Assembly (NCBI RefSeq): GCF_001431725.1
Contig: NZ_CP013106.1
Span: forward strand, 2,604,001-2,668,000
Source: Halomonas huangheensis
GTDB taxonomy: Bacteria; Pseudomonadota; Gammaproteobacteria; Pseudomonadales; Halomonadaceae
DNA: 64,000 bases
Reading direction: 5' to 3'
This document shows positions 1 to 64,000 of this stretch, one piece after another. The stretch's first letter is position 1. Each line of letters begins with the position of its first letter. The notes beneath the pieces are model-generated. The model saw nothing but the letters and a program-made list of their open reading frames with translations, was not told the origin of the DNA and did no database searches. The translations under genes were made by a program, and so were the position numbers.

Positions 1-182
1 CTACGAGCTACTCGAACAACTTCTACTCCCGACTCCAACCTCTCTCTCTGCCTAGTGACTCCCGGAGCATGCAAGGCATGCACAATAACTTGATGACCTG
101 CCGACTGAAGCGTCTGAGCTTCCTTCAAGACCCGAGCGTCGTTAAGGAAGTCGTTCCATACAATCATGGAAATAGTGGACAA
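1..182 (-). CDS. Glycosyltransferase family 4, N-terminal fragment cut by the window edge
   Basis: About 60 residues can be read before the window ends. They contain NDARVLKEAQTLQSAGHQV followed by VIVHALHAPG and GVEVVRVAR, the usual opening of GT4 (GT-B fold) sugar transferases: first beta strand, first helix carrying the NDARVLKEA signature, then the second strand. Family members transfer a sugar from a nucleotide-sugar donor to a polysaccharide or lipid-linked acceptor in the cytoplasm. The chosen start is TTG at 182, with GGGGA seven bases upstream. An ATG five codons later (167) is the alternative and has no ribosome site. It follows the membrane protein gene by 27 bases and is probably in the same operon. 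Donor and acceptor cannot be told from the fragment. Confidence 0.8.
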   Translation of the reverse strand, partial: MSTISMIVWNDFLNDARVLKEAQTLQSAGHQVIVHALHAPGVTRQRERLESGVEVVRVAR

Positions 183-209
183 ATTAAAATCCCCAGAATG
201 AAAAATATT

Positions 210-1955
210 TCATACCGTCTCCTGGGGTACTGCTGAGGGAGTTCCCACACAGTCGAGGATCAGGGGAACCAAATCTAGCGCCGAAGCAAATTGCTGTCGT
301 ACGCATAATTTTTCCAATTCATACATCAGGGTAGCCAAGCACACATCCTTTTCCGCAACGTCTAATAGGGCTTTGCGCCCTCTCTTGGCTTCCGATAAAA
401 CCTCGCCAAGGCACTCGAGTTGCTTAGGTCCTACCGGCCACCCCGCTCCCAGTGGTTCCAGTGCCCACCGCCCCCAATGCACTGCAATAAATTCACCCAC
501 ATCATCCTGGAAAATAGAATTTGGACCAATATCAGGATTTACAACAACCAGAGGAAGGCTTTTCAGCCGATCTATAATCTCAGGCTGCAGCGCAATAATT
601 TTCTCTACTCGCTCAACGGATTCGACATTTAGCATCTCCGCCACCGTCCTTAATCGCGAGAAAACTCTATTATCAACCCTTTCCCAAAGCGGTGGGTGGG
701 ATCGACTATATCGAGACACCAGAGAGGTACTTGGACTCACGGAAGCTAAACGAGAGAACATCTTATTTCTTGCTTCACTAAACTGATCTTTGGAAAACTG
801 ATTCGCCCTACTAATATCCAATATATGGCAATGCAGTCCTTGAATATCCTCAACCCCAAGCAATGGCAAGGAAGGAAGACTACATTCATCTGTCAGCAAT
901 GTGGCTTCGTGGCGAGCCAAGGAGCTTTTCTTAATAGAAAAAAGTTTTACCAAGCACTCTTCTCTCAAATGACCTTTTTGGTCAACTTCTTCAACATGAA
1001 AGAAAGCCACATCCGAAACACCCACCTGAAGCCAATTAACTTTTATATCGCAAAAAGAACGATTAAAAACAACATTCAGCACGTCACAGATCCACTTCTC
1101 ACGGCGAGGTGATTCAAGAAGGGACCAAAAATTTGTTTCATGCTTCTTTGCTTCTCCAACCAGCACATGACCATGGAAAAACAACGCATTAAGCTTCAAC
1201 CGCTGGAGATAAAGCCCTCTTAAATCAAGGACAAGCCCTGAAACTCTCGAAAATCCCTGCCTCATCAAAATCAGCGATATGATTGCAACCAACAAACTAG
1301 GAGGAGAACCCCATAGAAAATCTGTCACAATATAGCTAAAAGCTATAAGAAATCCTACTCCAGTAACTGTACCAACAACTTTCCCCGGGACCTCGTCCAA
1401 ACCAGTCTTAACACGTCCTCTGTAAGAGTACAAAAGTGCCAGCAATGAAAAAGATACCAGAGAATAAATCGAAAGAACTAGAAAAAGATCATAATAGAGC
1501 CAACAGAGACCTATCGAAATAATAAATATCAATATAACACTAGACAAACTCCTTGAATACCGCTGAAATCCTTGACGAGCTATTTCAGTCTGATTCTCAA
1601 ACAAAGTCATTTTCTGACTTCTCTCTAAAAGAGAATCAGCTCCTCTCCCCGACCCATAGACCACTAGTTTTTCGGAAAACGAATGCAAAAAATAAAAGCA
1701 GACTGCCAGCACACTCAACGAAACAATCAACAAGTCTCTATCTATACCAGAAAAAAAATCTGGAAAATAACGTGGGACCCGGTCAGAGCCCAAAAGCATT
1801 ACCACCTTGAGAGGTAGCAGTGACGCTACTACAATTGAGAACTGAGATACTAATGTAACAAAAACCACTGCTAAAGTAGCCCCAGGGACCACTCGAAAAA
1901 TTTTTCTCCCTAAAGAAACCGACCATCTTAGCGCAACATAAATATTATTTATCAA
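210..1955 (-). CDS. Membrane protein with a C-terminal kinase-like domain, unknown role in the polysaccharide locus
   Basis: 581 residues, not assigned to a named family. The first 250 or so hold about five to six hydrophobic helices (for example near residues 28-50, 72-92, 135-180 and 195-235) arranged like the membrane domain of an ABC exporter, but no ATP-binding cassette follows. The remaining 330 residues are soluble and faintly resemble aminoglycoside-phosphotransferase kinases: VKLF with a possible ATP-binding Lys, and NPDIGPNSIF where the kinase loop HxDxxxxN would be. The usual catalytic His reads Asn and the later metal Asp appears as His (VHWGRW), so it may be a pseudokinase. The start is TTG with AAGGGG seven bases upstream. 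The gene is AT-rich compared with genes after position 5700. The kinase reading is inference. Confidence 0.6.
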   Translation of the reverse strand: MINNIYVALRWSVSLGRKIFRVVPGATLAVVFVTLVSQFSIVVASLLPLKVVMLLGSDRVPRYFPDFFSGIDRDLLIVSLSVLAVCFYFLHSFSEKLVVYGSGRGADSLLERSQKMTLFENQTEIARQGFQRYSRSLSSVILIFIISIGLCWLYYDLFLVLSIYSLVSFSLLALLYSYRGRVKTGLDEVPGKVVGTVTGVGFLIAFSYIVTDFLWGSPPSLLVAIISLILMRQGFSRVSGLVLDLRGLYLQRLKLNALFFHGHVLVGEAKKHETNFWSLLESPRREKWICDVLNVVFNRSFCDIKVNWLQVGVSDVAFFHVEEVDQKGHLREECLVKLFSIKKSSLARHEATLLTDECSLPSLPLLGVEDIQGLHCHILDISRANQFSKDQFSEARNKMFSRLASVSPSTSLVSRYSRSHPPLWERVDNRVFSRLRTVAEMLNVESVERVEKIIALQPEIIDRLKSLPLVVVNPDIGPNSIFQDDVGEFIAVHWGRWALEPLGAGWPVGPKQLECLGEVLSEAKRGRKALLDVAEKDVCLATLMYELEKLCVRQQFASALDLVPLILDCVGTPSAVPQETV

Positions 1956-2499
1956 CTGACAACCCCTTTACAAAAATTGCCGCACAACCTAAAAAATAAA
2001 AATAAACTAACATAAATAAACCAAGAAAAGGAATGACAACAAATTATCAAAAAGCCACAATACTCACAATCATGATAATTATAAACAATAAAACGGAATA
2101 AAACCGAAAAGACAGGGGAAGAACGGGATTCTAAAAAAACCTAGGAATTACAAAAGGATCCTATCCAGCATAGAACTTTCCCATATACATTCCCCCACGA
2201 AACATCTTAAAGAATAAGCGTGCTTTAATTGTACAAAAGTGTATAAAACACGCACAAACCTGACTTCCATAGCAAACCATCGAAAAACAAGGCATCTTGA
2301 CTGACCAAATCTTTAGACCAACCGAAACTCCAGCTTCAATTCAGAATCACTATAGGTTCAGCCTCTGCCAAAGTTAGCACTAGCACTTGGGGAGAGAAAA
2401 CATCAATTCGACAGCTCTTTTTTTCGTAAAAGCTTACCCATTAACTTTAACAGAAAACGCTTAAATTCACTTCAGTCTCAAAGGCACAAAAAATTCACA
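1956..2499. other. AT-rich intergenic region with no recognisable gene
   Basis: 544 bases between two minus-strand genes of the polysaccharide locus. All frames are interrupted by stops and no tRNA, repeat or clear terminator was seen. It is among the most AT-rich stretches of the window, as expected in a transferred surface-polysaccharide region. It may hold the promoter for the gene to its left, but no motif is convincing. Confidence 0.6.
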
Positions 2500-3504
2500 T
2501 CAATTTTTCCACTTATATCCACCCACGATTTGACAAGCTATCTCACTCAAGAACTCTCCTCCTCCACCATGACACAGGGAAAGCTCTCCCCCCTCATAGC
2601 ACACGAGGTCTTTAACATCGCCAACTATGTCATCTGCACTAGACAGCAAAAGTTCTTTTTCTTGATCATTCCATTGAGATACCAATCTTTTATAATCTTC
2701 AGGGATTTTTGTTTTTGTTCCTCTTTTATTTCCCGCAATCGGGAAAATATATCTATTAAGGTAATTTCTTCGAAACTGCTCTACTTCTTTTTTACTGACG
2801 CGAGGTTTACAACGCTCCACCTCAACATTAATGCTACGAAGAATTTCAGCTGCCTCGTAATTCAAAGAGACATTTGACCTGCTATCATTTACAACGACGT
2901 CACTCAAGTCCGGCAAACCAACGACACCTGAAAAATCCTCCCACAACTGGTTCTTTGAAGTAGGATTCTCTGGGATAACTACAACCTTAACGGGAGAGAA
3001 TTCCGACCATATTTTAACTGTTTTACCGTATGAATAAGTCCTCCACATCCCACTTCCGTCTTCTCTGTTTTTATCCAGCCGGTCAAAAAAGTCGGCTATA
3101 GATACCACCCCTCCTCCTTTTATATACTGCTGCCATGCTGAAGGAAGAGTTGTGAATAGTGAGCGTACCGTAACCACCACTGCATCAACCCCTCCTATTT
3201 CATCAATAAATTTAGCAGCTCCATCTCTCGACAAAGAGGACAATGCTTCTGAAGATATCACAATATCACCATCATGATATTCAATCTCATCTAGCATCTC
3301 TCTTCCGAGATCACGCCATTTTTTCTCGTTATCAGCCCAGTAGATGTCTGTCCCACATAGGCCATAACACGCATGCTGCTGGTTCATCAGCTTGCCAGGA
3401 TATAACCACCCTTCTTTCTTTAGTGCTTTCCTATTCTCAAAAAGAACATTTTGAACATAAGTAGTCCCTGATTTCATTTGCCCGACATGAAGTACTTTTT
3501 TCAT
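2500..3504 (-). CDS. Sulfotransferase-like protein of the polysaccharide locus
   Basis: 334 residues. The N-terminus MKKVLHVGQMKSGTTYVQN carries the KSGTT loop that in PAPS-dependent sulfotransferases binds the 5'-phosphate of PAPS. VVVTVRSLFTTLPSAWQQYI, about 130 residues in, matches the second PAPS-contact strand with its Arg and following Ser/Trp. Family members move sulfate from PAPS to hydroxyl or amino groups of sugars or lipids. The start was placed at 3504 because the upstream glycosyltransferase stops at 3506-3508, giving a TGA-A-ATG junction, and because the PAPS loop normally sits at the extreme N-terminus. The same locus encodes PAPS synthesis (cysD, cysNC) and PAP removal (cysQ), which supports the role. 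The acceptor, probably the polysaccharide, is inferred. Confidence 0.72.
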   Translation of the reverse strand: MKKVLHVGQMKSGTTYVQNVLFENRKALKKEGWLYPGKLMNQQHACYGLCGTDIYWADNEKKWRDLGREMLDEIEYHDGDIVISSEALSSLSRDGAAKFIDEIGGVDAVVVTVRSLFTTLPSAWQQYIKGGGVVSIADFFDRLDKNREDGSGMWRTYSYGKTVKIWSEFSPVKVVVIPENPTSKNQLWEDFSGVVGLPDLSDVVVNDSRSNVSLNYEAAEILRSINVEVERCKPRVSKKEVEQFRRNYLNRYIFPIAGNKRGTKTKIPEDYKRLVSQWNDQEKELLLSSADDIVGDVKDLVCYEGGELSLCHGGGGEFLSEIACQIVGGYKWKN

Positions 3505-3505
3505 T

Positions 3506-5677
3506 TCAACGCCAATTAAATTTATGAACAATACCAAAGATCAATTCTTCCCAGCGCTCTGCAACACTCTCCAACGTATAAGAAGAAGGAAAGTTTAAGC
3601 CATGATCAACTTCTCCCTTTACCACTAGATCTCGAGCCTCCAAGCAATCACGTACAATGGAAGATTCCCCCCAGATATCCGCAGCCCCTTCCCAGCTCCA
3701 AATAACAGGGGTAGCTCCAGCAGCAATGCCCTCACCCACAGCCATATGAAATGATTCATGGTCAGATGGTGAAAAAATATATCCAATCATAGAGAACCAC
3801 TGCGGAACATCATCTCCGGGCGGATCAAAAACCACTTTTCTCCTCAGCTTCGGACTACTATTAATTCTATTAAGCAGCTCTCTATAATACTTTACTTCAT
3901 CTGGGCGCGATAAAATCCAACCATAATCAAGTGGATTCATCCCCTTAACTCTCAGGTTATATCTCTCGTCTTCTTCAAGAAGTTTTTCGAGAACATCAAC
4001 GGCTCTATCTAGCCGTTTGCTCTTCGGTGCGGAACCGATCATTCCTAGAGAAAAATTCGAACCGCCTTGTTTCTTAACACCTTTAAACTTCTCAACATCA
4101 ATGCCGTTTGGGATAACCGAAGTTAGCTCTTGATGAAAATCAAAAACTTCTATAGCCTGCCTTCTAGTGTGCTCACTGACAAATGCTATATGATCGATAG
4201 CATCCCACTTAGCGTGGGCCATATACGGCACTTTGGCTTCCTGAGCGTGAAACCGCGCAACCAGTCGCTGATGTGGCAGACGATGATGTGAATACCATTT
4301 GAGATTACCCAAACACCATTCACAGAAAATCACATCTGCCTGCGGCAATAACTCCAGGCTTTTCTTTTCATCATGGGAGTTGTGACCAGTCCATTGATCA
4401 ACCAGGAACTCAAACTTTCCTGTTTCCTCGAGCCGCCTTTGCAAAGGCGTAAAGAACTTCAAGTCATGCCCCGCCACTAGCACGCGGATTTTCCGAGTTT
4501 CAGCCGGACGGTTGATATTATCTCTACCAGGGAGCGAACTCAGCCACTGACTCACCTCCGCCACACGGGTACCGAAAGTGTGTGTTTTGGCAACTGCCAT
4601 AAGCTGATCAGCAGCAGTCTGTGCTAGTTCATCATCAGCTAACGCCGCATCAAGAGCATTGATATATTGCCCTTGAGTATTCGCAAAGAGCGGATAATTC
4701 TCTCCCAACAGCTCCTCATGAAGGGGGTTACGATTGATGATCGCACCACACCCGGCTCCACCGTATTCGAGAATCTTGGTGGAGTACTCCAAAGTATCGT
4801 TCATCGACTCGTCACGCCAGGAAAGCCCCACACGAGCCTGATGCAGCTCGATTTGAACGTCGTCCCGGGACATTGCTCCCAGCCACTTCAGCCCAGGCGT
4901 ATGCTCCAACGCCCTTTTCATGCGTTGCTGGAAACCCTCTGAATCGAAATGAATCTTGTCCCCGATCATTCGAAGCTGTGCATCTGGGTGCTTACTATAG
5001 ATCTCAGGCCATATTTCAGCCATCTCCAACGTCATCCAGTCAGGCTTGAACTTACCCGCATAGACAACCTGCTTCTGCCGTGAAGCTACAGGTAGAGGCT
5101 CACTTTCGATATCAGGAATGACAGGTGGGTATAGCTTGTATTTTACTTCTGGCAAACCGGGTACCAGAGCCTTCCAAAGATCCCGAAATCCAGATGTCTG
5201 GCAAAGAAGCTGGGCACACTTACGAGCAATCCTGGAAATTTCCTCTCGTTCAGATTCGCTATAATCTTCGACAGACTGAGGAATATCCGTCAAATAGATC
5301 CAGCACTTCTGGAACACCATTGGATTATCGAGCAGCGACTTGGCTATATCATAACCACGAACAACGATTACATCATAATCATTCTTTTGATCGAATTTGA
5401 CCGCTACTTCGGCCATTTCCTGATGGTCGAGGCGCTTGGCAAGCATGCTACTGACAATTCCGGTTTCCCGAGCACCATTAATGATATTGACATTTTTGTG
5501 ATCGCAAAGAGGCTGATATAACTCATCCCTACGCGGAGTACTCTTCGCTAGGAAATCGACCCTTGCCAACCCTGTCTCGGCAAATACCAGAGCAATGGTT
5601 TGCGCCCAGATGGATGAGCCATCTATGTAATTGAGATCTGGATTGGCACAAACAAGAACACGTTTCAACTCAGGCAT
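3506..5677 (-). CDS. Two-domain (double GT-B) glycosyltransferase
   Basis: 723 residues made of two glycosyltransferase modules. Residues about 1-385 begin RVLVCANPDLNYIDGSS and contain a C-terminal half with KILEYGGAGCGAI, a family 4-type donor-site segment. Residues about 395-723 begin RVLVAGHDLKFF, contain SVIPNGIDVEKF and end with FSPSDHESFHMAVGEGIAAGATPV, the E-x7-E nucleotide-sugar signature. The protein probably adds two sugars or a disaccharide repeat at the cytoplasmic face of the membrane. The start was set at ATG 5677, preceded by GGGGAG, which overlaps the upstream gene by eight bases and implies translational coupling. The upstream 31 in-frame residues do not look like protein. 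Sugar specificity cannot be read from sequence. Confidence 0.8.
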   Translation of the reverse strand: MPELKRVLVCANPDLNYIDGSSIWAQTIALVFAETGLARVDFLAKSTPRRDELYQPLCDHKNVNIINGARETGIVSSMLAKRLDHQEMAEVAVKFDQKNDYDVIVVRGYDIAKSLLDNPMVFQKCWIYLTDIPQSVEDYSESEREEISRIARKCAQLLCQTSGFRDLWKALVPGLPEVKYKLYPPVIPDIESEPLPVASRQKQVVYAGKFKPDWMTLEMAEIWPEIYSKHPDAQLRMIGDKIHFDSEGFQQRMKRALEHTPGLKWLGAMSRDDVQIELHQARVGLSWRDESMNDTLEYSTKILEYGGAGCGAIINRNPLHEELLGENYPLFANTQGQYINALDAALADDELAQTAADQLMAVAKTHTFGTRVAEVSQWLSSLPGRDNINRPAETRKIRVLVAGHDLKFFTPLQRRLEETGKFEFLVDQWTGHNSHDEKKSLELLPQADVIFCEWCLGNLKWYSHHRLPHQRLVARFHAQEAKVPYMAHAKWDAIDHIAFVSEHTRRQAIEVFDFHQELTSVIPNGIDVEKFKGVKKQGGSNFSLGMIGSAPKSKRLDRAVDVLEKLLEEDERYNLRVKGMNPLDYGWILSRPDEVKYYRELLNRINSSPKLRRKVVFDPPGDDVPQWFSMIGYIFSPSDHESFHMAVGEGIAAGATPVIWSWEGAADIWGESSIVRDCLEARDLVVKGEVDHGLNFPSSYTLESVAERWEELIFGIVHKFNWR

Positions 5678-8600
5678 CTTGCAGCTCCCCGCAGTTTCCT
5701 TGTGAGTGGTCGGCGGAGAACTCATCCGTGTCTGTACAGAACAGGCTACTTGATGATACCGAACGATCATCCGATCTCAGCCATTCCAGCTGAAACGCTT
5801 TCGGTCGCCAGATCGCCGCAGAGAGCCTGGTATCAACGTCGTAGCTGAATGCATCTTCACTGCAGGCCTTCGCCCACCCAGCGGCCTCTGGCTGATAGCT
5901 CATGGCATTCACCAGGTCCTGGAGATAGTACGTGCCATAACGGTGGCTGGAGGAAACCCTGCCTACTGCCTGATAGCCATTCTTCTCACTCTGCTGAACA
6001 GCCTCTGCCTGCTCCACAGCTGTCACCAGCTCCACCTTTTCAGGAGCGGCACTCATGTCACTGGAACTGGTAACTGGACTCTCGATCAGAAGCCGGAAGT
6101 TTCTGTAACGTTGACCTTGTGCAAAGCTCAACAGCTGATCCAGTTCAGCACGATGTTCAGCATGGGCTACCAACAGCAGCTCAGGTGTCGTATCGATGCG
6201 CTCATCTGAACCAATGATCTCGAACACGCTGTTGAGGCGATGAGCATATGTATGGCCGGAGAACACCTCACGAATTCCGGCGAGGCTTCTTCTCCGCCAC
6301 TCATCATCATCATTGAGAAGCGTATGAATAGCCTCTTCGGCTTCTGCTTCAGTGCGTACCAGCCACACGGCATCAGAGTCGAACAGCTCAGCAATGCCAC
6401 GGGCATAAGTGCTTACCACAGGAGTGCCACAGGCCATCAGCTCAAACACACGCCGCGAGAACATGGTCGGGGAGTCGGTTACCGAGTTGACGTTGAGGAA
6501 TACTCGGTACCGAGAGTATTCCTTGCAAAGCTCCAGGTAAGGAAGGCTGCCACGGATGCCGCCCTGGTACTCCTCTGGGAATGGGAAGATGCCGGTGCCG
6601 TGGTTACGATCAAAGATATCCAGGCCATGCTTGTTCGCGCTTGCAAGAAGCCACTTCATGGCCTCACCACGCTCGGCATGTCGATTGCCGTACCAGCTTC
6701 CAGCAAAGCAGGACTTGTTCAACCGACCACGTAGAGGTGCGGGTTTATGCAGTGCCGGTTGGGCAGCAAATGGCAAGGCATGGACAGACTTGTTGCCTGT
6801 CCGCTTCCGGTAGGAGTCGACCATGTTCTGGTCGGTGGTGAAAATATGGTCCGCAAGACCCGCGGCTTCCATGAATTTGTCATGATGCACGGGATCTTCC
6901 TTGTTCCAGAAAACCGTTGGAATCTTCTCCTGCCGCGCCCACCCCGCCATCTGCTGAAGTTCCTGGCCAGGCTTGGTGTTGTAGGTACCGACTCGGTACT
7001 GCCAACTGCCACCATTTCCCTTCCAGGCGCTCTCGATAAATACCATCGCTGGGGGATATTTCCTTGCCAGCCCATACCAGTTATCAGGACGAGGCTGAAG
7101 CAACCGCAGGTCACTGCCGAAACAGCCCTCCGTGAACTCATCCATCACCGCTAGAACCACTGGTTTGCCATTGTCGGAGGGGGCAGGCCAGCCGAGTATG
7201 CTGATTTCCTCCGCAGCAGCCGATGGAGGGGTGAACAGCACTTCAGCGCCGCTGGTCGATCCCGGTCTGGCCTTGACACTATTGTGCTGCGAAGATCTCG
7301 ACGCAGCCTGATCGAGACGCCGCTGAGCAGCTTGCGGTAGCGTCAGATGTGCGACCCGATGATACGGAATCCCCAATCGCGTCGCGGCCGGGACCACTAT
7401 ATTCCACTTGATATAGCGTAACCCCTGGCGCAGGTTGATCCGCCAATTCGATCCACTCCTGCTCGGCCTTCTGAGGCGCCATAGCCGTACCGGCAATTTC
7501 ACCGCGTCAACCACAGATCCAGATGCGGCTTTTACATGTAGACCCGCCTTATATGCATGACTGGATTTCAGGGCGTAAAGCTGTTGGCAACCATCACGAT
7601 ACTTTGAATTTGCAGCGCGATACCTTGCGGTAATGTCATCATGCTGCTCACTCAACTGCCGGTATTGTTCACTCACATCTTGATAGCCAGCCTCGGAAAC
7701 TCTCAGCTTGCCTTCCAGTTCGCCAATCTGTTGCTGAGCATTGATGAACTGTGACTCAAGCTCGTTATACCTTTCACGCTCCGTGCCAAGTTCTTCCTGA
7801 AGCGCCAAAATCGTCTGGTGCGCTTGATTCAGACTATCCTGTAGCTTATAAGAGCTATCCAACTTGCGAATTTCCTTTGCCAGCACATCGATTTTCTTGT
7901 TGGCTGAGTTCACATCATCGGCAAGGCCCTTGGCATTCTCATCAAACATCATCAACGTATTGATGATCTTGTCAGAGCCAAAGCGGTCAAAGTCAGCCGT
8001 CTTGCTTTCGGCCAACTTCTCATCAGACGACCTCTCAAACACAAAGAAGTCTGCAAAGGATGTATTGTTCGGGTTTATCGCCGAGAACGGGTAGCTATTG
8101 GGCACAGCTTTTACCAAGTTCCAGCCTGGATACCACTCTTCAACATCGCTCAGGACATCTCGAAAACGGACGTATCCAGAAGCCTCATTTATTCCTGCAC
8201 GATTCCCCTGCTCACTACTGGCATTGCTGTAAATAATGACAAATTTTGTCGAAGCCGCGAAAAGGTGCTTCAAATAATATTCATACACCTCATCATTGGA
8301 GAGGTGATAGATCACATCAAGAGATAGCGCCAGTTCTGACTGCACGGAAGCAGGATCGAAACTCTCGGGTTTGTATACGTGGAAGCGCTTTGAGGAGTCG
8401 TGGGCAAACGTCTGCGAACAGTGTTCAATAATAGTTGGACTAATGTCCAATCCAGTATACTGAGGGTATTCAGCCAGAGAGAGCTGAGCCCCATCACCAC
8501 AGCCGATCTCCAGCACCGACTGAATTTTGTTCTTCTTGACGAAATGATTGAGAAAGTGAGCCTTGAACCGGGCCAGACGTCCGTATGAGCCAGCACCACT

Positions 8601-9050
8601 ATTTCTCCCCGATGCATACCGGCTTTCCCAATATCCAGCTACATCGAAGTACTTCTTGTGGCTTAGCTCAATACTCTCGACAACGTAAAACGGCCGTTGT
8701 TTCGGCTGTACTGGAGGCAACTTATAGCCAATAGCATGCAGTCTATTCTGTACCGACTCAGGCAGTAATCTATCATCCAGAAGAATAATGATCGGGCGCG
8801 CATCACTGCACTCCAACTGTTCGAAGACTTCCTTGTTCAACTCGCTCTGGCTGGAACTCAGGATAAGTACACTGCACTGGTCCAGTACGTCACTCGTATC
8901 GGGGACACCGGTGTGAAGGGCTTCGGATGGAATTCGCACAGACAAGGCCTGAAGCAGAGATTCGTTGTCTCCGACAAGCCAGTAGTTCCCGCCCAACCCA
9001 AGCTCATCAAGGAAATCGCACAGTTCGTGTTCCAGGTTCACCTTCTCCAT
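5670..9050 (-). CDS. Methyltransferase-coiled coil-glycosyltransferase fusion protein
   Basis: 1126 residues. Residues about 135-310 form a class I SAM-dependent methyltransferase (VLEIGCGDGAQLSL, GLDIS). Residues about 390-500 are a heptad-rich coiled coil, followed by a basic stretch (RLWRLRRPSRSG). Residues about 630-935 resemble CgeB/DUF3880-type glycosyltransferases (YRVFLNVNSVTDSPTMFSRR, VFELMACGTPVVST). A tail of about 190 residues is not recognised. Proteins joining a methyltransferase to a glycosyltransferase through a coiled coil are known in O-antigen and capsule synthesis, where methylation can cap chains and the coiled coil measures chain length; that role here is inference. ATG 9050 was preferred over TTG 9065 because AGGG lies just upstream. 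wecC is 29 bases upstream on the same strand. Confidence 0.75.
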   Translation of the reverse strand: MEKVNLEHELCDFLDELGLGGNYWLVGDNESLLQALSVRIPSEALHTGVPDTSDVLDQCSVLILSSSQSELNKEVFEQLECSDARPIIILLDDRLLPESVQNRLHAIGYKLPPVQPKQRPFYVVESIELSHKKYFDVAGYWESRYASGRNSGAGSYGRLARFKAHFLNHFVKKNKIQSVLEIGCGDGAQLSLAEYPQYTGLDISPTIIEHCSQTFAHDSSKRFHVYKPESFDPASVQSELALSLDVIYHLSNDEVYEYYLKHLFAASTKFVIIYSNASSEQGNRAGINEASGYVRFRDVLSDVEEWYPGWNLVKAVPNSYPFSAINPNNTSFADFFVFERSSDEKLAESKTADFDRFGSDKIINTLMMFDENAKGLADDVNSANKKIDVLAKEIRKLDSSYKLQDSLNQAHQTILALQEELGTERERYNELESQFINAQQQIGELEGKLRVSEAGYQDVSEQYRQLSEQHDDITARYRAANSKYRDGCQQLYALKSSHAYKAGLHVKAASGSVVDAVKLPVRLWRLRRPSRSGSNWRINLRQGLRYIKWNIVVPAATRLGIPYHRVAHLTLPQAAQRRLDQAASRSSQHNSVKARPGSTSGAEVLFTPPSAAAEEISILGWPAPSDNGKPVVLAVMDEFTEGCFGSDLRLLQPRPDNWYGLARKYPPAMVFIESAWKGNGGSWQYRVGTYNTKPGQELQQMAGWARQEKIPTVFWNKEDPVHHDKFMEAAGLADHIFTTDQNMVDSYRKRTGNKSVHALPFAAQPALHKPAPLRGRLNKSCFAGSWYGNRHAERGEAMKWLLASANKHGLDIFDRNHGTGIFPFPEEYQGGIRGSLPYLELCKEYSRYRVFLNVNSVTDSPTMFSRRVFELMACGTPVVSTYARGIAELFDSDAVWLVRTEAEAEEAIHTLLNDDDEWRRRSLAGIREVFSGHTYAHRLNSVFEIIGSDERIDTTPELLLVAHAEHRAELDQLLSFAQGQRYRNFRLLIESPVTSSSDMSAAPEKVELVTAVEQAEAVQQSEKNGYQAVGRVSSSHRYGTYYLQDLVNAMSYQPEAAGWAKACSEDAFSYDVDTRLSAAIWRPKAFQLEWLRSDDRSVSSSSLFCTDTDEFSADHSQGNCGELQDA

Positions 9051-9079
9051 TACAACCCTGCTCAATGATGATTTATAGG

Positions 9080-10360
9080 TCAGGCAGCCCAGATACCACG
9101 GCTGTCAATGAGATAGCATCCTTCCAGCTGCTGTGCTGCAATACTCTTGAACGGCTTGTGATCTACCAGCAGTACAACAATATCCGCGCTTTCAAGCGCA
9201 TTTTGTGCCTCAACCAATGCGCACCCTTCCAACTTGCCAGCAGGCAGCGATTCGATGTTGGGCTCGACAATCAACGTATGTCCGGGATTGGAAGCAGCAA
9301 TTTGCTGCGCGATGGCGAGAGCAGGACTTTCGCGCAGATCATCGATATCCGGCTTGAAGGCCAGACCAAAGCAGGCAATGGTGACTTGCTTGGCAGTTTT
9401 TTCCGGGTTAGCGGAAAGGAACTTGCCTACCGCTTCGTTGACCTTGTCGACTACCCACTGTGGCTTGCCGTCGTTCACCTCTCGGGCGGTGCGGATCAAT
9501 CGCGCTTGTTCAGGCGTCTCACTGACGATAAACCAGGGGTCAACGGCGATGCAGTGCCCACCGACACCAGGGCCAGGCTGCAGGATATTGACGCGCGGGT
9601 GACGATTGGCGAGGCGAATCAGCTCCCAGACATTGATATCCAGCTTGTCACAGATGATGGAAAGCTCGTTGGCAAAGGCGATGTTTACATCACGGAAGCT
9701 GTTCTCGGTGAGCTTGGCCATCTCCGCGGTGCGCGCTGTGGTGGTGATGCACTCGCCCTCCACGAAGATTCGGTAGAGAGCGGTAGCGGCTTGAGAACAT
9801 TTGGCGGTCATACCACCGATAACTCGGTCGTTCTCTACCAACTCCCTAACTACATGGCCAGGCAACACCCGCTCAGGGCAATGCGCCACACGGATATCCG
9901 ATTCCTCACCATGGGTTTGCGGGAAGGTCAGGTCCGGACGCGCCTCAGCCAGCCACTCGGCCACCTGTTCCGTCGCTCCTACGGGAGAGGTCGACTCGAG
10001 AATCACCAGGTCGCCTTTCTTGAGCACCGGGGCAATCGCTTTGCTGGCCGACTCGATATAGCTCAAATCCGGGACATGCTCATTACCGTTTTCGGCCTTG
10101 AACGGAGTCGGCACTGCAATCAAGAAGGCATCTGCGGGCTCCGGGGTGGTCGTCGCTCGCAGATAATCTTCCTTCACTGCGGCATGCACGATCATGTCCA
10201 GCTCAGGCTCGACGATATGTATCTCGCCCTGGTTGATGGTATCCACCGCATGCTGATTGACATCGACACCGACCACCTTCTTGCGGCGTGATGCAATCAC
10301 AGCAGCAGTTGGCAAGCCGATATAACCCAGGCCGATGACGGAGATAGTTTTGAATTCCAT
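9080..10360 (-). CDS. wecC: UDP-N-acetyl-D-mannosamine dehydrogenase
   Basis: 426 residues, full length. It oxidises UDP-ManNAc to UDP-ManNAcA with two NAD+, supplying an acidic sugar for surface polysaccharide. The N-terminal Rossmann motif is ISVIGLGYIGLPTAA. ILESTSPVGATEQV and the central helical dimer domain (AEMAKLTENSFRDVNIAFANE) follow. The catalytic cysteine lies in GPGVGGHCIAVDP near residue 268, and the C-terminal UDP-binding domain holds FGLAFKPDIDDLRESPA. It lies directly downstream of wecB on the same strand, so the pair makes UDP-ManNAcA from UDP-GlcNAc. A related UDP-sugar dehydrogenase with another substrate is possible, but the pairing with wecB makes wecC most likely. Confidence 0.92.
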   Translation of the reverse strand: MEFKTISVIGLGYIGLPTAAVIASRRKKVVGVDVNQHAVDTINQGEIHIVEPELDMIVHAAVKEDYLRATTTPEPADAFLIAVPTPFKAENGNEHVPDLSYIESASKAIAPVLKKGDLVILESTSPVGATEQVAEWLAEARPDLTFPQTHGEESDIRVAHCPERVLPGHVVRELVENDRVIGGMTAKCSQAATALYRIFVEGECITTTARTAEMAKLTENSFRDVNIAFANELSIICDKLDINVWELIRLANRHPRVNILQPGPGVGGHCIAVDPWFIVSETPEQARLIRTAREVNDGKPQWVVDKVNEAVGKFLSANPEKTAKQVTIACFGLAFKPDIDDLRESPALAIAQQIAASNPGHTLIVEPNIESLPAGKLEGCALVEAQNALESADIVVLLVDHKPFKSIAAQQLEGCYLIDSRGIWAA

Positions 10361-10430
10361 GAGATATCAATCCAGATAGACAGAAGGATGACGATACTGG
10401 TGCACGGTGCGTGCGCAGCTGACCGCGTTC

Positions 10431-11582
10431 CTATAGTTGAGTAGTCGCGAGAATATCGAGGATACGTGCACAGGCCTTGCCATCCCCATAGGGGTTGTGG
10501 GCATAGCTCATGGCTTCGTAGGCTTGCTGATCGGTCAGTAATGTCTTGAGTTCACTCACGATCCTGTCGACATCAGTACCCACCAGTTTTACCGTACCGG
10601 CTTGCACGGCCTCCGGCCGCTCGGTGGTCTCACGCATGACCAACACCGGCTTGCCAAGAGATGGGGCCTCCTCCTGGATGCCACCGGAGTCCGTCAGGAT
10701 GATGTGTGCACGATTCATCAGATAGACAAACGGCAAGTAGTCCAACGGTTCGATCAGGTGGACATTATCGACATCGCTGAGCAGGCGATTGACCGGCTCG
10801 CGCACATTGGGGTTCAGGTGTACCGGATAAACGATCTGCACCTCGGGGTGCTGAGCAGCGGTATCGTGCAGTGCTCGACAGATACGCTCGAAACCATCGC
10901 CAAAGCTCTCACGTCGGTGGCCTGTAACCAGAATCAGCTTGCGATTGCTGTCGAGGAAGTCGAAATGCGCGCCAAACTGCTGCTGGTAGCTATCGTCACC
11001 TTCCAGCCTGGCAACCACATCCAGCAACGCATCGACAACGGTGTTACCGGTCACATGCACCTTGTCCGGGGAAACGCCTTCTGCCAACAGGTTTTCGCAG
11101 GAGCGGTCAGTCGGAGCAAAGTGCAGCTCGGCAAGCGCGCCGGTCAGTTTGCGATTGGCCTCTTCCGGCCAGGGTGAATAGATATTACCGGTTCGCAGAC
11201 CAGCCTCTACATGGGCAACGGGTATCTGCTGGTAATAGGCGGCAAGCGTCACAGCGAAGGTAGTCGCCGTATCACCGTGAACGAGAACGATATCGGGTTT
11301 GACGGTACTGAGTACATCGCGCATTCCTTGCAGAATGGCGGCAGTCACGTCGGTGAGATCCTGCCCCGGCCGCATTACCGCAAGGTCGTAGTCCGGGACC
11401 AGTGCGAATAGATCCAGCACCTGGTCCAGCATCTCGCGATGCTGGCCAGTGACGCAGACCTTGGCATCAAACCGCTCATCGGCCTGCAGCGCCAGCGCCA
11501 AAGGGGCCATCTTGATGGCCTCCGGACGTGTGCCAAAGGCGCACAAGGTTTTCATCTGTTTTGAGTTGCTATCGACGGTCAT
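10431..11582 (-). CDS. wecB: UDP-N-acetylglucosamine 2-epimerase (non-hydrolysing)
   Basis: 383 residues. It interconverts UDP-GlcNAc and UDP-ManNAc in the cytoplasm and feeds wecC. Recognised segments are [13 protein letters not shown] at the N-terminus, [17 protein letters not shown] and [11 protein letters not shown] for substrate binding, [10 protein letters not shown], and [20 protein letters not shown] with TERPEAV near the C-terminus. The start at 11582 was chosen because AGGA lies nine bases upstream. The longer reading frame to 11621 adds a leader absent from the family, and ATG 11555 lacks a ribosome site. wecC starts 70 bases downstream of its stop. Confidence 0.93.
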
Positions 11583-11676
11583 TGATAATCCTGATGGTCG
11601 TCTCGCGAATAGGAGTTTCAAGAAGCCAGTAAGTCGCGCAGTTCATGCTCCGCATGAGCGAGACCATTGCCCTCAA

Positions 11677-13596
11677 TCACCATGTCACTTTCTTGATGAT
11701 CTGACTGACGAGTTCGTGTAGTCCATATTCCGTTGTTTTCAGCGTCAATTCTGCCTCACGCGGAACCTCGTAAGGGCTGTTGATGCCGGTGAAGTCCTTG
11801 ATCTTGCCTTCGCGCGCTTGCTGGTAGAGGCCTTTCGGGTCGCGTTGCTCGCAAACATCCAGCGGGGTGTCTACATAGGCTTCGATAAAGGCATCGGCGC
11901 TGAACAGCTTGCGAGCGGTATCGCGATCGGAGCGGAACGGCGAGATAAAGGCGGTGATCACGATCACGCCGGCTTCGGCAAACAGGCTGGCCACCTCTCC
12001 CACGCGTCGGATGTTCTCGGCGCGATCCACCTCACTCATGCCGAGGTCCTTGCACAGACCATGGCGGATATTGTCACCATCGAGCAGCATGGTGTGATAG
12101 CCGCGGCGATTGAGCTCAACCTCCAGCGCATTGGCGAGCGTCGATTTACCCGAGCCGGAATAGCCGGTAAACCACACGCACTTGCCCTTGTGGCCGTTGA
12201 TCTGCTCACGCATGCCCTGGGTGACGCTGGTGCGATTCCACACCACGTTGGCCTTGCTGTCGTTGTCACGGAATTCGTACGGCAGCTCACTATCAATCGG
12301 CTTGTGAATCATGCCGGCGCCGACGGTGATATTGGTCAGACGGTCGATGATGATGAAGCTACCGGTACCCGGGCTGGTGCGATAGTCGTCCAGCGGCACT
12401 GGAGCCGTCAGCTCGACCTGGCAGCGCGCGATGGCGTTGAGATCAAGGTGATCGGCATGACGATGCTCAAGTGTGTTGACGTCGACCTGGAAGTCGATGG
12501 CCGTTACCTTGCCGGCGAGGTCGCGAGTCGCAAGCTTGATGTCATACAGCTTGCCGGTTTCCAGCGCGGTCTCATGCATCCAGACGATGTCAGCTTCAAA
12601 GGCAGACGCCAGTGCCACGTCATCATCCGCCGCCACGATCCAGTCGCCCCGCGAGATATCGATCTCGTCGGCGAGCGTGACGGTAATGGCCTGGCCCGGA
12701 TAGGCGCTCTTGAGATCGCCATCGAAGGTGACGATGCGCTCCACCGTTGATGTCTTGCCTGATGGCAAGGCACGGACCTGCTGGCCAGGCGTGACTACGC
12801 CGGCGGCCAGAGTACCGCAGTAACCGCGGAAATCGAGATTGGGGCGGTTGACATACTGTACCGGCAGACGCAGGTCGCGCAGGTTCTGGTCGTGGGTGAT
12901 TTCCACGCTTTCCAGCAGCTCGAGCAGCGCGGGGCCATCATACCAGGCCATCGCCTCACTCTTGTTGACGACGTTGTCGCCCTTGAGTGCCGACATCGGA
13001 ACAAACTGGATATCCGGCGCATTGAGCTTGTCGGAGATCGAGCGATATTCCTCGATGATCTCGTGATAACGCTCTTCGGAGAACTCGACCAGATCCATCT
13101 TGTTGACCGCAACCACCAGGTGCTGAATACCCAGCAGGTCGGCGATGAAGCTGTGGCGACGCGTCTGAGTCTGCACGCCGTAGCGAGCATCAATCAGTAT
13201 GACTGCCAGGCTAGCCGTGGATGCCCCGGTGGCCATATTACGTGTGTACTGCTCATGCCCTGGCGTATCGGCGATGATGAACTTGCGCTTGTCGGTCGAG
13301 AAGAAGCGGTAGGCGACATCGATGGTGATGCCCTGCTCCCGCTCGGACTGCAGACCATCGACCAACAGCGCCAGATCGACTTCCTCACCCGTGGTGCCAC
13401 TGGTCTTCGACGCCTGAGTGATCGCTGCCAGTTGATCTTCATAGATCATCTTGGAGTCATGCAGCAGACGACCGATCAGCGTCGACTTACCGTCATCGAC
13501 ACTGCCGCAGGTAATGAAGCGCAGCAGATCCTTGCTCTCGTGTTCCTTCAGATACGCTTCGATATCTTCAGATATCAGATCGGATTGGTGAGACAT
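11677..13596 (-). CDS. cysNC: Bifunctional sulfate adenylyltransferase large subunit / APS kinase
   Basis: 639 residues. The N-terminal 440 or so form the CysN GTPase: [35 protein letters not shown] and NKMDLV, followed by two beta-barrel domains. With CysD it couples GTP hydrolysis to formation of APS from sulfate and ATP. The C-terminal 190 residues are APS kinase (CysC): [33 protein letters not shown] and [13 protein letters not shown], making PAPS. The fusion channels sulfate to PAPS, the donor for the sulfotransferase at 2500-3504 as well as for cysteine synthesis. A gene remnant separates it from cysD. No promoter was identified. Confidence 0.95.
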
Positions 13597-13605
13597 AGCA
13601 AAACC

Positions 13606-13645
13606 TTGTGAAGTAAGAAGGAAGAACGAAGAGGTAAGAAAAACC
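13606..13645. repeat. Purine-rich repeat arm next to the four-helix-bundle remnant (left)
   Basis: The plus strand reads as degenerate copies of a GAAGTAAGAAG/GAGGTAAGA motif. A similar purine-rich run lies on the opposite strand at about 13915-13945 (GGAAGAGGGAAGTCGGAAGA). The two arms bracket the remnant as an imperfect inverted pair. The same GGTAAGAG-like motif recurs after pilC (22104-22215) and near 52425-52570. Confidence 0.5.
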
Positions 13646-13647
13646 GG

Positions 13648-13884
13648 TCAGCACTTGCCAAAGTCAAACTGCTTGTGAATCAAGCCAGACAACATAGCGG
13701 CAATCTCTTTGGTCTCTGCTACCCATTGGAGTCCTTTCTCTCGATGTATGTAGTCGATTTCCATACCAATGTAGATCTGCGTCCTGAGTTCGGCACAGGA
13801 CCCTCTTGCGATATGAAGAAACCTGATGCGATCTTTGATGGTGGGGCGGGTCATGCCTTCAGCGATGTTGCTGGGCACAGACAA
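13648..13884 (-). pseudogene. Truncated four-helix-bundle protein (S23/TIGR02436 type)
   Basis: 78 residues beginning at TTG and reading SVPSNIAEG, then a helical region with HIARGSCAELRTQIYIGMEI, typical of the four-helix-bundle family first met as proteins encoded in 23S rRNA intervening sequences and related to Avd of diversity-generating retroelements. Family members are about 115-125 residues. Here the reading frame continues upstream as GLYQITRSGL, the expected preceding segment, but meets a stop (TAG) about 24 codons further on without a start codon, and helix 1 is missing. It therefore looks like an N-terminally truncated remnant. It splits cysD from cysNC and is flanked by purine-rich repeats in opposite orientation. 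Confidence 0.65.
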
Positions 13885-13969
13885 GCCGGAACGAGTGATC
13901 TGGTAAAGTCCATCGATCTTCCCTCTTCCGACTTCCCTCTTCCATCTCGCGGCTTTCTAACGCGGCGCG

Positions 13970-14890
13970 TTAGAAATACCCTTCTCTCTTCTTCTTCTCC
14001 ATCGAGCCGGCCTGGTCGTGGTCGATGGCGCGGCCGCTGCGCTCACTGGTGCGGGTGAGCAGCATTTCCTGGATGATTTCCGGGAGTGTGGCGGCTTCTG
14101 ATTCGACGGCGCCGGTCAGGGGGTAGCAGCCGAGGGTACGGAAGCGCACCGACTTCTCTTGCGGCTCTTCGCCATGCTCCAGCGGCAGACGCTCGTCGTC
14201 GACCATGATCAGCATGCCGTCGCGCTCGACTACCGGGCGCGGGGCGGAGTAGTACAGCGGGACAATGGCGATGGATTCGAGGTAGATGTACTGCCAGATA
14301 TCCAGTTCGGTCCAGTTGGACAGCGGGAAGACGCGGATCGACTCGCCCTTGTTGACCTTGGCGTTGTAGATGTTCCACAACTCCGGACGCTGGCTCTTGG
14401 GCTCCCAGCGATGGTGTTTGTCACGGAACGAGAACACGCGCTCCTTGGCACGACTGGCTTCCTCGTCACGACGGGCGCCGCCGAAGGCCGCATCGAAGCC
14501 ATATTTGTCCAGTGCCTGCTTCAACGCCTGGGTCTTCATGATGTCGGTGTACTTGGCGCTACCGTGATCGAAGGGGTTGATGTTGGCTTCAGCACCTTCG
14601 GTGTTGATGTGCTCGATCAACTCCATTCCGGATTCGTCCGCCATGCGATCGCGGAACTCGATCATCTCGCGAAACTTCCAGGTGGTGTTGACGTGCATCA
14701 GCGGGAACGGCGGTGTTCCTGGATAGAAGGCCTTGCGGGCCAGGTGCAGCATCACTGAGGAGTCCTTGCCAATGGAGTACATCATCACCGGATTGCGGAA
14801 CTCTGCGGCCACTTCACGGATGATGTGAATAGCCTCGGCTTCCAACTGCTTGAGGTGGGTCTGGCGTTCTGGGGTTATTTCCATATTCAT
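13970..14890 (-). CDS. cysD: Sulfate adenylyltransferase small subunit
   Basis: 306 residues, full length. This is the catalytic ATP-pyrophosphatase subunit that, with CysN, forms APS from sulfate and ATP. The PP-loop reads [62 protein letters not shown] and [15 protein letters not shown] are standard family segments. It lies upstream of cysNC on the same strand, but the usual tight cysDN junction is interrupted by about 370 bases carrying a four-helix-bundle remnant. A second ATG two codons after the annotated start could be used instead. Confidence 0.95.
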
Positions 14891-14973
14891 GATCCAGGAG
14901 GTGTATGGCGGCTAGCAGCCAATCAAATGACCAGAGCAGTCATAGACGTGTAATGAACAATTCTCTCAGGCAC

Positions 14974-15816
14974 TCAAGCGCCGCTGAAGGCTGTCCGCAG
15001 TGCGTCTGTCCAGCGTTCATCGCGCTGACCACAGACGATAAAGAAGGGATTGAGCACGCTTTCCTGCTGATTACAGCGCAGTGGTTCCAGTGTCTCGGCA
15101 TTGAGCACTTCGCCACCGGCGGCGGTCACTACTGCCTGGGCGGCGGCGGTATCCCATTCGCTGGTAGGCGCGAGACGTGGGTAGAGATCGGCGCTGCCTT
15201 CTGCCACCAGACACAGTTTCAGCGAGCTGCCCATGGAAACCCGCTCATGTGCCGGTAGGCCTTCACAGAAAGCTTCAAATTGGGCGGAGCCATGCGAGCG
15301 GCTGCCGACGATCTTCCACGCCTCACTACCGGCTTCCGGTAGTGAGCGCACTTGAATCGGCGTTGTCTCGCCACCTTGCTGCTTGAAGGCACCCTCGCCC
15401 TGCTGCCCGTACCAGGTAATGCCCAGCACTGGAGCATGAACAATGCCGAAGACCGGTACACCGTCCTCGATCAGCGCCACGTTGACGGTGAACTCCCCGT
15501 TACGCTTGATGAATTCCTTGGTGCCATCCAGCGGATCAAGTAGCCAATAACGCTGCCACTGACGGCGCTGTGCGTAGGGAATATCACCAGACTCTTCAGA
15601 AAGCACCGGCACTTCAGGTGTCAAACGCTCGAGCATATCCACCAGCGCTCGATGCGCAGCAAGATCGGCCTGCGTCAAGGGACTGTCATCATCCTTGGTT
15701 TCGACCTGAAAATCGCTCCGATAGACCTCGAGAATGGCTCTGCCCGCCTCGATGGCTCCCTCGATCAACGCCTCGCATAACGGCGCATCGATATGGCTCT
15801 TCGCATCGTTGCTCAA
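14974..15816 (-). CDS. cysQ: 3'(2'),5'-bisphosphate nucleotidase
   Basis: 280 residues. It hydrolyses PAP, the by-product of PAPS-using sulfotransferases and PAPS reductase, to AMP and phosphate. Motifs of the Li+-sensitive, Mg2+-dependent inositol-monophosphatase fold are present: LSEESGD, LLDPLDGTKEFIKRNGEF and WDTAAAQAVVTAAGGEV. The start is TTG at 15816 with GGAGG five bases upstream, a strong site that decides the start. It sits between the SLC13-type transporter and cysD on the same strand. Its presence fits the sulfotransferase encoded further along the locus. Confidence 0.93.
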   Translation of the reverse strand: MSNDAKSHIDAPLCEALIEGAIEAGRAILEVYRSDFQVETKDDDSPLTQADLAAHRALVDMLERLTPEVPVLSEESGDIPYAQRRQWQRYWLLDPLDGTKEFIKRNGEFTVNVALIEDGVPVFGIVHAPVLGITWYGQQGEGAFKQQGGETTPIQVRSLPEAGSEAWKIVGSRSHGSAQFEAFCEGLPAHERVSMGSSLKLCLVAEGSADLYPRLAPTSEWDTAAAQAVVTAAGGEVLNAETLEPLRCNQQESVLNPFFIVCGQRDERWTDALRTAFSGA

Positions 15817-15861
15817 TAGTGCCTCCGGGGTATGAAGAAGTAAGCTCTTGGCTCTTGATTC

Positions 15862-17628
15862 TTAAAACGACCAAACCATCGGAATGATGCTGACGGCGAT
15901 CGCGCCCACCACCAGGCTCAGTGGTGCGCCTACGCGCAGATAGTCGGTAAAGCGATAGCCACCCGGCCCCAGCACCATCAGGTTGGTCTGGTAACCGAGC
16001 GGCGTCATGAAGCTGGCCGAAGCGGCAATGGTCACGGCGATGACGAAGGGCATGAAATCCACTCCCAGCCCCTCGGCAACCGCTACGGCGATGGGAAACA
16101 TCAAGACAGCGGCGGCGTTGTTGGTGATCAGCTCGGTGAAGATCACCGTAAGCACATAGATCAACACCAGTGCCATCCACGGCGAAAGCCCATCGATCAT
16201 GGTGATGGTCCCGGCAACTGCGGCTGCCGCCCCGGTCTTGGTCAGCGCAGCACCCAGCGCAAACGAGGCCGCAATCACCACCAGTACGGAAAGATCGACA
16301 TAGCGGCGAGCCTTGCTGGCCGGCACGCAGCGCAACGCCAGCATCATCCCGCCAGCCACCAGCGCTGCTTCCAGGATACTGACCAATCCTGAGGCGCTTG
16401 CAATGACCATGGCGGCAAGCACTCCCAGCGCCCAGGGCGCCTTGCGGAAGTTGGGCGGCGTGGAGTCATTGAGCGCGCTGACCAGCAGGAAATCCTTGCG
16501 GTAGCGGTATTGGTCGACGAAGTCCTGAGCGGTCTCCATCAATAGGGTATCGCCCACCTGCAACTGGATGCTGCCCAGCTTGCCGGAGAGACGGCGCCCA
16601 TCGCGAGAGATCGACAGTATCACTGCCTGGTAGCGAGAGCGGAAACGAGATTCCTTGACGGTCTGGTAAAGACCACCAAAGTCCGGACCGATGACGGCTT
16701 CCACCAGACAACGGTGATGGTGAGCGATATCCAGCTTATGAACATCTCCGCTGGCCGGTTTCAGACCATTGAGCTCACGCAGTTCACGAGCACACTCAGG
16801 CGCGCCGATGAATACCAGCACATCCCCCTTGAGCAATTCGGTTTCCGGCGGCACTGCGGTCAACAACCGCCCATTGCGCTCGATATCGGCAAGATAGCCA
16901 TGGGCGAGGCTACGCAGGCCTGCATCGGCAATGGTCTTGCCGACCAACGGACCTTCCGGGTCGACCAGCACTTCCACCGAGTATTCTCGCGCCAGCTCAA
17001 GCTGCTCAAGCGCCCCCTGGCGATTGGGCAGCAAGCGGCCCGCAAACAGATAGAGGAACAGTGCACCAGCAGCAACCAGTGGCAACCCCACCCAAGCCAG
17101 CTCGAACATGCTCAGGTGGACATCCTTCTGGCTCTGCAACAATCCATTGATCACCAGGTTGGTACTGGTGCCGATCAAGGTGCAGGTACCACCGAGAATG
17201 GCGGCATAACTGAGTGGAAGCAACAACTTGGATGGCGGCAACTTGAGCCTGGCTGCCCAGTCCTGTATCGCCGGTATGAACATGGCCACCACCGTGGTGT
17301 TGTTCATGAAGGCGCTCAAGGACGATGCGGGTAGGAGTACGCGCAACAGCGCGAAGCCAATCGTCTGTGGCTGGCCAAGCACTCGCATGGCCAACCATTT
17401 GATGGCGCCGGTTTCCTTCAACCCTGCGGCCACCACATAGAGACTGGCGATGGTCATTACGCCGGGGTTGGCAAAACCGACAAGTGCCTCGCTCGGGGTC
17501 AGGATACCAACGACCAGTAATGCTGCCATTGCTGCCATGACAATGACATCGGCGGCAATACGAGTGAAAGCCAGGCCGCCCAATACCGCGAATACCACCA
17601 TCAATGCATACACAGCCTGCCATGTCAT
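15862..17628 (-). CDS. SLC13/DASS-family transporter with two RCK_C domains, probable sulfate importer
   Basis: 588 residues. Hydrophobic helices at the N-terminus (about 1-195) and C-terminus (about 385-588) flank a soluble central part with two TrkA-C/RCK_C-like domains (around VEVLVDPEGPLVGKTIADAGL and AVILSISRDGRRLSGKLGSI). Paired SLC13 signatures are visible: MNNTTVVAMFIPAI in the first half and ITNNAAAVLMFPIAVAVAE in the second. Proteins of this layout carry sulfate or dicarboxylates with Na+. Adjacency to cysQ, cysD and cysNC favours sulfate; that is inference. It is the most upstream gene of the minus-strand sulfate block. Confidence 0.85.
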   Translation of the reverse strand: MTWQAVYALMVVFAVLGGLAFTRIAADVIVMAAMAALLVVGILTPSEALVGFANPGVMTIASLYVVAAGLKETGAIKWLAMRVLGQPQTIGFALLRVLLPASSLSAFMNNTTVVAMFIPAIQDWAARLKLPPSKLLLPLSYAAILGGTCTLIGTSTNLVINGLLQSQKDVHLSMFELAWVGLPLVAAGALFLYLFAGRLLPNRQGALEQLELAREYSVEVLVDPEGPLVGKTIADAGLRSLAHGYLADIERNGRLLTAVPPETELLKGDVLVFIGAPECARELRELNGLKPASGDVHKLDIAHHHRCLVEAVIGPDFGGLYQTVKESRFRSRYQAVILSISRDGRRLSGKLGSIQLQVGDTLLMETAQDFVDQYRYRKDFLLVSALNDSTPPNFRKAPWALGVLAAMVIASASGLVSILEAALVAGGMMLALRCVPASKARRYVDLSVLVVIAASFALGAALTKTGAAAAVAGTITMIDGLSPWMALVLIYVLTVIFTELITNNAAAVLMFPIAVAVAEGLGVDFMPFVIAVTIAASASFMTPLGYQTNLMVLGPGGYRFTDYLRVGAPLSLVVGAIAVSIIPMVWSF

Positions 17629-18319
17629 GATGGTGAAAACTCCCGAGTGACCACGTTGGCGTTCTCACCACGCGTCTTACAAAACGGCCCGCTACACCCC
17701 GTAAAGCGCAGCTGCTCGGGCGCGGTATTCAGAGGCTGCATTGAAACATGTGTTTTACCTATATTCAGGCACGCTACCGCCCATGGATTCTCCGGGTGCA
17801 TCCTTATCCCTTGATGAAAATTTGTAGCGTGCTCGCTATCTGCACGTTTCGGCAACATTTTACGTGACTGTCGCACCCTACTCTACGCAGATTCGACTAC
17901 TGCTCGAGAATGCGCAACCTGAGACCGAAGTATTCTTGAGGATGAAAGCATACAGCAGTCGACATACACCGTCAGTGATCCAATAGGCACGATAGCGTTG
18001 AAAATCATACCGTTGCCGTAGTTTCTGGTGTGGTGTTAATGCCAAAGTACGGGTCGGAAAACCCCTTCCGGAGCACCAGATAAGTCGCCATCGGCACAAG
18101 GTCGCTCAACTGCTGGTCGAGGCACCCGCGATCTCTTGGTGACGATTCCGACGAAGAAGGTTCCGTACCGGCACAGCGAATGCACTGGATCGTTGAGCTG
18201 CATCAACTGCGGTGGATGATTCCATTGCTGGAACCGTCCGAGTATGTGCAACAGGGCGCCATGGGAGCGGAGCGATATGCGAGCAGCGTCTTCCAGCGCC
18301 GCTCCCATGCCATGCGTCG
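17629..18319. other. Gene-poor region between the transporter and the pilin gene
   Basis: About 690 bases. Only short overlapping frames occur on both strands, none with a family resemblance that I can defend. No tRNA, tandem repeat or strong terminator was seen. Part of it must hold the promoter for the SLC13-type gene. It could be a decayed gene, but nothing identifies it. Confidence 0.5.
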
Positions 18320-18850
18320 TCAGCCGCCAGCGCCAGGCTCGCTGCCGACAACAATCGACACTCCTGTCTCACAGGACAAGGTCCCTGGAAGAAGCTCTGC
18401 CTTCTCTGTTGTACGGCACACCCATCCGCCGTGCTGCTGCGACACAAGACTTACGATGCCCGGCGCGCCATCCACGACATCATCGCCATAAACCAGCTGC
18501 ATCGCTGGCTCGCTCCCCTCCTCTCCGGAGATTGTCAGCTGTTTGCCATGCAACCCCTCGGAGCTGATCCCGAGGTTGCGGTAACTCACTTCGCTCCAGA
18601 CGCCCCCATGACTCAGGTAGATTTCGGCGTTGGTTTCCAGAGCGCGCAACGATCCCAGCGCAGCATTGAACTCGCTGCGGCGTACGTAATCCTGATAACG
18701 CGGTATGGCGATCGCCGCAAGAATACCGATGATGGCCACCACCACCATCAACTCGATCAAGGTGAACCCGGCCTGACGATACTTTCGTTGCTGAGAGTAC
18801 TCGCGCTGCCGAGGATATTGTCGACCTGACTGATGCAATCCATGCGTCAT
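18320..18850 (-). CDS. pilA: Type IV pilin major subunit with an unusually long leader
   Basis: 176 residues. The prepilin peptidase site reads RQAG/FTLIELMVVVAIIGILAA with Gly-1, Phe+1 and Glu+5, followed by the hydrophobic N-terminal helix and RYQDYVRRSEF. Two cysteines near the C-terminus (CRTTEKAELLPGTLSC) would close the disulfide-bonded D-region. After cleavage and N-methylation the protein would polymerise into a pilus. The start at 18850 has AGGGA upstream. It gives a 28-residue hydrophilic leader, whereas type IVa pilins usually have 5-8 residues, and no later ATG exists before the cleavage site. The gene is divergent from pilB and pilC. Confidence 0.85.
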   Translation of the reverse strand: MTHGLHQSGRQYPRQREYSQQRKYRQAGFTLIELMVVVAIIGILAAIAIPRYQDYVRRSEFNAALGSLRALETNAEIYLSHGGVWSEVSYRNLGISSEGLHGKQLTISGEEGSEPAMQLVYGDDVVDGAPGIVSLVSQQHGGWVCRTTEKAELLPGTLSCETGVSIVVGSEPGAGG

Positions 18851-19105
18851 GATTTCGTCCCTCTTTTCTTTATATGCGTCATCAACGTTTTTTGGTTTCG
18901 TGGTGCGGTCGTGCACTGCTCCTTTATACGACCTTGCTCTCCCTATGTAAGGGTGATGAGCACGCATCCCTGCGCCAGTTCGAGCACCGCTTCCAGATAC
19001 TTGACGGGAAAGCGTTTCTTGCTGTGCGAGAACGGTACTGAAAGGCAAGCGAGGATCTGTTCGGGGTCTAGGATCAAGGCACAACAGCAGACAACAGAGG
19101 AAGCC

Positions 19106-20869
19106 ATGGAAGCGCTGACTCAACGCTTGCACGACAAGCTGGAGCAACGATTGCTCGAAGAAGGACTACTGACTGCACGGCAGATAAAGGATGCTGCCCA
19201 TGCAGCCAGACAGGACGACATGCAATTGCTCGATCATCTGGTCGAGTCCAGACAAGTCAGCGCACTGCCCCTGGCACGCATCGCCGCCGAGATACATGGC
19301 GTACCGCTGGCGGACCTCGAGGGTATTGAGCCGGCAGACCTGCCCTCGCCTTCCAGCTTTCCCGAATCGCTGCTGCGCGAGAACGACCTTCTGCCACTGG
19401 CCTACGACGGCTACTGGCTTCGCGTCGCAATACCCTGCCCATCACGCCTGGCACACCTGAATGAACTTGAACGTTTTACCGGCCACGGCGTCGCCGTGCA
19501 ATTGGCCCCTGCCGACCGTTTACGAGCGCTGCTGGATGCATGGCTCCGGGACGACACCACACGTCAGGACGCCTGCCCGAATGTCTCCAGGGCACTGGAT
19601 GAGCTCAATGAAGACGCCAACAAGAACCCTTACTCAACCGCGATTTCCAGCCTTGTTGATCAACGCGATGACGCCCCGGTGGTCAAGTTCGTCAACTCGA
19701 TCCTGCGTGATGCGGTACGCCGGGGCGCTTCAGATATCCATTTCGAGCCCTTCGAAGACTGTTATCGAGTGCGCATGCGCATCGATGGAATCCTCCACGA
19801 AATGGCACAGCCGCCGACTGCCATGCAGGCTCGCGTGGCATCTCGCCTGAAGGTCATGGCTCAGTTGGATATCTCGGAGCGCCGACTCCCTCAGGACGGT
19901 GCGATCAAGATCAACGTCAAGGATGGGAAATCGGTCGACTTTCGCGTCAGTTCACTGCCCACCGTCAACGGCGAGAAGGTCGTCCTGCGCCTGCTGGACC
20001 CCGTTGCCAGCCATATCCATATCGATGCGCTGGGCATGACTACCGAGCAACGCCAATTACTGCGCAGTGCCCTGGCTCGCCCTCAGGGCATGATTCTGGT
20101 CACCGGCCCTACGGGCAGTGGCAAGACCGTTACGCTCTATTCGGGTATCCACCTGCTCAACCAGATCGATCGCAATATCTGCACCGCGGAGGACCCAGTC
20201 GAAATCAAGGTTCCGGGCATCAATCAGCTCAACGTTCAGCCACGCATCGGTCTCGACTTCGCTCAGGCGTTACGCGCCTTTCTGCGTCAGGATCCGGACG
20301 TGGTAATGGTCGGCGAGATCCGCGACCGTGAGACGGCGGAGATTGCCATCAAGGCCGCACAGACAGGTCATCTGGTGCTGTCCACGCTACACACCAACTC
20401 GGCGGCGGATACCCTTGTTCGACTCACCAATATGGGCGTCGCCGCCTTCAATGTCGCCAGTGCTGTCAGCCTGATCATTGCCCAGCGGCTGGTGCGCACA
20501 CTTTGTCCTCACTGCCGACGACCGGAGGAGCTGTCCTCCGACGCGCGTGCCCACCTGGGTCTTGATGCCGCTCGGTGTGAGACGGCCACCCTTTACGCCC
20601 CTCAGGGCTGCGCACACTGCAATGAAGGCTATCGTGGCCGAACCGGGATTTTTGAGGTCGTGCCCATCAGCCCCGCAATCCGCCAGCGCATTCTTGAGTA
20701 CGCCGGCACTGATGAGCTGAGGCTGCTGGCCCAGAACGAAGGCCACCGGAACCTGTGGCAAAGCGGTCTGGAGTTGGTGTTGAACGGCGTCACCAGCCTG
20801 AACGAGCTGCACCGTGTCGCCCAATCACCGCAATGCCGACACAACCACGCTGCCAGAGGTGAAGAATGA
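19106..20869 (+). CDS. pilB: Type IV pilus assembly ATPase
   Basis: 587 residues. This is the hexameric cytoplasmic ATPase that drives pilus extension. An N-terminal MshE/GspE-N type domain (ADLEGIEPADLP) precedes the ATPase core: Walker A GPTGSGKTVTLYSG, Asp box SDIHFEPFEDCYRVRMRIDG, Walker B DVVMVGEIRDRETAEIA and His box HLVLSTLHTNSAADT. A four-cysteine metal site (CPHCRRP and CAHCNEGY) lies near the C-terminus. ATG 19106, preceded by AGAGGA, was chosen; the open frame upstream of it has no family resemblance. Its stop overlaps the pilC start by four bases (ATGA). Confidence 0.93.
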   Translation: MEALTQRLHDKLEQRLLEEGLLTARQIKDAAHAARQDDMQLLDHLVESRQVSALPLARIAAEIHGVPLADLEGIEPADLPSPSSFPESLLRENDLLPLAYDGYWLRVAIPCPSRLAHLNELERFTGHGVAVQLAPADRLRALLDAWLRDDTTRQDACPNVSRALDELNEDANKNPYSTAISSLVDQRDDAPVVKFVNSILRDAVRRGASDIHFEPFEDCYRVRMRIDGILHEMAQPPTAMQARVASRLKVMAQLDISERRLPQDGAIKINVKDGKSVDFRVSSLPTVNGEKVVLRLLDPVASHIHIDALGMTTEQRQLLRSALARPQGMILVTGPTGSGKTVTLYSGIHLLNQIDRNICTAEDPVEIKVPGINQLNVQPRIGLDFAQALRAFLRQDPDVVMVGEIRDRETAEIAIKAAQTGHLVLSTLHTNSAADTLVRLTNMGVAAFNVASAVSLIIAQRLVRTLCPHCRRPEELSSDARAHLGLDAARCETATLYAPQGCAHCNEGYRGRTGIFEVVPISPAIRQRILEYAGTDELRLLAQNEGHRNLWQSGLELVLNGVTSLNELHRVAQSPQCRHNHAARGEE

Positions 20870-22089
20870 AACATCAATCACCTCGGGGAATGGAGCTCTA
20901 TCACTGGCACTGGACCGGACGCAGCAAGGATGGCCGGCGGCTCTCCGGTGAGATCGTTGCTCACCAGCGCAGCGAGATACAGCAACAACTGCGCGATCAG
21001 GGCATTGCGGTAAAAGGCCTGCGCCAGGGGCGTCGCTGGCGCTCTCGCCGTGGGCGCATTCAGCCACGTGACATCATGCATTTCTCCCGCCAGCTGGCCG
21101 AACTGTTACAGGCCAGCATTCCACTGCCTCAGGCGCTGGGGGTACTGGCAACAAGCCTCAACAATCCCGCCATGCGGTCGCTGGTGCTGAATCTACGCCA
21201 ACAGGTTTCCGACGGCGCCAGTTTATCGCGGGCCCTGCACCACTTCCCTCGGCACTTCGATGCCCTGTATTGCAGCATGGTGGAGGCCGGCGAACAGTCC
21301 GGTCGTCTTGACCAACTGCTGAAACGACTGGCCGAGCACCTGGAACGTCGAGAGTCGCTTGCAGGACGAGTGCGCAAGGCTCTGTGGTATCCCGCCTGCG
21401 TGGTACTGGTGGGCCTGTTGATCACCGCCATTCTACTGACCAGGGTCGTGCCACAATTCGAACAGATGTTCGCCAGCTTCGGCGCCGAATTACCACCACT
21501 GACGAGAATGACATTGTCGCTTTCGGCGTTGGCACGAGAGTGGTGGCTCACGGCGAGCCTGCTGGCGGTGTCATGTGGCTTTCTTCTGCGGGCGGGACTG
21601 TATCGCTCCCCCACACTGCGATTAGCCACCGAGCGCATGATGAGGCGGCTTCCGGCGATTGGCATGGTGTTGGAGCGCGCTGCCGTGGCTCGCTTCTGCC
21701 GTACGCTATCCGCCACCCATGCCGCCGACGTTCCGTTGGTGGACGGGCTAACCACCGCCAGCGGCGCCACCGACAGCCATATCTATCGCCAGGCCATCAA
21801 CGCCATCAGAGAGGATATCGCCAGCGGGCAGCAGCTGTACTTTGCGATGCACAACAGCCGGCAATTCCCGACGTTGGCCATTCAGCTGGTTCGGATCGGC
21901 GAGGAGTCGGGCACGCTGAATACCATGCTGACACGCCTGGCGGAATACTATGAGGAAGACGTTGAACGACGTGCCGATACGCTGACGACACTTCTCGAAC
22001 CACTGATCATCGTGGTGCTGGGAGTGCTGGTGGGCGGGTTGATACTGTCGATGTACCTACCCATTCTCGAACTGGGGAATGTGATGTAG
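20866..22089 (+). CDS. pilC: Type IV pilus inner-membrane platform protein
   Basis: 407 residues with two T2SF domains, the standard layout of the PilC/GspF platform that connects PilB to the growing pilus. The soluble N-terminal region contains RDIMHFSRQLAELLQASIPLPQAL. Membrane segments lie near YPACVVLVGLLITAILL and at the C-terminus (VVLGVLVGGLILSMYLPIL). The second T2SF copy begins ARFCRTLSATHAADVPLVDGL. It is translationally coupled to pilB. In most pilBCD operons the prepilin peptidase pilD follows; here the gene is followed by a heptad repeat tract and pilD is absent. Confidence 0.92.
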   Translation: MKHQSPRGMELYHWHWTGRSKDGRRLSGEIVAHQRSEIQQQLRDQGIAVKGLRQGRRWRSRRGRIQPRDIMHFSRQLAELLQASIPLPQALGVLATSLNNPAMRSLVLNLRQQVSDGASLSRALHHFPRHFDALYCSMVEAGEQSGRLDQLLKRLAEHLERRESLAGRVRKALWYPACVVLVGLLITAILLTRVVPQFEQMFASFGAELPPLTRMTLSLSALAREWWLTASLLAVSCGFLLRAGLYRSPTLRLATERMMRRLPAIGMVLERAAVARFCRTLSATHAADVPLVDGLTTASGATDSHIYRQAINAIREDIASGQQLYFAMHNSRQFPTLAIQLVRIGEESGTLNTMLTRLAEYYEEDVERRADTLTTLLEPLIIVVLGVLVGGLILSMYLPILELGNVM

Positions 22090-22103
22090 GTAGGAGTTAT
22101 AAG

Positions 22104-22215
22104 GGGTAAGAGGTAAGAGGTAAGAGACAAGAGGTAAGAGGTAAGAGGTAAGAGACAAGAGACAAGAGACAAGAGACAAGAGACAAGAGACAAGAGACAA
22201 GAGACAAGAGACAAG
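22104..22215 (+). repeat. Sixteen-copy heptanucleotide tandem repeat downstream of pilC
   Basis: Uninterrupted seven-base units: one GGGTAAG, two AGGTAAG, one AGACAAG, three AGGTAAG and nine AGACAAG. It starts 14 bases after the pilC stop codon. The purine-rich run is a candidate for slipped-strand length variation. Single units of the same GGTAAGAG type occur at several other intergenic sites in the window. Confidence 0.95.
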
Positions 22216-22329
22216 AAGAATCGTTGGTGTGCCCTCGAAAAAGCAAACACCGAGGTCTTGCCTTTTAACCGCGAAGCAGCGCTGTACAACTCGCAGCTCT
22301 AGACTCAGTGCTTACGGTCGGTCTGGTGC

Positions 22330-22848
22330 TCAGTCATGCAGCCAGACTGGGGTGCCTGGGGGGGCGTCAGCGAACAGTCGCAGCAGGTCGTCGTCACGCA
22401 TGCGGATGCAACCATGGGAGGCTGCGATGCCCATTGGGCGGTCTGACGGGGTGCCATGGAAATAGATATAGCGACGCTGGGAGTCGACCTGACCACCTCG
22501 ATTGAACCCCGGCTCCAAGCCGGATAACCAGAGAATCCGTGTCAGGATCCAATCCCGCTCCGGGTGGGTGGTGCCAAGCGCCTGATCATAGACCTCTCCG
22601 GTGGACCGCCGTCCTCGAAAAACCGTGCCGCGAGGCTGGTCTGCGCCAATCGAGGCGCGTATCACATGCCAGCCTAGAGGTGTCTGACCGCTACCTTCAC
22701 GCTGACCGGTGCCCGCTTCCCCGGTAGACACTGAACAATGCCAATCCTGTTGCTCGCCGCGCCAGAACGTCAGGCGCTGAGTGTCGGTGTTGACCTCCAC
22801 CCAGCTCCCTTCTGTTGGCGGCAGTGCATCAAGCGCCGGTGTATGCAT
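22330..22848 (-). CDS. L,D-transpeptidase (YkuD) family protein without a signal peptide
   Basis: 172 residues. The YkuD active site is present: IYFHGTP upstream and SHGCIRMRDDDLLRLF with the nucleophilic cysteine. Family enzymes form 3-3 peptidoglycan cross-links or attach proteins to peptidoglycan in the periplasm. No signal peptide or membrane segment is visible (MHTPALDALPPTEGSWVEVN), so either export uses another route or the enzyme acts elsewhere. Its ATG overlaps the psrA stop by one base (TGATG), so both are probably translated from one mRNA. No LysM or other binding domain is present. Confidence 0.82.
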   Translation of the reverse strand: MHTPALDALPPTEGSWVEVNTDTQRLTFWRGEQQDWHCSVSTGEAGTGQREGSGQTPLGWHVIRASIGADQPRGTVFRGRRSTGEVYDQALGTTHPERDWILTRILWLSGLEPGFNRGGQVDSQRRYIYFHGTPSDRPMGIAASHGCIRMRDDDLLRLFADAPPGTPVWLHD

Positions 22849-23549
22849 CAGTTCACCGCTCCTTTCCCTTCACTGACCAAGGCGCTAGTGGATTCTGCCT
22901 GCTCCAGACCACCTTCCGGCAGCGGCGCATTCATGGCCGCAACGACAACCGGACTCATACGCCGCACCAGATCCCTGACCGAGACATGCTCACCATAGTC
23001 CTTTTCGGCGATATCACGCAGCGCATCCAGGCCAGAGAAGGTAAATATGACGGTCCCCAGTACAAAGTGCAGACGCCAGAAACGCTCGGCGTCCGGCAGC
23101 TCTGGGGTCGCCTCGCGCACGAGGGCTACAAAACGTGTAAAGACGGTACCGAATTCATCCTGAATATAACGGCGCAAGTGCCCCTGCGCCTGACTATAGG
23201 CCAGCCCCAGCAGGCGCATGAATACCTTGAGACTGTGCTTCTCGGCAGGAACCTCCAGCACAGTGCGCGCCATGGTTTCCAGCAACACCTCAAGGGGAAT
23301 GACCTTCTCGCCATAATCCGCCTCCAGCGCATCGATCGCTGCGTGGAAGCGCTCGGAAAACGGCTCCAGATAACGGGCAAATACTGCCTGGATCAACGAC
23401 TTCTTTGAACCGAAGTGGTAGTTGACCGCAGCCAGGTTGACCTTGGCCTTGCCGGTGATGTTGCGCAGAGAGGTTTCAGCGAAGCCACGTTCAGCAAAAA
23501 GCACCTCGGCGGTGTCGAGGATACGGGTCATGGTGTCAGGCTGGCCCAT
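22848..23549 (-). CDS. psrA: TetR-family fatty-acid-responsive regulator PsrA
   Basis: 233 residues. The N-terminal helix-turn-helix reads ILDTAEVLFAERGFAETSLRNIT and VNLAAVNYHFGSKKSLIQAVF, which I recognise as the PsrA type. VFMRLLGLAYSQAQGHLRRYIQ in the ligand domain is also close to Pseudomonas PsrA. PsrA represses its own gene and beta-oxidation genes and is released by long-chain fatty acids; in Pseudomonas it also activates rpoS. The divergent neighbour is lexA, the same pairing as in Pseudomonas. A textbook PsrA operator lies 99 bases upstream of its start (23648-23661), so autoregulation is likely. Confidence 0.88.
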   Translation of the reverse strand: MGQPDTMTRILDTAEVLFAERGFAETSLRNITGKAKVNLAAVNYHFGSKKSLIQAVFARYLEPFSERFHAAIDALEADYGEKVIPLEVLLETMARTVLEVPAEKHSLKVFMRLLGLAYSQAQGHLRRYIQDEFGTVFTRFVALVREATPELPDAERFWRLHFVLGTVIFTFSGLDALRDIAEKDYGEHVSVRDLVRRMSPVVVAAMNAPLPEGGLEQAESTSALVSEGKGAVN

Positions 23550-23647
23550 AATCAGGCTCCGTTTTCAGAGGAAAAGCTGAAGGTGAAATGGCGCGGGGAG
23601 AGCGCCGGTTGCCGATACTGAATTCACCCACTGCCGCTTCCCGGTTG

Positions 23648-23661
23648 GAAACAATTGTTTG
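23648..23661. promoter_or_regulatory. PsrA operator
   Basis: GAAACAATTGTTTG matches the published PsrA motif (G/C)AAAC-N2-4-GTTT(G/C) exactly with a four-base spacer. It sits in the psrA-lexA intergenic region, 99 bases from the psrA start, a position suited to autorepression. Confidence 0.8.
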
Positions 23662-23780
23662 AATTCTTCCAAAAGTGTATGCGAGCAAGCGCGATGCCAC
23701 AATCAGTGTGGTGAAGATGATGTTTGAAACAGGCCATGGAATTACCCGCAAGGAACATTTTTACTGGATAGGCGTCCATA

Positions 23781-23796
23781 CTGTATACTTAACCAA
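23781..23796 (+). promoter_or_regulatory. Probable LexA box upstream of lexA
   Basis: CTGTATACTTAACCAA fits the gammaproteobacterial SOS box CTG-N10-CAG with one mismatch at the last base and the usual AT-rich centre. It lies 116 bases upstream of the lexA start, where autoregulation by LexA is expected. Confidence 0.5.
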
Positions 23797-23911
23797 GTAA
23801 CGTGTCTGACCATGGCCAGATGCCTGGCAGATAAAGTCCCATGATCACCGGGCCTGTGGCGTTGAAGGCCACAGTTTCATCTTCACAACCTCGCCGCCTG
23901 AGGGAGGCCGA

Positions 23912-24577
23912 ATGACACGTCCCCTGACTCCTCGCCAACAGAACGTCTATGACTTTATCGTCAAGACCATGAACGAGCTCGGTTATCCGCCAACCCGCGC
24001 CGAAATCTCGCGTGCGCTTGGCTTCCGTTCTCCCAACGCAGCAGAAGAGCATCTACGCGCCCTCGAGCGCAAAGGCGCCATCCGAGTAATTCGCGGCACC
24101 TCGCGTGGTATCCGTCTGCCAGCCCAGGAGAGCGATCCTGCCAACAGTTCAGATTCGCAGCCTGAAGCCAGCTCTCCCCAGGGGTTGCCGATAATCGGTG
24201 AAGTAGCAGCTGGTAGTCCGATTCTTGCTGCCGAGCATATCGACCGCTACTGCCCCCTACCTCCGGAATACTTCACCCCGCGCGCCGACTATCTGCTGCG
24301 CGTTCGCGGCCTGTCGATGAAGGATATCGGCATCCTCGAAGGTGACCTGCTGGCCGTGCATCGCACCGAGCGAATTCGCAACGGCCAGATTGTGGTGGCA
24401 CGCCTCGAGGAAGAAGTCACCGTCAAGCGCTTCCAGCGCGATGGCTATCGGGTAACCCTCGAAGCCGAAAACGAAGACTTCGCCCCGATTCAACTCGACC
24501 TGCGCCAGGACAGCCTGTCGATTGAAGGCATTGGAGTAGGAGTGATACGCGGCGGCAGCGGACAGTCACTGGGGTAA
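23912..24577 (+). CDS. lexA: SOS-response repressor and autoprotease LexA
   Basis: 221 residues. The N-terminal winged helix-turn-helix reads [28 protein letters not shown] and [22 protein letters not shown]. The self-cleavage Ala-Gly bond lies in [11 protein letters not shown]. The catalytic serine is in [12 protein letters not shown] and the lysine in EEEVTVKRF. RecA filaments trigger cleavage and derepression of SOS genes. The ribosome site GGGAGG lies eight bases before the start. The linker between the domains is longer than in E. coli LexA (202 residues), which accounts for the size. dinB, a typical LexA target, follows on the same strand. Confidence 0.96.
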
Positions 24578-24579
24578 CG

Positions 24580-24716
24580 AGCCGCGAGCTACGAGCTGTA
24601 CAGTGATGCCCCACAGTTCACAGGCCATGGCTCTCCCGAACAGGGATTTACTTACAGCTTGAGGCTTACAGCTTACAGCCCGAGCTGCTCGTAGCTCGTA
24701 GCTGAATAGAGATATC
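24580..24716. repeat. Palindromic intergenic element with AGCTCGTAGCTCG arms (lexA-dinB)
   Basis: The left arm reads GCGAGCTACGAGCTG (about 24588-24602) and the right arm CTGCTCGTAGCTCGTAGCTG (about 24685-24704), inverted relative to each other. TTACAGCTT-type direct repeats lie just inside the right arm. The same paired arms occur between groEL and trmJ, so this looks like a dispersed REP-like element filling the intergenic space. Confidence 0.6.
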
Positions 24717-24717
24717 C

Positions 24718-25773
24718 ATGCCTATTCGCAAGATCCTTCACGCCGACTGTGACTGCTTCTATGCCGCGGTGGAGATGCGCGACAATCCAGCGTTGCGAGA
24801 TATTCCTCTAGCGGTGGGCGGGTCCGCTGAACGGCGTGGAGTCATCACGACTTGCAACTATCCGGCACGCAAGTTCGGTATTCACTCGGCGATGCCTACC
24901 GCTCGGGCACTACGTCTGTGCCCGGAGCTAACCCTCGTCCCGCCGAATTTCGACAAGTATCGTGAAGTATCGGCACGGATTCAGGCGATCTTTCATGAGT
25001 TAACGCCATTGGTTGAGCCGCTGTCACTGGATGAAGCCTATCTGGATGTGACGGATGTCGAGGCTTTCCAGGGCAGCGCCACCTGGATGGCGCAATGGCT
25101 CAAGGCCGAGTGCCTCAAGCGCACGGGTATAACGGTATCAGTAGGTGCGGCTCCGGCACGCTTTCTGGCCAAGATTGCCAGTGACTGGGAAAAGCCGGAT
25201 GGGCTGACGGTGATTCGCCCGGACCAGGTCGATGCTTTCGTGCGCACTCTGCCGGTCAAGAAGTTGCATGGCGTCGGCCCCGCGACCAGTGCTCGCATGG
25301 AAGCCATGAACATTCACACCTGCGAGGACCTGCGAGCGCTGCCGATCGAGAAACTGCTTGATGAATTCGGCAAATTCGGTCGCCGCCTGTATGAGATGTC
25401 GCGCGGTATCGATGAGCGCCCGATCAACATCGAACGCGAGCGTAAATCGATCAGTGTAGAAACCACTTTCGAACGTGATCTGCCTGACCTGCCAAGCGTC
25501 AAGGGAGCCCTGACACCACTCTGCGAGAAGCTGAGCGAACGCGTTTCGCGCAACGGCAACCCGCCGCTGCTGTGCTTATTCGTCAAGATTCGCTTCGACG
25601 ACTTCACCACCACCAACCTGGAAGCACGCGGGCTGGCACCCGAACTGGAAAACTTCGACCATCTACTGGAACAGGCCTGGCAGCGCGCCCGACGTCCTGT
25701 ACGTCTGCTGGGTGTCGGAGTGAGGCTAGTGCCGGAAGAAGCCCGACTACAGCTGTCTCTCCCGTTTTCCTGA
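24718..25773 (+). CDS. dinB: DNA polymerase IV (Y family)
   Basis: 351 residues, full length. It is an error-prone translesion polymerase of the SOS response. The catalytic carboxylates are visible in ILHADCDCFYAAVE (first Asp) and EPLSLDEAYLDVTD (Asp-Glu pair). GVITTCNYPARKFGIHSAMP is the fingers segment, VKKLHGVGPATSARMEAMNI the helix-hairpin-helix thumb, and SVETTFERDLPDL the start of the little-finger domain. The C-terminus ends LQLSLPFS, an QLSLPF-type beta-clamp-binding motif. No clear LexA box was found immediately upstream; the element between lexA and dinB occupies that space. Confidence 0.96.
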   Translation: MPIRKILHADCDCFYAAVEMRDNPALRDIPLAVGGSAERRGVITTCNYPARKFGIHSAMPTARALRLCPELTLVPPNFDKYREVSARIQAIFHELTPLVEPLSLDEAYLDVTDVEAFQGSATWMAQWLKAECLKRTGITVSVGAAPARFLAKIASDWEKPDGLTVIRPDQVDAFVRTLPVKKLHGVGPATSARMEAMNIHTCEDLRALPIEKLLDEFGKFGRRLYEMSRGIDERPINIERERKSISVETTFERDLPDLPSVKGALTPLCEKLSERVSRNGNPPLLCLFVKIRFDDFTTTNLEARGLAPELENFDHLLEQAWQRARRPVRLLGVGVRLVPEEARLQLSLPFS

Positions 25774-25808
25774 AGCTCACCAAGGCAGAAACTCATCAAG
25801 GCAAGAGC

Positions 25809-26345
25809 TCAGCGGACACCTGGATACAACGGATACCCGGATAGATGACGACGCAGCGCGTGGCGCTCGTCATCCGCCATGGCGTCCGGCCAGAGCCAGA
25901 TCGTCGAACCACTCCAGCGCAAGGCAATCAACCGGGGACCGAGCGCCACACACTGCAACTTGATCGGCTGCCAATGCTCCCGCCCCGGGCTCCGCCACTC
26001 CCACCGCCCGGGTACCGCCGATAACTGCGCCTCGAGCCCGATCCGGCCCGAAGACATACTCGCACTCCCCGGGATCGAGGAGCCCGGCTTTGAGGAAACG
26101 GGGTCCGAGGCAGCCGAACCAGGGAAAGCCAACGCAGCGTCATCCACCAGACAACGTAACTGTCCTACAGGGCCCAGTCGCCAAGCCTGGATCAGCACTG
26201 CCGCTACGCAGGCCGTCAGGAGCGCCCCAACCGGAGAAGGTGTCAGCCAACCCGCAAGCAAACAGACTCCTGCCGCCAGAGCGCCCTGAACAAGATGCTG
26301 AGTCTCAGAGGCCGCGATTGTGACCGTGACCGCTACTCTCGGCAT
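25809..26345 (-). CDS. ygfX: YgfX/CptA-like membrane protein partnered with SdhE
   Basis: 178 residues. Two short hydrophobic segments near the N-terminus (LVQGALAAGVCLLAGWL and VGALLTACVAAVLIQAW) precede a soluble domain ending TIWLWPDAMADDERHALRRHL, which matches the C-terminal signature of E. coli YgfX. A low-complexity Pro/Ser/Gly insert (about residues 75-95) makes it longer than E. coli YgfX (135). YgfX is encoded with SdhE and has been called the toxin CptA, a name that remains debated. It overlaps the end of sdhE by 41 bases if ATG 26345 is used. TTG 26354 is the alternative start. Confidence 0.72.
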   Translation of the reverse strand: MPRVAVTVTIAASETQHLVQGALAAGVCLLAGWLTPSPVGALLTACVAAVLIQAWRLGPVGQLRCLVDDAALAFPGSAASDPVSSKPGSSIPGSASMSSGRIGLEAQLSAVPGRWEWRSPGREHWQPIKLQCVALGPRLIALRWSGSTIWLWPDAMADDERHALRRHLSGYPLYPGVR

Positions 26346-26646
26346 ATTCCACAATCATTTGAACGATTCTGCGACGCCTGGCATCTTCCGGCCACTCTCG
26401 TCGCATCAACCAGATGAACAGATCCTGGTCTTCCTCGGTGATCAACTCTCGGTAGGACGCCTTGTCCTCGTCGCCCAGCTCATCGTAACGATGCTCAAGA
26501 AACGGCAGCAGCAGCAGGTCCAACTCCCACATGCCCCGGCGTGAGTGCCAGTACAGGCGCTTGCGTTCAGCCTCGGCGGCTGAGGCCGCTGGTGATGATT
26601 GCTCCAAGGGAAACCTCTCGTTGGCCTTAGGGTGATGTGGCGACAT
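26305..26646 (-). CDS. sdhE: FAD assembly factor SdhE
   Basis: 113 residues. The RGMWELDLLLLPFLEHRYDEL segment carries the RGxxE motif needed for covalent FAD attachment to succinate dehydrogenase and fumarate reductase flavoproteins. LITEEDQDLFIWLMRREWPED completes the small helical fold. It has about 25 extra N-terminal residues compared with E. coli SdhE (88). The paired ygfX overlaps its 3' end on the same strand. Confidence 0.9.
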   Translation of the reverse strand: MSPHHPKANERFPLEQSSPAASAAEAERKRLYWHSRRGMWELDLLLLPFLEHRYDELGDEDKASYRELITEEDQDLFIWLMRREWPEDARRRRIVQMIVEYAESSGHGHNRGL

Positions 26647-26932
26647 TATACCTCAGAATGTAAGTTTCCCGTTGTCGAGGCCGCTGCGATTTTGCCTAAA
26701 CAGCAATCCAGCTGCCCTGATCCAGCAAGTGATTGTAGTGCGTTGTTTTATCAACAGTTGAAAAGTATGCTATCTAGAAGAGATGCGGCAAGCCTGAACC
26801 ATGTGAAGACTGCAAGCCGTCCTTCCGGGCGGTAACAACATACGGTTGCAAAGCCGGTTGCTAAACCCAGGGTTGTGGAGGCAGGAAGCGACACCTTCGC
26901 TCATCCCCAGGTGGGACTCACGGAGAAGACCG

Positions 26933-27229
26933 ATGACAAAGTCCGAACTGATAGAGCAGATTGCGATGCGGCAGCCAGAGCTGTCAGCCAAAGACGTGGA
27001 GGCTGCGGTACGCCTCATTCTCGATGACATCACTGATACGCTCGCCGAAGGCGGTAGAGTGGAGATTCGCGGTTTCGGTAGTTTCTCGTTGCACTACCGG
27101 GAGCCACGCCTTGGTCGCAACCCGAAGACTGGTGAAGCAGTCGCTCTCGACGGCAAATTCGTGCCACACTTCAAGCCCGGCAAGGAGCTGCGCGAACAGG
27201 TAGACGCCAGCCGTGCACTGGGTTACTGA
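26933..27229 (+). CDS. ihfB: Integration host factor beta subunit
   Basis: 98 residues. This DNA-bending nucleoid protein forms a heterodimer with Ihf[29 protein letters not shown] is the conserved beta-arm region, including RNPKTG with the intercalating proline. ATG 26933 was chosen; earlier in-frame sequence does not align with the family. rpsA, which precedes ihfB in most gammaproteobacteria, is not upstream here: the neighbour on that side is sdhE on the opposite strand, so ihfB must have its own promoter within about 290 bases. Confidence 0.95.
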
Positions 27230-27232
27230 GCC

Positions 27233-27256
27233 GGCGGGCACGATTCGGTGCCTGCC
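27233..27256 (+). terminator. Hairpin between ihfB and lapA
   Basis: GGCGGGCAC and GTGCCTGCC form a nine-pair stem with one G-U pair and a six-base loop, immediately after the ihfB stop. No T-run follows, so it may be an attenuator or an mRNA-stabilising hairpin rather than a full terminator. Confidence 0.4.
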
Positions 27257-27296
27257 TCTATGGCTTGATGTCTAGACTTACAATGGGAATTCGCTC

Positions 27297-27602
27297 ATGC
27301 GTTGGCTCAAAGGCCTGATCATGGCCATCATTCTGCTGGTGGTTCTGCTCATCGGTATTCTGTTCGCGACCAACAACCAGCAGACCGTGCCTCTGGACCT
27401 GATCTGGATGCAGTTGCCCGAAGCATCACTATCGGTCTGGCTGCTGAGCGCACTGGCCATCGGTGTGATTCTTGGCATGCTCGCCATGAGTGGTGTCTAT
27501 CTGCGCCTGCGCACAACGCTGACCCGCGCTCAGCGTCACAATCAGCAGCAGCGCAAGGAGCTTGATCGTCTGCGTGTCCAGGAGATGAAGGAACTCCCCT
27601 GA
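27297..27602 (+). CDS. lapA: Lipopolysaccharide assembly protein A
   Basis: 101 residues. Two membrane helices (GLIMAIILLVVLLIGILFA and LSVWLLSALAIGVILGMLAM) are followed by a basic cytoplasmic helix rich in Arg and Gln. NNQQTVPLDLIWMQLP between the helices is the typical LapA (YciS) periplasmic loop. With LapB it acts in the inner membrane in regulating LpxC stability and coordinating LPS synthesis. The order ihfB-lapA-lapB is conserved in gammaproteobacteria. lapB starts one base after its stop. Confidence 0.9.
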   Translation: MRWLKGLIMAIILLVVLLIGILFATNNQQTVPLDLIWMQLPEASLSVWLLSALAIGVILGMLAMSGVYLRLRTTLTRAQRHNQQQRKELDRLRVQEMKELP

Positions 27603-27603
27603 A

Positions 27604-28794
27604 ATGCCGGATCTCCTACTGCTGGGCCTGCTGGTTGGCGCCCTGGCCATTGGCTGGGGCCTCGGCCGGCGGGAAAGAGGAAAACACTCGGCCTCTCCCG
27701 AACCCGGCCTGTCGCGAGACTATTTCGTTGGCTTGAATTACCTGCTCAATGACCAGCAGGATCGAGCCATCGAAACCTTCATTTCTGCCCTCGAAGTCAA
27801 CAGCGACACCATCGAGACTCACGTCACCCTGGGCAACCTGTTCCGACAGCGCGGTGAGGCTGACCGCGCGGTGAAGATCCATCAGAATCTCCTCGCTCGT
27901 CCCTTTCTCAATACCGAACAGGGCGCCCGAGTACAGCTGGAGCTGTCACGAGATTTCCTTCAGCTCGGCCTGCTTGACCGTGCCGAACGGCTGCTGCTGG
28001 GTCTGCTTCGTGAGGATGGCAACAACGAGATCCGCAGCCACGCCAAGCGTCTGCTCGCGGACCTTTTCGAACGTGAAGGCGAATGGCAGGAAGCAATCGA
28101 TGTTGCCGTACCCCACCTGACCCGCCTGCATGATGATCTGCGACGCGCGGCGGCTCACTGGCACTGCGAGCTGGCCGAACAGGAAAAGCGCAATGCGAGT
28201 TCCAGCCTTGCCCGAAAGCACCTGAAACAGGCGCTATCGATTGATGACCGCTGCGTTCGAGCAACTCTACTCCAGGCGGAGCTCTATCACGATACTGGCC
28301 AGTACCGTCAAGCCATCAAGCACCTGGAACGCGTCCCGCTTCAGGACCGCGCTTTCATTCCAACCATGCTGGAACCGCTGGAACGCAACTATCGATTGCT
28401 GGATGACCTTGAAGGCCTCATCCATCATCTCAAGCGGCTACTCGATGAGGCACCTTCGACTAGTGTGATTCTGCTGTTGGCCCAGACTCTATGCCAATAT
28501 CACGGCAACGACGACGAAGCGATCACGCTGGTCACCGAGCAGCTAAATCGAGCCCCAAGCCTCGGTGGCGTAGACTTCCTGATGCAACTCTACCAACGCG
28601 GTGAGCAGCTCCATATAAGCGCGGACAGCCAACGCCTTGAGTTACTACGCCACCATACGCAAACTCTGCTGCAGGCTCTTCCACGCCATCGCTGCCGGCG
28701 CTGCGGATTCTCTGGGGATCATCTGCATTGGCAGTGCCCTCGCTGCCGAAGCTGGGGCACCACCAAACCAATCACCGGCATCGAGGGTGAATGA
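27604..28794 (+). CDS. lapB: Lipopolysaccharide assembly protein B
   Basis: 396 residues. An N-terminal membrane anchor (LLLGLLVGALAIGWGLGRRERG) is followed by about nine TPR repeats, beginning RDYFVGLNYLLNDQQDRAIETFI. A C-terminal rubredoxin-like metal site has the cysteine pairs CRRCGF and CPRCRSWG. In E. coli LapB (YciM) recruits FtsH to degrade LpxC, setting LPS output. It is probably cotranscribed with lapA. pyrF, usually the next gene in the same direction, is present but inverted. Confidence 0.93.
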   Translation: MPDLLLLGLLVGALAIGWGLGRRERGKHSASPEPGLSRDYFVGLNYLLNDQQDRAIETFISALEVNSDTIETHVTLGNLFRQRGEADRAVKIHQNLLARPFLNTEQGARVQLELSRDFLQLGLLDRAERLLLGLLREDGNNEIRSHAKRLLADLFEREGEWQEAIDVAVPHLTRLHDDLRRAAAHWHCELAEQEKRNASSSLARKHLKQALSIDDRCVRATLLQAELYHDTGQYRQAIKHLERVPLQDRAFIPTMLEPLERNYRLLDDLEGLIHHLKRLLDEAPSTSVILLLAQTLCQYHGNDDEAITLVTEQLNRAPSLGGVDFLMQLYQRGEQLHISADSQRLELLRHHTQTLLQALPRHRCRRCGFSGDHLHWQCPRCRSWGTTKPITGIEGE

Positions 28795-28847
28795 GGCAGA
28801 AGCGCTTACCTCTGAACTCTTGCCTCTGCATGACTACCTCTGCATGA

Positions 28848-29549
28848 CTACCCCGCCGCCAGCTCCTGCTCGATGGCAGCGAGCGCCGCCATGGGGTCTT
28901 CTGCCTGGGTGACTGGACGCCCAATCACTAGGTGGGTACTGCCGGCGTCGATGGCTTCCCTTGGGGTCATGATGCGGCGCTGGTCGCCTGCCTGGGCGAA
29001 ACTCGGGCGAATACCCGGAGTCACCTTGAGGAAGTCCTCTCCACAGGCTCGCTTGAGCATTGCCGACTCTCGTGCCGAGCACACCACACCATCCATACCG
29101 CTATTTCTGGCCAGACGCGCCAGGCGTTCGACATGGGCCTCGAGATCCGCATCCACGCCCGTAGCGGCGAGCTCTTCCTGAGTCATGCTGGTCAAGACCG
29201 TCACCGCAATCAAGTGAGTCTCCAACCCTTCTTGATCGAGCCGCTCACGCGCAGCCTGCATCATGCGCGCTCCACCCGACGCATGCACATTGACCATCCA
29301 CACTCCCAGCTCGGCAGCAGACAGTACAGCCGCCGCTACCGTATTGGGAATATCGTGAAACTTGAGGTCGAGGAATACCTCGAAGCCACGCCCATGCAAT
29401 GCCTCGAGTACGTTGGGTCCACTGCGAGTAAACAACTCCTTGCCCACCTTGACCCGGCAACGCTCAGGATCAAGACGATCAGCCATACACAGTGCTGCAT
29501 CCAGCGAAGGATAATCAAGGGCAATAATCAGCGGGGAGTCTGTGGTCAT
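28848..29549 (-). CDS. pyrF: Orotidine 5'-phosphate decarboxylase
   Basis: 233 residues. It converts OMP to UMP, the last step of UMP synthesis. The catalytic Asp-Lys network lies in [32 protein letters not shown] and [14 protein letters not shown] are the other barrel signatures. The start at 29549 gives [13 protein letters not shown] at the N-terminus, as in the family. The gene converges on lapB with about 50 bases between the stop codons and no clear terminator. Confidence 0.96.
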
Positions 29550-30205
29550 GGGGTCTTCAACCTCGGCGTTGTCATGAAGCCTTCAACCTCGGCGCATGTC
29601 ATGTATTGATGTGTGCCCGGGCAGCTGGAGAGCTGGTCTCCACCAGGATCGCTCTCACTGCGCTGCAACCGGCGCGGGGTGTGCAGGAAAGCTGCCTGAT
29701 GCTGTGGCCTTTTCCCGAATCTCGGCATTATATCAGCTATAACCTCTTACAGCCTGCTGACCTTCACCGCCGATAACTCTTTAATTTCTCACATAAAATG
29801 AAGCGATAGCCGATACATAAATCGTCCCTGCTCTACCAGGCTTGATAGTGAGCGTCGAGGCCACCCCTTCTCACTCGACCTCACCCGCTCTGATCAATGT
29901 CTCCCAGGAGACCAGTCTCAAGGAAGATCGGCCGGGGCAACAACAGGAAGCCCCTTTTGCTCATGGATGAGCTGGCCGAGGCCTCAAGGACCGAGGCGGG
30001 AAACAAGCCTGACTGGAGCAGCGTAGTTTTTGAATGTAGCTATTGAATGCAGTTGTTGAATGTAGTTGCTGAATGCAGTTGTCGAAGCAGTTGTCGAGAT
30101 GGTCACCATCCATCAACTCAGGATGCAACGCGCTGCCATTGATCGGAGTTTTCGCTGGATGCGAAGAACAGATGACACAAGAACGACATTGGAGGTCGAT
30201 CGAAG
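29550..30205. other. Gene-free region with GGA-rich hairpins and a 13-base repeat
   Basis: About 650 bases between pyrF and the ComEA-like gene. No protein gene is supported. From about 29905 to 30018 the plus strand has six GGA motifs, three of them in or near hairpin loops (29934-29954, 29959-29972 and 29981-29997), which is a weak candidate for a CsrA-binding RNA. Five copies of a 13-base repeat lie at 30031-30094. Confidence 0.55.
30031..30094 (+). repeat. Five-copy 13-base tandem repeat
   Basis: Units TGAATGTAGCTAT, TGAATGCAGTTGT, TGAATGTAGTTGC, TGAATGCAGTTGT and the shortened CGAAGCAGTTGT run without spacers. They lie about 110 bases upstream of the ComEA-like gene and may be in its leader. 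Confidence 0.9.
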
Positions 30206-30544
30206 ATGCAAGAGCCTACTACTTCATTATCCCGTGTTTCATCACCGCTACGCCTCCCTGGTGCAAGACACCTGCATTGGACAGGAGCCGTACTCACTGC
30301 ACTATGGCTGGCGATGGCAATGCCCGTTCATGCTCAGGACACGATGGAAATTGTCCCGATCAACATCAACGAGGCCAGTCTCGAGGTACTTGTTGAGCTA
30401 CCGGGCATCGGCCCCAGCAAAGCGCAGACTATTCTTGACGAACGTGAAGCCAATGGCCCGTTCTCGTCACTTGAAGATCTGAAACGAGTCTCGGGCATCG
30501 GCGACGCCATCGTCGGGCGCCTGGATGGAGAAGTCAGTTTTTGA
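30206..30544 (+). CDS. ComEA-like exported helix-hairpin-helix protein
   Basis: 112 residues. A signal peptide (GAVLTALWLAMAMPVHA, cleavage expected before QD) precedes a single ComEA-type double helix-hairpin-helix domain: ININEASLEVLVELPGIGPSKAQTIL and FSSLEDLKRVSGIGDAIVGRL. Such small periplasmic proteins bind double-stranded DNA during natural transformation, together with type IV pili, which are also encoded in this window. Another role in periplasmic DNA binding is possible. GGAGG lies 13 bases before the ATG, which is long. A strong hairpin terminator follows 14 bases after the stop. Confidence 0.85.
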   Translation: MQEPTTSLSRVSSPLRLPGARHLHWTGAVLTALWLAMAMPVHAQDTMEIVPININEASLEVLVELPGIGPSKAQTILDEREANGPFSSLEDLKRVSGIGDAIVGRLDGEVSF

Positions 30545-30558
30545 CATACAGGCGATAC

Positions 30559-30579
30559 CCCCACCGCGACGCGGTGGGG
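30559..30579 (+). terminator. Hairpin terminator after the ComEA-like gene
   Basis: CCCCACCGCG and CGCGGTGGGG form a perfect GC-rich palindrome separated by one base, followed by TCATCTTTC. It also lies downstream of the converging SDR gene and may serve both directions. The T-run is weak. Confidence 0.65.
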
Positions 30580-30627
30580 TCATCTTTCAGGGCAAGCATT
30601 TGCCGTCGCGCTCAGTCTCCGCTCTCC

Positions 30628-31389
30628 CTACAGACGTAAGCCGCCATCCACTTCAATCACCCGCGCCGTGAAGTAATCATTGGTCATGATGAAGGCCACG
30701 GTTTCCGCGATATCTGCCGGAGCCCCCAGACGACGAAGCGGTACTCCATTGGTCAGCTTTTCGAGCATATCGTCACGCATGGAGGCCGTCATTTCGGTCT
30801 CGATAAAACCAGGCGCTACAGCACCAACACGAATTCCATACCGTGCCAGCTCCTTGCCCCAGGTGACCGTTAGCGCAGCGACACCCGCCTTGGCGGCAGC
30901 ATAGTTGCTCTGCCCCATGTTCCCGGCCCGTGAGATGCTGGAAATATTGACGATCACACCATTGCGCCCGTCTTCCACCATGGCAGCGGCTGCGGCGCGT
31001 CCACACAGGAACACCCCGGTCAGATTGACATCGATGACTGCCTGCCAATCCGATAGCCCCAATGTCTTCTCGACCCTGCCGTCTCGTGCCTTGACCAACA
31101 AACCATCACGCAAAATGCCGGCGTTGTTGACCAGGCCATCAAGCGGCCCCATGGCGCTGCGAATGTCTTCAAAGGTCTGGGTAACCGAGGCTTCATCCGC
31201 CACATTGGCGACAAAGGCCCGTGCGGAGATTCCAGCATCCAGCAAGGCATTTACCGCCTTGTCGAGCTGACCTCCATCGGTATCAATCAGCGCCAGCCGC
31301 GCCCCCTGCTCCCCCAAACGGCGAGCTATCGCCAATCCCAGGCCGCGAGCCCCACCGGTGATTGCAATCAGCGCATCGTCTAGCTTCAT
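30628..31389 (-). CDS. Short-chain dehydrogenase/reductase, FabG-like
   Basis: 253 residues. The Rossmann cofactor motif is [25 protein letters not shown] is present, the catalytic serine lies in [14 protein letters not shown] and the Tyr-Lys pair in [18 protein letters not shown] and the C-terminal IEVDGGLRL are usual in 3-oxoacyl-ACP or acetoacetyl-CoA reductases. It would reduce a beta-keto acyl substrate with NAD(P)H. The gene stands alone between terminators and away from fatty-acid synthesis genes, so the substrate is uncertain. Confidence 0.85.
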
Positions 31390-31801
31390 GGACGGTCCCC
31401 ATTACATCGTTTTTTTCGGAATGTCGGTTTTCTCGGTATATCAGCTGCTGCGTGTGTCAACTATGCCGCATTGCATCATGCAAACTCTATCCTGAAATGA
31501 CCATCTACCCGAAGGAGTAAATATCCATCGAGGCATCTTGTCGCGATGCAGCACACGACTGATTGAGCTCCCTACCCACAGCCAAACACCGGCATAGCTC
31601 CGGTACTATTCCTACAGCCAGGTACCATTCCCCCTGAGAGTGAACCCGATACACAAGGAGTCACATCAGGGCCCGTGCTGGAGCTATTATGATCAGGTGC
31701 CCATATAGCCAGTGCCAAATACTCGCAGTAGCACAACAGGGCGCCCTTGAACTGTTCCGAGAGCATCCCCACATTCTTGAAAAGCCTATTGCGGAGTGAC
31801 C
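31390..31801. other. Intergenic region between divergent SDR and fxsA genes
   Basis: About 410 bases. It must hold promoters for both divergent genes, but no convincing motif or small gene was found. Two GGAG-type ribosome sites occur near 31515 and 31662 without a usable start codon after them. Confidence 0.5.
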
Positions 31802-32329
31802 ATGCCGTTTCTGTTGATCTTCACCATTTTCGCCCTGCTGGACTTCACCGTACTGTTCTCTGTCGGTAGTGAGATCGGGCTCCTGCCCACCGTGGGTCTG
31901 GTACTGGCGACCGGCTTCATTGGACTTCACCTCATCCGTCGTGAAGGCGTCGCGACGTTCGCCCGCGCTCAACAACGCATGGCCAACGGTGAAATTCCTT
32001 CCTCCGAGTTGCTTACCGGCGCGGCACTTATCTTCGGTGGCGCCTTGCTGATGGCCCCGGGTTTCCTATCCGATGCGCTCGGTTTCATGTGCCTGATCCC
32101 AAATGCTCGACGCCTCATGGGCAAGCTACTGGGCAAAGTCGGTATACACATGAAAGGCTTCTATATGAGTGGCTCGACAGAACAGCCTGGCCCTCGTGGT
32201 CCAGATGACTGGAATCAGGCCTCTGGCAGCAGCAGATCCGAGGACAAGCCTCACCAATCGAGTTCTGCCGGAAACCCGGATGATCCGATTGAGGGAGAGT
32301 TCATCAGCCGTGATGAGCGTCGCCGATAG
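31802..32329 (+). CDS. fxsA: FxsA family membrane protein
   Basis: 175 residues. The N-terminal half holds the FxsA domain: LLIFTIFALLDFTVLFSVGSEIG, GLVLATGFIGLHLIRREG and LLTGAALIFGGALLMAPGFLSD, with several membrane helices. The C-terminal 60 residues are hydrophilic and disordered-looking. E. coli FxsA eases exclusion of phage T7 by F plasmid and is otherwise of unknown role. ATG 31802 with GGAG eight bases upstream was preferred over the GTG two codons earlier. It lies upstream of groES, as its homologue does in many gammaproteobacteria. Four 13-base repeats start at its stop codon. Confidence 0.87.
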   Translation: MPFLLIFTIFALLDFTVLFSVGSEIGLLPTVGLVLATGFIGLHLIRREGVATFARAQQRMANGEIPSSELLTGAALIFGGALLMAPGFLSDALGFMCLIPNARRLMGKLLGKVGIHMKGFYMSGSTEQPGPRGPDDWNQASGSSRSEDKPHQSSSAGNPDDPIEGEFISRDERRR

Positions 32330-32376
32330 CCCTTTGAGATAGCCCTTTGAGATAGCCCTCTGCGATAGCCTTTTGT
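32325..32376 (+). repeat. Four-copy 13-base tandem repeat at the 3' end of fxsA
   Basis: Units GATAGCCCTTTGA (twice), GATAGCCCTCTGC and GATAGCCTTTTGT. The fxsA stop codon lies inside the first unit. Confidence 0.93.
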
Positions 32377-32752
32377 GTGGCGGGAGCCGCAACATTAGCG
32401 ATGGCAGATACCCAGATGCCAAGCCGGGTACGCTGTGCCTCACCCTGAGTTCACACTCGGCTTTCATGAATCAAAAAAAAATTCGTGTGATGCCCTTGAA
32501 AGCCTGTCAGCGAACCCCACTTACCTGACAGCACCAAGCTCCGGCACCGGCCACACGGGCGGTGCCAATAACAGGAAGGCTCCTGCCACTACTGGACAGA
32601 CTGCATCGTTCCAGCCAGGACCTCCACCGCTCGCTGATGTATAGACGTCCTGGCTGTATAGACGTCCAAACTGACATCAGTCGAGAGTTGACAATGAAAC
32701 CGCTGCGGGCGGATTGCCCCAGCACAGCAAAACCATCAGGAGAACGTGAGCA
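32330..32752. other. fxsA-groES intergenic region
   Basis: About 420 bases holding four 13-base repeats, the heat-shock promoter, and in the long groES leader a 13-base direct repeat spaced 17 bases apart. No protein gene is supported. Confidence 0.7.
32495..32522 (+). promoter_or_regulatory. Heat-shock (sigma-32) promoter of groES-groEL
   Basis: CTTGAAA, a 13-base spacer, then CCCCACTT: a near-perfect match to the sigma-32 consensus CTTGAAA-N13-14-CCCCATNT. It faces groES, giving a leader of about 220 bases. The leader contains TGTATAGACGTCC twice, at 32638-32650 and 32655-32667. Confidence 0.85.
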
Positions 32753-33046
32753 ATGAACATCCGTCCCTTGCACGATCGCGTCGTCATCCGTCGCGTTGAG
32801 GAAGAGCAGAAGACCGCAGGCGGCATCGTGCTTCCGGGCAGCGCCCAGGAAAAACCGACTCGTGGTGAAGTTCTTGCCGTCGGTAACGGCCGGATTCTTG
32901 AAAGTGGTGACGTTCGCCCACTGGACGTCAAGGTCGGCAATACCGTGATCTTCAAGGATGGCTTCGGCGTCGAAAAGCAGAAAATCGACGGTGAAGAAGT
33001 ACTGATCATGAGCGAAGCCGACATTCTGGCGGTCGTCGAAGGCTAA
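32753..33046 (+). CDS. groES: Co-chaperonin GroES
   Basis: 97 residues. [14 protein letters not shown] is the family N-terminus, [28 protein letters not shown] contains the mobile loop that docks to GroEL, and [17 protein letters not shown] closes the fold. Seven copies form the lid of the GroEL folding chamber in the cytoplasm. AGGAGAACGTGAGC precedes the start. It is cotranscribed with groEL, 83 bases downstream, under the heat-shock promoter at 32495. Confidence 0.98.
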
Positions 33047-33099
33047 GCGGCACTCTCGGCGGGATACGCTTCAACTTCGTTCCCAACGTTCACATTTGA

Positions 33100-34773
<1,674 letters not shown>

Positions 34774-34799
34774 TCATCCCCCAGCCCCGAGCTGCGAAA

Positions 34800-34829
34800 C
34801 CCCGCCGGGATTTTCCCGGCGGGGTTTTT
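34800..34829 (+). terminator. Rho-independent terminator of groES-groEL
   Basis: CCCCGCCGGGA and TCCCGGCGGGG form an 11-pair perfect stem with a three-base loop, followed by TTTTT. Confidence 0.95.
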
Positions 34830-34834
34830 GTTTG

Positions 34835-34960
34835 TGGGCCAGCTACGAGCTACGTTCAGTGTCTCGCTGCAGCCCGCAGATTCAAGCCTGGAGTTCGGGG
34901 TAAGAACGACTTGCTGCTCCCTGCAGCCAGTCTGCTGCTCGTAGCTCGTCGCTGACAAGG
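34835..34960. repeat. Palindromic intergenic element with AGCTCGTAGCTCG arms (groEL-trmJ)
   Basis: The left arm is AGCTACGAGCTACG (about 34842-34855) and the right arm GCTGCTCGTAGCTCGTCGCTG (about 34933-34953), in inverted orientation. An inner pair CGCTGCAGCC/CCTGCAGCC is also present. The arms match those of the lexA-dinB element. Confidence 0.6.
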
Positions 34961-35000
34961 TTACAATGCCGGCCTTGTTTTCCCCGGTTACCGTATCCTT

Positions 35001-35732
35001 ATGCTCTCCAATATTCGTGTTGTTCTGGTCCAGACCTTTCATCCCGGCAATATCGGCTCGACAGCCCGAGCAATGAAGACCATGGGATTATCGGACCTGG
35101 TGTTGGTCAATCCTCGCGCCTTTCCGGACGACGAGGCGACACGACTGGCCGCAGGCGCTACAGATCTGATCGAATCCGCACGGGTCGTTACCGCTCTCGA
35201 GGATGCCGTGAGTGACTGTGTTCGTGTGGTGGGTGCCAGCGCTCGCCTGAGAAGCCTTCCCCTACCCCATTACGACGAGCCGGATGATATGGCCGCGGCG
35301 CTGGTGGAAGACTGTTTCCATGACAAGGTGGCGCTGGTCTTCGGCCGTGAGCGCTACGGACTCACCAATGAAGAGATTGCCTGCTGCAGCCACCAGGTGA
35401 GTATTCCTGCCAACCCGGACTATGGGATTCTCAATCTCGCTCAGGCGGTTCAGGTGCTGGCCTGGGAAATACGCCGTACCTGGCGACGCCATCCCCAGGG
35501 AGCTGCCTGCGTCAACCGCACCGCCGAAGAACGCTCTCCAACACGCGAGCAGATGATTCACTTCCAGGAGCATCTCAGCCGTATCATGCAGCGCAGTGGA
35601 TTCATCACCCAACCACATGCACGCACCGAAGCACAACTGCAGGCCTTGTTCGCCCGTGCAGAGCCCACGCGCAAGGAGCTCTCCCTACTGCGTGGGCTGC
35701 TGGCATCACTGGAAGGCCATATCGACCCGTAG
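35001..35732 (+). CDS. trmJ: tRNA (cytidine/uridine-2'-O-)-methyltransferase TrmJ
   Basis: 243 residues. A SPOUT-class enzyme that 2'-O-methylates position 32 in the tRNA anticodon loop. IRVVLVQTFHPGNIGSTARAMK is the family N-terminus. LVFGRERYGLTNEEI and NPDYGILNLAQAVQVLAWE form the knotted SAM site. The helical C-terminal extension (about residues 165-243) is typical of TrmJ and not of shorter SPOUT relatives. It converges on the glutathionylspermidine synthase-like gene. Confidence 0.93.
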   Translation: MLSNIRVVLVQTFHPGNIGSTARAMKTMGLSDLVLVNPRAFPDDEATRLAAGATDLIESARVVTALEDAVSDCVRVVGASARLRSLPLPHYDEPDDMAAALVEDCFHDKVALVFGRERYGLTNEEIACCSHQVSIPANPDYGILNLAQAVQVLAWEIRRTWRRHPQGAACVNRTAEERSPTREQMIHFQEHLSRIMQRSGFITQPHARTEAQLQALFARAEPTRKELSLLRGLLASLEGHIDP

Positions 35733-35756
35733 TTCTCGCCCCGCTGGAGCCGGGCA

Positions 35757-36923
35757 TCAGCCGAGGATGATATGCGGCAGGTAGCGTGAAAGGTCCTGGG
35801 TGATTGCGGAGCTATCCTCACGCAACGAGATTCCCGCTGGCTGGTCGTCGATCAGCCAGGAGCCGATCAGGGTATGATTGCCGGCAAACTTCGGCAATGG
35901 GCAGTATGCCTGATAGATGAAACCTTCCTCACCATAGGGGCCGCCGGACGCTGCCACTTCCTCGCCATCGAGATGGATGCTGATGTTCGCGCCCTCACGA
36001 GCAAAGATCGGCTTCTTGACGAAGCGCGTCATGCTGCTCGAGGCAAGATCTTCCTCGAAATATGACGGCAGCAGATTGGGATGCCCGGGGAACATCTTCC
36101 ACAGCAACGGCAACAGCGCCTTGTTGGACAACAACGCTTTCCAGGGCGGTTCCAACCAGCTGGTTCCGGTTCGTGGCAGCAGCCCGGCATATTCCTCGCG
36201 GAGCATGAACTCCCAGGGATAGAGCTTGAAGATCCAGCGAATGACTCGGTTATCAAGGTCGGTGAAGAGGTCACCCTCGCCGTGGCCTATATCCTCGATA
36301 TAGACAAAGCGTGTCGGAATGCCGGCCTCATTGGCACAATCCTCCAGATACTGCACGGTGCCGCGATCTTCTTCAGTATCCTTGCAGCAGGCGAGATGCA
36401 ATGTCTCACCGGGATGATAGCGGCGCAGCTCGGCAAAGCGGTTGACCAGCTTCTCCTGTACCGACGTGAACTGATCCGCCGAGCGCGGGATATCGCCGTT
36501 GTTGACCTTATCCTCAAGCCATAGCCACTGCCAGAAGCCGGTCTCGTAAAGGCTGGTCGGAGTATCAGCGTTGTTCTCGTAGAGTTTCGCGGGTCCATCG
36601 CCGGAATACGCGAGATCCAGCCGTGAATAGAGGCTACGTTCACCTGCGTGCCAGGAGTTAGCCACCAGATCCCAGTGCTGTTGCGGGATGCGGAAGCGAT
36701 GCATCAACTCATCGTCGCCGACCACACGCTCAACCACGGCAAGGCACATCTGGTGCAGCTCCGCCGTGGGTTCCTCTAGGTCTTCCTCGATCTGCTTGAG
36801 AGAGAATTGGTAATAAGCACTTTCATCCCAGTAGGCCTCGCCATGCATGGTATGAAAGTGAAAACCGAACTCGCGTGCCCGGTCACGCCAACCGGGCCGC
36901 TCGCGACTGATGAGACGAATCAC
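35757..36923 (-). CDS. yjfC: Glutathionylspermidine synthase-like ATP-grasp protein (YjfC/YgiC type)
   Basis: 388 residues. It resembles the synthetase domain of E. coli glutathionylspermidine synthase without the amidase half: [75 protein letters not shown] and [33 protein letters not shown]. These include the ATP-grasp Lys and Glu/Asn metal ligands. E. coli YgiC and YjfC do not have settled reactions, though peptide-amine ligation is expected. It is the last gene of the minus-strand yjf-type cluster, three bases after the DUF1190 gene. Confidence 0.83.
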
Positions 36924-36926
36924 GTC

Positions 36927-37547
36927 CTAGCCACCCCAACTGCGTGACCGAGAGGAACTACTGCTACCGCCGAAGTTCGATTTTGCCGCGACTACGGAAC
37001 CGAACCCGCCGCGCGACATGGTCCGGCTCACCGCCGGCTTGGGCTTGAACAGGTCGTTATCGACGGAGACCCGCCCCTGACGCCCATTGCCGAATACCCG
37101 GCCATCCACCGTTGACCACTTGCCATAGACCGGGGAACGCATATAACGCGAGGTGTAGAGCGCCGAGGACTGATAGCGATTGCCATCCAACGCTCTGGCG
37201 AACAGGAAGCCGGCCATGGCCGGAACAAACCAGGAACCGTTGCTGTCCTGCGGTTGATAGGTCCTACAGCTGTCCTGACCAAAATCCGACTCGCAGGCCA
37301 GTTGCGAGTCGTAGCGCGGGCCACTGGTCGCCGCCTCCGACAGTGCACTCTCATAGGCAGTCTGGCATTGCTCGGCGAGCTCGGGGTTGGCGTCAATGCA
37401 GTCATTCACGTCGTTGTAGACCGTCGCTTCACGACTATCACTACAACCCGATACGGCGACTGCAATCGCTGCCACCAGTGTCAGACGACGAGGTTCCACA
37501 GGTGCCTTGCGCATCCGCTCCAGATTGATCGATGCTGTGCGTTTCAT
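36927..37547 (-). CDS. yjfM: DUF1190 (YjfM/YgiB) lipoprotein-like protein
   Basis: 206 residues. The N-terminus is basic, followed by VAAIAVAVSGCSDSREA, a hydrophobic stretch ending at a lipobox-like cysteine. DVNDCIDANPELAEQCQTAYESALSEA and several further cysteines, then RSPVYGKWSTVDGRVFGNGRQGRVSV, are the DUF1190 signature. The C-terminus is rich in Ser, Gly and Arg. DUF1190 genes lie beside the glutathionylspermidine synthase-like gene in many enterobacteria; the function is unknown. Confidence 0.8.
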   Translation of the reverse strand: MKRTASINLERMRKAPVEPRRLTLVAAIAVAVSGCSDSREATVYNDVNDCIDANPELAEQCQTAYESALSEAATSGPRYDSQLACESDFGQDSCRTYQPQDSNGSWFVPAMAGFLFARALDGNRYQSSALYTSRYMRSPVYGKWSTVDGRVFGNGRQGRVSVDNDLFKPKPAVSRTMSRGGFGSVVAAKSNFGGSSSSSRSRSWGG

Positions 37548-37557
37548 CGCTATCCCC

Positions 37558-37974
37558 TCAATACGTCATGCAGGCAGCGTTGAGCAGACCCACAGCAATC
37601 GATACCCCACACAACACAACACCAGCAGGAATCTCGTTATCGTTGATACGCTGCACGATGCGCGGCATGAGCAGGAAGCGAACCAGCGCGAAGGCCAGCA
37701 CCTGAGCCACCAACGCCACAACACCCCAGATAACGAAATCCACCAGCCCTACGGAATTCGCGGCAGCACTGGCCAATGCCAATGCAAAGCCCACTACGGC
37801 ACCGACAAGACCGAGAGCCGCAGCAGTGTTATTGCCTTCCTTGACCAGCTTCCATTCATCGTGCGGGGTGACGAAGGTGTAGACGTACTTGAACACCACC
37901 AACATCACCAGTGAGATCGCAAAATAGAGGGCAAAGCTCAGCAGGCCTGCCAGTGATGAAGAGAGATCGACCAT
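37558..37974 (-). CDS. yjfL: DUF350 (YjfL) membrane protein
   Basis: 138 residues with four hydrophobic helices (SLAGLLSFALYFAISLVMLVVF, AALGLVGAVVGFALALA, VDFVIWGVVALVAQVLAFALV, VVLCGVSIAVGLLNAA). The DUF350 core motif VKEGNNTAAALGLVGAVVGFALAL is intact. It is an inner-membrane protein of unknown function that occurs with PspA-like and DUF1190 proteins, as here. It lies 10 bases upstream of the DUF1190 gene. Confidence 0.82.
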   Translation of the reverse strand: MVDLSSSLAGLLSFALYFAISLVMLVVFKYVYTFVTPHDEWKLVKEGNNTAAALGLVGAVVGFALALASAAANSVGLVDFVIWGVVALVAQVLAFALVRFLLMPRIVQRINDNEIPAGVVLCGVSIAVGLLNAACMTY

Positions 37975-38111
37975 AATATTCCTTCCCTGTCATTGACTTC
38001 TGAATGGAGAACCACGGCTGGCAGTATTCGCAACCCGCCATGTTTTCCGCGCAGGTTCTCCGGTGTCATCGTGTTGTGTGTGGCTTGAGTTGCTTCTCAG
38101 CAGCGTGCATG

Positions 38112-38759
38112 TCAGATGAAGGTAAGATCGGCTGGCTCGATATCGAATCCCGTGCTGATGACCAGGCAACGATCGAGGCGATTGTCCACCAGCCTTTCCT
38201 CACCCACTTGCATCAGATACTCGAACCGCTGATGCGCCATCTCACGCTCATAGAGCATCGCAAACTGATCTGTGGATGACGTATTGCCTTCGGCATTCCA
38301 GGTCGTTTCGGTCATTGCCACCGGCGGTGATGCGTCACCGGTGCCCTCCCAGACCCGCTGCCATTCTCTATCCTCGAACGTCAGTTTCGGCTGGCTGATA
38401 CCTGCCGCCAGTAACTGGTTCCAGTCAGCGTCCGAGCCCACGCCTTTCGTCTCGTAGAAATACCAGAGTTTGACGTCTCGAATGTCGCTTTCGCTTCCCC
38501 CACCGTCCAGCAATACCTGTAGAAAGGCATCGTCGTCGGTGTAGAAACGCAGCACCCGACTATTGGCATCCAGCTTGACCTCACCAACCGCCTGAATGAT
38601 CTGGTGGCTCGCCATGCCTTCGGGAATCACCTCAGGCTCGATCAGGCGCAGTTTCAACTCATCCAGTGAAAAGCTACCGCCGAGATGCAATCCCATGACT
38701 TCCGGAGCGCGCTCCTGCTCAGTTGTTGCCTGACGCTTACCGAACAGCCGCTCAAACAT
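38112..38759 (-). CDS. yjfK: DUF2491 (YjfK) protein
   Basis: 215 residues, predicted soluble and cytoplasmic, beginning MFERLFGKRQATTEQE. Visible family segments are LHLGGSFSLDELKLRLIEPEV, VLRFYTDDDAFLQVLLDG and MLYEREMAHQRFEYLMQVGEERLVDNRLDRCLV. The function is unknown. Its start overlaps the stop of the potassium channel gene by eight bases, so the two are translationally coupled. It belongs to the yjf-type cluster. Confidence 0.78.
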   Translation of the reverse strand: MFERLFGKRQATTEQERAPEVMGLHLGGSFSLDELKLRLIEPEVIPEGMASHQIIQAVGEVKLDANSRVLRFYTDDDAFLQVLLDGGGSESDIRDVKLWYFYETKGVGSDADWNQLLAAGISQPKLTFEDREWQRVWEGTGDASPPVAMTETTWNAEGNTSSTDQFAMLYEREMAHQRFEYLMQVGEERLVDNRLDRCLVISTGFDIEPADLTFI

Positions 38760-39798
38760 CGCTCAGCTCCCAGTCGAAGTCGTTGATACGCTCGTCGGCG
38801 ATATAGTAGATAACCGCCCCTGGCTCCACTTCTCGCGAGAATGCTGGATTGATGTCGACTGGCTGGAGCCGTTTCGCAGAGACTCCGATGATGGTCGCCT
38901 CGTAGCGCTCCTTGAAGGCCAGGAACAATTGCCGCAATACCACCTTGCGGCTACCGCCATACTCGATGGAATACTGGGTCATTCCCTTGTCGACACTGAG
39001 CAGCTCATGCAGTACCGCGCTGGAACCCGGGTCCATCGCTGATTTGGCAAGCATTTCGGTGGCCACCGATGGCATCGCTTCAATATTCGGGAGATGGCGC
39101 TTGAGCAATTGCCCCATGCCCTCGTTGTTGAAGTAGGTGATGACATGCGCATCAGGGTTGGCATTACAGACATACAATGCTGCCGACGAAGTCACATCAT
39201 CGTCCTGGCAGTCGATGATGATTCGTGACGCCGTGCTGACGCAAGCGCGCTTCATATCCTCATCATGGGTAAAGCTCGAAACCCGTACAAAGCCGATGAG
39301 ATCCGGCATCGGGTTCTCCATCTCGGCCCTCACGCACAGCGCTACCTGGCACTTCTCGGAGTGGTATTCGAGCTCGCGCAACAACAGCTTGAGCAGCTGC
39401 AATGTATGTTCCTCATGCCAGCCAATCACCAGAATATGCTGGTTGTAATCGAGAGACTTTAAACCCTGCACACCCTTTCTCCATTGGAAGGAAAGATAAG
39501 CCGCCACACGCCCCAGCAGCAGGCCAAAGAGTCCGAGCCCCAGCGGAATGACGAAGAAGGAAACCGCCAGGCGCCCTGCTGAGCTGACGGGCGACATGTC
39601 TCCATAACCAACGGTCGAGGCAGTGACAACAATCCAGTAAATGAAATTGTCGAGTCTGACAATGTCAGACTCTCCACTGAGCCACATCAATATCCAACTG
39701 ACCACCAGGTAAAACAACAGCGCCAGTAGCAGGTTATGCCACTTGAGCTCAATAAAGTGCCGGACCAGTACCCGCCTCAGTCTGAGCAGAATATGCAT
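38752..39798 (-). CDS. Two-helix potassium channel with a regulatory RCK-like domain
   Basis: 348 residues. Two membrane helices (LLLALLFYLVVSWILMWL and GRLAVSFFVIPLGLGLFGLLLG) flank a pore loop with the selectivity filter TVGYGDMSP. A C-terminal Rossmann-type domain starts at HILVIGWHEEHTLQLLKLLL and contains DCQDDDVTSSAALYVCNANPDAHVITYFN, similar to TrkA-N/RCK gating domains. It would conduct K+ across the inner membrane under ligand control. Its position between a PspA-like protein and DUF2491 suggests a role in membrane or ionic stress. Confidence 0.85.
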   Translation of the reverse strand: MHILLRLRRVLVRHFIELKWHNLLLALLFYLVVSWILMWLSGESDIVRLDNFIYWIVVTASTVGYGDMSPVSSAGRLAVSFFVIPLGLGLFGLLLGRVAAYLSFQWRKGVQGLKSLDYNQHILVIGWHEEHTLQLLKLLLRELEYHSEKCQVALCVRAEMENPMPDLIGFVRVSSFTHDEDMKRACVSTASRIIIDCQDDDVTSSAALYVCNANPDAHVITYFNNEGMGQLLKRHLPNIEAMPSVATEMLAKSAMDPGSSAVLHELLSVDKGMTQYSIEYGGSRKVVLRQLFLAFKERYEATIIGVSAKRLQPVDINPAFSREVEPGAVIYYIADERINDFDWELSDV

Positions 39799-39806
39799 AT
39801 CGACCG

Positions 39807-40490
39807 TTACTTCCCGAGGATTCTGGAGAGCTCATCATCTGCATTGGTATTGCCGCCCTTGATGCCAGCCTGTGCCAGACGCTGTTCCAGGGCATCACCA
39901 GATTCCTCTGATGCCAACTCGGAAGCCGCTTCCAACTCGGCCTGACGCTGGGTCTGACGCTGCTTGATACGGTCGAGTGACTCGGCTGCAGTCTTCATGC
40001 GGCTGTTGGCGCCAAGGTGCCGTGACGACACGGAAGTCTGCGCCTTCTGTACCGACTCATTGGCCTTGACGATATCAACCTGCTGTTCCATGCGACGCAG
40101 ATTGTCCTTGGCCTGACGAATGTTGCTGCGCAGTGTCTTCTCGGACTGACCAAACTGATCAGAGAACTTCTGCTCTGCATCAAGCTGACCCCGTAGCTCA
40201 ACGACCTTGCTGGCACATTCCAGCGCCAGATCATTGTCGCCCTTGGTGCTGGCAGCTTGGGCATGATCTTCATACTCGGCAATCGAGTTCTTGAGACTTG
40301 CCACCTTCTGGTCGGCCAGCTTGCGCTTGGCAATGATCTGGGTCAGGGAGTGATCCGAGCGACGCAGCTCTTCCTTCGCTTCACGAATCTCCTGGTCGAG
40401 GATCCTCAGCGCCTGACCGTCGGCAACGTTCTCCGCCGCGTCATTCACGCCACCCCTTACCGCGGTAAAAAGCTTCTTCCATACGCTCAT
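39807..40490 (-). CDS. yjfJ: PspA/IM30 family protein (YjfJ)
   Basis: 227 residues, almost wholly helical and coiled coil. The N-terminus MSVWKKLFTAVRGGVNDAAENVADGQALRILDQEIREA follows the PspA/IM30/Vipp1 pattern. These proteins assemble on the inner membrane and protect it during stress (ESCRT-III-like fold). ATG 40490 was chosen because the longer reading frame overlaps the upstream gene and the family starts here. It follows the DUF2170 gene by 17 bases and precedes the channel gene by eight bases. Confidence 0.85.
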   Translation of the reverse strand: MSVWKKLFTAVRGGVNDAAENVADGQALRILDQEIREAKEELRRSDHSLTQIIAKRKLADQKVASLKNSIAEYEDHAQAASTKGDNDLALECASKVVELRGQLDAEQKFSDQFGQSEKTLRSNIRQAKDNLRRMEQQVDIVKANESVQKAQTSVSSRHLGANSRMKTAAESLDRIKQRQTQRQAELEAASELASEESGDALEQRLAQAGIKGGNTNADDELSRILGK

Positions 40491-40507
40491 GTCTGATGTA
40501 TCTCCGA

Positions 40508-40897
40508 TCAATTCAGGTATTCGGCGTAGGCCTGCAGAAGTACCGGCACATTGGCGAACAGCGTCTCGACCTCGAGGAGCACACTGTCTTCCGTTGAGCG
40601 CGCTGACAGCGCACCAAAGGCCATGTAATAGCTCTGCCCTTCGATGGCGGTAATCGCAACAGTGGTCAGGGGCACAAACTGATGGGTACGCAGAATCTGC
40701 TCATTGAGGGCGGCCACATCCGTTACCGTGTCCGTTGCAAACAGTAGTGTCTCGACCAGGATCTGGTCGCCGCTGATGGCCACATAGGCATCCAGGCCAT
40801 CCTCGTCGGTAATACTCAGGCAGTCGCCGTCGATGCTGACATTCCAATTGGCATTGCTCGACAGACACTTGCTCAGGGATTCCAGCTCCCAGGCCAT
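40508..40897 (-). CDS. yjfI: DUF2170 (YjfI) protein
   Basis: 129 residues, soluble, MAWELESLSKCLSSN to LLQAYAEYLN, with the family segment HQFVPLTTVAITAIEGQSYYMAFGALSA. The function is unknown, and the family travels with PspA-like YjfJ. It is the first gene of the cluster yjfI-yjfJ-channel-yjfK-yjfL-yjfM-yjfC, so the cluster promoter should lie just right of 40897. Confidence 0.8.
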   Translation of the reverse strand: MAWELESLSKCLSSNANWNVSIDGDCLSITDEDGLDAYVAISGDQILVETLLFATDTVTDVAALNEQILRTHQFVPLTTVAITAIEGQSYYMAFGALSARSTEDSVLLEVETLFANVPVLLQAYAEYLN

Positions 40898-41307
40898 GAT
40901 GAGTCGCTCCCTTCCATGATTTCGTCAATACAGGGCCAGATGATGGCCCGATACACTCGTCATACGGTGTTGAGTTACAGCGCCGCCAGGTCAGCCAGCA
41001 CCGAGTGGATCAGTGAGGCATAACGAGCCGCCAGCCGTAGATGTCCGCTATTCGGCTCTTTCATATCTCCGCTCTACCATATCATTCATTGGCACTGCAG
41101 GAGCGGCGGTTCAATGAACCCATTGACCAGCAGGTGTCTACTGGAACAGACACCTGCGACCTTTGTATATGTATTGGCTACAAATCGCAACATACCGACC
41201 GTTGGTCTGTCCGAGGTGTTCAGGCACCTGCAACACCTGATGGATATCCTTGATCCGGGCGTCCATCAGAAGCAGGATGGTTTCATCTGCATGGCACGAG
41301 AAAATCA
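40898..41307. other. Intergenic region with a strong stem-loop
   Basis: About 410 bases between the divergent yjfI and GNAT genes. CAGGTGTCT (41131-41139) and AGACACCTG (41148-41156) form a nine-pair perfect stem around ACTGGAAC, and GGTTCAATGAACC at 41109-41121 is a second palindrome. Their role is unknown. No coding sequence is supported. Confidence 0.5.
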
Positions 41308-41877
41308 ATGGATATGACTGTCTTTCCTCTTCCCCTCAGAACAGAGCGGTTGGTGCTTCGCCCTTTCGTGGCAGAAGATTTTCCATCCTATGCGGACTAC
41401 CACTCGCGCCAGCAAGTCTATCAATACCTCTATACCCGTCCTCCTGCAGGATACGCGTTGAGAGAACAGTTCAATGAGGTCATCAATAATGTGCTGGCCG
41501 ATGACGGCAGTGCCTTTCACCTGGCGGTCACCAACGAGAGCGAAGAAATTGTTGGCGAGGTGATATTGAAACTGGCCAACAAGGAAGCTCGCCAGGCGGA
41601 AGTTGGCTATATCTTTCATCCGGAACATGCCGGCAAAGGGTACGCCACGGAGGCCGTCAGGGCGATCATCGACCTGGGATTCAGGCATTTGGACTTTCAT
41701 CGGATATTCGCCCGTCTCGACACCCAAAACCTTGGCTCAGTTGGTGTTGTGGAGCGCCTGGGCCTGCGTCGTGAAGCCCATCTAGTGGAAAATGACTGCT
41801 TCAACGGCGCATGGGGAGATGAGTATATTTATGCGATTCTGTCTAGAGAGTGGAACCAGCACCATGGCCCTGAATGA
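41308..41877 (+). CDS. GNAT acetyltransferase of the RimJ/RimL type
   Basis: 189 residues. LRTERLVLRPFVAEDFPSYADYHS is the family N-terminus. VGEVILKLANKEARQAEVGYIFHPEHAGKGYATEAVRAIIDLGF carries the acetyl-CoA pyrophosphate loop (HAGKGYATEA). FHRIFARLDTQNLGSVGVVERLGLRREAH is the C-terminal acceptor side. It transfers an acetyl group to an amino group; proteins, antibiotics or small amines are all possible targets. It stands alone on the plus strand. Confidence 0.85.
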   Translation: MDMTVFPLPLRTERLVLRPFVAEDFPSYADYHSRQQVYQYLYTRPPAGYALREQFNEVINNVLADDGSAFHLAVTNESEEIVGEVILKLANKEARQAEVGYIFHPEHAGKGYATEAVRAIIDLGFRHLDFHRIFARLDTQNLGSVGVVERLGLRREAHLVENDCFNGAWGDEYIYAILSREWNQHHGPE

Positions 41878-41878
41878 C

Positions 41879-41905
41879 AACGCCCATACCTGAGGCATGG
41901 GCGTT
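41879..41905. terminator. Probable bidirectional hairpin between converging genes
   Basis: AACGCCCAT and ATGGGCGTT form a nine-pair perfect stem around ACCTGAGGC, two bases after the GNAT stop and 30 bases from the antiporter stop. There is no T-run on either side. Confidence 0.5.
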
Positions 41906-41935
41906 GCAATCGATATCGCATTCACTGGCCGATGA

Positions 41936-43291
41936 TCAAAGGGCCATGGCCGCTGCCCAGCCAAATGCGATCAAGGGTATGTTGTAGTGAAGGAAGGTCG
42001 GCACCACGCTGTCCCAGATATGGTCATGCTGGCGGTCGACGTTGAGCCCCGACGTCGGGCCGAGAGTCGAATCTGACGCCGGCGACCCGGCATCCCCCAG
42101 CGCAGCTGCGGTGCCCACCAGCGCCACTGTCGCGAGTGGCGAAAAGCCGAATTCGATGGCCATCGGCACGAACAGCGCCGCGATGATCGGAATCGTCGAG
42201 AAGGAGGAGCCGATTCCCAGCGTAATGAACAATCCGACCAGCAACATCAGCAAGGCCGCGAGGCCGCGGTTGTCACCGATCACGTCAACACTGGTTGTCA
42301 CCAGACTGGTCACATCCCCGGTCGCCTCCATCACCGCGGCGAAGCCGGAGGCCGAGATCATGATGAAACCGATCAGCGCCATCATGCGCATACCGCTGGT
42401 GAACAGGTCATCCGCCTCGCGCCATTTGAAGATGCCGCCAACCGACAACAGCGAGAAGCCGACAAGACCACCAAGAATCATCGAGCCGGTATACAGTTGG
42501 ATCGCCAACGCGGCGATGATCGCCACCACCGACATTACCAGGCCCAGAGTATGGGGCTGAGACGGGGTTGAGTCACTGGACTCGCCATGAGCATGACCTT
42601 CTGCCAGCTCCGCCATCTCATAATCACGGGGGCGTCGATAACTGATGAATACCGCCACCAATAGCCCAAGAAACATGCCAGCCACCGGAACGCCCATCGC
42701 CACCGGCACCATGGAGCGATCGATCTCCAGCCCCAGCGCAGCCCCCGCATTATTGATGTTGGCCAGCAGAATGTCGTTGAGGAAGATGGCACCGAAGCCT
42801 ACCGGCAACAACATATACGGAGCGGTCAGACCGAAGGTCAAGGCACAGGCCACCGCACGACGGTCCATGCGTAGCTGGTTCATGACCTTGAGCAGCGGCG
42901 GAATCAGTATCGGGATAAAGGCGATATGTACCGGAATCAGATTCTGGGAGGAGATGGCTACCAGCAGCACACTACCCAACAACAGATACTTGACAGTGGC
43001 TTGACGTGATGCCGAAGTCCCCATCCCCAGCATGCGGATCAATCGATTGGCCAACAGATCCGGCAGTCCCGAGCGCGAGATAGCGACAGCAAAAGCGCCT
43101 AGCGTCGCGTACGCCAATGCGACCTTGGCACCATTACCTACCCCATCGTTGAAGGCCGCAAGGGTATCCTCGATAGACAGGCCACCCACCAGGCCGCCGA
43201 CCAAAGCACCGACAACGAGCGCCAGCACCACAGAGACTCTAGCCAGCGATAGACCAACCATCACCAGCACAGCAATTATGACAGCATTCAT
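41936..43291 (-). CDS. Na+/H+ antiporter family protein
   Basis: 451 residues with about 11-12 membrane helices. [33 protein letters not shown] opens the protein. [32 protein letters not shown] and the closing [39 protein letters not shown] are typical of the YuiF-like branch of the ion-transporter superfamily, annotated as Na+/H+ antiporters or amino-acid permeases. Salt or pH homeostasis is a plausible role in a halophile. ATG 43291 with GGA upstream was used; about 98 residues of open frame upstream of it are not protein-like. Confidence 0.8.
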
Positions 43292-43534
43292 GGAGTGTCC
43301 AACTTTCACCTGGGCGGGCAGTCGGCAAGCGGCCAGGGCAATCAACCAGCCTGTCTGCACCGCGCTTGATTGTCCTTGAGCGATGAATGCTCTGGATCTG
43401 CTCGCCAATGACGCTTTCGCGCACTGGAGCACAGATGCAAAGCGGCAGAGATGATAGCAGAAACGCCAGCTCGGGACTCTCCCGGAAACACGCCAGGAAT
43501 ATGCCACAAAAATGTCATTTAAATGATACGTCGC

Positions 43535-43712
43535 CGTCATCCAGGTGGGAGACACTCTACTCGTGCCATCAGGAGGCACTGGCAAGGGACACTGCCCCCG
43601 TACGTCAGGGATGCGATGACGCTGGAAGCGTCATAGGGAGAACAGCGTCGGGATGACGCTTCAGGGAGGAACCTGCCCATTTCACGCCACGGCAATTTGC
43701 CGTGGCGTTTTT
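43535..43712 (+). ncRNA. CsrB/RsmZ-type CsrA-sequestering small RNA (predicted)
   Basis: About 180 bases with roughly nine GGA motifs, most displayed in hairpin loops. GTGCC-ATCAGGA-GGCAC is at 43563-43579 and GGCA-AGGGACAC-TGCC at 43581-43596. ATGACGCT-GGA-AGCGTCAT is at 43616-43634, AGCGTC-GGGAT-GACGCT at 43644-43660 and CAGG-GAGGAA-CCTG at 43662-43675. Unpaired CAGGGAT and AGGGAG lie between them. The RNA ends in a 12-pair terminator with five T. This is the hallmark of RNAs of the CsrB/RsmZ kind, which bind many CsrA/RsmE dimers and relieve translational repression. No open reading frame fits and both flanking genes are on the other strand. The 5' end is uncertain, and no GacA box (TGTAAG-N6-CTTACA) was found. 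Confidence 0.8.
43684..43712 (+). terminator. Rho-independent terminator of the GGA-rich small RNA
   Basis: ACGCCACGGCAA and TTGCCGTGGCGT are perfectly complementary around one base, followed by a run of T ending at 43712. The T-run is on the plus strand only, so it ends plus-strand transcription although neither neighbouring gene is on that strand. Confidence 0.92.
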
Positions 43713-43752
43713 CATCGAGTTCGAGCCTGTAAATGAATCTGTGACTCTGAGT

Positions 43753-44712
43753 TCAATCTTTTGCGGTTGCGAGACTTTCCCAGACTTCAATCGCTGCAGC
43801 CAGATCCTCGAGTGACGCTCCTACCGACTTGAAGACAGTAATTGCCTGCGGCGAGGAACGACCGGCCTTCTCCCCATGCAGCAATTCCGCCAGCTCAGCA
43901 CGTACATCCTGTCGGGCAAACTCACCTTCATCGATGGCCTGGAGAATATCGCCAGCCTCACCGAAGGCGCCAGCATAGGTATCGACAAACACCTCGCTCC
44001 GGGTCAGGCAGCGTGCATCCGTCTCGCGCATCGAGTGTCGGAAGGCGCCAATCAGATCCAGATGGCAGCCCTCACGAAGCCAGTCACCATGGATAAGTGG
44101 CTCGGTCGATAGCGTGACGCAACTGATGATATCGGCTTCGGCGCAGGCACTCTGCAGATCCGACACCACCTCGCAGTCGAAACGCTGACAATACTCCTCG
44201 ACCACGGCTTGAGCACGGGCCTGATTGCGTCCCCAGACCCGTACCCGGCGAATCGGGCGCACAGCCGCATGCGCCTCGATCACCATCGGTGCCAGTTTGC
44301 CTGTGCCCACCACCAGCAGCGTCTCGGCATCCTCGCGCGCCAGTTCGCGTGCTGCCAATGCCGATGCCGCCGCGGTGCGACGTCGCGTCAGTTCCGCACC
44401 ATCAATGGCCGCCAATGGTTGCCCATGGCGCCCTTCGCTGAGCAGATAGACTCCGGATATGGCTGGAATGCCGTGATCGGCATTCTGTGGGAAGACGTTG
44501 ACCATCTTGACACCGATATAACCACGCTCTTCGCCACGCCCCGGCTCCCAGGCTGGCATCAGCAGCATCGTCGCTTCACCATCGGGTTGCTGCATGGTGT
44601 GATGGTGCCGTGGAGGAGACTCCACTCCCTGGCGAAATGTCGCTGCGAGGCGCTCAACCAGCGCCTGCCAGTTCAGCCTTCGAGCGACTTCCTCTGCGGC
44701 AATCAACTGCAT
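43753..44712 (-). CDS. Ornithine cyclodeaminase/mu-crystallin family protein
   Basis: 319 residues. GYIGVKMVNVFPQNADHGIPAISGVYLL and LAAIDGAELTRRRTAAASALAARELAR are the substrate-side signatures. LLVVGTGKLAPMVIEAHAAVRPIRRVRVWGRN is the NAD(P) Rossmann motif. Family members are ornithine cyclodeaminase, cyclic imino-acid (pyrroline-2-carboxylate) reductases, or alanine and lysine dehydrogenases. The gene follows ridA by one base and ends the deacetylase/TRAP locus, suggesting oxidation or reduction of an imine formed after deacetylation of an imported compound. The exact substrate cannot be told. Confidence 0.82.
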   Translation of the reverse strand: MQLIAAEEVARRLNWQALVERLAATFRQGVESPPRHHHTMQQPDGEATMLLMPAWEPGRGEERGYIGVKMVNVFPQNADHGIPAISGVYLLSEGRHGQPLAAIDGAELTRRRTAAASALAARELAREDAETLLVVGTGKLAPMVIEAHAAVRPIRRVRVWGRNQARAQAVVEEYCQRFDCEVVSDLQSACAEADIISCVTLSTEPLIHGDWLREGCHLDLIGAFRHSMRETDARCLTRSEVFVDTYAGAFGEAGDILQAIDEGEFARQDVRAELAELLHGEKAGRSSPQAITVFKSVGASLEDLAAAIEVWESLATAKD

Positions 44713-44713
44713 A

Positions 44714-45070
44714 TCAGCCCTCCGGCAACGCCGCTATGACCATGATTTCAACTTTCCACTCGGGCCTGGCCAACCGCGCCTCAGTGGCCGCGCGTACTGG
44801 TGGGCGTCCTGGCGCGACCCAGGCATCCCAGGCCGCATTCATCTCGTCAAAAGCAGCCATATCGGTCACCCATACCTGGGCGGAAATCAGATGCTGCTTC
44901 GAAGTACCCGCCTGGGCCAGCAACTCGTCGATTCGCGCCAGCACCTGCTCAGTCTGGCCACGCATACCTTGAGAGGCGTCCGCCGGCACCTGTCCCGCGA
45001 GATAAACCGTACCGTTGTGTACCGCGATCTGGCTCATGCGCTGGTTACTGTCATGAAGGGTTGGTGACAT
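44714..45070 (-). CDS. RidA family enamine/imine deaminase
   Basis: 118 residues. MSQIAVHNGTVYLAGQVPADASQGMRGQTEQVLARIDELLAQAG and WVAPGRPPVRAATEARLARPEWKVEIMVIA follow the YjgF/YER057c/UK114 pattern; the conserved Arg after PPVRA corresponds to the RidA carboxylate-binding arginine. RidA proteins hydrolyse reactive 2-aminoacrylate-type enamines and imines released by PLP enzymes or amino-acid oxidases. AAGGAGAAGAAG precedes the start. Pairing with the ornithine cyclodeaminase-like gene (one-base gap) suggests it clears an imine intermediate. Confidence 0.88.
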   Translation of the reverse strand: MSPTLHDSNQRMSQIAVHNGTVYLAGQVPADASQGMRGQTEQVLARIDELLAQAGTSKQHLISAQVWVTDMAAFDEMNAAWDAWVAPGRPPVRAATEARLARPEWKVEIMVIAALPEG

Positions 45071-45180
45071 CTTCTTCTCCTTGTTGAAGTGGGGTCCGGA
45101 CTCAGTACCCCGAATCGTGCCTACTCATGGCAGGCTGCCTGTTCACACCTGAATTACGCTGATCAACACCACTATCCCAT

Positions 45181-46227
45181 CTACTCTGCAGTGCAGCCGG
45201 CAGTGAAGCCGCTCATGAATGCTGCCAGATTATGACTCAAGGCCGGAGTCGGGTATCCACCTTCCTGCACCAATACCGTCGGCAGTCCCAGTTCACCGAT
45301 CTGACGTCCAATGGTAATGAAGTCCTGCGTCTCCAACTGCAGTCCGGCCAGGGGGTCATCCTTGTGTGCATCCAGTCCCAACGCCACGACCAGGGCCTCG
45401 GGACGGAAGCTCGCCATGCGCTCGATCAGTTGCTCGAGGCCTTGGCGAAAGGCATCAATACCACTCCCCAGCGCAAGCGGCACGTTCACGTTGGCGCCCT
45501 CTCCAGGCCCCGAGCCGTGTTCCTCTGCCGCTCCCCAGAAGAACGGATAGAAATCCCTGGTATCGGCATGCAGTGACCCGGTCCATACATCCGCGCGTTC
45601 GTAGAAGATATCCTGAGTCCCGTTGCCGTGGTGCAGGTCGACATCAAGAATCGCCACCCGAGACACCTGCTCACGCAGCACGGTTGCAGCCAGCGCCGAG
45701 TTATTGATGAAGCAGAAACCACCGGCACGGTCCGGTCCGGCATGATGACCCGGTGGACGACACAGCGCGTAGGCGCAGCGTGCTCCACCAGCGACACTCT
45801 CCGCAGCAGCCTGAGCCGTCGCGGCACTGGCCAGGATGCCGCGGAAACTACCCTCGGTCATCGGGCACGCCATATCATGCAAATGCCAGCCCACCTGGCC
45901 CACCGGATGGCGTGGATATTGTCGACCTCCACCGCAGGGATGAACGTTGGGCGCGACAATACTCGAGGCGTTGTCCATGGCGCTCCAGCGCGAGTGAATG
46001 GTCTCGAGAAACGTCAGGTAGCGTTCGCTATGAATCCTTTCCAACCGGCCACGCAGTTCGGGATTGTCCACGGTTGCTGGCGTGCTCAACGCCAGCCCTG
46101 CCTCGGCCACACCTTCCATCAACAACTCTGCACGCTGAGGACCTTCCGGTGACGCAACGATGGCGCCTCGGCTGAGGAACTGCGGTGGAGCATGGCACTC
46201 CTGATCCGGATGGTAGAACAGCTTCAT
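45181..46227 (-). CDS. Class II histone deacetylase/acetylpolyamine amidohydrolase family enzyme
   Basis: 348 residues. The zinc-hydrolase machinery is complete: the His pair H161-H162 in RPPGHHAGPDRAGGFCFINN, zinc ligands D197 and H199 in ILDVDLHHGNGTQ, third ligand D286 in VALGLDAHKDD, and catalytic Tyr325 in QEGGYP. Numbering is nearly that of Mycoplana acetylpolyamine amidohydrolase, which removes acetyl from N-acetylated polyamines. The start MKLFYHPDQECHAPP at 46227 matches its paralogue at 50779; the longer frame upstream overlaps dctM. It lies between TRAP transport genes and ridA, so an N-acetylated nutrient is the likely substrate (inference). Confidence 0.9.
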   Translation of the reverse strand: MKLFYHPDQECHAPPQFLSRGAIVASPEGPQRAELLMEGVAEAGLALSTPATVDNPELRGRLERIHSERYLTFLETIHSRWSAMDNASSIVAPNVHPCGGGRQYPRHPVGQVGWHLHDMACPMTEGSFRGILASAATAQAAAESVAGGARCAYALCRPPGHHAGPDRAGGFCFINNSALAATVLREQVSRVAILDVDLHHGNGTQDIFYERADVWTGSLHADTRDFYPFFWGAAEEHGSGPGEGANVNVPLALGSGIDAFRQGLEQLIERMASFRPEALVVALGLDAHKDDPLAGLQLETQDFITIGRQIGELGLPTVLVQEGGYPTPALSHNLAAFMSGFTAGCTAE

Positions 46228-46271
46228 GTTGCTTGATCTCCGTTGGTGATGTTCTTCTCGAGTATCGTCGA

Positions 46272-47549
46272 TTAATCCAACAGCGAAGGAATCCATGTCG
46301 AAAGGCTCGGAACGCCGGCCAGCAGCACCACTACCACGATGAATGCCGTGTAGAACGGTAATGATGCAACGATTGCCTTCTCATAGGGAACCTGTGCGAT
46401 CCTCGCCGCCGTCATCAAGGTCATACCCACCGGTGGCGTTACGTTGGCGATGTTGAGGGTAACGATCATGACAATTGCGAAATGCAGTGGATCAAACCCG
46501 AGGCTGACCATCGCCGGAACTACCACCGGGCCAATCACCACCAGTGCGGGCAGCACGTCCATCACCGTGCCGATAATGATCAACAACAGACACACCAGCA
46601 GGATCTGCACGAAGGCCACGTCACTGAGGACAGTGATCAGGGATGCCGCGTCCCTGGCAATGCCGGAGCGCGTCACAAACCAGCCAAGCACCGCAGACGT
46701 TGCGAGCAGGAAGAACACCACGCCGGAGAACTTCACAGTGGTCACCAACGCATCCATCACTTTGGCCAGGGTGAGGTTGCGATAGAACAGCATGCCAATC
46801 ACGATCGCGTACACCGCTGCGAACCCGGAAGCTTCGGTGATCGTGGTCATACCGGACAGGATGCCCCCGAGAATGATCAGCGGTACCAGCATCGCCGGCA
46901 ATGCCGAGAAAAAGGCCAGCAGCGCGACACGTAACGGCGTCGGTGCCTGCTTTGGATAGCCGCGACGCCATGCCAGGAAGCCACTGGTGGCCAGCAAGGC
47001 AAGCGTCATCAGCACACCCGGTATGATGCCGCCCGCAAAGAGGTCGATCACCGACACATCCCGCAACAGGGTGGCGTAGACCACCATCACCACGCTGGGA
47101 GGGATGATCGGGCCGATGATCGACGAACAGGCGGTAATCGCAGCGGCATATTCGGCATCATATCCCTGACGCTTCATCTCGGGGATCATGATCTTGCCGA
47201 TGGCTACCGTGTCGGTAATCGCCGCCCCGGTCAGTCCGGCAAAGAACAGCGACACCGTCACATTGACATGCGACAAGGCCCCCCGCACCCGACCGAACAA
47301 CGCATTGTTGAAGGCGATCAACTTTTGCGTCAGACCTCCCTGGTTCATCAATTCGGCAGTGAAGATGAAATATGGCACGGCGATCAACATGTAACCGGAC
47401 ACGCCAGAGAACATGCGATCCGCGATAATTCCCACCAGGCGTTCACCGCCTAGTTCATATACTCCGGCAACCCCCGATACAGCCATTACCACAGCGACAG
47501 GGGCGCCTATCGCCAACACCACAATGAAGGCCAGGATAGCAGCGGTCAT
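46272..47549 (-). CDS. dctM: TRAP transporter large membrane subunit
   Basis: 425 residues with about 12 membrane helices. VSLFFAGLTGAAITDTVAIGKIMIPEMKRQGYDAEYAAAITACSSIIGPIIPPSVVMVVYA is the DctM signature region, and IVMIVTLNIANVTPPVGMTLMTAA the second half-repeat. It uses the Na+ gradient to move a carboxylate or similar solute delivered by DctP. It overlaps dctQ by four bases (ATGA). The deacetylase gene begins 44 bases downstream, tying uptake to deacetylation. Confidence 0.93.
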   Translation of the reverse strand: MTAAILAFIVVLAIGAPVAVVMAVSGVAGVYELGGERLVGIIADRMFSGVSGYMLIAVPYFIFTAELMNQGGLTQKLIAFNNALFGRVRGALSHVNVTVSLFFAGLTGAAITDTVAIGKIMIPEMKRQGYDAEYAAAITACSSIIGPIIPPSVVMVVYATLLRDVSVIDLFAGGIIPGVLMTLALLATSGFLAWRRGYPKQAPTPLRVALLAFFSALPAMLVPLIILGGILSGMTTITEASGFAAVYAIVIGMLFYRNLTLAKVMDALVTTVKFSGVVFFLLATSAVLGWFVTRSGIARDAASLITVLSDVAFVQILLVCLLLIIIGTVMDVLPALVVIGPVVVPAMVSLGFDPLHFAIVMIVTLNIANVTPPVGMTLMTAARIAQVPYEKAIVASLPFYTAFIVVVVLLAGVPSLSTWIPSLLD

Positions 47550-48106
47550 GAGCGAGTCTCCTCGACAACGGCCCCACTTTCCGCACTGGACAGCACTTCA
47601 TCGATGATGGCGTTGTCATCGGTAAAGTGTTCCAGCAGACGGAAGCCCTGCGTCAGATGCAGCAGCATGATGGCACCACTGAGGGGCACCGCGAAGGTCG
47701 TCCACTTGTAGGAAATCTGGATGGTGTCCGACACCATGTAACTCTGTCGCGAATGGATGAAGAAATCCCAGCCATACACCATCATCAACACGGAGAGGCT
47801 GGCTATCACCATCAATGTTGCTACTGCAGCCACCACCACGAGCGGGCGCGGCAGGCACTTGACCATCAGCGTCATCGCCACATGTTCTCCAGAGTGCAAG
47901 GCGATGGTTGAGGAAATCAGGCCAATCCAGGGCAGGAACAACCGTGCCAGCGAGTACGTCCAGCTCAGCGCACCGCCGGTGAACAATGTATAGAGAAAGC
48001 CAGTGAAGGAAATTCCCAACATGGCAAGCACACAGCCTATGCAGAACACGATCGCGAGACGATTGACGCCATCACTCAGACGTTGAAGCAAACGGACTAG
48101 AGGCAT
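47546..48106 (-). CDS. dctQ: TRAP transporter small membrane subunit
   Basis: 186 residues with four membrane helices (for example FCIGCVLAMLGISFTGFLYTLF and VVVAAVATLMVIASLSVLMMVYGWDFF). SLARLFLPWIGLISSTIALHSGEHVAMTLMV is the typical DctQ core. It pairs with DctM to form the membrane unit. A hairpin with a T-run separates it from dctP, which would keep dctQ and dctM mRNA below dctP mRNA. Confidence 0.9.
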   Translation of the reverse strand: MPLVRLLQRLSDGVNRLAIVFCIGCVLAMLGISFTGFLYTLFTGGALSWTYSLARLFLPWIGLISSTIALHSGEHVAMTLMVKCLPRPLVVVAAVATLMVIASLSVLMMVYGWDFFIHSRQSYMVSDTIQISYKWTTFAVPLSGAIMLLHLTQGFRLLEHFTDDNAIIDEVLSSAESGAVVEETRS

Positions 48107-48135
48107 GGGAAGAATGACTCACGCAATGGGCATGG

Positions 48136-48169
48136 AAAAATACCCGGACGCCACCACCGACGCCCGGGT
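48136..48169 (-). terminator. Attenuating terminator between dctP and dctQ
   Basis: On the minus strand ACCCGG pairs with CCGGGT and the stem continues inward with G-U pairs to about 11 pairs; TTTTT follows. It lies between dctP and dctQ in the transcribed direction, suiting partial termination so that the binding protein is made in excess. Confidence 0.75.
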
Positions 48170-48176
48170 CTGGTCA

Positions 48177-49283
48177 TCACTGACCGTAACGCTGATAGGC
48201 TTGCTGCGGCAGTGACTCACGCAGTGAATCCACCTGTGCCAGCAGGTCATCGATCAACTGTGCATCGAGCCCGAAGTCATCGACGATCCAGCTTTTCCAG
48301 GCCGGACGAGCGGCCTCGGACATACGTTGACGCTCCTCGATCGGCATGATGTAGCACTCGCTGAACTTCTCGCAGGAAGCCTGCCAACTGCCGGTGGCCA
48401 GCATTGCCGATGCACCATGGCTCATGGCCACCGCTTCGCGCGCGGCATCGGTGATCACTCGCTGGTAATCCTCGGACAATTCCTGGAACCAGCTTTCGCT
48501 GACTACCCAACTGGCGCTGTTGTATACGTGTCCGGTCAAGGTGGTGTAGTCGGTCACTTCATCAAGGCCAAAGGTGGTGTTGATGACTGGCGCATTGAAT
48601 TGACCATCGGCCAGCCCGGTCTCCAGCGCCGTGATCAACTCACCCCATGGCAAGGGTGTGGCCGAAGCCCCCAGCGCTTCCATGGTGGCGACGTGTGCGG
48701 GATTCTCCTCGGTGCGAATATTGAGCCCTTCCAGGTCCTCAACGGTCTTGATCAAACGCTCATTGTTGGTGAAGGCCACGAAGCCACCGCCATCATCGAA
48801 GGTACCGAGATAACGCATATCAGCCTGCTCAATGGCGCCGTGCATGAAGTCGGCGAACCATTCACCATCGAAGAAGGCCCACGCCTGACGCCAGTTATCG
48901 AACAGAAAAGGTGCGGTAACGGCCTGATATTCGGGATAGAACGATGACATGGCTCCGGAGGTGAGAACGGTCGACTGCAACGCACGTCCGCCTGACTGCA
49001 CTTGTGAGCCGGTCTCAACCTCGGAGCCCATCTGACCACCGGGAAAGATCGTCACCACGACGTCGCCATCGGTACGGCTCTCGACCAGTTCCTTGAAGTG
49101 CACCAACGCCGGATAGATGCTGTTGTTGGTCATGCTTTCCGGGATCAGCGTGGCAATCGCCATTTCATGGCTCTGTGCCTGAGCCTGCCCTGCACCGCCT
49201 GCCAGGGCCAGCGGCAACATCGCCAATGCCAGCCAGCTCCGTCCGGCGATGGCGTGGCCTTTACCTTGCGTAGAAATCGGCAT
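48177..49283 (-). CDS. dctP: TRAP transporter periplasmic substrate-binding protein
   Basis: 368 residues. A signal peptide (SWLALAMLPLALAGGAGQAQAQ) precedes the DctP fold: FKELVESRTDGDVVVTIFPGGQMGSEVE, FDDGGGFVAFTNNERLIKTVEDLEGLNIRTEENPAHVATMEALGASATPLPWGELITALETGLADGQ. The Arg in NIRTEENP is the conserved carboxylate-binding residue, so the ligand probably carries a carboxylate. It is the first gene of the transporter set, and three and a half 17-base repeats lie 130-200 bases upstream. Confidence 0.92.
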   Translation of the reverse strand: MPISTQGKGHAIAGRSWLALAMLPLALAGGAGQAQAQSHEMAIATLIPESMTNNSIYPALVHFKELVESRTDGDVVVTIFPGGQMGSEVETGSQVQSGGRALQSTVLTSGAMSSFYPEYQAVTAPFLFDNWRQAWAFFDGEWFADFMHGAIEQADMRYLGTFDDGGGFVAFTNNERLIKTVEDLEGLNIRTEENPAHVATMEALGASATPLPWGELITALETGLADGQFNAPVINTTFGLDEVTDYTTLTGHVYNSASWVVSESWFQELSEDYQRVITDAAREAVAMSHGASAMLATGSWQASCEKFSECYIMPIEERQRMSEAARPAWKSWIVDDFGLDAQLIDDLLAQVDSLRESLPQQAYQRYGQ

Positions 49284-49699
49284 GACTGCCTCCTGTTGTC
49301 ATTATTGTGGTGTGCTGGTTTGAATCGATCGTGTTGTCTTGAATCGTGTTGACGTGCACGGGCTGCACCCTGCACGACCTGTCATGTTGGTAGGGGGGGG
49401 GTAATCCCCTTGTCGTAATGATTGATCGGTCGTAATGATTGATCGGTCGTGATGATTGATCGGTCGTGATGATCTCTTTGTAATGATGATCTCTGAGCCT
49501 GGGTTGTCCTTGTCATTTTCGCTTGCCCGAGACTACGCAGGTCTTGCCTGAAACCAGGCATTTCGAGCACCGCTATCACCGGGACATACCGACAGGACAT
49601 ACCAGGCAACAGAACAGACGAGGAAATGAAGACACGCAAGAGCCACACCTCATCGCAGCGACGAGGCGTTTAATCGTTATGGATGTGATGTTGTGGAGC
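49284..49699. other. dctP upstream region
   Basis: About 415 bases between dctP and the 3' end of the araC-type gene. It contains the 17-base repeats (49412-49478) and a run of nine G at about 49393. No protein gene is supported. It should hold the dctP promoter and probably its regulator sites. Confidence 0.6.
49412..49478 (-). repeat. 17-base tandem repeat upstream of dctP
   Basis: Units GTCGTAATGATTGATCG (twice), GTCGTGATGATTGATCG, then the partial GTCGTGATGATC. The period is exactly 17 bases with no spacers. The position in the promoter region and the neighbouring AraC-type gene make these candidate regulator-binding sites. Confidence 0.9.
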
Positions 49700-50482
49700 T
49701 CAGGCGCTACGGATGCGCATCATGCGTTGGGTCGAGGGCGCAAGCCCGAATTGACGGCGGTAGGCCCTGGAAAAGCTGCCTTGATCGCGAAAACCCACCT
49801 GGCTACCGATCTGACCAAGAGGTAGCTCACTATGCTCAATCAGTGCCTGAGCATGCATAAGTCTGCGCTGTTGCACATATGCCTGGGGTGTCATATCTGT
49901 CGCGAGACGAAAACAATGATGGAAATGACCCGGGCTCAGCGCGCACAGCCGGGCAAGATCAGCTACCCGAATGTCATCAGCGAGATGCTGATCTATCCAG
50001 CCATCAACGCGACGCAGGTCCAGGCGCCCGCTGACCGCATGCTGGTGACGCGGCATCAGTAACGCCGGCTTGTCTTCCTCAAGATGCAGGTAGAGCGCAC
50101 GCAACAACAAGGCGGATATCTCGCTACTGAGCGTGGGGAACTGCTCGAACTGCTGCATCAGGCTACCGGTCATCAGCTGCAATCCAACCGGCACCGTAAA
50201 GAAACGTGGACGATCAAACAGGCGATCGACCAGCTCACTGCCTCCGCTATTGCCAGTGACCGGCACATCGAGAACGAAGGTCCGGTTGCAACCATCTCCA
50301 AGGTAATCGTGATGGTGATCACAGGGGATCAGGCAGCCACGCGCTTCCGTGATCTGGTCACCACAACCTTCTATGGCCAGCTCAGTGCTGCCACAGGTCG
50401 CGAGAATCAGTTGGTGATAGCGGTGAGTATGGGCGACATACTCATGGGCCAGAGTACGCGCCTGAAGATCAATGACAGACAT
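49700..50482 (-). CDS. AraC-family transcriptional regulator
   Basis: 260 residues. The C-terminal domain carries two helix-turn-helix motifs: IRVADLARLCALSPGHFHHCFRLATDMTPQAYVQQRRL and LPLGQIGSQVGFRDQGSFSRAYRRQFGLAPSTQR. The N-terminal part (VAHTHRYHQLILATCGSTELAIEG) looks like the cupin ligand domain. Placed between the TRAP set and the second deacetylase, it probably activates the locus when the transported compound is present. Tandem repeats lie both upstream of its own gene and upstream of dctP. Confidence 0.88.
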   Translation of the reverse strand: MSVIDLQARTLAHEYVAHTHRYHQLILATCGSTELAIEGCGDQITEARGCLIPCDHHHDYLGDGCNRTFVLDVPVTGNSGGSELVDRLFDRPRFFTVPVGLQLMTGSLMQQFEQFPTLSSEISALLLRALYLHLEEDKPALLMPRHQHAVSGRLDLRRVDGWIDQHLADDIRVADLARLCALSPGHFHHCFRLATDMTPQAYVQQRRLMHAQALIEHSELPLGQIGSQVGFRDQGSFSRAYRRQFGLAPSTQRMMRIRSA

Positions 50483-50778
50483 GGAATCGCTCGCTGCGAG
50501 ACTCGCGTATTGTCACGCCCTCCAACCATGCCGCGTTCAACCCGGGATGGCAAGGCCGTCCCACGAGCCACAATCACGGCGTTTCAACGCCTTGCTCACT
50601 GTTCGAACGCCTTGCTCACTACTCGAACACCCTGCTCACTACTCGAACACCCTGCTCACTGTGAAGGTATGTCGACACCGGCGCTGGTCTGGTCTGGACT
50701 GGCCGGTGTCGAACATATGGCTGGCGCGAGCGTTGAACAGGACAGGAACACGCCAGCGATACCGGAACTCAGCGCGAC
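50483..50778. other. araC-type gene upstream region with 20-base repeats
   Basis: About 300 bases holding four exact-period 20-base repeats (50581-50660). No coding sequence or terminator was recognised. It lies downstream of the second deacetylase gene. Confidence 0.6.
50581..50660. repeat. Four-copy 20-base tandem repeat upstream of the araC-type gene
   Basis: Units GTTTCAACGCCTTGCTCACT, GTTCGAACGCCTTGCTCACT and two of ACTCGAACACCCTGCTCACT. The 20-base period is close to two helical turns, so a regulator bound to each unit would sit on one face of the DNA. They begin 99 bases upstream of the regulator start codon. Confidence 0.93.
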
Positions 50779-51813
50779 TCAGGCGTCGTTGAACCCCCGC
50801 AGGAACGCCGCCAGGTTGTGGCCAAGTGTGGCTGTCGGGTATCCCCCTTCCTGAACCAACAGCGTCGGTATCCCCAGTTCGCCGATCTGACGACCGATGG
50901 CGACAAAATCCTGGGTTTCCAATCCCATGCCCGCCAGTGGATCGTCCTTGTGGGCATTGAGACCCAGCGCAACGATCAACGCATCCGGGCTGAAACTGGC
51001 CATGGCGTCGATCAGTTGGTCGACACCCGACTGGAAAGCCTCGCCATCACTGCCCAGTGGCAACGGAATATTGAGGTTGGCACCATCTCCGGGGCCAATT
51101 CCGCGCTCCTCCGCGGTTCCCCAGAAGAACGGATAGAAGTCACTGGGATCGGCGTGCACCGAGCCGGTCCACACATCGCCGCGATCGTAGAATATCTCCT
51201 GGGTGCCATTACCATGACGTAAATCGATATCGAGAATCGCCACCTGGGAAAACTTCTCGCGCAGCACCACCGCCGCCAGCGCAGGATTATTGATGAAGCA
51301 GAACCCACCGGCACGGTCCGGGCCGGCATGGTGACCTGGCGGACGGCACAGGGCGTAGGCGGAACCAGCGCCATCGACGATGCTTTCCGCCGCCGCTTGA
51401 ACGGTAGCCGCGCTGGCCAGAATCCCCTTGAAACTGCCTTCGGTCATCGGGCAGGCCATATCATGCAGGTGCCACCCTGCCTGCCCGGCGGGATGGCGTG
51501 GATAATGCTTGCCCGTGGTGGTGGGATGAACACTGGGCGCGACGATGTCACTACCATCCGACAAGTCATGCCAGCGATGATAGATCGTCTCGAGAAAGTC
51601 CAGGTAACGCTCGGTATGAATTTCCTTGAGCCGCTCGCGAAGTCTTGGGCTATCAATCTCTGTCGGCTCGGTCAATTCCAAGCCGGCTTCTGCCACCCCT
51701 TGCTTCAATAGCTCCGTCCGCCCATGCCCTTCAGGGGACTCGGCCAGTGCACCACGCCGGAAGAAATACGGCGGTGCATGACACTCCTGGTCGGGATGAT
51801 AGAAAAGTTTCAT
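50779..51813 (-). CDS. Class II deacetylase paralogue lacking two zinc ligands (probable pseudoenzyme)
   Basis: 344 residues, aligning end to end without gaps through the core with the deacetylase at 45181-46227 and highly similar to it. The His pair (RPPGHHAGPDRAGG, H161-H162) and Tyr325 (QEGGYP) are kept. The zinc site is not: ILDIDLRHGNGTQ has Arg in place of His199, and VALGLNAHKDD has Asn in place of Asp286. Only Asp197 remains. Codons CGT and AAT are each one base from His and Asp codons. Loss of two of three ligands should abolish zinc hydrolysis, so the protein may be a pseudoenzyme with a binding or regulatory role. The frame is intact. ATG 51813 matches the paralogue start. Confidence 0.88.
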   Translation of the reverse strand: MKLFYHPDQECHAPPYFFRRGALAESPEGHGRTELLKQGVAEAGLELTEPTEIDSPRLRERLKEIHTERYLDFLETIYHRWHDLSDGSDIVAPSVHPTTTGKHYPRHPAGQAGWHLHDMACPMTEGSFKGILASAATVQAAAESIVDGAGSAYALCRPPGHHAGPDRAGGFCFINNPALAAVVLREKFSQVAILDIDLRHGNGTQEIFYDRGDVWTGSVHADPSDFYPFFWGTAEERGIGPGDGANLNIPLPLGSDGEAFQSGVDQLIDAMASFSPDALIVALGLNAHKDDPLAGMGLETQDFVAIGRQIGELGIPTLLVQEGGYPTATLGHNLAAFLRGFNDA

Positions 51814-52126
51814 CAGTTCTGGTCTCCTGTCAAAACGGTCCCTGTGCGTTGTCCCCAACTCGCGAGGACCAGGCGTCTCTCACCCCATTTCGAGGGTCAG
51901 CGGCTGTGACGACACAGGGATCCTTATTGATATTGCAGGAAAACCGGTCCGAAGTACCAGCATTGAATCATCAATCCTGCGCCAGTCAGGCACGGAGTCA
52001 TGATCTGGCGCTGGCAGTCACAGCGTATTCTTATGGAGTCAAGACAGGCAGGATGTCAGACAGATAGCGCAACACCTGGTGCAACGGTTAGCGCAACTCT
52101 GGGGCAAACTGAACCGTCGTACGGGA
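51814..52126. other. Intergenic region upstream of the second deacetylase
   Basis: About 310 bases. It should carry the promoter of the deacetylase paralogue. No repeat, RNA gene or coding sequence was recognised. Confidence 0.5.
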
Positions 52127-52315
52127 TCAGCAACGCCCCTTCTTCGCCTGTCCTGGCGGGCAGAAACCACCGCTGCTGCGATAGTAGCGGTCATCATGAC
52201 GATGATCGTCATCGAGAATGATCAACGGCTCGGGGGTAATACGCGCCGGATGGTAACTACACCCCGCCGCCAGCAGTGCCAGGGCAATCAGGCCCAGAGA
52301 CAATGGAATTCGCAT
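52127..52315 (-). CDS. Small lipoprotein, His/Asp-rich
   Basis: 62 residues. MRIPLSLGLIALALLAAGCSYHP is a lipoprotein signal with lipobox LAAGC. The mature part is about 43 residues, with ILDDDHRHDDRYYRSSG, a cluster of Asp, His and Arg, and a CPPGQAKKGRC tail with two further cysteines. Basic purine-rich sequence with GGAGAAGACC precedes ATG 52315. It would be anchored to the inner or outer membrane. I do not recognise the family. Its short length leaves some doubt, but signal and ribosome site support a real gene. Confidence 0.7.
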   Translation of the reverse strand: MRIPLSLGLIALALLAAGCSYHPARITPEPLIILDDDHRHDDRYYRSSGGFCPPGQAKKGRC

Positions 52316-52704
52316 GGTCTTCTCCTCATGGTAGATGTGCAGAGAATACCAATTTTTGCCGCATCCCCCATGTCGACACATGGAGACAGCTAGTGTCGGG
52401 AAAGGGAGACAGGACTGAAAAGAGAGAAGAAGTAAGAAGCAAGAAGCAAACGTCGAGCCTTGAGCAGCGAGCCACCCAGCACTGCCCCAGTGGACCCAGG
52501 CAACAATTGGGAGTCACTTCAGCCCAGGGGTCAGGGTTACTTCAACCTTACCTCTTGAAACTTACCTCTCGAGCTGCTTGCAGCTCGAAAAAAACTGCGC
52601 GAACCAAACCCACAACGGTTCGCGCAGGGCCAGCGTCCTGCCGGCACGGGACAACGGCCACAGACAAGGGGGCACCCAACCCGCGGCCGAAGCTCCGCTG
52701 CTCT
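52316..52704. other. Intergenic region with purine-rich inverted arms and a terminator
   Basis: About 390 bases. It holds a purine-rich arm (GAAGAAGTAAGAAGCAAGAAG, near 52429) and its pyrimidine-rich counterpart (CCTTACCTCTTGAAACTTACC, near 52548), then the terminator of the giant gene. No coding sequence is supported. Confidence 0.6.
52588..52627 (-). terminator. Rho-independent terminator of the giant secreted protein gene
   Basis: On the minus strand CTGCGCGAACC and GGTTCGCGCAG form an 11-pair perfect stem with an 11-base loop, followed by seven T. It is about 80 bases past the stop codon. Confidence 0.95.
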
Positions 52705-55700
52705 TTAGATCAAGCTACCTGAATCATCATCCTGAACTCCTTGCAGGCCGACATCGTCGCTGACCGGCGGTTCGTCAATGACCGGCGGTGCCGTCTCCAG
52801 CTCATTCAACGCCAGCAAGGTATTGAAGAACTGAGTAGAGGACGGTGCATCCGCGTCCCGGGAAATCTGGAACGATGCCAGATCCTGTGAGCCACCATTG
52901 AAGGTCAGGCGCAACACCTGAACGCCGGCTTCCAGCTCCAGGTCTACCGATGCGCTGTCGTTGTAACTGCCCCAGGCGCCGGAGTTGGGTGTTGCGGTGC
53001 TGGCCTCGTCATAAACTGAGCCGCCCTTCTCCACCGAGGCGGTAATACTGCGTCCATTGCTCGGGTTGGAAGTGACAAAGTTCAGCGTATGCGTACCAGC
53101 CTGCTCGACATTGATGGTGTACTCCACCCACTCGCCATCCTCGATCCAGCCGATCGCTTCACCCTGGCCAACAATATCCACCGGGGTATCACGGAAGCTC
53201 GACCCCAATTGATCGCTGGACAGCTCGTTGTAGGCCACATCCTGTTCACCTTCATCGAACAACGCGGCATCCAGCTCCAGGCCGGTATCGGCATCCACCT
53301 GCCAGGGAGTTCCACCAGCGTTGAAGGCCTGCTGACCGTCACGCGAGAGGCTGAACGATGCCAGATCCTGTGAGCCGCCATTGAAGGTCAGACGCAGCAC
53401 CTGTTCGCCCTGCTCCAGTTGCACCTGGGTTTCCTCGGTAGGCTGGAAGTTGCTCCACGACCCAGTTGGCGGAACCGCCACCGACGATGCGGTCACATAG
53501 GGCGAGTCACCATCCTTGCTGAAACTTGCGGTGATCGAGCGTATAGCACCCCCAGAGTCACCCAGCGCGGAAAGGAACGACAGATCGTAGTTTCCGGCTT
53601 CAGTGACGTTGATGGTGTACTCGATCCATTCCCCATTCTCGACCCAGCCGATGGCATTGCCGTTGCCGACGATGTCCACGCCTTCGTCACGGAAGTCTGA
53701 TCCAAGTTGGGTTTCACTGGAGTCGTTGTAGGCCACGTCCTGGCCGCCGGTGTCATAATTCACCGCATCCAGAGTCAACCCATCGGCATCGACCTGCCAG
53801 GGTGTCTGCGTCGCGTTGAAGGGCTGCTGTTCATCTGCCACTGCCACCTGATCCAGCGTGAACGAGGCCAGATCAAGCTGTCCGCCGTTGAAGGTCAGAC
53901 GCAACACCTGCTCGCCTTCTTCCAGTTCGAAGCTCAGTGGCCCGACCTCGTCGAAGCTGGTGAAGCTATCGGTATCGGTCACCCCCACAGTCTGGCTGCC
54001 GGTATAGAAACTACCGCCCTTCTCGAAGGCCGCGGTGATCGACTTGCCGCCGGTGGTCGCCGCAGCCAGGAAGTTCAGGGTATAGGTCCCGGCCTGCTCG
54101 ACATTCAGCGTGTACTCGACCCACTCACCATCGGCGATATACCCCAGCGCCTGGGTACCGAACGTGATGTCCACGGCTTCGTCAGCCCGATAGCCCTCAC
54201 CCTGATGAGCCGTCGTGGTGTCGTTGTAGGCCACGCCCTGGCCACCGTTATCGTAGAGCTTCGCTTCCAGGGTCAAGCCATCACTACCCACCGACCAGGG
54301 CGTTTCACTGCCATTGAAGGCGGTCTGTTCGTCCGGCGTGGGGTTATCGATGAAGTTCGGCACGCCATCACCGTCATCATCATCGTAGAGGTCGATACGT
54401 CCATTACCATCGGCATCTTCAGCACCGGTGGGATCATAGGCGGTGACGTTCTCCACCAGGAAGATGTTGTCGTTGTAGTCGTAGTTAACGCCGGCATAGT
54501 CCTGGATGACGATGTAGGTATCGGGAATCACGTTACCCGCAGCGTCCTTGGCCACATAGACGCGGATCAAGTGACCATCGTTGGCATCCCAGTTGAGGTT
54601 GGTACCTGGATTACCGATGGCATCGATGCTGTCTTCGTAGAGGTTGGCATCCGGGTCGGACCATGAAATGTAGCCCTGACGACCGGATATCTCGGCGAAG
54701 AAGCCGAACGGATCATCCCTGTCGAGGTTGATGCTGGCCAACTGGCTGCCATTGTTCAGCGTACGCGGCAGCAACGTCTGCCCGTCCGCCTCATCGTGGG
54801 CAATGATCTCGTTGATATCGCGACTGTCGACATCGTGAATGAACAACCGCGCGATATCCCCTTGGGTATGATAAGCCGCCAACTGGGTGATCTTGATCGG
54901 CGAACTACCATCGGCACGCTGGAAGTATGGCGCCAGAATTTCATCGCCATTGGCTTCCACCAGCCCACCCTGGTTCATCTGCCCCTCAGCAACATCGGTC
55001 GAGTAGCCAAAAGCGTTGACGATCTCCTGCACCGTCGGCTCCTGGCCGTTCTCCGATTGCCCCTGGGCGATCCCGGCGAGAGTGACAACCTTCTCTCCTT
55101 CATCAGGATCACTGGAGTTGATGATCAGGTTCGCTTCATAGAGGCTGCCATCATCATTGTCGGACGCGATGAAACGTACCTCGATGTCGATCGACTGCCC
55201 TGGCTCCAGTACGACGGAGTCGAAAGCGGACACCAATTCGAACAATGCCGGGTCGCTGACCTCGACACTGTTGATGGCAAGATCCTCGAAACCATCATTA
55301 CGCAGCGTCAGCGTGGCCACGTCATGCACCTGCTGATCGCCGTTGGCAGGGTTCTCGATCCGCGACATCACCAGCCGATCATCGGATGGCACACCATCAT
55401 TGTTGATGACCGTCAGATCACCACCGGTGACCGGCGACACGCCCTCGATCAGAAAGACGTTGTCGTTGTAGTCATAGTTGATCCCGGTGTAATCCATGAT
55501 GCCCAGATAGGTATTGGGTATCACATTACCGTCGGCATCGAGGGCGCGGAACATGCGCACGGTATAACCGCGCTCGATTCCATCGGCATCCGCCGGGGGT
55601 GTACCGCCACCGGTCGGATTGAGCGACGGATCGGTCGACAGGTCGGCCACTTCGAAACCAAATACACCGTTGCCATTCCAGCCTGAGGGAATGTCCGAGA

Positions 55701-58700
55701 GATCGAAGTTTGCCGTGGCAAATTGACCGTTACTCAGCAGTGGAAGGATGGACTGATTGTTATCGCCCGCGTGGTTGCTGAAGATGACGTCCTGGCCCTT
55801 GTTGCCGGGATTGTGAATCCCCAGGGTCGCCCCTCCGCCGCCATGAAACGCCGCCAACTGCGTGATCTTCGCCTCTCCCACTCCATCGGCCAACGTCCAG
55901 TAGCGTGACAATACTTCGTCGTCATTGACCGGCCGATAGAGGTCGAAATCATTGAGCACGGAATTACCGCCACCGTCCACGGTCGGCAGACCATCAATAC
56001 GATTGCCGAAGCCGAACACCTCCCATATTTCATTGACGTTGGGCTCCCAACCTCCTTCGTCACGCGCTTGCCAGAAGCCAGCCATATGGACTTCAGCGAT
56101 AGGCGAGTCAGCGTCGTTGGTGGTCAGGCGAATACTGCCCTCGAACACCCCATCTCCGGCATCAGTCGTCGGTGCCGTATAGGCATCGCGGTCGAACAGC
56201 ACCGTGATCTCGATCGATGCCCCGGCGGCGAGGCTCAAGCCATCGAAGACATCTGGGTCCGCCAGCACGAAAGGTCCGTCGATGGTCGCATCGAGGAACT
56301 CCAGTGTCTCGCTGCCACTATTGCTGATGGTGACGGTGGCGCTTTCCTTGAAGTCACGATCCGGATTGGAGACGCCGTTGTCCTCCAGGTAGCTGAAGTG
56401 CAGACGATTGGAGAAGTAGGCCGGATCACCGCTCTGTACATCGATGTCGGCGTTGTCGTTTCCGGCTATCGGAGTGATATCCAGATAGTCGATGTCATCG
56501 GCACCATCCGCTGCCGACACTACACGCAGGTTATACTGCTGACCTGCCAACAGCTCGACCCACACTCCTTCCTCTCCAGCGTCTCCTTCCCCGGGATAGG
56601 CCAGCGTATCCACCGGCTGACCATTGAGCGTCAGCGCCAGGCTACCACCGGCGTCAGCGCCAGCATTGGCCGCAAGATCAAGACGATAGAGCCCATTCCC
56701 ATCAACGCTGAAATAGAAGTCCGCGGTCAGTTCGTTGATCGAGCGCGCACTGTCGCCACTTTCCAACTCGATGCGTGAGCCATCGGTGACATCGGCATAG
56801 ACCGGTACGAAGTCATCGGCGGCACTCGCGGGCACACGTAACAGGTCAATATTGGGCCCAACACCATCCGGAGCCGTTACCGTAATGGTATTGCTGCCAG
56901 CCTGTAGGTTGACCAGTACGTCCTGATAGAACCAATCGCTCTCGGCGGCGTTGCTCTGACCAACGAAATTGACCTGGCCGATATCGACGCCATTGATCGT
57001 TAGACCCAGCGGACGATCCGCCTTGGTCGATGCCAATGCATAGCGGAAGCCGATCTCGTAACTGCCAGCCTCATCGACCTCAATCGTCCAACTGATGGTC
57101 TGATCGCCGCTGCCATCGAAATCGACGAAGCCATCGCCAGAGGCATTGCGATCATCATCACTGGCCAGCACCACCGCGGGGCCATCGAGCTGAGCACTCT
57201 CGGCTTCATACTCGTCGAAACCGGATGCCGTGGCCGGATCCTGCAGGATCTCAAGTTGATCGATATTGGGACCGGTATTGTCGGTCGCCTGTAGGCGTAC
57301 TGTATTCTGCCCACTGACCAATGCCGCCGGAATATCCACCGTCAGCCAGTCAGCCCAGCGTTCATCAGCCGTGGCCAGCGAGCTGGGCGAGAAGCTCACC
57401 ACTCCGACACTGACATTGTTGACGAACACTTCCAGCGGACGATTCGCATCACCGCCATTGGCATAGCGTATCCGCAGAACCGAATCTCCGGATTGGCTTG
57501 CCTCAAGGTCGAAGGTGAAGGTCAGGAAGTCAGCATTGGTTGCTCCAAAGTCCGCATAGCCACCCGGCACACCATCGCCGCCATTGGTATTGCCATCGAC
57601 CCCGTAAGCGCCTGGGCGCAGACCGTTGGGTAGATCCTGATTGGTCTCGGGGTTGTCGATATCACGGATCTGGATTTCCGCGTCTGTGCCAGTGGCAATG
57701 GTGACTGCACTACCATCGTCCGGCGTCTTGTCCTCGGCCTGAATCGCCAGAATTGACACCAGGTCATCAGTATCCGGGTCGGGGTCCACCGTCCCGCCGG
57801 GCACCGGGTCAAGGCGAATGATCTGACTCTGGCCGTTACCGCGATTGAGCGTCAGCAGATACAGCTGACCGGTCGCCGGGTTCTCGATGATATCCAGCGG
57901 GTCGATATAGCTGATGACATTACCGTCGACGTCACGCAGCACATCATCACCGATCACGTTGCCATTGGCATCGAGCGTGATCGAGCGGATATCGTCACCA
58001 CCGGAGTACTCGGTAAACAACACGTTGCCCTGCAGGTTGCCGCCGAAGATTCCACTGGTGTATTCCACTGCGCCATTCGGCGAGCGGTTCTCACCCAGCG
58101 AATAGACACCCGCTAGATCGTAGGTACCTTCCGGATTGGTGCCCACCGGGTAGCTGGTGACCTGACCGGGATCATTGCCCGCGGTCGGGTTACCGCCATT
58201 GAGGATGTACTGATCACGCAACGGATTGGGGTGGCCGTAGTAGCCATCTTCCGAGATGCGGAACAGATAGTCGTCCTGCTTCTCGACATTGGTGAAACGC
58301 TCATCCTCCGGCGTATCCGGGTTGTCCGGTACATTACCACCGGCTGCCGAGCCATTGGTCGGCACGTACAGGAAGCCATTGGAGTGCCATACCAGGTCGT
58401 AGGCATTGCGCGCACCGGTGGCAAAGATCGTCAACACCGCACCGTCGGCATAGGGGTCGTAATATTCCTCGAGAATATTGCCATCAGCATCCTGAACTGT
58501 GGCCACTCCCTGATCATCGAACACCAGGAACTCGCCATTCCCCATCGGGATCGGATCGTCCTTGACGTTATTGTCGTCGTCGGCAAAACGACGGTTGAGG
58601 CCATCGTCCGGCAATGGTTCAGTGGTCACATCAAAACCACCGGGAGGTGCATCACGCGTGGGATCGATCTCCAGCACGGCGGCATTGAGCAGCCGCTCGG

Positions 58701-61700
58701 GGCGGTTACCCCAGGCACTGTCCGGCTCACCCATGGCCGAATTGGAGCCCTGGATCAGGTACAGCAGATGCGTGGGCGCATCCGGGTTGGTGAGCGGGTC
58801 ATAGTCAGGGTTCTCGCGGAACTCGAGACTATTGGTCACGTGGTCGCCGTTGGATCGCGGCAAACCGGTGATGTAGGGCTCCGCGACACCCGAGAAACCG
58901 GGGCCGTCATCGAGGGTGATCTTTGTCACTCGGCCACTGAAGTCCGGAACGCCATTGTCCCGGCCGGACAGTGGAATCGGATAGTTATCGGTGATCCACA
59001 ACACATTGGGATCGGTAGGATCAGTGGTCAGGCCGATGATACCGCGACGGTCATTGTTGCTGTCGGCCCCAGGCTGGAAGAAGTAGTCACTGGGCAGGCT
59101 CAACTCAACGCGGTTGCCAAGCGACCCGTCTATCGGATCAACGTCATAGCGCAGCAATTGGCCACCGATGGTAGCCACGTACATATGCTGGCCATCGGCG
59201 CTGATTTCCAGTGACGTGAAACCAAAGGCGTTATCGGCGGCCCCGTTCAGTTCGACGACGTCGTCAAAGGCCACGTCGCGTGGCACGATCTCGGGTTCCT
59301 CACCAGTGACGAAGGTATTGGTGTACTTCTGGAACTCACGCGTCGGTGCATCCGGATCATCGTTGGGCCCACGATCCTGGAAGCCTTCGATCACCAGCGT
59401 ATAGCTGGTGAAGGGCTTCAAGGTCTGGCTGGGTGAGATCGTCAGGGAATCAAAGCCACCGGTGGTGTTGGCATTGAAGGTCACTTCTTCTCCCGACACT
59501 GTCTCGAACAGGCGGATCGAGCCGTCGGCAAGACTTTCCAGCAACGCACCACCCCGGCCATCCACCACCGAGATCCCCACGAAGATGTCAGATGTCGGAT
59601 CGACACCCGTAGGAATACCACCATCCGCCGGATCGAGATCGACCTCTACTTCATTCTGTCCGACTCCAGCAATCGCTCGGGCATCGTTGAACAGCGCGTA
59701 GTCTTCCGGTGCCTCGCGATCATCATTCGGCGTCAGGTCAGGCAGCGACTGGATCTCGATGTACTGGATTTCGGTGTTCTCATTGTCGACACCGATGGAA
59801 TCCAGGGTCAAACGCCCATCGGTGACTTGCACGATGCGTGTCACCAGATCCGAACGCACGCCGTCGGTATCATCCGCAGGATTGGCATCTGCGGGGAAGT
59901 CACCAGGACGGAATGGCGTGAAGGGATCATTGAACAGCTCTCCCTCGGCATTGATAACGTTGTGGCTATCGTATGGGCCGGAGGTATCACCGATCGAAAT
60001 GGTCACTTCGTAGTAACCATCCTCGAGTTCGATTTCCCACCCCGCGCGTACGTAATCGGCTGACGGCTGATCAAAGTGCGCATAGGTGCCCTGACGCGGA
60101 TCCAGTCCGGCGATGTCATCGGTTCGATCATTCACCGCGACACTGGTCAGTGAGCTGATATCCAGCGGAATCGTGCCATTGTCGGTACCATCGGCGATGG
60201 AGGCTTCAGTCACCCAACCGTATTGGTATGTCTGGCCATCCACGTTGACCGATTGCTCTCCGAAGGCCTTGCCGGTATCCGCGATATATCCGTCAGGCAC
60301 CGCCACTCCTTCCGGTTGGAAGTTGATCTTGACCGAGAAGCGATCGCCTGGCTCGACCTCGCGTGGCGGCTGGTCGCCTTCGCGGAAAACACGGATATTG
60401 TCGATATTGGGGCCAGCCGTACCGGCATTCTCGAGACGAATGGTGTTGCTGCCAGCCTCAAGCTCAACCTCGATGGTCTCCTCCTGCCAGTTCTCCCAAC
60501 CGGGATTGCCGGCGCCAGTGGAGCCGAATCCGAAGCTTCCCTGATCGGCCCCATCCACCAGTACATTCATCGGCCTGGCAGCGCCAGCACCATCGCCGTT
60601 GGCATAACGCACCGTCAGGCTGTAGGTGCCTGCTTCGTCGACGCTAACCTCGAAAGAGCCTGCGTCCCCGGCATCACCGCCCATATCCAGATAGCCAGTG
60701 CCGGTGAATCCATCCCACAGCCCATCCGCGCCGGTGGCGGTATTGGTCTCGGGGTTGGAGGGGTCTCGCACCTGGGTGTCCAGGGTGTCACCAATATTGT
60801 CCGTGTCATCAATTGTCAGGGCTTCACCCTCGATGACAAAGTCAAAAGGCTGCGGGTCCGTGTTTCCGTTATCCACTGGAGCAAAGGTCACCTGATCGAT
60901 ATTGGGACCGTTGGCCACGCCACCATTGGCGGCATCGGGAATACTCAGCGAGAAGGTATTGGCCCCCGCTTCGAGATCAATCTCGACCTCAAGCGTCAGC
61001 CACTCATCCCAGGGATCATTGACACCATCATCTATGGCATTGGTAAAGCCGAGGACTGAGGGGGAGGCACCATTGATGCTGAGTTCCAGCGGCCGGGCTG
61101 CATCACCGCCGTTGGCGTAGCGAATCGTCGCGGTGTAAGTGCCTGCGACTGGAGCATCGACATTGAAGACCAGTTCATCTCCCGCATCGGTGCCGAAATC
61201 AACATAAGCATCGCCGACAGCTCCCGGACGATAGTTGCCAAAGGCATCGGGATTATCGGGATCTATCACTCGAGTGAAGTCACCATTGGAGGGATCACCA
61301 GTGTCATTGACCAATGCGTCTTCGGCCTGCAACGTAAACGGATCGACATCAACGCCGTCGTCGATGGTCACGCTCTCGGTCGCACTGGCCTCGTTACCCG
61401 CGATATCGGTGACAAACAGCATGACCTCGACGCTGCCACTCAGGCCGCTGAGATCGAGCGTCACATCGCCGTTGGCATCTGGTGTTACAGGGGTGCGAGT
61501 TGTTCCACCATCCAACGAGACGGCGTAACTGACAATGTCATCGTCAGCACCACTGACATTGAATACCACTGTCTCCAGTTGATCACTGTTCAGGGTATCG
61601 TCGGCAGCATTCAGTGCCAGATTGCCATCGACATCGGCACTGTCATCAACCGGGATCGGGCCACTTCCCGCCGCGGTGATCTCGATGCGATCAATGTTGG

Positions 61701-64000
61701 GGCCAGTGGTGGCACCCTGTGGAATAGCCAATGAGACAGTGTTACTCCCTGCTTCGAGGGTAACGGTCACTGTCTCGAATACCCAGTGGTCGAAACCTTC
61801 CTCCACTCCAGCACCATCCGGGTCGGTACTGGCAAACAGCAGAACCTGAGTGCTGCCATCGTTGACCGATAGATCCAACGGTCGTCCAGTATTGCTGGCA
61901 TAGCGAATATTGAGGTCATAGGTCCCCGCTTCGGATACATCAACGTCGAAGCTCAGGGTGTCGCCCGCAGTGTCACCAAAGTCGACATAGCCAGTACCGG
62001 AATAGTCGGGACGCAAGCCACTGAATCCCGTGCCAGTTTCCGGATTATCGGCATCGCGCACCGTAGTGACGGTAGCGTTGCTGCCGTCATCCTGCAGGAT
62101 GATCGTACCGTCCTCCGCCTGCAGGGAGATCGGCGTAAAGCCATCCTCATTGACATCCGTCACCGTGACGGCAATCGTCTCGGTGGCACTGAGATCACCA
62201 TCGGTAACGCTGACCTCGACTTCGTAGACTCCGTCCTCATCAGCATCAACGGCCAGTTCGTAGTCACGTGGAGAGATGAAGCTCAGTACGCCGGTGTCGC
62301 TATCGATACTGAACAGCGGTGCATCGACACCTCCGGTGATGGCATAGACCGGCGCGTTCAGAACAACCGTTTCACCGTCCTCATCGACAACCGGAATGGT
62401 CCCTACCTCAGTGAGGTTCTCATCAATGCTCAACGCGACGGGAGCAATAGAGAGGCTTTCGTTGATATCGGCAACGCTGACCAGGGTCTGCTGGGAAACG
62501 CTGGTGGTGCCATCACTGACCACAACGGTGAGCTCGTAGACCCCATCTTCATCGTCATCGACCGGTAGTTCCGCATCCGGTGCCACAACAAAGCTCAAGG
62601 TGCCGGTAGCGGCGTCATAGCTGAACAGAGCAGCATCCACACCTTCCAGACTGACACTGAGGTCGTCGCCATCAGCATCGTCCAGCACCAGACTGGCGAC
62701 TGCCGTGCTGTTCTCGTCAACACTCAGTTCGGAGTCGAGGCCAGCCAGGGTCGGCGCGGTATTGTCCGGTGCGGTGGTGGGGTCGAGTATCAGTGAGTCG
62801 ATTCGCATCAGCTCGCCGCCTTCGGCCTGCAACGCCAGTGTCGCCAGCATCCCAGCGGTAATCTGAACCGGTGTTTCGAATACGATTTCCTTGCGATTGC
62901 CACTCTGGCCAGCCGAGCCACGTGCCCCACTGCCGACAAACGTGCCGAAATCATCGTTGAGGACCACTTGAGATGACAGTTCGCCGCTGGAAGCATTACG
63001 CGCCTCCAGCACCGTATCGCCAATGCTCAGCGTCAAACTGCCTTCACCATCGGTTTCGTCATAGACGTACAACCGCACCGTATACCAACCCGGCGTGACA
63101 CCCGCAGCATCAAGCTCGGTAGAAACGCTGGCCGGGTCGGTGCTGATCATGCGAATCAGCTGTTCATTGGAAGCCGACACGTTACCGGAGGCAACGATAT
63201 TGGCCGCACTCAGATCTGTGAAGTCCTCGGCCTCAATGGTTATCGACGGCGGCGCGGCCTGCTCTTCGATCTCGAAATTCAGTGTCTGAGTTGCAGACAA
63301 GCCGCCTGGATCTGTAGCACGAACCGTAATATCGAAACTGCCAGCCTCCACAGGAGTCCCCTGAATGAACCCATCGACTACCTCGAGTCCTGCGGGCAGG
63401 TTCTCTGCGCTCAGTGTCAGAGCATCACCATCCGGATCAGAGAACAATGGTGCAAACTGGGCCAGCTCAATCTGAACGAAGTTCTCACCCACCTGGCCAA
63501 AGTACGGCTCCAGGGCAACGGGCTCGACCACCGGTGCATCATTGACGTTCTCGACGGTCAGAGCAAAGTCCGTCGCCGTGGCTGCCTGGCCGTCATCGGC
63601 AGTGACTGTCACGGTATAGGCTCCCGGCGCCAGATCACCAAGACTGCCGGTGAGCACCAGTCCGTCGAAGCTCAGGCCATCCACGTTCACGATATTGTCG
63701 GAAGCGTCAGTCACATTGACACTGAACGTCAGGTCATCGCCGTCATCGTCGACAAAGGGCAGATCAACTTCCAGCGCTGAACGCTCCGCCACCACCATGT
63801 CGGCAATGCCATTGCCAACCACACGCGGGGCGCTGTTGGTATCCGTGCCGGTGTCGCTGCTCAGTTGCACATTGCTGAAGCGTGCGGAGCCTTTCTCGCC
63901 AATGTCGTCGTCATTGACCAGCACCAGCGAGCCAATCGTCTGGCCGGCATGGGCGGATAGATCGATGCTGAAGCGCATGCTGCCATCGCCATTGTCGATG
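52705..64000 (-). CDS. Giant modular secreted carbohydrate-binding/sugar-dehydrogenase-like protein, C-terminal 3,760 residues
   Basis: The frame is open to the right edge, so the N-terminus is missing. Reading toward the C-terminus come cadherin/CADG-type repeats (DDDGDDLTFSV, DPDGDALTL), a carbohydrate-binding-like module (SITIEAEDFTDLS), and more cadherin-like repeats. Three CBM-like modules follow, each ending GPNIDRI or similar, then a malectin-like domain (RFSVKINFQPEG, about 60350-59750). A glucose/sorbosone dehydrogenase-type propeller (about 59290-57800: GIIGLTTDPTDPNVLWITDN, DLVWHSNGFLYVPTNG) comes next. Further CBM modules, two choice-of-anchor D-like domains, a calcium-binding DADGNGRIDLYDDDDGDGVP stretch and three tandem CBM6-like modules close the protein. 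The composition is very acidic. It is probably secreted or surface-bound and binds polysaccharide. No RTX nonapeptides are visible in this part. Whether the propeller is catalytic is unknown. Confidence 0.85.
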   Translation of the reverse strand, partial: IDNGDGSMRFSIDLSAHAGQTIGSLVLVNDDDIGEKGSARFSNVQLSSDTGTDTNSAPRVVGNGIADMVVAERSALEVDLPFVDDDGDDLTFSVNVTDASDNIVNVDGLSFDGLVLTGSLGDLAPGAYTVTVTADDGQAATATDFALTVENVNDAPVVEPVALEPYFGQVGENFVQIELAQFAPLFSDPDGDALTLSAENLPAGLEVVDGFIQGTPVEAGSFDITVRATDPGGLSATQTLNFEIEEQAAPPSITIEAEDFTDLSAANIVASGNVSASNEQLIRMISTDPASVSTELDAAGVTPGWYTVRLYVYDETDGEGSLTLSIGDTVLEARNASSGELSSQVVLNDDFGTFVGSGARGSAGQSGNRKEIVFETPVQITAGMLATLALQAEGGELMRIDSLILDPTTAPDNTAPTLAGLDSELSVDENSTAVASLVLDDADGDDLSVSLEGVDAALFSYDAATGTLSFVVAPDAELPVDDDEDGVYELTVVVSDGTTSVSQQTLVSVADINESLSIAPVALSIDENLTEVGTIPVVDEDGETVVLNAPVYAITGGVDAPLFSIDSDTGVLSFISPRDYELAVDADEDGVYEVEVSVTDGDLSATETIAVTVTDVNEDGFTPISLQAEDGTIILQDDGSNATVTTVRDADNPETGTGFSGLRPDYSGTGYVDFGDTAGDTLSFDVDVSEAGTYDLNIRYASNTGRPLDLSVNDGSTQVLLFASTDPDGAGVEEGFDHWVFETVTVTLEAGSNTVSLAIPQGATTGPNIDRIEITAAGSGPIPVDDSADVDGNLALNAADDTLNSDQLETVVFNVSGADDDIVSYAVSLDGGTTRTPVTPDANGDVTLDLSGLSGSVEVMLFVTDIAGNEASATESVTIDDGVDVDPFTLQAEDALVNDTGDPSNGDFTRVIDPDNPDAFGNYRPGAVGDAYVDFGTDAGDELVFNVDAPVAGTYTATIRYANGGDAARPLELSINGASPSVLGFTNAIDDGVNDPWDEWLTLEVEIDLEAGANTFSLSIPDAANGGVANGPNIDQVTFAPVDNGNTDPQPFDFVIEGEALTIDDTDNIGDTLDTQVRDPSNPETNTATGADGLWDGFTGTGYLDMGGDAGDAGSFEVSVDEAGTYSLTVRYANGDGAGAARPMNVLVDGADQGSFGFGSTGAGNPGWENWQEETIEVELEAGSNTIRLENAGTAGPNIDNIRVFREGDQPPREVEPGDRFSVKINFQPEGVAVPDGYIADTGKAFGEQSVNVDGQTYQYGWVTEASIADGTDNGTIPLDISSLTSVAVNDRTDDIAGLDPRQGTYAHFDQPSADYVRAGWEIELEDGYYEVTISIGDTSGPYDSHNVINAEGELFNDPFTPFRPGDFPADANPADDTDGVRSDLVTRIVQVTDGRLTLDSIGVDNENTEIQYIEIQSLPDLTPNDDREAPEDYALFNDARAIAGVGQNEVEVDLDPADGGIPTGVDPTSDIFVGISVVDGRGGALLESLADGSIRLFETVSGEEVTFNANTTGGFDSLTISPSQTLKPFTSYTLVIEGFQDRGPNDDPDAPTREFQKYTNTFVTGEEPEIVPRDVAFDDVVELNGAADNAFGFTSLEISADGQHMYVATIGGQLLRYDVDPIDGSLGNRVELSLPSDYFFQPGADSNNDRRGIIGLTTDPTDPNVLWITDNYPIPLSGRDNGVPDFSGRVTKITLDDGPGFSGVAEPYITGLPRSNGDHVTNSLEFRENPDYDPLTNPDAPTHLLYLIQGSNSAMGEPDSAWGNRPERLLNAAVLEIDPTRDAPPGGFDVTTEPLPDDGLNRRFADDDNNVKDDPIPMGNGEFLVFDDQGVATVQDADGNILEEYYDPYADGAVLTIFATGARNAYDLVWHSNGFLYVPTNGSAAGGNVPDNPDTPEDERFTNVEKQDDYLFRISEDGYYGHPNPLRDQYILNGGNPTAGNDPGQVTSYPVGTNPEGTYDLAGVYSLGENRSPNGAVEYTSGIFGGNLQGNVLFTEYSGGDDIRSITLDANGNVIGDDVLRDVDGNVISYIDPLDIIENPATGQLYLLTLNRGNGQSQIIRLDPVPGGTVDPDPDTDDLVSILAIQAEDKTPDDGSAVTIATGTDAEIQIRDIDNPETNQDLPNGLRPGAYGVDGNTNGGDGVPGGYADFGATNADFLTFTFDLEASQSGDSVLRIRYANGGDANRPLEVFVNNVSVGVVSFSPSSLATADERWADWLTVDIPAALVSGQNTVRLQATDNTGPNIDQLEILQDPATASGFDEYEAESAQLDGPAVVLASDDDRNASGDGFVDFDGSGDQTISWTIEVDEAGSYEIGFRYALASTKADRPLGLTINGVDIGQVNFVGQSNAAESDWFYQDVLVNLQAGSNTITVTAPDGVGPNIDLLRVPASAADDFVPVYADVTDGSRIELESGDSARSINELTADFYFSVDGNGLYRLDLAANAGADAGGSLALTLNGQPVDTLAYPGEGDAGEEGVWVELLAGQQYNLRVVSAADGADDIDYLDITPIAGNDNADIDVQSGDPAYFSNRLHFSYLEDNGVSNPDRDFKESATVTISNSGSETLEFLDATIDGPFVLADPDVFDGLSLAAGASIEITVLFDRDAYTAPTTDAGDGVFEGSIRLTTNDADSPIAEVHMAGFWQARDEGGWEPNVNEIWEVFGFGNRIDGLPTVDGGGNSVLNDFDLYRPVNDDEVLSRYWTLADGVGEAKITQLAAFHGGGGATLGIHNPGNKGQDVIFSNHAGDNNQSILPLLSNGQFATANFDLSDIPSGWNGNGVFGFEVADLSTDPSLNPTGGGTPPADADGIERGYTVRMFRALDADGNVIPNTYLGIMDYTGINYDYNDNVFLIEGVSPVTGGDLTVINNDGVPSDDRLVMSRIENPANGDQQVHDVATLTLRNDGFEDLAINSVEVSDPALFELVSAFDSVVLEPGQSIDIEVRFIASDNDDGSLYEANLIINSSDPDEGEKVVTLAGIAQGQSENGQEPTVQEIVNAFGYSTDVAEGQMNQGGLVEANGDEILAPYFQRADGSSPIKITQLAAYHTQGDIARLFIHDVDSRDINEIIAHDEADGQTLLPRTLNNGSQLASINLDRDDPFGFFAEISGRQGYISWSDPDANLYEDSIDAIGNPGTNLNWDANDGHLIRVYVAKDAAGNVIPDTYIVIQDYAGVNYDYNDNIFLVENVTAYDPTGAEDADGNGRIDLYDDDDGDGVPNFIDNPTPDEQTAFNGSETPWSVGSDGLTLEAKLYDNGGQGVAYNDTTTAHQGEGYRADEAVDITFGTQALGYIADGEWVEYTLNVEQAGTYTLNFLAAATTGGKSITAAFEKGGSFYTGSQTVGVTDTDSFTSFDEVGPLSFELEEGEQVLRLTFNGGQLDLASFTLDQVAVADEQQPFNATQTPWQVDADGLTLDAVNYDTGGQDVAYNDSSETQLGSDFRDEGVDIVGNGNAIGWVENGEWIEYTINVTEAGNYDLSFLSALGDSGGAIRSITASFSKDGDSPYVTASSVAVPPTGSWSNFQPTEETQVQLEQGEQVLRLTFNGGSQDLASFSLSRDGQQAFNAGGTPWQVDADTGLELDAALFDEGEQDVAYNELSSDQLGSSFRDTPVDIVGQGEAIGWIEDGEWVEYTINVEQAGTHTLNFVTSNPSNGRSITASVEKGGSVYDEASTATPNSGAWGSYNDSASVDLELEAGVQVLRLTFNGGSQDLASFQISRDADAPSSTQFFNTLLALNELETAPPVIDEPPVSDDVGLQGVQDDDSGSLI
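52860..54335 (-). repeat. Three tandem CBM6-like modules at the C-terminus of the giant protein
   Basis: Each module is about 150-165 residues and starts with a FN-x-PW segment (AFNGSETPW, PFNATQTPW, AFNAGGTPW). Each then has a DVAYND/ELSS or VAYNDTT segment, GEWVEYTINV or GEWIEYTINV, and ends VLRLTFNGGxxDLASF. The high similarity points to recent internal duplication. CBM6 domains bind beta-glucans, xylans or agars; the ligand here is unknown. Confidence 0.8.

Follow-up and report, generated by a model that had tools for sequence, protein, structure and literature searches.

Between an antiporter gene and an ornithine cyclodeaminase gene, the Halomonas huangheensis chromosome probably encodes a CsrA-sequestering RNA of about 150 nt that is activated by PhoB and acts alongside a second sponge RNA, linked to fdxA and belonging to a GacA-type class, in the same cell. 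The gene lies in a 64-kb stretch of DNA (hereafter the window), part of a 4.76 Mb single-contig genome. Comparison of sequences shows a conserved gene with a conserved structure, GGA-bearing loops and a terminator, a Pho-box-like promoter with no recognisable GacA box, and csrA, phoB and gacA-like genes in the same genome. From these we infer that the RNA is transcribed, binds CsrA, is activated by PhoB and responds to phosphate; it is best read as a CsrA sponge.

Position and structure of the gene

The earlier note had described a plus-strand small RNA of the CsrB/Rsm kind, a description supported by the conservation of GGA loops in relatives and by the presence of csrA in the genome. Its start had been placed at 43535, which is about 28 nt too far upstream judging from the promoter alignment and falls inside the Pho-box-like array (Table 1). 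The count of nine GGA motifs in 43535-43712 was right, with eight of them in the likely transcript because the GGA at 43548 sits in the promoter. All five hairpins proposed to carry GGA in the loop can be drawn (hairpins 0 to 4), and the terminator with its T-run was confirmed, with a stem of 11 pairs according to the terminator tool rather than the 12 given originally. Its plus-strand polarity fits neither neighbour, as had been claimed, since both flanking genes lie on the minus strand; the gap between them is 461 bases.

Table 1. Features of the small RNA gene, its promoter and its neighbours, with the second RNA of the same genome (positions in the window unless a contig is given; counts over loci or stem pairs)
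Feature	Position	Strand	Basis or remarks
Na+/H+ antiporter family gene, upstream divergent neighbour	41936..43291 (start inferred)	-	Pfam PF03553
Pho-box-like array, four 7-bp repeats 11 bp apart	43501..43540	+	alignment and motif
Repeat 1, ATGCCAC	43501	+
Repeat 2, ATGTCAT	43512	+
Repeat 3, ATGATAC	43523	+	degenerate
Repeat 4, CCGTCAT	43534	+
Putative -10, GACACT	43551..43556	+	10 bp past last repeat; alignment with GATAA(C) of relatives, and motif
Small RNA gene	43563..43712	+	about 150 nt; start set by the putative -10, end by the terminator
Hairpin 0, loop ATCAGGA	43563..43579	+	-6.5 kcal/mol folded alone; outside the alignable core and absent from R1
Hairpin 1, GGCA-AGGGACAC-TGCC	43581..43596	+	GGA in loop 72/72; 96.9% of cells paired
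Hairpin 2, loop CAGGGAT, short weak stem	43603..43615	+	GGA in loop 72/72; 82.0% of cells paired
Hairpin 3, ATGACGC-TGGAA-GCGTCAT	43616..43634	+	double changes in 7/7 pairs; 80.1% of cells paired; GGA in loop 70/72
Exposed AGGGA site, single-stranded, linking hairpins 3 and 4	43635..43643	+	GGA kept 71/72
Hairpin 4, AGCGTC-GGGAT-GACGCT	43644..43660	+	double changes in 6/6 pairs; 94.2% of cells paired; GGA in loop 64/72
Exposed single-stranded CAGGGAGGA site	43662..43670	+	GGA between hairpin 4 and terminator 72/72
Intrinsic terminator, 11-pair stem (43684-43708) then T	43684..43712	+	double changes in 8/11 pairs
Ornithine cyclodeaminase family gene, downstream convergent neighbour	43753..44712	-	Pfam PF02423
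fdxA-linked CsrB/RsmZ-type RNA, outside the window	C1:693310-693455 (L215 3311-3456)		R2 match in own genome

The fold of 43535-43715 is better than that of 200 of 200 shuffled sequences (z -3.28). The minimum-free-energy fold of the window RNA joins the arms of hairpins 3 and 4 across and is favoured over the model with local hairpins by 15.7 kcal/mol; the arms of these two hairpins are nearly identical in this genome, while the stems differ in the relatives that make up the 11-sequence alignment described below. Hairpin 2 is weak when folded alone (-0.2 kcal/mol), yet it is conserved. The eight GGA motifs fall within 114 nt, compared to a plus-strand mean of 1.50 and a plus-strand maximum elsewhere of 7. 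The minus strand of the window also reaches eight per 114 nt, in 35 overlapping segments, so GGA density alone is not unique within the window and was not taken as proof.

Conservation and covariation

We consider covarying stems and retained GGA loops, as read from the alignments, to be decisive for the reality of the feature; the GGA count is not. A DNA search gave matches in 12 of 58 genomes including that of H. huangheensis, one of them (G040) by its terminator only. In an alignment of 11 sequences, which was not fitted to a model and whose structure was drawn from two of its rows, 12 of 31 pairs carry double changes, a number as high being reached in none of 500 shuffles. A covariance model built from this alignment (R1) scores the window RNA at 122 bits (E 8.5e-29), its own sequence being among the 11 that build the model. 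R1 matches 88 of 201 genomes of the family and 46 of 51 within the genus, with a best E of 2.7e-8 or lower in 83 of the 88, and across the order it matches 6 of 293 sampled genomes, all six from the same family; searches over more than 40 genomes used stricter filters, under which weak matches may be lost. Nearly all matching genomes have one full-strength copy. The 13 named records found with a strict RNA pattern are all Halomonas (one metagenome-assembled) or Bisbaumannia pacifica.

A larger alignment of 73 rows, comprising 72 loci and one weak antisense match, shows double changes in 24 of the 31 pairs, again with none of 500 shuffles as high, and contains 262 double-change cells, where the shuffles average 77 and the slid controls do not exceed 36. 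Being fitted to the model, it leans towards the structure; the 11-sequence alignment was not so fitted. Conservation of the GGA loops in related genomes had been put forward as a check, and it held: GGA falls in the loops of hairpins 1 to 4 at 72, 72, 70 and 64 of the 72 loci (counting the closing pair as loop), while the median count of TCC, the antisense trinucleotide, over the same loci is 0. GGA in hairpin loops, as ANGGAN, is the signature of CsrB/Rsm RNAs, and stems that vary while loops stay are the pattern expected of CsrA sites (PMC7652899).

The window-type counts leave out L081 (resembling a 3' remnant), L082 (judged a chance match) and L083, L084 and L085 (a third class, see below); L155 and L157 (third class) and L156, L158 and L159 (judged chance) never entered them, and L013, L015 and L018 are loci already counted under other numbers. 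In the H. huangheensis genome itself, a lax R1 scan gave 12 matches at E ≤ 10, of which one is the RNA and another (L147) its terminator read backwards; none was recognised as an extra copy, six of the ten others having been examined (L146 and L148-L152, not copy-like). L081 (contig C22 of G145, about 34530-34680) is an apparent 3' remnant of a window-type RNA about 2 kb from an intact copy, which suggests duplication or movement.

The Pho-box-like promoter

When the DNA upstream of the RNA was aligned between ten relatives and the window, repeats with an 11-bp periodicity became visible, and the profile consensus of the promoters is approximately GTCAT-N6-GTCAT-N6-GTCAC-N6-GTCAT followed by GATA. 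Both this array and the absence of a GacA box were overlooked in the earlier reading of the sequence. A 52-wide profile covering the repeats and the -10 was built from 70 homologous promoters, excluding the window and L005, which is close to L011; it places the window site at 43503 at 31.4 bits, compared to 9.4 for the next best site on either strand of the 64 kb. Within the flanks retrieved, an antiporter homologue adjoins 33 of the 72 loci and a cyclodeaminase homologue adjoins 8, and many loci without the antiporter still carry the repeats; the array therefore travels with the RNA.

The pstS promoter of E. coli contains a comparable series of repeats, which ends about 10 bp before the -10. 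A Pho box has been described as at least two CTGTCAT repeats separated by A/T-rich linkers of 4 bp, and it usually overlaps the -35 (PMC3511308). The window promoter has such repeats and linkers (AAAA and TTAA), its repeats 1 and 3 being imperfect, and the linkers in relatives are often not A/T-rich. The putative -10 is a poor match to TATAAT, and a simple sigma-70 scan found no promoter.

The resemblance to Pho boxes was examined in both directions. With a repeat profile trained on the sRNA promoters, 18 of 20 phoB promoters exceed 8.7 bits, the background maximum in the window, and 10 control promoters of other OmpR-type regulators reach no more than 0.8 bits. Just 4 of 30 pstS promoters pass with the four-repeat profile, and in H. 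huangheensis both the phoB promoter (-8.0) and that of the pstS near phoB (1.2) fail. Conversely, with an 18-wide motif trained solely on 20 phoB promoters, 64 of the 72 sRNA promoters outscore the tenth-best background site and 40 (39 when the motif was rebuilt) also the maximum, the remaining 8 staying under the tenth-best site, which shuffled promoters exceed in 0.9% of cases. The window promoter scores 15.8 against a window background maximum of 13.0. With the rebuilt motif, 19 of 30 pstS promoters outscore the tenth-best background site, 18 of them the maximum as well, and none of the 10 controls outscores the tenth-best site; the promoter of the second pstS of H. huangheensis reaches 19.2 bits, and that of the pstS near phoB 8.6, more than the tenth-best background site (7.2) and less than the maximum (13.0). 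Six promoters of the fdxA-linked class score at most 3.8 with the 18-wide motif. With a 29-wide phoB motif, 28 of the 72 sRNA promoters outscored the tenth-best background site and none the background maximum.

A fixed three-repeat pattern occurs at 40 places in 20 genomes, compared to one for its reversed control. Five of these are sRNA promoters, 16 phoB promoters and one a pstS promoter (22 of 40), the other 18 being unassigned; at the sRNA this strict pattern is present in only 5 of the 18 sRNA-bearing genomes among the 20. H. huangheensis has two such places, one of which is the window array. Its PhoB scores 359 bits with TIGR02154 (cut-off 296.2), and PhoB is above the cut-off in 20 of 20 genomes.

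We propose that phosphorylated PhoB would bind the four-repeat Pho box, which stands in for a -35, and recruit RNA polymerase to the weak -10, so that by this switch the level of the sRNA would climb when phosphate is scarce. Several GGA sites, some in hairpin loops and others in exposed linkers, would then let the RNA capture CsrA dimers and thereby release mRNA targets from CsrA control. Together with the fdxA-linked sponge, it would provide two inputs onto one CsrA.

Two proposed sponge RNAs and their probable regulators

The fdxA-linked sponge belongs to a separate class of GGA-rich RNAs that was exposed by combining GacA boxes with GGA counting and that lies about 150-200 nt downstream of the box. 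GacA boxes with up to one mismatch are present in 23 of the 24 genomes scanned. A model of this class (R2) matches 164 of 201 family genomes and 51 of 51 in the genus. The member in H. huangheensis, on contig C1, is located between fdxA-mutS and a gene that we take to be eno, fdxA being assigned by model; its nearest GacA box is imperfect (3 mismatches), and relatives have boxes upstream. The single csrA of this genome lies 11 kb away at C1:704392, and CsrA gave one match per genome in 20 of 20 genomes tested. The three distinct places in the genome with the GacA-box pattern were rejected as RNA sites, having at most six GGA in the following 150 nt.

The fdxA-linked class is also carried by every one of the 83 genomes in which the window-type match is strong, five genomes with weak R1 matches (G135, G153, G161, G167 and G221; E 1.4e-5 to 8.2e-4) having been excluded before this count, and the window RNA is therefore probably a second sponge. 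The earlier note had called it the main CsrA-titrating RNA, or one of them; with another CsrB/RsmZ-type RNA beside fdxA the fallback stands, and the window RNA is probably not the main CsrB-type RNA. In Pseudomonas, RsmZ adjoins fdxA. The window RNA, between its antiporter and cyclodeaminase genes, is not beside fdxA and so is not a positional orthologue of RsmZ. For part of the Halomonas family we think it quite probable that CsrA sponges are split by signal, into a widespread GacA-type and a lineage-specific PhoB-type; phosphate starvation would in that case be wired directly to the entire CsrA regulon, bypassing GacS/GacA.

A different account, which we consider unlikely, would make the window RNA an ordinary but divergent CsrB/RsmZ-type RNA under GacA/UvrY control, in which the TGTCAT repeats are either incidental or the site of some other regulator of the OmpR type. 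For the OmpR family as a whole direct repeats are typical, and a gacA-like gene does lie beside uvrC (L235), its product scoring 276.7 bits with NF007018, just below the cut-off of 280. However, the UvrY/GacA site is given as TGTAAGN6CTTACA (PMC4682653; PMC4950607), and a plus-strand scan of the 64-kb window for this self-complementary motif found none at up to two mismatches; the best GacA-like site in 43200-43600 has four, and sites with three mismatches occur within 400 nt upstream at just four of the 72 window-type loci (L034, L044, L063 and L075). In these genomes the RNAs with GacA boxes form a class of their own, and the repeats find matches in phoB and pstS promoters but in none of ten promoters of other OmpR-type regulators.

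More improbable still is an RNA under PhoB control that is not a CsrA sponge and acts by base-pairing, its GGA loops being anti-Shine-Dalgarno-like or kept for another protein. A PhoB-linked sRNA, EsrL, has been reported in E. coli (cited in PMC10294691), but double substitutions in the stems together with GGA kept in four loops and two linkers are the signature of the CsrB/Rsm RNAs. That the feature is not a transcribed gene at all but an old repeat or the 3' end of a different transcript seems very improbable: the apparent 3' remnant in one genome (L081 of G145) would fit such an origin, whereas a conserved promoter-like array and terminator of its own, compensatory changes and mostly one full-strength copy per genome argue against it. 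The PhoB-activated CsrA sponge remains our preferred reading; the absence of an Rfam match at the cut-off, the poor -10, the imperfect repeats, the promoters that fall short in the motif scans and the cross-paired fold of hairpins 3 and 4 count against it. The sequence features examined for the CsrB/Rsm class are found in the window RNA, which has several GGA in loops and single strands, compensatory changes in its stems, an intergenic position with its own terminator, and a csrA gene in the same genome.

Compared with known systems, the window RNA resembles RsmX, RsmY and RsmZ of Pseudomonas and CsrB and CsrC of enterics in its multiple GGA in loops and linkers, its intrinsic terminator and its intergenic position. 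It differs from them in falling under every Rfam cut-off, in having a Pho-box-like array and no TGTAAGN6CTTACA, and in not lying beside fdxA. The Rfam search of Csr and Rsm families that had been suggested as a check gave no support, with no matches in the window at the gathering cut-off; under lax settings the best related family was PrrB_RsmZ at 21.1 bits (cut-off 44, E 0.0095). Among the fdxA-linked loci of six relatives likewise none reached a cut-off, the best being CsrC at 28.8 bits compared to 61. The fdxA-linked RNA of H. huangheensis is, like the window RNA, GGA-rich, furnished with a terminator and conserved in the family, but it was found by its own model and is not listed by the R1 scan of the genome.

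CsrA sponges are a known kind of RNA, and there are precedents for inputs other than GacA. CsrC of Yersinia, activated by PhoP/PhoQ, and RsmW of P. aeruginosa, which is not GacA-activated, are also antagonists of CsrA/RsmA (PMC4950607); the regulator of the window RNA is by comparison most likely PhoB, and its array is conserved over many species. EsrL is likewise an sRNA reported to be PhoB-bound and phosphate-related, but in the available text of PMC10294691 it is not presented as a CsrA sponge, and the E. coli ChIP-seq described there did not detect PhoB binding upstream of it; in the same PhoB map, one of the bound sites is at csrA itself (PMC10294691). For E. coli, an indirect effect of phosphate starvation on CsrB/C, by way of ppGpp and UvrY, has been proposed as possible in a review (PMC10191379). 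For Halomonas anticariensis the CsrA-antagonist sRNA was listed as unknown (PMC7366521), and in the open-access literature searched we found neither a Pho-box CsrA sponge nor a name for this RNA.

If our reading is true, it names two CsrA-antagonist RNAs in the Halomonas family, the window one lying below every Rfam cut-off, and provides a direct route by which phosphate sensing acts on CsrA, which globally switches carbon metabolism, motility and biofilm. It would also illustrate how sponge RNAs may acquire new inputs through promoter change. Halomonas is used for the production of storage polymers, which is often induced by nutrient limitation, and a phosphate-driven CsrA sponge would therefore be testable and useful there.

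In G004, G015 and G145, three of the six genomes checked, about 14 kb separate the window-type sRNA from uvrC, an arrangement not shared by H. huangheensis. A third, shorter class of GGA-rich RNA is present in a few genomes (L083, L155, L085, L084 and L157), with GacA-like boxes upstream of the first four at 2, 1, 3 and 0 mismatches, respectively. GacA-like boxes are numerous in some genomes (12 strand-hits in each of G012 and G015), exceeding the sponge RNAs seen there, and the surplus in genomes of this type possibly reflects a wider GacA regulon.
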